Shown here in pieces: positions 1 through 25,046 of a stretch of DNA of 25,046 nucleotides (positions are counted from its first letter, which is position 1; the number at the start of each line of letters is the position of its first letter). Under the pieces are notes generated by a model. That model ran no database searches, had not been told where the DNA came from, and saw only the letters and a program-made list of their open reading frames with translations. This DNA is from a virus, in the IMG/VR virus record IMGVR_UViG_3300035045_000030, positions 1 through 25,046 of that record. One strand, 5' to 3'. Made by a program: the position numbers and the translations under genes.

Positions 1-8
1 GGAAAGTA

Positions 9-248
9 ATGCCTCTTAAAAAGTCACAAAGGTCTTTAAAGAATTGGACTAAACAAAAATGGAGAACAAAGTCTGGTAAACCTTCGGGCAAAACAGGAGA
101 GCGTTATCTACCGGAAAAAGCAATCAAAGCTTTATCTTCTGCAGAATATGCAGCTACTACAAGAGCTAAAAGAAAAGGAACTAAAAAAGGCAAACAGTTT
201 GTTAAACAACCAAAGAACATTGCAAAAAAAACAGCGAGGTACAGATGA
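9..248 (+). CDS. Small basic conserved phage protein
   Basis: A 79-residue protein very rich in Lys and Arg, with no acidic patch and no membrane segment. A Shine-Dalgarno-like GGAAAG at bases 1-6 directly precedes the ATG. The sequence (for example KNWTKQKWRTKSGKPS, then YLPEKAIKALSSAEYAATT, then a basic tail ending in KKTARYR) is of a type I recognise as recurring in marine phage structural regions, but I know of no assigned function. The high charge suggests nucleic-acid contact or a packaged DNA-associated role, which is inference. Its stop overlaps the start of the next small gene (ATGA). Confidence 0.8.
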   Translation: MPLKKSQRSLKNWTKQKWRTKSGKPSGKTGERYLPEKAIKALSSAEYAATTRAKRKGTKKGKQFVKQPKNIAKKTARYR

Positions 249-367
249 CGATAGCTAGAACTAATATGCAAGAACAGATTGAAAAGTCTGGTAAAAAAAA
301 ACAAAAAATCATAACCCAAGAAAAGCGAGGAGACATAACAGTAATAAGAGTTAGATATGGCGACTAG
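245..367 (+). CDS. 40-residue hypothetical protein
   Basis: A short frame beginning MTIARTNMQEQIEKSGKKKQ, started by an ATGA overlap with the upstream stop and ending 11 bases inside the next gene. Both junctions are typical of translationally coupled phage genes, and it fills the only gap between the neighbouring genes. The protein is basic in its middle and ends in a predicted beta-like stretch (ITVIRVRYGD). No domain is recognised. Its reality rests on spacing and overlap rather than on homology. Confidence 0.6.
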   Translation: MTIARTNMQEQIEKSGKKKQKIITQEKRGDITVIRVRYGD

Positions 368-1046
368 TGGAACTTACGGATTTAATTTAGATATTACAGA
401 ACTTATGGAAGAGGCATTTGACCTCTGTGGTTTATCTATGATGTCAGGTGGAGATTACAACACAGCTAAACGTGCATTGGATTTAATCTTTTTAGAATGG
501 CAAAACAAAGGACTCAATCTTTGGAAAGTAGAACAAGGCAGTATAACTTTGACTGCAGGTACGAACTTATATGATGCAGAAAGTACAGCATTAGAAATAG
601 TTGATGCTGTAATCAGAACTGATGCAGGAGATGTATCAGACCAATTTGACCAACGACTTACAAGGATAAGTAGAACTGAATACAATCATCAAGCTAAAAA
701 ACTTTTACAATCTAAGCCAACACAATATTATGTTGATAAAGGATTGACATTGAAGATAGGAGTTTGGGCAACACCTGACTCAAAGCAAACCTATACTTTG
801 ATATATGATTACATAAAAAGAATTGAAGATGCAGGTGGTAATGCAAGTGTAAATCCAGATGTTCCTGCTAGATATTTACCATGTTTAACTTATGCTTTGG
901 CATACAACATAGCTTGTAAGAATGACCAATCACAAAGTCGAATACCTATGATAAAGCAAAGGTATGATGAACTTTGGAAAGAAGTATCAGAAGCAGATAG
1001 AGAAAGAGCTGCTATAAGATTTGTACCTAATACTAATAGTTATTAA
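357..1046 (+). CDS. Tail adaptor / P22 gp4-like head-to-tail connector
   Basis: A 229-residue protein with the layout of phage adaptor proteins that dock under the portal: an N-terminal helical part (MEEAFDLCGLS, then TAKRALDLIFLEWQNKGLNLW, residues about 16-56), a beta-rich middle (LTAGTNLYD, TQYYVDKG, LKIGVWATPD), and a C-terminal helical part (PARYLPCLTYALAYNIACK, then the PMIKQRYDELWKEVSEADRER helix). This helix-beta-helix plan resembles the P22 gp4 tail accessory factor group. The shorter protein at 1822-2463 shares the plan, so the two may form successive rings. Family assignment comes from pattern recognition only. No signal or membrane segment is seen. Confidence 0.65.
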   Translation: MATSGTYGFNLDITELMEEAFDLCGLSMMSGGDYNTAKRALDLIFLEWQNKGLNLWKVEQGSITLTAGTNLYDAESTALEIVDAVIRTDAGDVSDQFDQRLTRISRTEYNHQAKKLLQSKPTQYYVDKGLTLKIGVWATPDSKQTYTLIYDYIKRIEDAGGNASVNPDVPARYLPCLTYALAYNIACKNDQSQSRIPMIKQRYDELWKEVSEADRERAAIRFVPNTNSY

Positions 1047-1048
1047 CC

Positions 1049-1825
1049 ATGGCATATGCAGCAGGTAAAAAAGCAATTGGTATCTGTGATAGATGTGGCT
1101 TTACCTACAAACTTAAAGATTTAAAATACGAAGTACAAGACCAAAAGAAAACAGGCAGTAGAATATGTCCGTCTTGTATAGACCCTGACCAACCTCAATA
1201 TAGAATAGGAGAGGTTGATACTTCAGATAATATAAGTTTGTATAATCCTAGACCTGACACAGGAGAGGCAGCCTCTACAAGTTATTTTGGATTTAATCCA
1301 TTGAACAGTACAGGCATGGTTATAAGAGGAGGAATAGGTTTTAGCACAATAACAACAACTAATGTGCCTAGTCCTAGTCCTAGTCCTAGTCCTTCGCCAA
1401 GTCCTAGTCCTTCACCTAGTCCGGCTAATGTATCTGTTCAATTAACTCAAAACCAATTAACATCATACTTAAATGCTGTTAGTGCCTTAGCAATAACAAA
1501 CTATGTAGTCACAGTACAAGCATATGGTGGAGGCAATCGTTATTACATTGACTCTGTTAGACAGCCTACATTGACTTTAGAAGAAGGTAAGACTTATAGG
1601 TTTGACCAAGGTAATGCTAGTAATGGAACTCACCCATTAAGGTTTTCTACAACTTCTGATGGAACTCATGGAGGAGGAACTGAATATACAACAGGCGTGA
1701 CAACAAATGGAACTCCGGGTAATGCAGGAGCATACACACAAATAACTGTAGCTGTTGGAGCACCTACTCTTTATTATTACTGTACCAATCATAGTGGTAT
1801 GGGAGGACAAGCAAATACACCATGA
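1049..1825 (+). CDS. Zinc-ribbon plus cupredoxin-like virion protein
   Basis: A 258-residue modular protein. Residues 13-43 hold a CxxC (C13, C16) and CxxC (C40, C43) pair, a probable zinc ribbon. Residues 107-125 are an uninterrupted Pro-Ser repeat, a likely extended linker. The C-terminal domain (about 150-258) looks like a cupredoxin: a beta-sandwich with candidate type 1 copper ligands H195 (in GTHPLRFS) and C245, H248, M251 (in YYYCTNHSGMGG), in the usual His-Cys-His-Met order. It sits between two tail-adaptor genes, so a virion component is likely. The start has no visible Shine-Dalgarno and follows the upstream stop by two bases, suggesting translational coupling. Copper binding is inferred from the ligand pattern. 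The domain could also be a decoration that has lost metal. Confidence 0.7.
   Translation: MAYAAGKKAIGICDRCGFTYKLKDLKYEVQDQKKTGSRICPSCIDPDQPQYRIGEVDTSDNISLYNPRPDTGEAASTSYFGFNPLNSTGMVIRGGIGFSTITTTNVPSPSPSPSPSPSPSPSPSPANVSVQLTQNQLTSYLNAVSALAITNYVVTVQAYGGGNRYYIDSVRQPTLTLEEGKTYRFDQGNASNGTHPLRFSTTSDGTHGGGTEYTTGVTTNGTPGNAGAYTQITVAVGAPTLYYYCTNHSGMGGQANTP
1367..1423 (+). repeat. CCTAGT-type hexanucleotide repeat encoding (Pro-Ser)n
   Basis: Tandem hexanucleotides, mostly CCTAGT with a few synonymous variants (CCTTCG, CCAAGT, CCTTCA), encode nine Pro-Ser units plus a final Pro. Silent differences between units show selection on the protein, while the near-identical units leave the tract prone to length change by slippage. 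Each unit is six bases, so expansion or contraction stays in frame and alters only linker length. Confidence 0.9.
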
Positions 1826-2463
1826 CATATAGCGAATTAAAATCTTTAATACAGAATTATTTAGAAAACAACGAAACTTCGTTTGTTTCTAATTTGCCTG
1901 ACATTATTAAACAAGCAGAAGAAAGGATTGTTAAATCTGTAAAACTTCCAAACTTTAGAAAGAATGTCACCGGTCAATTAAGTGCAGGTAATGAATACTT
2001 ATCAACTCCTTCAGACTTTTTAGATAATTTTTCTTTAGCTGTTTTAAATGGACAATCTCAAAACTTTTTATATTTTCGTGATGTAAATTTTATTAGAGAA
2101 GCATATCCAGACAGAACATTAACAGCGACACCACAACATTATGCTCTCTATGATGATGATAGTTTTATTCTTGCACCAACACCTAATTTAAATTTAACAG
2201 TAGAGCTACATTATTTTTACAAACCTGCTTCTATAACAGCAGGAGCAGAGAGTGGAACAACGTGGTTATCAGTCAATGCAACAAATGCTTTGTTATATGG
2301 TTGTTTAATAGAGGGTTATGTGTACATGAAAGGAGCACAAGATATGTTAGCTGAATATGAAAAAAGATATTTTCAAGCTATATCTAGATTGAAAAACTTA
2401 GGGGAAGCAGACAATACTATAGATACCTATGCTGAGGGTATGTTAAGACAGAAGAGGACATAA
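1822..2463 (+). CDS. Second tail adaptor-like structural protein
   Basis: A 213-residue protein overlapping the upstream gene by four bases. It starts with two helices (YSELKSLIQNYLENN and LPDIIKQAEERIVKSV), then a beta-rich middle (GQLSAGNEYLSTPSDFLDN, AVLNGQSQNFLYFRD, TPQHYALYDDDSFILAPTP, VELHYFYKPA) and a C-terminal helical part (NALLYGCLIEGYVYMKG, LAEYEKRYFQAISRLKNL). This is the layout of phage adaptor proteins placed between portal and nozzle, and parallels the protein at 357-1046. The two may be diverged paralogues or distinct ring proteins. The assignment comes from layout and gene order, not from a database match. Confidence 0.65.
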   Translation: MTYSELKSLIQNYLENNETSFVSNLPDIIKQAEERIVKSVKLPNFRKNVTGQLSAGNEYLSTPSDFLDNFSLAVLNGQSQNFLYFRDVNFIREAYPDRTLTATPQHYALYDDDSFILAPTPNLNLTVELHYFYKPASITAGAESGTTWLSVNATNALLYGCLIEGYVYMKGAQDMLAEYEKRYFQAISRLKNLGEADNTIDTYAEGMLRQKRT

Positions 2464-2753
2464 TGTTTACAGTTGATATAGAAACAACTACAGGTACTGT
2501 TGGAGTACAAACAACAGAAAATAAAGGTTTAAGTCCTGAGTATTGGACAGATAGAATTGTTGAAAGGTTAGTTTCAATAAGTGACACAGCAGACCCTATG
2601 GTTAAGGCTCAAGCTGAAGCATTTAGAGACTCTATACAACAAGTTATCCTGCACTATCTAAAACAAGCAGTAGCTAGTGATAGAAGTACAGTTGCAGGTT
2701 TATTAGAAAAACAAGGTCATAAAGATATGGCTGAAATTATAAGGAGGCTGTAA
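2463..2753 (+). CDS. Conserved small hypothetical virion-region protein
   Basis: A 96-residue mostly helical protein. After a short N-terminal beta-like part (MFTVDIETTTGTVGVQTT), it contains long amphipathic helices (EYWTDRIVERLVSISD, MVKAQAEAFRDSIQQVILHYLKQA) and a C-terminal helix (GHKDMAEIIRRL). Both ends are coupled to neighbours by single-base overlaps. No catalytic motif or membrane segment is visible. I have a sense of similar small proteins between adaptor and fibre genes in other marine podoviruses, but no function is known to me. Confidence 0.7.
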   Translation: MFTVDIETTTGTVGVQTTENKGLSPEYWTDRIVERLVSISDTADPMVKAQAEAFRDSIQQVILHYLKQAVASDRSTVAGLLEKQGHKDMAEIIRRL

Positions 2754-3181
2754 TGGCAATTTCTCAAGCAATGTGTACTTCGTTTAAAGTTGAACTTATG
2801 ACAGGTACGCACAATTTTACAAACAGTAGTGGTAATGCTTTTAAGTTAGCTTTGTACACAAGCTCGGCTACACTTGGTGCAGCTACAACTGCTTTTTCAG
2901 CAACTAATGAAGTTTCTGGTACAGGTTATACTTCTGGTGGAGGAGCATTAACAAATGTGACACCAACCTCAAGTGGAACAACTGCATTTACTGATTTTGC
3001 TGATTTAACTTTTAGTAGTTCTACAATAACTGCTAATGGTGCTTTAATTTATAACAGCACTAATAGTAATAAAGCTGTATGTGTATTAGCTTTTGGTGGA
3101 GATAAAAGTTCTACTAATGGTGACTTTACAATACAATTTCCAACACCTGACGCTTCAAACGCAATTATTAGAATAGCTTAA
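2753..3181 (+). CDS. Small beta-rich virion protein
   Basis: A 142-residue protein rich in Thr, Ser, Gly and Ala with few charged residues, typical of beta-sandwich phage surface proteins. It begins MAISQAMCTSFKVELMTGTH and contains KLALYTSSATLG, EVSGTGYTSGGG and ALIYNSTNSNKAVCVLAFGG. It lies directly before the first tail fibre and shares TAATG-type coupling on both sides. A role as a decoration protein or a fibre-attachment protein fits composition and position, but the exact function is unknown. Confidence 0.7.
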   Translation: MAISQAMCTSFKVELMTGTHNFTNSSGNAFKLALYTSSATLGAATTAFSATNEVSGTGYTSGGGALTNVTPTSSGTTAFTDFADLTFSSSTITANGALIYNSTNSNKAVCVLAFGGDKSSTNGDFTIQFPTPDASNAIIRIA

Positions 3182-4428
3182 TGGCATTTGTTCTTAACGA
3201 TAGAGTTAAAGAAACAACAACAACTACAGGAACAGGCACAGTAAACTTAGCAGGTGCTGAAACAGGTTTCGAGTCATTTGTTGCAGGTATTGGTAATTCC
3301 AATACAACTTACTATGCTATCGTTCATCAAAGTTTAGACGAGTTTGAAGTTGGTTTAGGAACTATAACAGATGCAACTCCAGACACTTTAGCAAGGACTA
3401 CAGTTATTAGTAGTTCTAATTCTGACTCTGCAGTCAATTTTTCTGCAGGAACTAAAGATGTATTTTGTACACTACCTGCAAGTAAAGCTGTCGTAGAAGA
3501 TGCTAATAATAATATAACAACTCCAAATGGAGATAATGGTTTAGGACTAGGAACAGATACAGTACCACATGGAGGAGTAGGTGCAGCTAAACTTGCTATA
3601 GAAGGGTCTGACTCAAACTTTGGTGCAGGACCTCATGTGCAGTTTACAACAACAAGTGATGACCACCCATTAATGCAAATTCTTCCTTATGCACATGATA
3701 ATGTATCTATAAGTTTTGATGCTTACCATAATGGTACTAATTGGATAAGTTCAGATGCAGGAAGTAATTTTCAAATTTATAAGTTAAACGATGCTTTAAA
3801 TTTTTATTATAAAAGTGGAGTAGCTGCAGGTAGTACAGCAGCACCTTGGAGCTCAGGAGCTTATTTATCTGCAACAAGTGGTTATTGGGGGATTGGTACA
3901 GGTTTAGCCATGAACGCAAATACAGACATTGTTTTTACAGACGGAACTTGGACAGGAGAAAAAGCTAGAAAAATACAAGCACACTCAGGTCATATATATT
4001 ATCAAAGTGCTTCTCATATTTTTAGAAATGCAAGTGGTACTAATAATTTTCAAATAGATGGTACAAATTGTATTGCTACAGGAAACATAACAGCTTATGG
4101 CTCAATCTCAGATGAAAGGTTAAAAGAAAATATAGAAGTTATAGAAAATCCTATTGACAAAATAAAAGACCTAAAAGGAGTCACTTTTAACTACAAGAAA
4201 GATGGCTCAAAAAGTACAGGGCTGATAGCTCAAGATTTAGAAAAAGTTTTACCAGAAGCTGTATATACATCTAAAACTATAGGTGATGAAATAAATGAAG
4301 AAGAGTCTGAAGAACATCTAGCTATTCGTTATGGCAACACAGTAGGTTTATTGGTAGAAGCTATAAAAGAACAACAAGAACAAATAGAAACTCTTACAGC
4401 TAAAGTAAAAGAATTAGAGGATAAGTAA
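3181..4428 (+). CDS. Tail fibre with S74 intramolecular chaperone domain
   Basis: A 415-residue fibre protein. The N-terminal part (about 1-105, starting MAFVLNDRVKETTTTTG) resembles the virion-attachment part of other phage fibres. A variable beta-rich shaft follows. The C-terminus (about 309-415) is an S74-type chaperone, with the SDERLKEN motif at residues 310-317, then LKGVTFNYKKDG and GLIAQDLEKVLPEAV, then a terminal coiled coil (LLVEAIKEQQEQIETLTAKVKELEDK region). In this family the domain trimerises the fibre and cleaves itself off using a Ser-Lys dyad. Here those would be S310 and K315, so cleavage before S310 is expected. A second S74 fibre lies at 8205-9572. Confidence 0.88.
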   Translation: MAFVLNDRVKETTTTTGTGTVNLAGAETGFESFVAGIGNSNTTYYAIVHQSLDEFEVGLGTITDATPDTLARTTVISSSNSDSAVNFSAGTKDVFCTLPASKAVVEDANNNITTPNGDNGLGLGTDTVPHGGVGAAKLAIEGSDSNFGAGPHVQFTTTSDDHPLMQILPYAHDNVSISFDAYHNGTNWISSDAGSNFQIYKLNDALNFYYKSGVAAGSTAAPWSSGAYLSATSGYWGIGTGLAMNANTDIVFTDGTWTGEKARKIQAHSGHIYYQSASHIFRNASGTNNFQIDGTNCIATGNITAYGSISDERLKENIEVIENPIDKIKDLKGVTFNYKKDGSKSTGLIAQDLEKVLPEAVYTSKTIGDEINEEESEEHLAIRYGNTVGLLVEAIKEQQEQIETLTAKVKELEDK

Positions 4429-5213
4429 TGGCGTTTCCTTCAAGTTCAGTTTCAATGTCTCAGATGAATACAGAAAGAGGTTTGGGTGCTACTACAACTG
4501 TTTCTTTAAATAATACTGAAGTTAAACAAATGGCTTATCAGTATACACCCGGAACTACATCTGTAAATTTTGCACAATGGAGAAATAAAACCGGATTTAG
4601 TAATCAACTGACTTTTACTATAGGATATGAACTGCAAACTACAGCAGCAGCACCGGCATCACCTGCTGCTGCTAATTATTATTGGGGATATGGATATGTA
4701 GGTGTAGCACCATTTCCGGGCACAGGAAACGATGCGAGTGAAAACGCAATGGGACGTATGCCTCTAATGTATCCGGGTGGGTTTGCTACAGGATTATATA
4801 ATGTCGCAGGAGGCACAAGAACTTCTAATCCATTATTGAGCCTATATGGTATATATTGTAGGTCAAACTCACCAACCGGAAGTGGCTCAGGACCATGGGC
4901 ACTTTCTGATTTAACAATGAGATTTCGACACACCCATCTTCCTGCAGGAGGAACATATCCTGCAACCTTTACTAATGCAGGTTGGACATCTATAAACATA
5001 TCTAATCCTGCATATAATGTGACTTACAATAGGTCATCATCAACATTTTCTAGTTATATGGGTCCTTTTCAATTTGGTGGAAGTGCTAGTGCTACTTTTT
5101 CTTGGTCAGGTCAACCTGCATGGGCACCAACTAATAGATATCCTTTTGGTCCAACACCTAGTGGAAATTTTCCTTCTACCGGCAGTACAACTAACACTTT
5201 AACAATTACTTAA
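4428..5213 (+). CDS. Fibre-tip or receptor-binding-like protein, copy A
   Basis: A 261-residue protein rich in Gly, Ser, Thr, Pro and aromatic residues, with very few charged residues after the first 60. It opens MAFPSSSVSMSQMNTERG, a start shared in outline (M-x-x-PSS, then a Met/Glu-containing helix and a conserved MAxxxW/Y region) with the protein at 9572-10255. Both follow an S74 fibre with one-base coupling, so this is probably a fibre tip, adhesin or second fibre subunit. The YYWGYGYVG and FQFGGSASATFSW stretches suggest a beta-structured exposed surface. Receptor specificity cannot be read from the sequence. Confidence 0.6.
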   Translation: MAFPSSSVSMSQMNTERGLGATTTVSLNNTEVKQMAYQYTPGTTSVNFAQWRNKTGFSNQLTFTIGYELQTTAAAPASPAAANYYWGYGYVGVAPFPGTGNDASENAMGRMPLMYPGGFATGLYNVAGGTRTSNPLLSLYGIYCRSNSPTGSGSGPWALSDLTMRFRHTHLPAGGTYPATFTNAGWTSINISNPAYNVTYNRSSSTFSSYMGPFQFGGSASATFSWSGQPAWAPTNRYPFGPTPSGNFPSTGSTTNTLTIT

Positions 5214-5234
5214 TGATATTGTTATAATAACAAA
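5199..5234 (+). promoter_or_regulatory. Candidate sigma70-type promoter with overlapping palindrome
   Basis: TTAACA (5199-5204, five of six to the -35 consensus), an 18-base spacer and a perfect TATAAT (5223-5228) lie before the accessory genes. The -10 sits inside a 7-bp inverted repeat with one central base, TTGTTATAATAACAA (5219-5233), which could also be an operator. Seven bases after the -10 is the A of the next ATG at 5235, and no Shine-Dalgarno precedes that ATG, so transcription from here would give a leaderless message. In AT-rich DNA such matches can occur by chance. Confidence 0.4.
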
Positions 5235-6143
5235 ATGGTAGCAAGTATAAGGAAAGATGTAGATGAATTTGGAAAAGAATTTAATCGTTTAAGGTTTGAA
5301 GGCTCATATAATCATAAAGACATAAATTATGTTATTGAATGGAGTAAACAAGACTCAGCTTTACTTGTTGATGAATTTGGAAACTTTGATAAAGAAGGAG
5401 CAGAAACTTTAGAACGTTGGCATAAAGAAGCTGAAGCGTATAGTCATGCTATAGGAAGAAATGACTCTTTTTTATACAGAACAGATATATATGATGAAGT
5501 ATATGTTAATCAAAAACTTGTAAGAAAAGATTGGAATATTGCAACAGGAGAGGGTCCGGCTCTTTTAGAAAAAGTAAAAGCTGCGTTTCCCAAAGAAGAA
5601 GAAATATGGGAGTCTGGCGTTTTAAATGTTATAGGAAACTACTATGCTCCTGATGGTGCACCTTTAAGACCTCCATACAAAAATACTAATTCTATTAGTA
5701 TGTATCATGTAGAAAGAGAGCCTAGTCCTTATCTTTTACAAAGTTATGGTATAGACCCTAGCACTCATACATGGTGTCCTTGGTATGGACTAAAATACGA
5801 TTTAGAAACCAAAGAACGTATGTTAAAGGTTGTTTATTATGGGATAAAACAAACTGAAAACATTCTTAAACCTGAAGGTTTGCCTGAAGATATAAACCCT
5901 TATTGGTATTTTTTTGCTGATATTTACCATGAAGATGGCAGTAAGTCTCAAGAAAGAGATGTATTTTTATTTGCAACTGAAGAAATATTTCGTCCTTGGT
6001 GTGAAAAATATGGACATACTTTTCCTATACCTGATGAAAAACTAAAAGATGATATATGGTGTTATGGAATAGTTTATGACTGTGAAACGCTAGAAGTAAA
6101 ACAAGTTAAAGGTTATATAAGATATAGAATAGATGGAGCGTAA
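5235..6143 (+). CDS. Unknown protein, first gene of accessory oxygenase module
   Basis: A 302-residue soluble protein unlike its fibre neighbours: charged and rich in Trp, Tyr, Glu and Lys, with no signal peptide or membrane segment. It contains segments such as SYNHKDINYVIEWSKQDSALLVD, THTWCPWYGLKYD and DINPYWYFFADIYHEDG. I do not recognise the family. The composition suggests an enzyme or a cytoplasmic factor rather than a virion protein. It overlaps the next gene, a 2-oxoglutarate oxygenase, by 11 bases, so the two are probably translated together and may share a pathway. The ATG has no Shine-Dalgarno, but an in-frame TGA at 5214 leaves no better upstream start. Confidence 0.7.
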   Translation: MVASIRKDVDEFGKEFNRLRFEGSYNHKDINYVIEWSKQDSALLVDEFGNFDKEGAETLERWHKEAEAYSHAIGRNDSFLYRTDIYDEVYVNQKLVRKDWNIATGEGPALLEKVKAAFPKEEEIWESGVLNVIGNYYAPDGAPLRPPYKNTNSISMYHVEREPSPYLLQSYGIDPSTHTWCPWYGLKYDLETKERMLKVVYYGIKQTENILKPEGLPEDINPYWYFFADIYHEDGSKSQERDVFLFATEEIFRPWCEKYGHTFPIPDEKLKDDIWCYGIVYDCETLEVKQVKGYIRYRIDGA

Positions 6144-6846
6144 TTTTTTAAAAGCAGTAGAAAAAGCTGATAATAAGTTTTTCGATACTATAGAAAAAGA
6201 AAAAATTAATTTTTTACAAAACAGATTTCAAGAGCAAGGATTTGTTTTAGTTAAGAATTTTTTATCTAAAGAAGTTGTAGAATTAGTTAACGAAAGCTAT
6301 GAAATACATTACGCTAAAGCAGAATATATAGAAAAATATTTTGAAAATACAATACCAACTAGCTTAACAAAACCTAATGTAGCTTCTGCTCTTTATGGAA
6401 AGTTTGGAAAGATAGATAAAAAAATGGGATTTGCTAATAGAGATTTGCATAGTTATGCCTATAGTGTTGGAGAGGCTTTGTTAAAAAAGAAAAAAGATTT
6501 TATAGAAAAGATTTCACAACAAGAGTTAGATTATACAAATTCTTTTTGTAGAAAATATACTGAAGGAAGTAGTTTAGGAAAACATAAAGACAGACCTGCA
6601 CTTCAAGTTTCTGCTACTATTTGTCTGGGTGGAGAAAAGTGGGAAATATTTATAAAAGATAAGTCAGATAATACACATAGCATAACTATGAGTGCAGGTG
6701 ACGCTATAGTTTATTCAGGCACAGAGCTTGAACATTGGAGAGAAAAATTAGATAAAGGATATGTTAATATGTGCTTTATACATTATTGTAAAAAAGGCTC
6801 AGAATATAAATTAGACGGAAGAGAATTTATAGGACAGCCAAAATAA
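6133..6846 (+). CDS. 2-oxoglutarate/Fe(II)-dependent oxygenase A
   Basis: A 237-residue protein whose C-terminal half is a double-stranded beta-helix oxygenase. The iron-binding triad is visible as H151-x-D153 (GKHKDRPALQVSATICLGG) and H201 (ELEHWREKLDKG), with the AGDAIVYSG strand between. This HKDRP/HWRE pattern occurs in a group of oxygenases common in marine phages. Such enzymes use O2 and 2-oxoglutarate to hydroxylate or demethylate a substrate, releasing succinate and CO2. No arginine at the usual co-substrate position is obvious, so that contact may be made differently. The N-terminal 100 residues are helical. The substrate is unknown. Protein, tRNA or nucleotide targets are all possible. 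Confidence 0.85.
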   Translation: MERNFLKAVEKADNKFFDTIEKEKINFLQNRFQEQGFVLVKNFLSKEVVELVNESYEIHYAKAEYIEKYFENTIPTSLTKPNVASALYGKFGKIDKKMGFANRDLHSYAYSVGEALLKKKKDFIEKISQQELDYTNSFCRKYTEGSSLGKHKDRPALQVSATICLGGEKWEIFIKDKSDNTHSITMSAGDAIVYSGTELEHWREKLDKGYVNMCFIHYCKKGSEYKLDGREFIGQPK

Positions 6847-6858
6847 ACGGGGTTAAAT

Positions 6859-7458
6859 ATGTTTGGGAAAGTAGGAATGTTTTATGGAGAGCAAGGTTTG
6901 CCTCGTGATTTATGTGACGAATTAAATGAAGAAATAATAAATAAAGTTCCATCTACAGATGGAGAAATAGGGTCAGGAACAGATGGAATAAAAGAAACTA
7001 ACACTAGAAATTCAACTATACGTTGGGTCACTCCAGAAGTTCCACAGCTTTGGGATAAAATAATAAATATAATAATGCCTTATGTTGTGGGCTGTAATAG
7101 AACAAATTTTGGTATAGACATTTCTGGTGGTTGTAATGAGATACAACATACAGAATATCAAGAAGGACAGCATTACATATGGCATATGGATACAGATTTT
7201 GCACCTTTAGAAGTTGTAAAAAAACGTATGGCTTTCGATAGAAAGTTAAGTGTCACAATACAACTTTCGCATGAGGACCATTATGACGGAGGAGATTTAG
7301 AAATTTTTGAAAGAGAGTTAAATTTACCTAAGCATTTATTAAGACAGCAAGGTACTGTAGTTATATTTCCCTCTTTTTTACAACATCGTGTGACACCTGT
7401 CACTTCAGGAACAAGACATTCATTGGTGACTTGGATAGAAGGTACGCCATGGAGATAA
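6859..7458 (+). CDS. 2-oxoglutarate/Fe(II)-dependent oxygenase B
   Basis: A 199-residue oxygenase of the prolyl-4-hydroxylase/PiuC-like type. It has the full ligand set: H109-x-D111 (YIWHMDTDF), H176 (FLQHRVTPV) and R186 (SGTRHSLVTW), ten residues after the distal His as expected for 2-oxoglutarate binding. It is nearly all catalytic domain, and the segments YDGGDLEIF and GTVVIFPSFLQHRV are characteristic strands. It is not closely similar to the oxygenase just upstream, so the pair is not a simple tandem duplication. A GGGG-containing stretch lies before the ATG. The substrate is not evident. The pairing suggests two steps of one modification. Confidence 0.88.
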   Translation: MFGKVGMFYGEQGLPRDLCDELNEEIINKVPSTDGEIGSGTDGIKETNTRNSTIRWVTPEVPQLWDKIINIIMPYVVGCNRTNFGIDISGGCNEIQHTEYQEGQHYIWHMDTDFAPLEVVKKRMAFDRKLSVTIQLSHEDHYDGGDLEIFERELNLPKHLLRQQGTVVIFPSFLQHRVTPVTSGTRHSLVTWIEGTPWR

Positions 7459-7464
7459 TAAAAT

Positions 7465-8184
7465 ATGTTTGGAATAACAGCTTTTGCTCAATCACCTTTT
7501 GCAGGTTTGGGCAGTATTACAGGAAACGCTTCTTTTGTACCGGTAGGCTTTGAACTAACCGGCTCTATTAATTCTGTCACACCTGTTATTACAGTAAATG
7601 TACCTGTAGTAAGTGGTACAATTTTTGCAGATGTTTTATTGGGAACAGTCACAATAAGAGGAGATGCAAGACTTCATGAGTTTATTGTTGGTGTTCAAGG
7701 TGTTTCAGCTTTAGGAGCAATACAAAATACAGCAGGTGCTGTTGTTAATGTCACAGGTGTAGTTGGACTTTCTGCTGTTGGAAATGCTGTAGTATTTGGT
7801 GGCTCTGTGCAAGGTGTATCTTCATCAGGAAAAACTTTAGCTCTTGGAGAAGAAACAATTATTGGAGACTGTAATATCACAGCAGCACAAGTAGGAGATG
7901 CAACAGCTACAACTGCACTAGGCTCTATAAGTTTACAAACTGTTAATGTATTACCTATAACAGGTTTAAGCAGTTCTGCTTCTGTAGGTACAGTATTAGT
8001 TATTCCTGAATGTAAGGTTAGTGTTTCGGCAGTAAGCACAAGAGGCAGTTTAGGTATTATAAATATTTGGAGTCTGGTTAATGATGACCAAACACCAAAC
8101 TATACACCCGTTAATGATAGTCAATCTGCAGGATATTCTGAAGTTAATACAACTCAAAATCCTGATTGGACTGACGTAGCATAA
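7465..8184 (+). CDS. Beta-repeat virion or fibre-associated protein
   Basis: A 239-residue low-charge protein rich in Val, Gly, Ser, Thr and Ala. Residues about 60-200 contain degenerate beta repeats marked by V-x-G-V-S-A-x-G type turns (GVQGVSALG, GVVGLSAVG, VQGVSSSG, ITGLSSSASVG, VSAVSTRGSLG). Residues 206-238 form three tandem 11-residue repeats with Asn first, Gln fourth, an aromatic eighth and Val last. These features fit a fibrous surface protein. It starts six bases after oxygenase B and precedes the second S74 fibre, so it may be a substrate of the oxygenases or part of a fibre. Both ideas are inference. Confidence 0.65.
   Translation: MFGITAFAQSPFAGLGSITGNASFVPVGFELTGSINSVTPVITVNVPVVSGTIFADVLLGTVTIRGDARLHEFIVGVQGVSALGAIQNTAGAVVNVTGVVGLSAVGNAVVFGGSVQGVSSSGKTLALGEETIIGDCNITAAQVGDATATTALGSISLQTVNVLPITGLSSSASVGTVLVIPECKVSVSAVSTRGSLGIINIWSLVNDDQTPNYTPVNDSQSAGYSEVNTTQNPDWTDVA
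8080..8178 (+). repeat. Three tandem 33-base (11-residue) repeats
   Basis: Units NDDQTPNYTPV, NDSQSAGYSEV and NTTQNPDWTDV follow each other without spacing at the C-terminus of the 7465-8184 gene. Asn 1, Gln 4, Tyr/Trp 8 and Val 11 are fixed in all three. The DNA has diverged more than the protein, indicating selection on the repeat residues. Confidence 0.75.
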
Positions 8185-8204
8185 TTTTTTAAAAGAGGAA
8201 CAAT

Positions 8205-9572
8205 ATGGCAAGTACATATGATAACGATTTGCGTTTAAATGAAATGGCAACCGGTGACCAAAGTGGTACATGGGGTGACACTACTAATTTAAATTTACGT
8301 TTGATAGCAGAAGCTTTTTCATATCAAACAGACGCAACATTTACATCAGACGCAAATACACAAGTGACCATAGCAAATGGAGCTTCTGACAAATATAGAG
8401 GTATGTATATCAAAGTCACATCTACAGTTAATGGTGGACTTACTGCGTCTAAAGATTTAGAGGTCTTACCTAGAACTGTATCTAAAGTTTTATTTGTAGA
8501 AAACTCAACAACCGGTGGTCAATCTATAGTTGTTAAACAAGGCTCTGGAGCTTCTGTGACTGTTCCTAATGGCAGTTGCAAATTATTATTTTTAGATGGA
8601 GCAGGTACAGGTGCTTCTGTTTATGATGGCTTAAATAATTTAGCTTTGAGTGGTGACCTAACTATAGAAGGTGACGATTTAAAAATGGGTACTAATACTA
8701 GTGGTCATATGTTAATTGCAGATGGCACTAACTTTAATCCTGTAGCTATGAGTGGAGACGCAACCATAGCAGGGAATGGAGCACTAACTATAGCTAACGA
8801 TGCAGTAGAACAAGCTATGATTGCAGATGATGCAGTTGGTGCAGACCAATTAGCTTCAGACGCAGTTGTCAATGCTAGTGTAGATGCTAATGCTGCCATT
8901 GCTTTTAGCAAGATGGCAAACCTAACTATTAATAGAGCTTTGGTTTCAGATGGTAGTGGAGATGTCACACCGGCAACTACAACGTCTACAGAGATAGGTT
9001 ATGTAAATGGAGTCACGTCAGCAATACAAACACAATTAAATTCAAAGCTAGGCAATACTGTTAATGCTTGGCAAACTTCGAGCGAGGGCGACCAAAGAAT
9101 TTATTTTGCAAATAGTGGCGAGACTATTTTAAAAGCAGATGGAAGTCATCTATTTAGAAATGCTTCTGATACAGTAGTTGTAGAATTAACTTCTGCAGGT
9201 ATAGGCAGATTTGATAATGATGTTGTTGCTTACTATTCATCAGATGAAAAGTTAAAAGAAAATATAAAAGATATACAAAGTCCATTAGAAAGATTGAGCA
9301 AAATCAGAGGTGTGACTTTTGATTGGAATGATAAACAAGAAGCATATGAAGGAAGTGATATAGGTGTCATAGCACAAGAAGTAGCCAAACAATTTCCTGA
9401 GCTTACTACTACTCGTTCCGATGGATATATGGCAGTAAAGTATGAAAAACTTACTGCTGTATTAATTGCAGCAGTTAATGAGTTAGCTGATGAAGTTCGT
9501 GGTAATAGAGAATTGATACGTGAAATGGAAAATATTTTAATTGCAAATAAAACACCGGAGCAAACTGACTAA
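8205..9572 (+). CDS. Second tail fibre with S74 intramolecular chaperone domain
   Basis: A 455-residue fibre. A good Shine-Dalgarno (AGAGGAA) lies nine bases before the ATG. The N-terminal part (MASTYDNDLRLNEMATG, then SGTWGDTTNLNLRLI) is a different attachment type from the 3181-4428 fibre. The middle contains Ala/Asp-rich shaft repeats (ADDAVGADQLASDAVV). The C-terminus has the S74 chaperone with SDEKLKEN (catalytic-type S346 and K351), IRGVTFDWND and GVIAQEVAKQFPEL, followed by the usual terminal helix. As in the first fibre, trimerisation and self-cleavage before S346 are expected. Two distinct S74 fibres may give the particle two adhesins. Confidence 0.88.
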   Translation: MASTYDNDLRLNEMATGDQSGTWGDTTNLNLRLIAEAFSYQTDATFTSDANTQVTIANGASDKYRGMYIKVTSTVNGGLTASKDLEVLPRTVSKVLFVENSTTGGQSIVVKQGSGASVTVPNGSCKLLFLDGAGTGASVYDGLNNLALSGDLTIEGDDLKMGTNTSGHMLIADGTNFNPVAMSGDATIAGNGALTIANDAVEQAMIADDAVGADQLASDAVVNASVDANAAIAFSKMANLTINRALVSDGSGDVTPATTTSTEIGYVNGVTSAIQTQLNSKLGNTVNAWQTSSEGDQRIYFANSGETILKADGSHLFRNASDTVVVELTSAGIGRFDNDVVAYYSSDEKLKENIKDIQSPLERLSKIRGVTFDWNDKQEAYEGSDIGVIAQEVAKQFPELTTTRSDGYMAVKYEKLTAVLIAAVNELADEVRGNRELIREMENILIANKTPEQTD

Positions 9573-10255
9573 TGCCATTACCTAGTTCCGGACAAATAAC
9601 TCTAAATGAAATGCACGTTGAGGCAAGTGGTACCTCAGGCACACAATCAAATATAAACTCTGCACCAATACGTTCTTTGATAAATAAATCAGCTAGTGTG
9701 CAAATGGCTTTTACTGAATGGTATGGAGCTTCTTCTGCACCTCCAGCTGCAATTCCTGCAACAGGAACAACTACACAAACGCATACAATGGTTTATGTTC
9801 CTTTTGGTGGCTATTATTCCAATACAGATGGTTATGTAAATGCACCTGTCACTATCTCTCCTGCAGGTATACCTAACTGGTATAATTATCCTGCTTTAGT
9901 ACCTTATGGAAATAGCAACTATGGCTCTTTATCTCCTGCTACATATACCGGTTGGTCAGGAGCTTATTTTTCTTCATCTATTTCATATCAAAAAATAACG
10001 GGTATTTCTCCTACAGCTCGTTTAGAAGTCACATTTAATCAAAGAAGAGCTAATAGTAATTGGAATACTATGAGACATACTAAAACAATTGGTGGACAAC
10101 TAACAATTCCAAGAGCAACTATGTTTTATTCAACATATTGGGTGCCGGGTCAACCTTCTACAACAGGTCAAACAAAATATGTGTATTATGCACCACCTTC
10201 TTGGAACACAGTTTATTATCAAAATAGTCAAACAAATTACGTACATTGGACATAG
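9572..10255 (+). CDS. Fibre-tip or receptor-binding-like protein, copy B
   Basis: A 227-residue protein rich in Tyr, Trp, Pro, Ser and Thr. It opens MPLPSSGQITLNEMHVE and then has SASVQMAFTEWYGAS. This N-terminal plan matches the protein at 4428-5213, and each sits directly behind an S74 fibre, so they look like paralogues in two duplicated fibre cassettes. The remainder (YVPFGGYYSNTDGYVNAP, YWVPGQPST, YYAPPSWNTVYYQ) differs, as expected for surfaces with different receptor specificity. The start is TAATG-coupled to the fibre gene. The function is inferred from position and composition. Confidence 0.6.
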   Translation: MPLPSSGQITLNEMHVEASGTSGTQSNINSAPIRSLINKSASVQMAFTEWYGASSAPPAAIPATGTTTQTHTMVYVPFGGYYSNTDGYVNAPVTISPAGIPNWYNYPALVPYGNSNYGSLSPATYTGWSGAYFSSSISYQKITGISPTARLEVTFNQRRANSNWNTMRHTKTIGGQLTIPRATMFYSTYWVPGQPSTTGQTKYVYYAPPSWNTVYYQNSQTNYVHWT

Positions 10256-10256
10256 C

Positions 10257-10433
10257 ATGAAAGATGAAGCTTTAAATAAAATACATTCACATGAAAGAGA
10301 ATGTACTATTAGATATGAAAATTTAGAAAAAAGATTAGAAGAAGGCTCTAAAAGATTTGTACGTATTGAATTGCTTATATATGGTTTATATGCAGGTATG
10401 GCAGCAATAGAAATAACTTCGAGGTTTGTATGA
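10257..10433 (+). CDS. Small membrane protein, XhlA-like accessory lysis candidate
   Basis: A 58-residue protein starting one base after the previous stop. Residues 1-36 form a charged helix that could coil (HERECTIRYENLEKRLEEGS), and the C-terminal part (IELLIYGLYAGMAAIEITS) is a single hydrophobic helix. A cytoplasmic coiled coil followed by one membrane helix resembles XhlA-type haemolysin or accessory holin proteins, which I recall as common at this place in marine phages. It opens the lysis region. The frame stays open upstream, but earlier starts lie inside the fibre-tip gene. A function in lysis is inference. Confidence 0.6.
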   Translation: MKDEALNKIHSHERECTIRYENLEKRLEEGSKRFVRIELLIYGLYAGMAAIEITSRFV

Positions 10434-10624
10434 AATTATTTATTACAGAATTTATACATGATAAAAAAAGATACTCAGGACCTACTATAGTAGCTGAGAC
10501 TTGGCAAATAGCAGAGGACTCTGCTGCAGATTTAGGTGTAGAGGTAGTTGGGGAACTAGACAGTTTAGTTTCGGTATTATTAGAGTCAATGTGGGAGGCA
10601 GACGAAAACAAAGTCTTGCATTGA
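10430..10624 (+). CDS. 64-residue acidic hypothetical protein
   Basis: A small acidic protein (KLFITEFIHDKKRYSGPTIV, then AETWQIAEDSAADLG, then VGELDSLVSVLLESMWEADE) with a beta-helix-beta look and no membrane segment. It starts by an ATGA overlap with the upstream gene, and a GAGG lies seven bases before the ATG. Such small alpha-beta proteins occur beside lysis genes in marine phages, but I know no function. Its stop overlaps the TTG start of the next frame. Confidence 0.6.
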   Translation: MKLFITEFIHDKKRYSGPTIVAETWQIAEDSAADLGVEVVGELDSLVSVLLESMWEADENKVLH

Positions 10625-10776
10625 ATAGCGAGTTAGTTTTTGTAATAGTCTTAAACATTTCATTCCTGCTAGGTTTGTTAGGATTAAAATTTTATTTGAA
10701 AAGAAGAGCTGAAAGAAATATGAAAGCTTATCTTAGATATTTAAGAAACAAGAGAAAATATAATGTACGAATATAA
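10621..10776 (+). CDS. 51-residue single-pass membrane protein (TTG start)
   Basis: From the TTG at 10621 the frame gives about 20 hydrophobic residues (LVFVIVLNISFLLGLLGLKFY) followed by a strongly basic tail (KRRAERNMKAYLRYLRNKRK). This is an inner-membrane protein with a cytoplasmic basic end, or a small pinholin-like protein. The TTG overlaps the previous stop as TTGA, mirroring the ATGA junctions nearby. The longer frame from the ATG at 10501 adds 40 Cys/Arg-rich residues lying out of frame across the previous gene, so I reject that start. The 14-base overlap with the nuclease gene supports the end point. Confidence 0.5.
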   Translation: MNSELVFVIVLNISFLLGLLGLKFYLKRRAERNMKAYLRYLRNKRKYNVRI

Positions 10777-11185
10777 ATGCACAATAGACAGAGTAGTAGA
10801 TGGAGATACTGTAGACGCTACTCTTGATTTAGGATTTTCTGTTTTATACAAAAGTAGAGTAAGACTTTTTGGTATAGATACTCCTGAGTCTAGAACAAGA
10901 AACAAAGATGAAAAAGCTAGAGGCAAACTAGCTGCTAAATTTTTAGGTAATGCTATAGAAAAAGCAGATACTGTAATTATACGTACAGAACTTAGAGACT
11001 CTAGAGGAAAGTTTGGTAGAGTTTTAGGAACAATAGTTTGTGATGGCGTAGATATAAATAATGCTATGGTAGAAAATTATATGGCAGCAAAATACTTTGG
11101 ACAAAATAAAGCAGCTATTGAAGCAGTACATCAAGCTAACAGAACTAAACTAATTGAGCTTGGTTTGTTTGAGCCTATTGAATAA
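10763..11185 (+). CDS. Thermonuclease-like (SNase-family) nuclease
   Basis: A 140-residue protein that is a single staphylococcal-nuclease-like OB-fold domain. All family landmarks are present: the calcium-binding DGDT (D13, D15), R34 and D39 and E42 in RLFGIDTPE, and R86 in GKFGRVLG, equivalent to D21, R35, D40, E43 and R87 of the staphylococcal enzyme. It should cleave DNA or RNA with Ca2+. There is no signal peptide, so it acts in the cytoplasm unless released at lysis. It lies between two small membrane-protein genes at the lysis module. Degradation of host nucleic acid late in infection is plausible but not shown. Confidence 0.88.
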   Translation: MYEYKCTIDRVVDGDTVDATLDLGFSVLYKSRVRLFGIDTPESRTRNKDEKARGKLAAKFLGNAIEKADTVIIRTELRDSRGKFGRVLGTIVCDGVDINNAMVENYMAAKYFGQNKAAIEAVHQANRTKLIELGLFEPIE

Positions 11186-11535
11186 TGGACGATATAGTAA
11201 GACTAATAACTGAGTTAGGATTTCCTGTAGCTGCAGCTTTAGGTCTTGGTATATTTGTTTGGAAGTTAATAAATAGAATTATAGATGGCATGGAGTCTAA
11301 GATTGATGTAGTTGATGACAAAGTAAATGAACAACTAAAAGCTATGGAAGGTAGATTGCAACAGAAACTAGACTCTCAACAAAGCATTTTGGTATCACTT
11401 ATAGATAGAGTAAGAAGTGTAGACAATGAGATAATAAGACAAGATACATTATTAAAAACAATGTTAGGTGTGCCACAATTAGTACAAAAAGATAAAATAG
11501 CAAAGGCAGATAGAGATGACCAAAGAAAAGATTAA
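11185..11535 (+). CDS. Candidate holin with membrane helix and coiled coil
   Basis: A 116-residue protein with one N-terminal membrane helix (residues about 12-30, FPVAAALGLGIFVWKLI) followed by a long cytoplasmic amphipathic coiled coil (about 36-85) and a charged tail (DKIAKADRDDQRKD). One N-terminal helix plus a charged coil is the layout of BhlA/UviB-type small holins and of related proteins in marine phage lysis regions. Its stop lies 20 bases inside csgF. The separation from the lysozyme by the curli genes is unusual. It could instead be a membrane anchor for another late protein. Confidence 0.5.
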   Translation: MDDIVRLITELGFPVAAALGLGIFVWKLINRIIDGMESKIDVVDDKVNEQLKAMEGRLQQKLDSQQSILVSLIDRVRSVDNEIIRQDTLLKTMLGVPQLVQKDKIAKADRDDQRKD

Positions 11536-12058
11536 AAGAAAAAGAGGTAGACCTTCTAAAGCAGAAGTAGCTGCAAGAAAAAAAGCAGAGCAAAAAGACT
11601 TAGCTCTAATTATTTGTATGTATGTTGGATTATTTATAGTTATAGCTTTTTGTGTAAATCTAGCATTAGCAGATGAAATGAATTTTAAATTTAAGTCTCC
11701 AAGTTTTTCAGGTGTAAATACATCTCAACACTATTTAACAATAGAAAATCAAGAACACACTAGATACAAAACATTACAAGAAGAAGTAGAAGCTTTAATA
11801 GAACAAGCAGAAAGAGATGAACAAAATACTACAACTGCAAGATTTATAAGAAACTTTGAAACAAGAGTTTATGCAAAATTATCTCAACAATTAGTTGATA
11901 AATTATTCGGAGAAGAAGCACAAGATAACGGCACAATAGAACTTGAGGGGAACACTATTGACTATAAGGTTGATGAAACCAATATAACTTTGACAGTCAC
12001 CAATGAAGCTAATAAACAAACAGTTATTACTTTCCCTCTCAATAGTTTTACTTTCTAG
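11516..12058 (+). CDS. csgF: Curli assembly factor CsgF homologue with long N-terminal extension
   Basis: A 180-residue protein. Residues 53-180 match the CsgF plan: after a signal-peptidase-type site (NLALA/DE), MNFKFKSPSFSG corresponds to the conserved N-terminal strand that inserts into the CsgG pore in E. coli. A helix (ETRVYAKLSQQLVDKLFG) and terminal beta strands (TIDYKVDETNITLTV, NKQTVITFPLNSF) follow. CsgF acts at the cell surface, capping CsgG and coupling export to fibre assembly. Unlike cellular CsgF, the signal helix (about 29-52) is preceded by 28 residues that are strongly basic and contain KRKRGRPSK, an AT-hook-like motif. The gene overlaps csgG by 56 bases. M35 is a possible later start but lacks a ribosome site. 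Confidence 0.88.
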   Translation: MTKEKIKRKRGRPSKAEVAARKKAEQKDLALIICMYVGLFIVIAFCVNLALADEMNFKFKSPSFSGVNTSQHYLTIENQEHTRYKTLQEEVEALIEQAERDEQNTTTARFIRNFETRVYAKLSQQLVDKLFGEEAQDNGTIELEGNTIDYKVDETNITLTVTNEANKQTVITFPLNSFTF

Positions 12059-12806
12059 CTGTACTGTCTTTTATGATGATGCTTTACAAAATCAAAAGAT
12101 TTCAAAGTATGCTGAAAGAGTTGGAGTTATTAATAAAGAAATAGAAACTATTTTACCGGCAGTAAAAAAGCCTATAGTAGCTATATACCCAACATCTTTT
12201 ACAGACCAAACAGGACAAAGAAGAAGTAATAGTAATTTTGCTACGTTTAGCACAGCAGTCACACAAGCACCATATGTGCTTTTGATAAAGACTTTAAAAG
12301 CTGTATCTAACGGAGAGTTTTTTGAAGTTGTAGAAAGAATAGGTTTAGATAATCTTACTAAAGAAAGACAACTAATAAGAAGTACTAGAGAAACATTTGA
12401 TGACCCACAAAAATTAAAACCACTAGTTTTTGCAGGTTTGATTATGGAAGGAGCTATAGTCGGCTATGAAACCAATACAAGAAGTGGAGGTCGTGGAGCT
12501 AGACTTTTAGGCATAGGTTTATCAAAACAATATAGACAAGATACTGTCACATTATCTTTGAGAACTGTATCTGTTTTGACCGGCAGAGTTCTTATAGAAG
12601 TCACAGTATCTAAAACGATATTAAGTGTTGGTACTAATCAAGACGCTTTTAGATTTATAGAAAATAAAACCGAATTGATTGAAATAGAAAATGGTGATGT
12701 AGAAAATGAAAGCGTGACGATAGCAGTTCAGGCAGCTATTGAAGAGGCTATCCTTGCTACAATCAAAAAAGGAATTCAAAAACAATATTGGAGCTATAAA
12801 GAATGA
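12003..12806 (+). CDS. csgG: Curli secretion channel lipoprotein CsgG homologue
   Basis: A 267-residue protein (E. coli CsgG is 277) with a lipoprotein signal, lipobox L17-S-S-C20 followed by Thr, predicting the outer membrane. Conserved parts in order: KPIVAIYPTSFTDQTGQ (57-72), FSTAVTQAPYVLLIKTL (82-98), FFEVVERIGLDNLTKERQLI, IMEGAIVGYETNTRSGGRGAR, the transmembrane hairpin and LSLRTVSVLTGRVLIEVTVSKTIL, and a C-terminal helix region. CsgG forms a ring-shaped export pore for unfolded curlin. Of the E. coli constriction residues, the Phe of FSTAV is kept, but the preceding Asn is Thr and the Tyr is not evident, so the pore lining probably differs. No CsgE homologue is in the window. The start codes the signal peptide inside the csgF reading frame. 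Confidence 0.94.
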   Translation: MKLINKQLLLSLSIVLLSSCTVFYDDALQNQKISKYAERVGVINKEIETILPAVKKPIVAIYPTSFTDQTGQRRSNSNFATFSTAVTQAPYVLLIKTLKAVSNGEFFEVVERIGLDNLTKERQLIRSTRETFDDPQKLKPLVFAGLIMEGAIVGYETNTRSGGRGARLLGIGLSKQYRQDTVTLSLRTVSVLTGRVLIEVTVSKTILSVGTNQDAFRFIENKTELIEIENGDVENESVTIAVQAAIEEAILATIKKGIQKQYWSYKE

Positions 12807-13510
12807 GAAAGTATTTACCAGTAATTATTTTTATAAGTATAAATATTTTTGCTACAGACAATGAAATATCTATAGACCAAGCAGGAGCTACGGCAAATAT
12901 AGATATTGAGCAGCTTGGGTCTGGAAACTTAATCGGTGGAGCTTCTGCTGTATCAGGTACTATGACACCATTAGACTTAGATGGTGCAACAATGACACTT
13001 GATGTAAACCAATTAGGAAATTCAAATATATTTAAAGGCGATATATATGCTGATAGTTATACAGGTTTTTTTGAATTTACCGGAGACTCTAATACATTTG
13101 CTATACAGACAGACCCTAATAATACTTATGGTGCAGACAGTTCTAATGTAAATGTACAAGTATCAGGGTCATCAAATGCTTTTACTTTTAGCCAAGCAAC
13201 TAATGCACAAGCTTCTACATTAGATTTAGATTGGACAATAAACGGCTCTAACAATTCAATTACATCTGCAATTGACCAAGACTTAGCTACAAACTATATG
13301 AACATAGATGGGTCTGATAATACTGTGACATTTGATGGTGACGGCTATCAGGGAGCATATTTCCATTTGACTCATACAGGAGGGTCAAGAACAATAAATG
13401 TCACACAACAAAGCACACTTGATAATGATTGGCTCAAGATTACTTCTAACGGCTCTAATGGTACTTTCTGTGTCAATCAAAACGACCAAGGCACAAGCAC
13501 AAGCTGTTGA
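12803..13510 (+). CDS. Secreted curlin-repeat-like protein, candidate amyloid substrate
   Basis: A 235-residue protein with a signal peptide (about 1-17) and then Asn/Gln/Ser/Gly-rich sequence. Curlin-type units are visible: Q26-x-G28 and Q37-x-G39-x-x-N42 (IDIEQLGSGNLIGG), VNQLGNSNIFKG, FTGDSNTFAIQ, VSGSSNAFTFSQ, INGSNNSITSAIDQ and IDGSDNTVTFDG. The family consensus is S-x5-Q-x-G-x2-N-x-A-x3-Q. Here the Gly-x-x-Asn turn is kept better than the Gln positions. Two Cys near the C-terminus (FCVNQ and TSC) could be disulphide-linked. A GGAG lies nine bases before the ATG, which overlaps the csgG stop. Export through the adjacent CsgG and assembly as an amyloid is inferred. Confidence 0.72.
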   Translation: MRKYLPVIIFISINIFATDNEISIDQAGATANIDIEQLGSGNLIGGASAVSGTMTPLDLDGATMTLDVNQLGNSNIFKGDIYADSYTGFFEFTGDSNTFAIQTDPNNTYGADSSNVNVQVSGSSNAFTFSQATNAQASTLDLDWTINGSNNSITSAIDQDLATNYMNIDGSDNTVTFDGDGYQGAYFHLTHTGGSRTINVTQQSTLDNDWLKITSNGSNGTFCVNQNDQGTSTSC

Positions 13511-14543
13511 TATAGGAACTGTAGAACAAGTATCAGGATATGCCAGAATAGAACGTGACAAAGGTTATGATGTAATTACAGACTTTGGCATACAGTCTTA
13601 CGACAAAGCACAAACAGAAGCAGGTCGTATGGGTATAAGATTTATAGACGACACGAGTATTCGGATTACTGAACACTCAATGGTTGTTATAGATGAATTT
13701 GTATTTGACCCAAACCCAGATAATTCTAGATTAGCTTTAAATTTTGTAAAAGGTACAGCAAGATTTACTTCAAGTCTTACAAATAAAATATCTAAAAAAA
13801 ATATAAAGCTAACAACAAATAGTGCAGTTGTAGGTATTAGAGGCACAGACTTTACAATAACAGTAGAGCCAGATACAGGTAAGAGTTTGTTTATATTATT
13901 GCCTGACGAAGATGGCAACCCATCAGGTGAGATATCTGTGACAACAGCAATGGGTACAGTAATACTTAATAAACCTTATCAAGCAACAACAACCAGAGTA
14001 TTTGAAGCTCCACCAAGTAATCCGGTTATCTTAGATTTATCTTTAGATTTTATAAACAATATGTTGTTGATTGCTCCACCTGAAGAAGAAAAAGATATAG
14101 ATGAAAATACTGAAAGCAAACAACAAGACAACTTGTTAGATTTTGATGAATTAGATGTAGATTATTTAGCTGATGACTCATTAGATAAAGATGAACTTGA
14201 GTTTACAGAATTAGACTATGACGCTTTGAATGTAAATTTTTTAGAGGATTTGTTAGATATAATTACTGAGCTAGATGTTTTAGATAATGAAGAAGAATTA
14301 ACTCAAACAATTTCAGCAGTAAATATAGAGGGGACTACAATAGGACAAGACCAGAAAACACAAATAACTACAATAGTTTCTGGGCAGGAAGTTAAATTAA
14401 CAAGGTCAGTAGCGTCATCTACTTCTATACAAATAGATAGTGGAGAAAGCTACTTAGTAGTTTTAGAACAAGATGGTGTCACTAATCAAGTTAAAGTAAA
14501 TGGTGGTGGCTCTTCTGTAATAGTAATAAGGCAAAGTCAATGA
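13398..14543 (+). CDS. Secreted FecR-domain-like protein with acidic repeats and curlin-like C-terminus
   Basis: A 381-residue protein with an N-terminal signal peptide ending near KAQA (residue 34). Residues about 39-205 resemble a FecR domain: VEQVSGYARIERD, MGIRFIDDTSIRI, LALNFVKGTARFTS, TNSAVVGIRGTDFTI and VTTAMGTVIL. Residues 229-300 are very acidic and hold a repeated 12-residue pattern (F249-D260 and Y274-L285). The last 27 residues (EQDGVTNQVKVNGGGSSVIV and RQSQ) look like a curlin repeat. The start lies inside the curlin gene, a 113-base overlap. AGGAGGG at 13378-13384 supports it though 13 bases away. ATG 13425 is an alternative. FecR-like folds bind ligands in the periplasm, and here the context suggests a partner of the curlin. 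Confidence 0.72.
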   Translation: MSHNKAHLIMIGSRLLLTALMVLSVSIKTTKAQAQAVDIGTVEQVSGYARIERDKGYDVITDFGIQSYDKAQTEAGRMGIRFIDDTSIRITEHSMVVIDEFVFDPNPDNSRLALNFVKGTARFTSSLTNKISKKNIKLTTNSAVVGIRGTDFTITVEPDTGKSLFILLPDEDGNPSGEISVTTAMGTVILNKPYQATTTRVFEAPPSNPVILDLSLDFINNMLLIAPPEEEKDIDENTESKQQDNLLDFDELDVDYLADDSLDKDELEFTELDYDALNVNFLEDLLDIITELDVLDNEEELTQTISAVNIEGTTIGQDQKTQITTIVSGQEVKLTRSVASSTSIQIDSGESYLVVLEQDGVTNQVKVNGGGSSVIVIRQSQ

Positions 14544-14731
14544 AAAAAATATTTTTAATTTTAACTACATTTTTATTAGTAATAAGCTGTACAAAAACAA
14601 TTGTTGCGTTTGATGAAAATACTAATGAATTCGTAGTACAAAAAGGTAAACCAACAGAAGGAACTATTACTTTAAATGAAGGAGATAGTTGTCAGGTCGT
14701 TGATGATTTATTTATGGTTTGTGGTCAATGA
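14540..14731 (+). CDS. 63-residue small lipoprotein
   Basis: A short protein with a lipoprotein signal: MKKIFLILTTFLLVIS then C17, lipobox V14-I-S-C17, with Thr at +2 predicting outer-membrane sorting. The mature part of 47 residues has two further Cys (GDSCQVV and FMVCGQ) that could form a disulphide. It overlaps the FecR-like gene and the i-spanin gene by four bases each, linking the curli cassette to the spanins. The function is unknown. A role as a curli accessory, an entry-exclusion lipoprotein or an extra lysis lipoprotein is possible. Confidence 0.7.
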   Translation: MKKIFLILTTFLLVISCTKTIVAFDENTNEFVVQKGKPTEGTITLNEGDSCQVVDDLFMVCGQ

Positions 14732-15120
14732 GTAAAATTTTATTAGGTGTAATAGCAGTTTTAATTTCTATATGTGGATTTTTGTATTGGCAAAATTCTT
14801 CTTTGCAATCTTTGAATAGAGCTTATGAGTTGAGAGACCAAGAACAAAAAGAAGCTATTGAGAGTATGCAACAAGATTTTGAAATGCAAACAAGAGGATT
14901 AGTAGAACTACAATCAAGAAATCAAGAAATTCAACAAGAAATGAATAGGTATCTTGATATTTTCAAACGACATAATCTCAGCAAGTTAGCAGCAGCTAAA
15001 CCGGGATTAATAGAAAAGAGGGTGAACAATGGAACAAAAGAAGTATTTGATGGCATTGAACAAGATAGCCGTATTATTGATAGTCTTGATGACGGCTTAC
15101 AGTTGCAGTCTAATCCCTAA
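14728..15120 (+). CDS. Inner-membrane spanin (Rz-like)
   Basis: A 130-residue protein with one N-terminal membrane helix (residues about 4-20, ILLGVIAVLISICGFLYW) and then a long periplasmic coiled coil (about 25-85, rich in Gln and Glu). This is the layout of Rz-type i-spanins, which pair with an outer-membrane lipoprotein to fuse the membranes at lysis. I choose ATG 14728, which overlaps the upstream stop as ATGA, over a TTG three codons earlier. The 3' end overlaps the o-spanin by 92 bases, the classical Rz/Rz1 arrangement. Sequence homology to Rz is not apparent, so the call rests on topology and overlap. Confidence 0.75.
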   Translation: MSKILLGVIAVLISICGFLYWQNSSLQSLNRAYELRDQEQKEAIESMQQDFEMQTRGLVELQSRNQEIQQEMNRYLDIFKRHNLSKLAAAKPGLIEKRVNNGTKEVFDGIEQDSRIIDSLDDGLQLQSNP

Positions 15121-15403
15121 ACAAGTTGACATACTAAGCAAACCTATAGAAAGAACAATAGCTCAACCGGTTATGCCGAGGGAGATAAATCTTAATGAGC
15201 CATATTGGTTTGTAGTGTCAGAGCTTAATGTTGATGAATTTTTAGAAAGAGTAAAAAAAGAAGAAGGACGAATAGTCTTTGTAGCTATGTCAATTCCTGA
15301 CTACGAGTTGATGGCTTACAATATGCAAGAACTAAAGAGGTATATAAATGAACTTAAAGAAGTGGTGGTCTACTATAGAAAAGTCACTACCAACGAGGAA
15401 TAA
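15029..15403 (+). CDS. Outer-membrane lipoprotein spanin (Rz1-like)
   Basis: A 124-residue protein starting inside the i-spanin gene in another frame, with GAGGGTGA just upstream. The signal (KIAVLLIVLMTAYSC) has a somewhat non-canonical lipobox A23-Y-S-C26. The mature protein is longer than Rz1 of lambda, with EINLNEPYWFVVSELNVDEF and VFVAMSIPDYELMAYN followed by a C-terminal helix, a form I recall from other marine phages. It would join the i-spanin across the periplasm in the final lysis step. The lysozyme follows four bases after its stop. Confidence 0.72.
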   Translation: MEQKKYLMALNKIAVLLIVLMTAYSCSLIPKQVDILSKPIERTIAQPVMPREINLNEPYWFVVSELNVDEFLERVKKEEGRIVFVAMSIPDYELMAYNMQELKRYINELKEVVVYYRKVTTNEE

Positions 15404-15407
15404 GAAA

Positions 15408-15851
15408 ATGAAAATATCTAAAGAGGGCATTGCTCTTATTAAAAAGTTTGAAGGCTTAGAACTTAAAGCCTATCAAGATAGTGTTGGTATATGGACAATA
15501 GGTTGGGGTCATACCAAAGATGTTTTTGAAGGCATGGAAATATCTAAAGAAGAAGCAGAAGCTTTTTTAGAAATAGAACTTGAAGAGTTTGAAAGCTATG
15601 TAGAAGATTTAGTAGATGTAGAATTAGAGCAATGTCAGTTTGATGCACTAGTGTGTTGGACATATAACTTAGGACCAACAAACTTAGCTAGTTCTACAAT
15701 GCTAAAAGTTTTAAATAAAGGTATGTATGAAGAAGTTCCGTATCAAATGAAAAGATGGAACAAAGCAGGAGGAGAGGTACTTAATGGATTAGTAAGAAGG
15801 CGTGAAGCAGAAGCTCTTTTATTTCAAGGAGAGCAATGGCATGAGGTGTAA
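15408..15851 (+). CDS. Endolysin, T4-type lysozyme (GH24 muramidase)
   Basis: A 147-residue enzyme starting MKISKEGIALIKKFEGLELKA. The catalytic triad is E15 (KKFEG), D24 (AYQDSVG) and T30 (IWTIGWGHT), with the same spacing as E11/D20/T26 of T4 lysozyme. CWTYNLGPTNLASSTMLKVLN and VRRREAEALLF are further family segments. It cleaves the MurNAc-GlcNAc bonds of peptidoglycan. No signal peptide or anchor is present, so it should need the holin. ATG 15408 follows GAGGA at the correct distance. The frame from 15348 would add 20 residues lying out of frame in the spanin gene and is rejected. Confidence 0.93.
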   Translation: MKISKEGIALIKKFEGLELKAYQDSVGIWTIGWGHTKDVFEGMEISKEEAEAFLEIELEEFESYVEDLVDVELEQCQFDALVCWTYNLGPTNLASSTMLKVLNKGMYEEVPYQMKRWNKAGGEVLNGLVRRREAEALLFQGEQWHEV

Positions 15852-17705
15852 ATGGCATTAGTAAAGTTTCAGTTCAAACCCGGAATAAATAAAGAGTCTA
15901 CAGCCTATGCTGCAGATGGTGGCTATGTTGACTCAGACAAAATAAGATTTAGAAAAGGTGTGCCTGAAAAGATTAATGGTTGGACAAAAAATAGCACAAA
16001 CACTTTTGTTGGCACTTGTAGAAAAATACATAACTATAGTGACACCGGTTTAACTAATTACACAATTCTTGGAACACATCAAAAGCTTTATGTTAAAGAA
16101 GGTAATGCTTTTAATGATATTACTCCTATACGGCTTACTACTGCTGCAGGAGATGTGACCTTTGCAGCAACAGAAAACTCAAGCACTCTTACTGTGACTG
16201 ATGCAAACCATGGAGCTAATCCGGGGGACTTTGTCACTTTTAGTGGAGCACAAAGTTTAGGTGGTAATATAACAGCAGCAGTTTTAAATAAAGAATATCA
16301 AATACAAACAACACCAACTGCAAATACATATACGATTACAGCTACTGCGACAGCTACTGCAAATGATGTAGGTCAGTCAGGTGGGTCTAATACTGTTGGT
16401 ACATATCAAATTACCGGTGGTCTAGATACATTTGTTTCAGGCTCAGGTTGGGGGTCAGGTCCTTGGGGTGCAGGTGGTTTTGGTAGTACAAATCCTATTG
16501 CATTAAACAGTCAACTAAGACTTTGGACAATAGATAATTTTGGAGAAGATACTTTAGCAGCACCTAGAGGTGGTCCACTTTATTTGTGGGACGAAAGTAA
16601 TGGAGTCACAACTCGTGCAGTTCTTGCAAGTTCTTTAGGAGGAGCTAGTGATATTCCAACTGCAATACTGCAGGTAATGATTTCTGATGTAGATAGACAT
16701 TGTATAGCTTTTGGTGCTAATCCTATAGGCTCTGCTGTAGTAGACCCTTTATTTGTAAGATGGTCAGACTCTGAGTCTTTTTTAGATTGGACACCCAAAG
16801 CAACCAATAGTGCCGGTGGAGTTAAGCTATCCTCAGGAAGTCAAATTATTGGAGCTATACCAACTAGGCAAGAAACTTTGGTGTTTACAGATACAAGTGT
16901 AGTTTCTATGAGATTTGTTGGGTCTCCGTTTTATTTTTCTTTTAATGAGGTTGCAACAGGTTTAGGAATGATTGGACCTAATGCAGGAATAGCTGTAGGT
17001 ACAGCAGTTTTCTTCATGGACGATGGAGCTTTTTATAAAGCTGAAGGTAGTGTGGGTAAGTTGCCATGTACAGTTTTAGATTATGTTTTTAGTGACTTTA
17101 ATCAATCTCAAAAGTATAAAGTTTTTGCTGCAAACAATTCTGCTTTTAATGAAATAATTTGGTTTTATCCTTCTTCAGGTAGTAGCGAAATAGATAGATA
17201 TGTTTCCTATAATTATTTAGAAAATGCTTGGGCAGTTGGTACAACAGCAGATGGTTATACAAGAACAGCTTGGTCACAAGCACCTACTTTAGATTTTCCT
17301 TTAGCTGCAGGTAAATTAGATAATACAAATCTTAATTATTTATACAATCAAGAAGATGGCAATTTAGCAGATGGCTCAGGCTTTACATCATATGTAGAAA
17401 CTGCAGACTTTGATTTAGACCCTGCCGGAGAACAGCTAATGTTTATTTCTAAAGTCATACCTGATTTAAAATTCCTTGAGTCTACTAGTTCTAATGACAC
17501 AGTAGATTTTATTTTAAGAGGAAGAAAATATCCTTTAGAAAATTTAAGCATACTGTCTACATCTAGCGTGACTCCATCTACTACTTTTGTAAGTACAAGA
17601 GGTAGGTCTAGACAAACAGCACTAAAAATACAATCAACATCAGGAGATTTTGGTTGGAGACTCGGTGACTTGAGATTAGATATAAGAGCTGACGGAGAAA
17701 AATAA
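15852..17705 (+). CDS. P22 gp10-like tail/DNA-stabilisation (nozzle) protein
   Basis: A 617-residue protein with the start typical of the P22 gp10 packaged-DNA-stabilisation group (MALVKFQFKPGINKEST, then YVDSDKIRFRKGVPEKINGW) and a beta-propeller-like body (GPLYLWDESNG, VDRHCIAFGAN, VRWSDSESFLDWTPKATNSAG, RQETLVFTDTSVVSMRFVG, FMDDGAFYKAEG, DRYVSYNYLENAWAVGT). It ends RLGDLRLDIRADGEK. P22 gp10 is about 470 residues. The excess is partly a Thr-rich beta insert at about residues 95-190 (VTFSGAQSLGGNI, YQIQTTPTANTYTITAT). The protein probably forms a tail tube ring below the adaptors. It starts right after the lysozyme stop. Confidence 0.75.
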   Translation: MALVKFQFKPGINKESTAYAADGGYVDSDKIRFRKGVPEKINGWTKNSTNTFVGTCRKIHNYSDTGLTNYTILGTHQKLYVKEGNAFNDITPIRLTTAAGDVTFAATENSSTLTVTDANHGANPGDFVTFSGAQSLGGNITAAVLNKEYQIQTTPTANTYTITATATATANDVGQSGGSNTVGTYQITGGLDTFVSGSGWGSGPWGAGGFGSTNPIALNSQLRLWTIDNFGEDTLAAPRGGPLYLWDESNGVTTRAVLASSLGGASDIPTAILQVMISDVDRHCIAFGANPIGSAVVDPLFVRWSDSESFLDWTPKATNSAGGVKLSSGSQIIGAIPTRQETLVFTDTSVVSMRFVGSPFYFSFNEVATGLGMIGPNAGIAVGTAVFFMDDGAFYKAEGSVGKLPCTVLDYVFSDFNQSQKYKVFAANNSAFNEIIWFYPSSGSSEIDRYVSYNYLENAWAVGTTADGYTRTAWSQAPTLDFPLAAGKLDNTNLNYLYNQEDGNLADGSGFTSYVETADFDLDPAGEQLMFISKVIPDLKFLESTSSNDTVDFILRGRKYPLENLSILSTSSVTPSTTFVSTRGRSRQTALKIQSTSGDFGWRLGDLRLDIRADGEK

Positions 17706-17911
17706 TGGCTAATAAAACTTCTATACCTTTACCTATACCAACACCTGAATATGTAATGGATAACGAATTGATTACTCGAAGAACTATTGAGCAAATAATA
17801 CAAGACATACATAGTGACATAGGTTTGATAGATGAATTGAAGTCAGCAATAGTTTCAAAAGCTATGCGTAGACATCAGTTTTTATTAATGGGGTCTAAAG
17901 GAAATGTCTGA
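17705..17911 (+). CDS. 68-residue conserved hypothetical protein
   Basis: A small protein with an N-terminal Pro-rich part (KTSIPLPIPTPEYVMDN) and then a helical body (ITRRTIEQIIQDIHSDIGLI, then KSAIVSKAMRRHQFLLMGS). It is coupled to the gp10-like gene by TAATG and overlaps the next gene by eight bases. No membrane segment or catalytic motif is visible. The position between tail and virion-surface genes suggests a small structural or chaperone role, but this is not shown. Confidence 0.65.
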   Translation: MANKTSIPLPIPTPEYVMDNELITRRTIEQIIQDIHSDIGLIDELKSAIVSKAMRRHQFLLMGSKGNV

Positions 17912-18239
17912 TAGTTTAAAAGTATTAGGACAGTCAGCTCCTAGTGCAACTACAGAAACAGATTTTTATACAGTACCTGCTCAAACACAAACAACTGTAA
18001 GTTCTATAGTTGTTTGTAATAGAGGTAGTACAGGAACTTATAGAATATCTGTGGCAGTAGCAGGAGCAACAACTGCTAATCCACAGTATTTATTTTATGA
18101 CAAATCGGTAAACGCAAATACTTCCGATACGATTGTTATTGGCATAACTCTTAATGAGGCTGATAAAATAAGAGTATACGCAAGTACCGGAGACTTTAGT
18201 TTCAATGCGTTTGGTTGTGAAACATTAGAGGAAAGATAA
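17904..18239 (+). CDS. Small beta-sandwich virion protein
   Basis: A 111-residue Thr/Ser/Ala-rich protein: SDSLKVLGQSAPSATTETDF, VSSIVVCNRGSTGTYRISVA, ATTANPQYLFYDKSV and DKIRVYASTGDFSFNAFG. The alternating hydrophobic pattern indicates a compact all-beta domain like those used as tail or capsid decoration proteins. I recall similar short proteins in marine phage structural clusters. No charge clusters or signal peptide are seen. It overlaps the following large gene by one base. Confidence 0.7.
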   Translation: MSDSLKVLGQSAPSATTETDFYTVPAQTQTTVSSIVVCNRGSTGTYRISVAVAGATTANPQYLFYDKSVNANTSDTIVIGITLNEADKIRVYASTGDFSFNAFGCETLEER

Positions 18240-19957
18240 TGAGTATACAAAACCAAGTAAAAAACATAGCTCAACAAGGAAGGTTTGGAGACAGCACATT
18301 AGTACATATGGCTCCATCTGAAGTTGCAGGGTTAGCACAAATGGGTCAGATGACTATAAATCCACAGACAGGATTGCCTGAAGCATTTAGCTTGAGGGAC
18401 GCAATACCTATTGCAGCAAGTATTGTAGGTGGTGTGTTTGGTGGACCTGTAGGTGCAGGTCTTGGCTCAGGTCTTGCAACCGGAATACTAGAAGGTGATT
18501 TGAAAAAAGGTTTAATGGCAGGTCTTACAAGTTATGGCTTAGGCTCAATACTTCAAGGAGCAAATGTTGCTGCTAAAGGAGCACAAGCTGCTACAGACGC
18601 AACAGCCAATATTGCTAATGAAGCAATCTTAAAAGCAGGTATGGATACAACTGCTGACTTAGTCACTAAAGAAGCTTTACAACAAGCTGCAGGTGAAGCA
18701 CTAAGTACAGCAGGTAGTGAAGCAGCAATAAAAGGAGCAGAAATTGCAGCGACTTCAGCAGCAGAAGCTGCATTACCTACATTAACTAATCCTGCTTCTT
18801 CATTTGCTAGTGGAGCTCAAGACTTATTTACCACTCCATTCCAAGGAGGAGCTAGAGCAGGGTTTGATGCTCTTGCTACAGGAGCTTCTCAACCCGGAGC
18901 ATACATTCCTCTTACAATTGGTGGTGGTGGATTAGCTATAACACAAGCACAAGAAGCTTTTGAAAGAGATGTTCTTGCTAGAGATATGGCAGCAGAAGAA
19001 GAAAGAAGAATGAACTATCTTAATAATCCTGAGCCAATTTTATATTCAGCTATTGGTGGACTTACAGGATATAACAAAGGTGGAGAAGTAGTAAGGACTG
19101 CACCACAAAGAAAAACTGTACCGGTAAATCCAGAGTTTATGCCGGGAATAAATCCTGAAGCTTTGTATTTTGACCCAAGCACTCTTAACGTTCCTGCAAG
19201 TGAACAGATTGCAACAAACTTTAATCCTAACGATATTATTGACCCTTTCCAAAATTTAGGAACGCCTACTGACTCTGCAATAAATCAAGGACCAGAAGTA
19301 GCAAATAGAGAGTTGGCTATGACACCACAAACTTCTTTAGGTGGTTTCGGTGCTCCAATGAATACACCAATGCCGTCACAGACTATAGACCCATTTAAAG
19401 CGTACACAGGTATTGCACCACCTATGCTAGAAAAAGTTGATACAGCAGAAGCCTCATATAACTTCGTGCCTAGTATAGATACATCAGTAGCAAGTTTAGC
19501 CAACATACCTAATCTTGGCTCAATGCAATTTAATATGGGTGGAGAAACTGACCTTGAGTTAATGAATAAAGTAAGAGATTACATTGAAGGTAGGTCAGAA
19601 GATGACAGCGTTGTAGCTGAGTTTATAGATAAATATGGTGCTGAAGCTTATAGTGCCTTTAGACAAGCCGTGCTTTTAGAAAACACACCTTCAGCACAAT
19701 TAGTAGAAGGTAAAATAGAAGGCAACAATCAAGGTGGTCAAGCTGATGATGTCATGGCAGACATGGGTGGCGAGACTGTAGCTGTTTCACAAGGAGAGTT
19801 TATTTTTCCTGCAGATGTAGTTTCTATTTTAGGTGGTGGTGATACTGACTCTGGTGCTGCTAAGTTATATAACATGATGGATAAGATAAGACAGAAAGGT
19901 ACAGGCACAACAGCACAAGTAAAACCAATTGACTTTAACGAGGTATTTCCTGCATGA
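18239..19957 (+). CDS. Large internal-virion / ejection protein 1
   Basis: A 572-residue protein. Residues about 55-105 are Gly/Ala-rich and hydrophobic (PIAASIVGGVFGGPVGAGLG, LMAGLTSYGLGSILQG), followed by an Ala-rich helical stretch to about 185. The middle holds glycine-turn motifs (LTGYNKGGEVV, QFNMGGETDLE) and a Pro-rich linker. The C-terminus (VAVSQGEFIFPADVVSILGG, then KLYNMMDKIRQKGTG) is a motif I recognise from marine phage virion proteins. The amphipathic and glycine-zipper-like parts could insert in the host membrane during DNA ejection. It starts a run of five virion genes and overlaps its neighbours by one and four bases. The exact role is inferred. Confidence 0.62.
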   Translation: MSIQNQVKNIAQQGRFGDSTLVHMAPSEVAGLAQMGQMTINPQTGLPEAFSLRDAIPIAASIVGGVFGGPVGAGLGSGLATGILEGDLKKGLMAGLTSYGLGSILQGANVAAKGAQAATDATANIANEAILKAGMDTTADLVTKEALQQAAGEALSTAGSEAAIKGAEIAATSAAEAALPTLTNPASSFASGAQDLFTTPFQGGARAGFDALATGASQPGAYIPLTIGGGGLAITQAQEAFERDVLARDMAAEEERRMNYLNNPEPILYSAIGGLTGYNKGGEVVRTAPQRKTVPVNPEFMPGINPEALYFDPSTLNVPASEQIATNFNPNDIIDPFQNLGTPTDSAINQGPEVANRELAMTPQTSLGGFGAPMNTPMPSQTIDPFKAYTGIAPPMLEKVDTAEASYNFVPSIDTSVASLANIPNLGSMQFNMGGETDLELMNKVRDYIEGRSEDDSVVAEFIDKYGAEAYSAFRQAVLLENTPSAQLVEGKIEGNNQGGQADDVMADMGGETVAVSQGEFIFPADVVSILGGGDTDSGAAKLYNMMDKIRQKGTGTTAQVKPIDFNEVFPA

Positions 19958-20433
19958 CAAACGTAGCATTAAATCAAGAGCCTTCGGGTGAATATGATTT
20001 TTCTATAGTAAACAACGACCAACTCATATTAATTTGGGAAGGAGCTAAAAAATATTTAGAAAAATCTTGCAAACGTTCTAATGGTCGTATTAGACCAGAA
20101 GATATTTTTTATGATTGTTTAAATGGCAGTCATAGGCTTTGGATTATTTATGATACAGGCTCATTTGATATACGTGGTATTGCAGTCACACAAAAAATAG
20201 TTTATCCAACAGGCAAAACTATGTTGAGCGTAGAGCATATAACAGGTAATAACATGGAAGGTTGGGCACCAACTGTTCTTGATGCTTTAGAAGAAGTAGG
20301 AAAAAGAGATGGTTGTGATGGCATTGAAGGTATAGGTCGTGCAGGTTTTTGGAATTGGGTTAAAGATAGAGATTGGTCTAAGTTAGCGATTTTCATTGAA
20401 TATAATTTCGAGGTAGAAGATGAGAAAATTTAA
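19954..20433 (+). CDS. T7 gp13-like internal core protein with GNAT-like fold
   Basis: A 159-residue protein resembling the small internal virion proteins of T7-like phages that adopt an acetyltransferase-like fold. It has an N-terminal helix (DQLILIWEGAKKYLEKSC), then beta strands (SHRLWIIYDTGSFDIRGIAV, KTMLSVEHITG), a helix (WAPTVLDALEEVGKRDGC) and a C-terminal motif (GRAGFWNWVKDRDWSK). The acetyl-CoA loop of true GNAT enzymes is not obvious, so it is probably structural. It lies between two ejection proteins with overlaps of four and 14 bases, consistent with an assembly role. Confidence 0.6.
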   Translation: MTNVALNQEPSGEYDFSIVNNDQLILIWEGAKKYLEKSCKRSNGRIRPEDIFYDCLNGSHRLWIIYDTGSFDIRGIAVTQKIVYPTGKTMLSVEHITGNNMEGWAPTVLDALEEVGKRDGCDGIEGIGRAGFWNWVKDRDWSKLAIFIEYNFEVEDEKI

Positions 20434-21457
20434 AGGTGGTGGTGGTACTCCTGCCAAACAAGAGATTGTACAAACTAAACTGCCCTCTTATGCAGAGCCT
20501 TATTTTACTAGGTTATTAAGTAGGGCTGAGGGAGAAAGTTTACAAGGATACACTCCTTATGGAGGACAACGTATTGCAGAGTTTGGTGCTGATGAAGGAT
20601 TAGCTCAAGCTATGACAAGAGGGTTTGCTACACAAGGCACTCCTGATTTATACAATCAAGCAGCACAAAATTTATCTGCAATGGACCCAACTGCTTTTCA
20701 AAGAGGAGACTCTATGTATGACAGAAGATTTTCTGTTGACCCATATCAAAGAGTATCCTTTGAAGAAGGCATAAATAGATTTACTAATCCTTTTCAACAA
20801 GGTGTCACAGACATTGCAAAACGAGAAGCAAGAAGAGACTCAGAAATTTTAGCTAATCAAATAGAGTCTAAGGCTGCACAGTCTGGTGGATTAGGTGGGT
20901 ATCGAGAAGCAATCTTACAAGCTGAACGTGAAAGAGGACTAGGTCAAAGATTAGACGATATACAACTTAAAGGTAGCAACTTAGCTTTCCAAAATGCCAT
21001 GAAACAATTACAAGCAGAAAGGCAAACCGGTTTAGCAGAGCAACAACTGTTTGAACAGCTAGGTTTAAAACAAGAAGAACTTGCACAAAAAGCAGCACTA
21101 GTTGACCAAGGTGCAGGTAAACTTGGTTTGCAACAACAACAGCTAATGACAGATGTTGGTAGCACAATACAAGATGACGCTCTAAGAAGAATAGCTGCTC
21201 TTGCACAAATAGGTGAACAAGAAAGAGCTATGCGACAAGCAGGTCTTGATATTGGTTATGATGATTTCACTCGTCAAAGAGATTACACTAGAGACCAACT
21301 TAATTATTTAAGTTCTATATTACAGGGTGTACCTATTAAACCTGACCAATCAGTTAGCACATATACACAACAACCCGGACTTTTCCAAACTGCACTTTCT
21401 GCAGGATTAGGTGGTCTTGGTTTGTATAGAGCTACACAAGGAGGAGGCAGAGCATAA
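20420..21457 (+). CDS. Internal-virion / ejection protein 2
   Basis: A 345-residue Gln- and Ala-rich protein. After MRKFKGGGGTPAKQEIVQTK comes SYAEPYFTRLLSRAEGESLQ and YTPYGGQRIAEFG, an N-terminal pattern I recall from marine phage virion proteins. Residues about 140-290 are a long alpha-helical coiled region (REARRDSEILANQIESKAAQ, MKQLQAERQTGLAEQQLFEQ, KQEELAQKAALVDQG). The C-terminus is Gly-rich (LSAGLGGLGLYRATQGGGRA). Such long helical proteins are stored in the capsid and ejected to form a channel. It overlaps the previous gene by 14 bases and is TAATG-coupled to the next. Confidence 0.62.
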   Translation: MRKFKGGGGTPAKQEIVQTKLPSYAEPYFTRLLSRAEGESLQGYTPYGGQRIAEFGADEGLAQAMTRGFATQGTPDLYNQAAQNLSAMDPTAFQRGDSMYDRRFSVDPYQRVSFEEGINRFTNPFQQGVTDIAKREARRDSEILANQIESKAAQSGGLGGYREAILQAERERGLGQRLDDIQLKGSNLAFQNAMKQLQAERQTGLAEQQLFEQLGLKQEELAQKAALVDQGAGKLGLQQQQLMTDVGSTIQDDALRRIAALAQIGEQERAMRQAGLDIGYDDFTRQRDYTRDQLNYLSSILQGVPIKPDQSVSTYTQQPGLFQTALSAGLGGLGLYRATQGGGRA

Positions 21458-23250
21458 TGTCAAATTTAGTACAAGCAGCAGAAGAATTAGAATACGTTCC
21501 TAAAGAAGAGTTAGTACGTATGATGGAACAAGGAGATATGAAATATCCTCCTTACTTAGTATTGTCTGAAATACAAAGAAGAACACAATTAGAGAACATG
21601 GTCATGCAACCTAAGCCTAATACTACTGTCGCTCAAGAAGTAGTGTCAGAGTTTGCACAACCACAAGGCTTGGCAGGTATGCCTCAAGGAATGTCAGCAG
21701 ACATTTCTCTCCCCCCCTCCTCCCAAACTGTATATGAGGATAGAGGAATACCTGCCTCCGGTTTAGCTGCCGGTGGCTACTTAGGTGGTGGTAAAATGGA
21801 ATACACCGGACCAACAGTCTATGATGAAGAAGGCAATGAACTTTATGGTTTAGAAGCATTAAGGCAGTCTGGTGGATTTAAAAGACTTCTTAAAGCTATT
21901 GCTATGAAAGAAGGAGGCATAACAGGTTATGCTGACAAAGGCATTACAGCTATGTCTAATGCAGAAGAAAGAGCAAGACAAGAAGTTCAAGAAGCTTTAT
22001 TAAAACAAGGCAGATATAGACAAAATGAAAGAGAGTATCAAGAAGGTAAAAGAATTTTTCCTCCACTAACTCCTAAAGATTATATTGTTTCTGATGCAGA
22101 GTATCGAAGGCTTAAAGAGTCAGACGCTGTAATGGGCGAAGATAAATTTAGAAGAGGTGAGTATAGACCTTTGTTAATGTTAGCTAGATTAATTGAAGGT
22201 GAAGGGCAAGGCAGAAGGTTTATGCCTCAGTCTGAGTATGATGCTTCAGTAGCTAGAATGAAACAAAGCATGAATGAAAAACGCCAAAGACAAATGGGCA
22301 TGAATAAAGGTGGTTTGCTTGGCTTCAATACAGGTGCTAATACAGATTTAGCTTTTATGTATAGAGATGTTTTTGCTCCTGCTACCGGATACTTGACATT
22401 AGCAGAGCAACAAGGCTTTCAAAGAATAGCCGGTAATCCTAATTTAGCTAGAACATTTACTAATCTTTATAATACAGAATATTCTCCTAGACTAGGAAAT
22501 CGTAATACAGCTCAAAATTCACAAACAGTAAAAAGAAATCTTCTTAGAACATTTGTAAATAATCCTGAAGATTTAAAAGCAAAGGTTGAGGAATATAATG
22601 AAAGTGGTTTGGCAAGTATAGATTTTGATGCACTAGGTATGCCACAAGCTCCTGTTAGTGCAGATGGAAGTGATAGTAGTATTTTTAAACCTCCTGTTAT
22701 TAAAGAGAACACTCCTGAAACAACAGAGCAAACAGAGCAACAAAACATTACAGATATAGTCAAAGGTCAAATGGGTAAATTTGGTTTACCTTCTACTGCT
22801 TTGACTCCACCTTCTGAAGAACAAAGAAACAGAGAAAAACAAGCTTTAATACTTTCTACACTAGCTAAGAATATTGGTAGTGCAACTAATCTATCAGGCA
22901 TAGGGGAAGGCTTTGCTGATGCAACAGCTTTAGCAATTGGTAAATCTGCTGCTGATAGAAAAGAAGATGCCGAATTCTTAAAATCTAAACGTGCAGATGT
23001 TGTAAGCGAAATACAAATCATTTCTAGTCTGCAAGATATAGGAGCTAGAATGAGAAGTAATGATATAAAAGAGCGACAAATAGCACAGGAAAATGCGAAG
23101 TTGCTACTTGAATTATTGCAAGACCCAACAATAGGTATAGACCCAGAAAAAACTAAATTATATTTAGGTCAACTAGAAAGTTATCTTCAGTCAGGTAATG
23201 CAATGGTAAGTCCTAGCACCGGTGTTGGAGGAGTAAACTTTACTAAATAA
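21457..23250 (+). CDS. Large internal-virion / ejection protein 3
   Basis: A 597-residue charged protein. The N-terminus is helical (VQAAEELEYVPKEELVRMME). Glycine-turn motifs recur (LAAGGYLGGGKMEYTGP, MNKGGLLGFNTGANTD), like those of the protein at 18239-19957. The region TDLAFMYRDVFAPATGYLTL and TVKRNLLRTFVNNPEDLKAK is mixed. From about residue 445 an alpha-helical part follows (EEQRNREKQALILSTLAKNI, ADRKEDAEFLKSKRADVVSE). No enzymatic motif is evident. A pure pyrimidine run including seven C (21704-21724) lies in the reading frame. The function as a virion or ejection protein is inferred from the neighbours. Confidence 0.6.
   Translation: MSNLVQAAEELEYVPKEELVRMMEQGDMKYPPYLVLSEIQRRTQLENMVMQPKPNTTVAQEVVSEFAQPQGLAGMPQGMSADISLPPSSQTVYEDRGIPASGLAAGGYLGGGKMEYTGPTVYDEEGNELYGLEALRQSGGFKRLLKAIAMKEGGITGYADKGITAMSNAEERARQEVQEALLKQGRYRQNEREYQEGKRIFPPLTPKDYIVSDAEYRRLKESDAVMGEDKFRRGEYRPLLMLARLIEGEGQGRRFMPQSEYDASVARMKQSMNEKRQRQMGMNKGGLLGFNTGANTDLAFMYRDVFAPATGYLTLAEQQGFQRIAGNPNLARTFTNLYNTEYSPRLGNRNTAQNSQTVKRNLLRTFVNNPEDLKAKVEEYNESGLASIDFDALGMPQAPVSADGSDSSIFKPPVIKENTPETTEQTEQQNITDIVKGQMGKFGLPSTALTPPSEEQRNREKQALILSTLAKNIGSATNLSGIGEGFADATALAIGKSAADRKEDAEFLKSKRADVVSEIQIISSLQDIGARMRSNDIKERQIAQENAKLLLELLQDPTIGIDPEKTKLYLGQLESYLQSGNAMVSPSTGVGGVNFTK
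21704..21724 (+). other. 21-base pure pyrimidine tract with C7 homopolymer
   Basis: A run of T and C only, including seven consecutive C at 21711-21717, stands out in an AT-rich coding region. It is read as Ser-Leu-Pro-Pro-Ser-Ser with CCC and TCC codons that are rare here. The opposite strand is a purine tract with G-runs that could form a two-tier quadruplex. Slippage there would shift the frame. The tract may also be a sequencing or assembly length error. Confidence 0.6.
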
Positions 23251-25046
23251 TGCAAAGATTTAATTTACCAGATGGCAAGTATATAGAGATAGAAGATAAT
23301 CCTTCTAGAGAATATGTCATTGGTTTACAAAACTTTTTAGCAGAACAATATCCTGATTATTACGTTCCATATAAAGAAGAGATAGACCCTACTATTGGTG
23401 GCAGGGTTAGTGAGTTTAGTAAAGGAGTTGTCAAAGGTTTAGCCGGAGGATTTCTTGGAGGTGCAGAAGGATTAGTAAACTTCTTTGATAGTGGTAATGA
23501 TAGTGCTATCGGTGAAGGACTTAGAGGTATGCAAAGATACCTTAATGAAACTTTATTACCTACAGAAGAAGGCTATGAAGATTTGTACACTACTAAACTA
23601 GGACAAGGTCTTGGTAGTTTTGCTTCTTTCTTTGTTCCGGGATTTGGTGCAGCTAAAGTATTAAATACTTCAGAAAAATTAAGGAGGTTAGGCAATCTAA
23701 GAGCAAAAGCAACTGAGCTATCTGAAATACAAAAGATAGATAAAATGATTAGAGCTGTCCAAAGAGGACCTACGATTGCTAGTGCCTCATTAGCTGTGCC
23801 TTTGGGTATATCAGAACAAGGAGACAGGATAGAACAAGCTAGACAGCTAGGAGAAGAGGTTAGTCCATTTCAAGAATTTGCTGCAGAAACTGCCGGTGGT
23901 GTTATAGGTCTTACAGAACTATTTGCACCTGACAGACTTTTAAGAAAAATTACTAAAAGTGATGGCGAAGTTTTAGATGTAGCTGCACGTATTAGGTCAG
24001 CATTAGGCACAGGTACTGTAGAGGCTGTTCAAGAAACTATGGCAAGTATTATGCAAGACGCTGTAGCACGTGGACTTTATAGTGACGAGATACCTATTGG
24101 TGACAGTATGTTTGATGACTTTACTGTAGGTGGTGGTACAGGAGCAATAGCTGACTTATTAGTTAGAGGCTTCACAGGTAGACGACCTATTGCTAACAAA
24201 TATACTCTTGATTTAGAGAAACAAGCTGTTGAAGAAAGTGGTGAAAAAGAAATCTTTGAAGAAAGAAAACAGTTAGATGAAGAGCTACAAACCACAGGTC
24301 CTTCAATAATGCGTGAAGAAGATTTGGTTGAAGAATATGAAGAGACTATAGAGCCTGAAGAAAAAAAAGAATTACAAGTTATTGAGCAATTAAAACTTGA
24401 AGAGCAAACTGATGGAAGTGTATTAGTTGTAGGTGAAGATACAGGAAAGATATATAGTACACACAAAGTTGAAGTTGCTGCCGGATTTGAAATAGATGCT
24501 CAAGGTAATCCACTTTTAGATGAACAAGGTGAGCGTATACAAAAATTTGACTTTGACCCTATAGCTACAATAAATGAAGCTGCACAATCTGCCGTAGAAC
24601 AAGAAAAGAAAAACAGAACAAAATTTGTAAATGATGCAATTGATAATGTATTAGATATCGCAGGTCTAAAAGAAAGTGGCTCTATAAAAAGTTTAGGCAA
24701 AAGAGTTTTATCGCCTTTGTTTAATGTAATAGATGTAAGAACTCTATCTGTAATGGACTCAAGGATAAGTGAGGCTAGACAAAAACAAGCTAAAAAATTA
24801 GAAAAATTAAATAAACAAGCTGAAAGACTAAAAGCTAAAAGATTAAAAGATAGAAGAGAAGGCAAGACAAGACTTACTAAAAGTGGTCAGCCAGACCAAA
24901 GATTTAAACAGCTAGATAAACCGGGCACATTAGACAGTACAGAAGGAGCTTTAGATATATCTCCTCTCAAACAAATTACTGCTGACAAACAAACAGACGA
25001 GCAAAAAAGTTTGGTACAACTTTTGCAAGACAGAGCTGAACAAGTT
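23250..25046 (+). CDS. Large internal-virion / ejection protein 4 (partial, 3' end outside window)
   Basis: A reading frame open for 599 codons from an ATG coupled to the previous stop (TAATG) to the last base of the window. It opens MQRFNLPDGKYIEIEDNPS and LQNFLAEQYPDYYVPY. Two Gly-rich hydrophobic segments follow (SKGVVKGLAGGFLGGAEGLV, TKLGQGLGSFASFFVPGFGA), then TIASASLAVPLGIS and ETAGGVIGLTELFAP, a possible membrane-interacting region. From about residue 330 it is acidic and helical, and near 510-540 it is Lys-rich (RQKQAKKLEKLNKQAERLK). Its size, start and position last in the cluster resemble the largest ejection protein of podoviruses. No transglycosylase motif is visible in the part seen. 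Confidence 0.7.
   Translation, partial: MQRFNLPDGKYIEIEDNPSREYVIGLQNFLAEQYPDYYVPYKEEIDPTIGGRVSEFSKGVVKGLAGGFLGGAEGLVNFFDSGNDSAIGEGLRGMQRYLNETLLPTEEGYEDLYTTKLGQGLGSFASFFVPGFGAAKVLNTSEKLRRLGNLRAKATELSEIQKIDKMIRAVQRGPTIASASLAVPLGISEQGDRIEQARQLGEEVSPFQEFAAETAGGVIGLTELFAPDRLLRKITKSDGEVLDVAARIRSALGTGTVEAVQETMASIMQDAVARGLYSDEIPIGDSMFDDFTVGGGTGAIADLLVRGFTGRRPIANKYTLDLEKQAVEESGEKEIFEERKQLDEELQTTGPSIMREEDLVEEYEETIEPEEKKELQVIEQLKLEEQTDGSVLVVGEDTGKIYSTHKVEVAAGFEIDAQGNPLLDEQGERIQKFDFDPIATINEAAQSAVEQEKKNRTKFVNDAIDNVLDIAGLKESGSIKSLGKRVLSPLFNVIDVRTLSVMDSRISEARQKQAKKLEKLNKQAERLKAKRLKDRREGKTRLTKSGQPDQRFKQLDKPGTLDSTEGALDISPLKQITADKQTDEQKSLVQLLQDRAEQV

Follow-up and report, generated by a model that had tools for sequence, protein, structure and literature searches.

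What are a gene of no assigned family and two putative iron-dependent oxygenase genes doing between the tail fibre genes of a marine phage? The question is raised by a 25,046-base record from a marine virus of bacteria (IMG/VR IMGVR_UViG_3300035045_000030), the whole of which is referred to here as the window. The three genes exist as intact forward ORFs in the order P0001, oxygenase A, oxygenase B (Table 1); P0001 and A overlap by 11 nt (6133–6143), an arrangement consistent with coupled translation, and A and B are separated by 12 nt. The protein encoded at 357–1046, a tail adaptor in several of the 11 phage records that it matches, is nearest to that of Pelagibacter phage HTVC023P (40% identity). 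A curli region 4 kb downstream of the module contains Pfam matches above cut-off to CsgF, CsgG and FecR, and a curli-type cluster of this composition is described for HTVC023P-type pelagiphages in PMC9599517. These two shared features suggest that the phage is related to the HTVC023P-type pelagiphages and that its host is likely to be SAR11.

Table 1. Positions of the module and its neighbouring features in the window.
Feature	Position	Strand	Basis
Tail fibre ending in a Peptidase_S74 chaperone; possible substrate	3181..4428	+	Pfam, PHROG
Variable protein rich in Tyr/Trp (8.4%), encoded directly before P0001; fibre-tip and substrate candidate	4428..5213	+	composition, identity
Perfect palindrome of 15 nt between the 4428–5213 gene and P0001 (gap of 21 nt), with an extended -10-like TATAAT inside it	5219..5233	.	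exact match
P0001, 302 aa: N-terminal extension (residues 1–75) and core (76–302) with predicted ABBA prenyltransferase fold	5235..6143	+	
P0001 core domain, 227 residues, input of the better model	5460..6140	+	pLDDT 74.7, pTM 0.74
Oxygenase A, 237 aa, putative 2OG-Fe(II) oxygenase, PHROG 2954 family (labelled 'ferrochelatase')	6133..6846	+	
Oxygenase B, 199 aa, putative PF13640 prolyl-4-hydroxylase/PKHD-like 2OG-Fe(II) oxygenase	6859..7458	+	
Repetitive protein directly downstream of oxygenase B	7465..8184	+	no Pfam/PHROG match
The other S74 tail fibre gene, which lies beyond the module on its downstream side	8205..9572	+	Pfam, PHROG

P0001 gave no significant match in Pfam, NCBIfam, PHROG or PDB sequences, in agreement with the initial annotation, which had described it as a gene of unknown family overlapping A, and none was found in INPHARED (tblastn), in plasmids or in two scans of genome contigs; scans of IMG/VR with P0001 or with an alignment of its own clade recovered that clade only. 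A first AlphaFold model of the full-length protein, built from five near-identical rows, could not be relied on by itself (pLDDT 52) and was used as a pointer to viral homologues, which were fed into a second run once confirmed by sequence. In BFVD the first model had three matches, all uncharacterised viral proteins, including one from Agrobacterium phage Atu_ph07. A profile search of the whole Atu_ph07 record gave no match, and the homologue was later located by an ORF scan at 111065–111769 of the record (YP_009611815): its ORF is identical in length to the BFVD entry, and no other ORF in the genome scores better against the profile (hmmsearch E 0.012, blastp E 0.001). Sinorhizobium phage Phosso encodes a further relative, 40.5% identical to the Atu_ph07 protein, and a profile of these two proteins picks P0001 out of 209 ORFs with E 2.3e-6 (hhalign E 5.7e-6). 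An alignment including the jumbo-phage proteins led to three freshwater-type contigs (32–33% identity) and then to a fourth (73% to those three); we presume the freshwater habitat from the origins of the contigs. By sequence comparison, residues ~76–302 of P0001 are a family present in three phage lineages. The relatives from Atu_ph07, Phosso and the freshwater contigs all lack the first ~75 residues of P0001, and a search with its N-terminal 77 residues found no phage match. Across lineages that are 22–33% identical, fourteen residues, all polar or charged, are invariant in the seven family rows (E88, Y148, N150, Y171, K187, Y188, D189, T192, K198, D242, E268, E287, K292 and Y294). HTVC023P gp64 and its counterpart in 023Pt_psg01, encoded upstream of the oxygenases, were considered as relatives of P0001 and rejected on their weak profile scores (E 0.04 and 0.25); the scanned stretches of these two phages, like INPHARED, contained no P0001 homologue.

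The second AlphaFold run used core residues 76–302 and eight rows from the three lineages. ABBA prenyltransferases, which had already been the first 14 of 14 Foldseek PDB matches and all 50 VIA-align rows for the full-length model, occupied the first 35 of 35 Foldseek PDB rows for the core (best E 8e-4, AmbP1) and again 50 of 50 VIA-align rows (Z 9.7 to 7.8; rmsd 4.0 and 209 aligned residues for the best row), with query-normalised TM-scores for the first AmbP1 rows that are moderate (0.44–0.52). The structure-based search suggested in the initial annotation for this 302-residue protein yields, down to these ranks, a single superfamily. AmbP1 is followed in the Foldseek ranking by PagF, PatF, FamD1, LimF, KgpF and EpzP; the nearest relatives by Foldseek are AmbP1 together with PagF and PatF, both of which modify peptides. 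PatF, PagF, LimF and KgpF form the cyanobactin group of ABBA prenyltransferases. The core model consists of strand pairs with helices between them, and residues 54–70 of the core model fall below pLDDT 50. Residues E88, K187, K198, K292 and Y294 lie on or next to predicted strands of the model. ABBA enzymes use basic residues to hold the diphosphate, a tyrosine shield and a catalytic glutamate on strand 1, and the strand lysines and first-strand glutamate of the P0001 model may correspond to the diphosphate site and the catalytic glutamate.

We consider it very probable that P0001 has the ABBA fold, and lean slightly towards its being an active prenyltransferase. As in known ABBA prenyltransferases (AmbP1/AmbP3/FamD1, PatF/PagF/LimF/KgpF, TleC, EpzP and NphB (Orf2)), the predicted fold spans the whole core. 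P0001 differs from these enzymes in being phage-encoded, in the extra 75 N-terminal residues of the window clade and in its compactness, since the solved chains have at least 280 residues against ~225 in the P0001 core, and it has no sequence similarity to them. No prenyltransferase profile in Pfam or NCBIfam matched P0001 up to E 1, none in Pfam matched four members of the core family up to E 10, and searches of PDB sequences with P0001 or its core returned no known prenyltransferase; we therefore describe P0001 as folding like, and perhaps working like, these enzymes and do not file it in a named ABBA family. A literature search by title and abstract found no paper describing a phage-encoded ABBA prenyltransferase. 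The new result is that P0001 now has a partial identity, its predicted ABBA fold being well supported by the models. The initial annotation had also suggested that P0001 may supply the substrate or a partner; it need not be a supplier of substrate, as the model predicts an enzyme fold.

The two oxygenases had been described as different in type with intact iron ligands, and both points hold. A belongs to PHROG 2954 (profile E 1.7e-32) and B to PHROG 61, '2OG-Fe(II) oxygenase', which is a different family. PHROG 2954 is named ferrochelatase, a function assigned to its members in pelagiphages and cyanophages, yet no ferrochelatase profile matched A up to E 1 or any of 12 divergent family members up to E 0.01 (among them those of HTVC033P, Mosig, HTVC023P, HTVC008M, P-RSM4, Sf-CH11 and P-SSM7). 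The iron site H151-x-D153...H201 is kept in all 12 aligned homologues, as are R154, W170, R203 and H217. A scores 22.6 bits against PF13532, below the cut-off of 31.2, and a 2OG-FeII_Oxy profile was matched by only one of the 12 members at E 0.01; the best PDB matches of the A-family profile are two TET-like dioxygenase sequences, at E-values that are not significant alone (0.15 and 0.23). In Synechococcus phage ACG-2014f, a 362-residue 'ferrochelatase' combines an A domain (i-E 1e-41) and a B-type domain (2.4e-19) in one fusion protein. On the HxD...H triad and this fusion, A is by its sequence a 2OG-Fe(II) oxygenase, and since the iron site is kept in 12 of 12 homologues the ferrochelatase label of PHROG 2954 is almost certainly wrong. 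B passes the curated cut-off of PF13640 (59.2 bits against 27) and aligns with the PKHD-type hydroxylases Sbal_3634 and PiuC (E 1.6e-6 and weaker). Its catalytic domain thus matches that of PF13640 oxygenases and of PKHD-type hydroxylases (PiuC, Sbal_3634, YbiX), although it falls far below the NCBIfam PKHD equivalog cut-off (67.7 against 143 bits). The B triad H109-x-D111...H176 is present in nine of ten aligned rows, the tenth being a wrong paralogue (L074:10677-11306) that was kept in the count. EGLN3-like 2OG oxygenases are reported as widespread in marine phages from Phold annotation (PMC12774648).

The revised identity of A bears on published surveys. Every phage 'ferrochelatase' in PMC9599517 is reported to have an adjoining oxygenase, and phrog2954 is taken as ferrochelatase in a seasonal survey (PMC11561400); if the A family are 2OG oxygenases, the 'partner' pair of the former would read as two oxygenases. 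The sequence evidence suggests that the 'ferrochelatase' auxiliary genes of both papers form another, second class of 2OG oxygenases, and this alters how such surveys are read. Among 11 other phage records, chosen in part for apparent A/B adjacency and so biased in this rate, a B-type gene lies less than 2 kb from A in nine and is fused to it in one (ACG-2014f); in the remaining one, P-SSM7, the stretch scanned contains no B-type gene. As in the window, the 2OG-Fe(II)/'ferrochelatase' pair of HTVC023P-type pelagiphages sits in the tail region, and the accessible part of PMC9599517 names no prenyltransferase-fold partner for it. In eight of ten annotated records A- and B-like genes are found among tail, fibre, neck or structural genes. 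The exceptions are P-SSM7, where the A homologue adjoins dam and clamp-loader genes, and ACG-2014f, where the fused gene is near genes for NAD synthetase and ribonucleotide reductase; many B-type genes of T4-like cyanophages adjoin a UvsW-type helicase gene. These cases indicate that the oxygenases alone are not tied to fibres.

P0001 was found in seven other IMG/VR contigs, all of which also carry A and B, in the same order wherever it is readable (P0001 is cut at the contig end in one, and A is split over both contig ends in another). Such an identical order in 7/7 other contigs argues that the grouping is not due to chance. Values of dN/dS between 0.16 and 0.27 for P0001, A and B in two pairwise comparisons point to purifying selection on each. 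Between the window and contig L005, dS is 0.43–1.13 for the module and 0.53 and 0.88 for two upstream fibre genes, against 0.01–0.31 for the other genes compared. Between the window and L001, values for P0001 (0.18), A (0.10) and B (0.37) are inside the range of their neighbours. Exchange of the whole module as a single recombination block fits the first comparison only and was rejected, as it fails for the second. The 4428–5213 protein is 59% and 79% identical to those of two relatives, compared with 93–100% for the genes at 357–3181; it is less rich in Tyr/Trp than the product of the 9572–10255 gene (11.9%). In the 58-kb relative behind L001, a partial scan of ten proteins from other regions matched none as a DNA-hypermodification enzyme: these are a terminase, portal, primase/helicase, annealing protein, exonuclease, HNH endonuclease and ATPase, and three proteins of unknown function.

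The relatives of P0001 can be examined in the same way. In three freshwater contigs (L067, L068 and L069) genes for a collagen-like fibre (PF01391, 1.2e-34; frame-shifted in L069) and a 158-residue protein precede the homologue, which overlaps the end of a gene matching Sulfotransfer_2 (29.1 bits against a cut-off of 22; profile run on L067) and is followed by genes for a fibre-like protein and glycosyltransferases. In a further contig, L073, which starts at the 158-residue gene, the order from there on is identical. In the jumbo phages Atu_ph07 and Phosso several genes labelled radical-SAM lie within ~12 kb of the homologue; of five that were compared with Pfam, two pass the Radical_SAM cut-off of 29.5 bits and three fall below it (29.3, 27.7 and 22.9). 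The fibre-cluster setting applies to the window clade and the freshwater contigs, and the neighbours recorded for the jumbo phages are the radical-SAM genes. With oxygenase, sulfotransferase or radical-SAM neighbours, all three lineages have other candidate modifying enzymes nearby, of differing chemistry. The fibre-region location given in the initial annotation is upheld by the S74 genes that flank the module, by the eight of ten records above and by the freshwater clusters. That annotation would have counted unrelated positions beside nucleotide-modification genes against a role in fibres; such positions are seen in part, for the oxygenases alone (P-SSM7, ACG-2014f and the UvsW-side B genes).

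A gene of predicted prenyltransferase fold and two oxygenase genes beside fibre genes suggest that the phage may chemically decorate its own fibres before host recognition. The account we prefer as the most economical, quite possible but put forward tentatively, is that the module is a fibre-locus protein-modification cassette in which P0001 would carry out prenyl transfer and A and B hydroxylation. As a compact ABBA-fold prenyltransferase-like enzyme encoded in the late region, P0001 would most likely transfer an isoprenyl unit, drawn from the host's DMAPP or GPP, to a phage protein that accepts it on an aromatic side chain or on some other nucleophilic one; the likeliest acceptor is the Tyr/Trp-rich tip or fibre protein whose gene lies just upstream. 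Afterwards or in parallel, A and B would add hydroxyl groups to that protein, with 2-oxoglutarate, Fe(II) and O2 taken from the host. Fibres modified in this way would bind the outer membrane with a different affinity. That the virion fibre or its tip is the substrate seems somewhat less likely than not, and the order of reactions and the effect on adsorption are likewise conjectural.

The proposal depends on the predicted fold. Given that the alignments were shallow (5 and 8 rows) and the TM-scores moderate, and that Z-scores of 7 to 8 can occur without true relation, the ABBA match could be an artefact and P0001 have another fold; this is improbable, since two runs with different inputs gave the same answer, with one superfamily down to rank 35 in Foldseek and rank 50 in VIA-align and Z 9.7 reached over 209 of the 227 residues. 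It is also rather unlikely that P0001 has kept the ABBA fold and lost the prenyltransferase role, serving as a binding or assembly protein (a fibre chaperone or adaptor) beside working oxygenases. Such a role would suit the compactness of P0001 and the lack of detectable sequence similarity to known prenyltransferases, but would not lead one to expect fourteen polar or charged residues to be invariant at such low identity, nor lysines to fall on strands of the model and a glutamate on the first of them, and the hit lists contain no known fibre assembly protein of ABBA fold.

If P0001 is an active enzyme, its substrate may be sought elsewhere. The hapalindole/ambiguine and fumitremorgin pathways pair prenyltransferases with oxygenases, and P0001 and its oxygenases might similarly make or alter a prenylated metabolite in an auxiliary metabolic pathway. 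The best Foldseek relatives AmbP1, AmbP3 and FamD1 act, by their titles, on small indoles, and phage 2OG oxygenases are treated as metabolic genes in PMC9602691 and PMC9599517. We regard such a pathway as unlikely: no gene for a scaffold-making enzyme is present among the window proteins scanned, and the module lies inside a fibre operon, co-diverging with the fibre genes in one of two pairs, with freshwater homologues likewise in a fibre cluster. Alternatively, the CsgF, CsgG and FecR genes, which share the orientation of the module, bring to mind a host surface or curli protein as the target of P0001, or the secreted fibre of this phage-encoded region as its product. The chance of this seems slight, because the 12803–13510 protein has a Tyr/Trp content of only 3.8% and is 98–100% identical between relatives, whereas the module varies.

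A broader generalisation of the cassette proposal, which we consider doubtful, is that at least three unrelated phage lineages use an unrecognised minimal ABBA-fold prenyltransferase to put isoprenoids on virion proteins, together with lineage-specific modifiers: 2OG oxygenases in the pelagiphages, a sulfotransferase in the freshwater phages and radical-SAM enzymes in the rhizobial jumbo phages. If true, a RiPP-like tailoring logic, that of modified ribosomal peptides, would be applied to receptor-binding fibres. For the many 2OG oxygenases that marine phages carry, a prenyltransferase-fold partner would narrow the search for targets to a testable prenyl/hydroxyl chemistry on virion proteins.

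Around the module, repeats look like chance, and a promoter scan gave no more sites than chance would (13 against an expectation of 16.4). The palindrome in the gap before P0001 has one exact copy within the window, with a count at three mismatches that is also at chance level, and it is exactly conserved in all six of the other contigs that hold this gap.

The perfect palindrome ahead of the gene for P0001, the 302-residue protein whose core has a predicted ABBA prenyltransferase fold, is unchanged in all seven contigs that have the pre-P0001 gap (the window counted), while the gene 5' of it is divergent between contigs. No clear Shine-Dalgarno sequence was found at the P0001 start.

The two Tyr/Trp/Pro-rich variable proteins begin similarly (MAFPSSS and MPLPSSG), and their genes have dN/dS values of 0.42–0.57, among the highest in the window; they are likely to be paralogous tip proteins. 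The Pro-Ser linker of the structural protein differs in length among relatives. All three Pfam matches in the curli-type cluster exceed the cut-offs (CsgF, 57 bits; CsgG, 153 bits; FecR, 37 bits), and CsgG is separated from FecR by a repeat-rich 235-residue protein that has no Pfam match.

The genes named 'DNA endonuclease V' in phages 023Pt_psg01 and Mosig perhaps encode another oxygenase under a wrong label. The 023Pt_psg01 protein contains an HxD motif, and oxygenase B of the window (PF13640) also weakly matches PHROG 2297 ('DNA endonuclease'); a Pfam search returned no match for either gene.

Close to their P0001 homologues, the rhizobial jumbo phages Phosso and Atu_ph07 each carry at least three radical-SAM genes clustered with small unknown genes, which could be a peptide-modification system. 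The fibre cluster of contig L067 that includes a sulfotransferase-family gene also contains collagen-like fibres and an FkbM-methyltransferase/glycosyltransferase pair.

Coordinates of features in the window and in related phages
Feature	Source	Position	Setting
Structural protein with long Pro-Ser repeat linker	Window	1049-1825	
Tyr/Trp/Pro-rich variable protein	Window	4428-5213	Directly behind S74 fibre gene
Perfect 15-nt palindrome	Window	5219-5233	Immediately 5' of P0001
Tyr/Trp/Pro-rich variable protein	Window	9572-10255	Directly behind S74 fibre gene
Curli-type cluster (CsgF, CsgG, FecR)	Window	11516-14543	
'DNA endonuclease V'	023Pt_psg01 (L029)	11357-11839	Within oxygenase array
'DNA endonuclease V'	Mosig (L010)	6675-7187	Within oxygenase array
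Sulfotransferase-family gene	L067, freshwater-type phage contig	7303-7968	Phage fibre cluster
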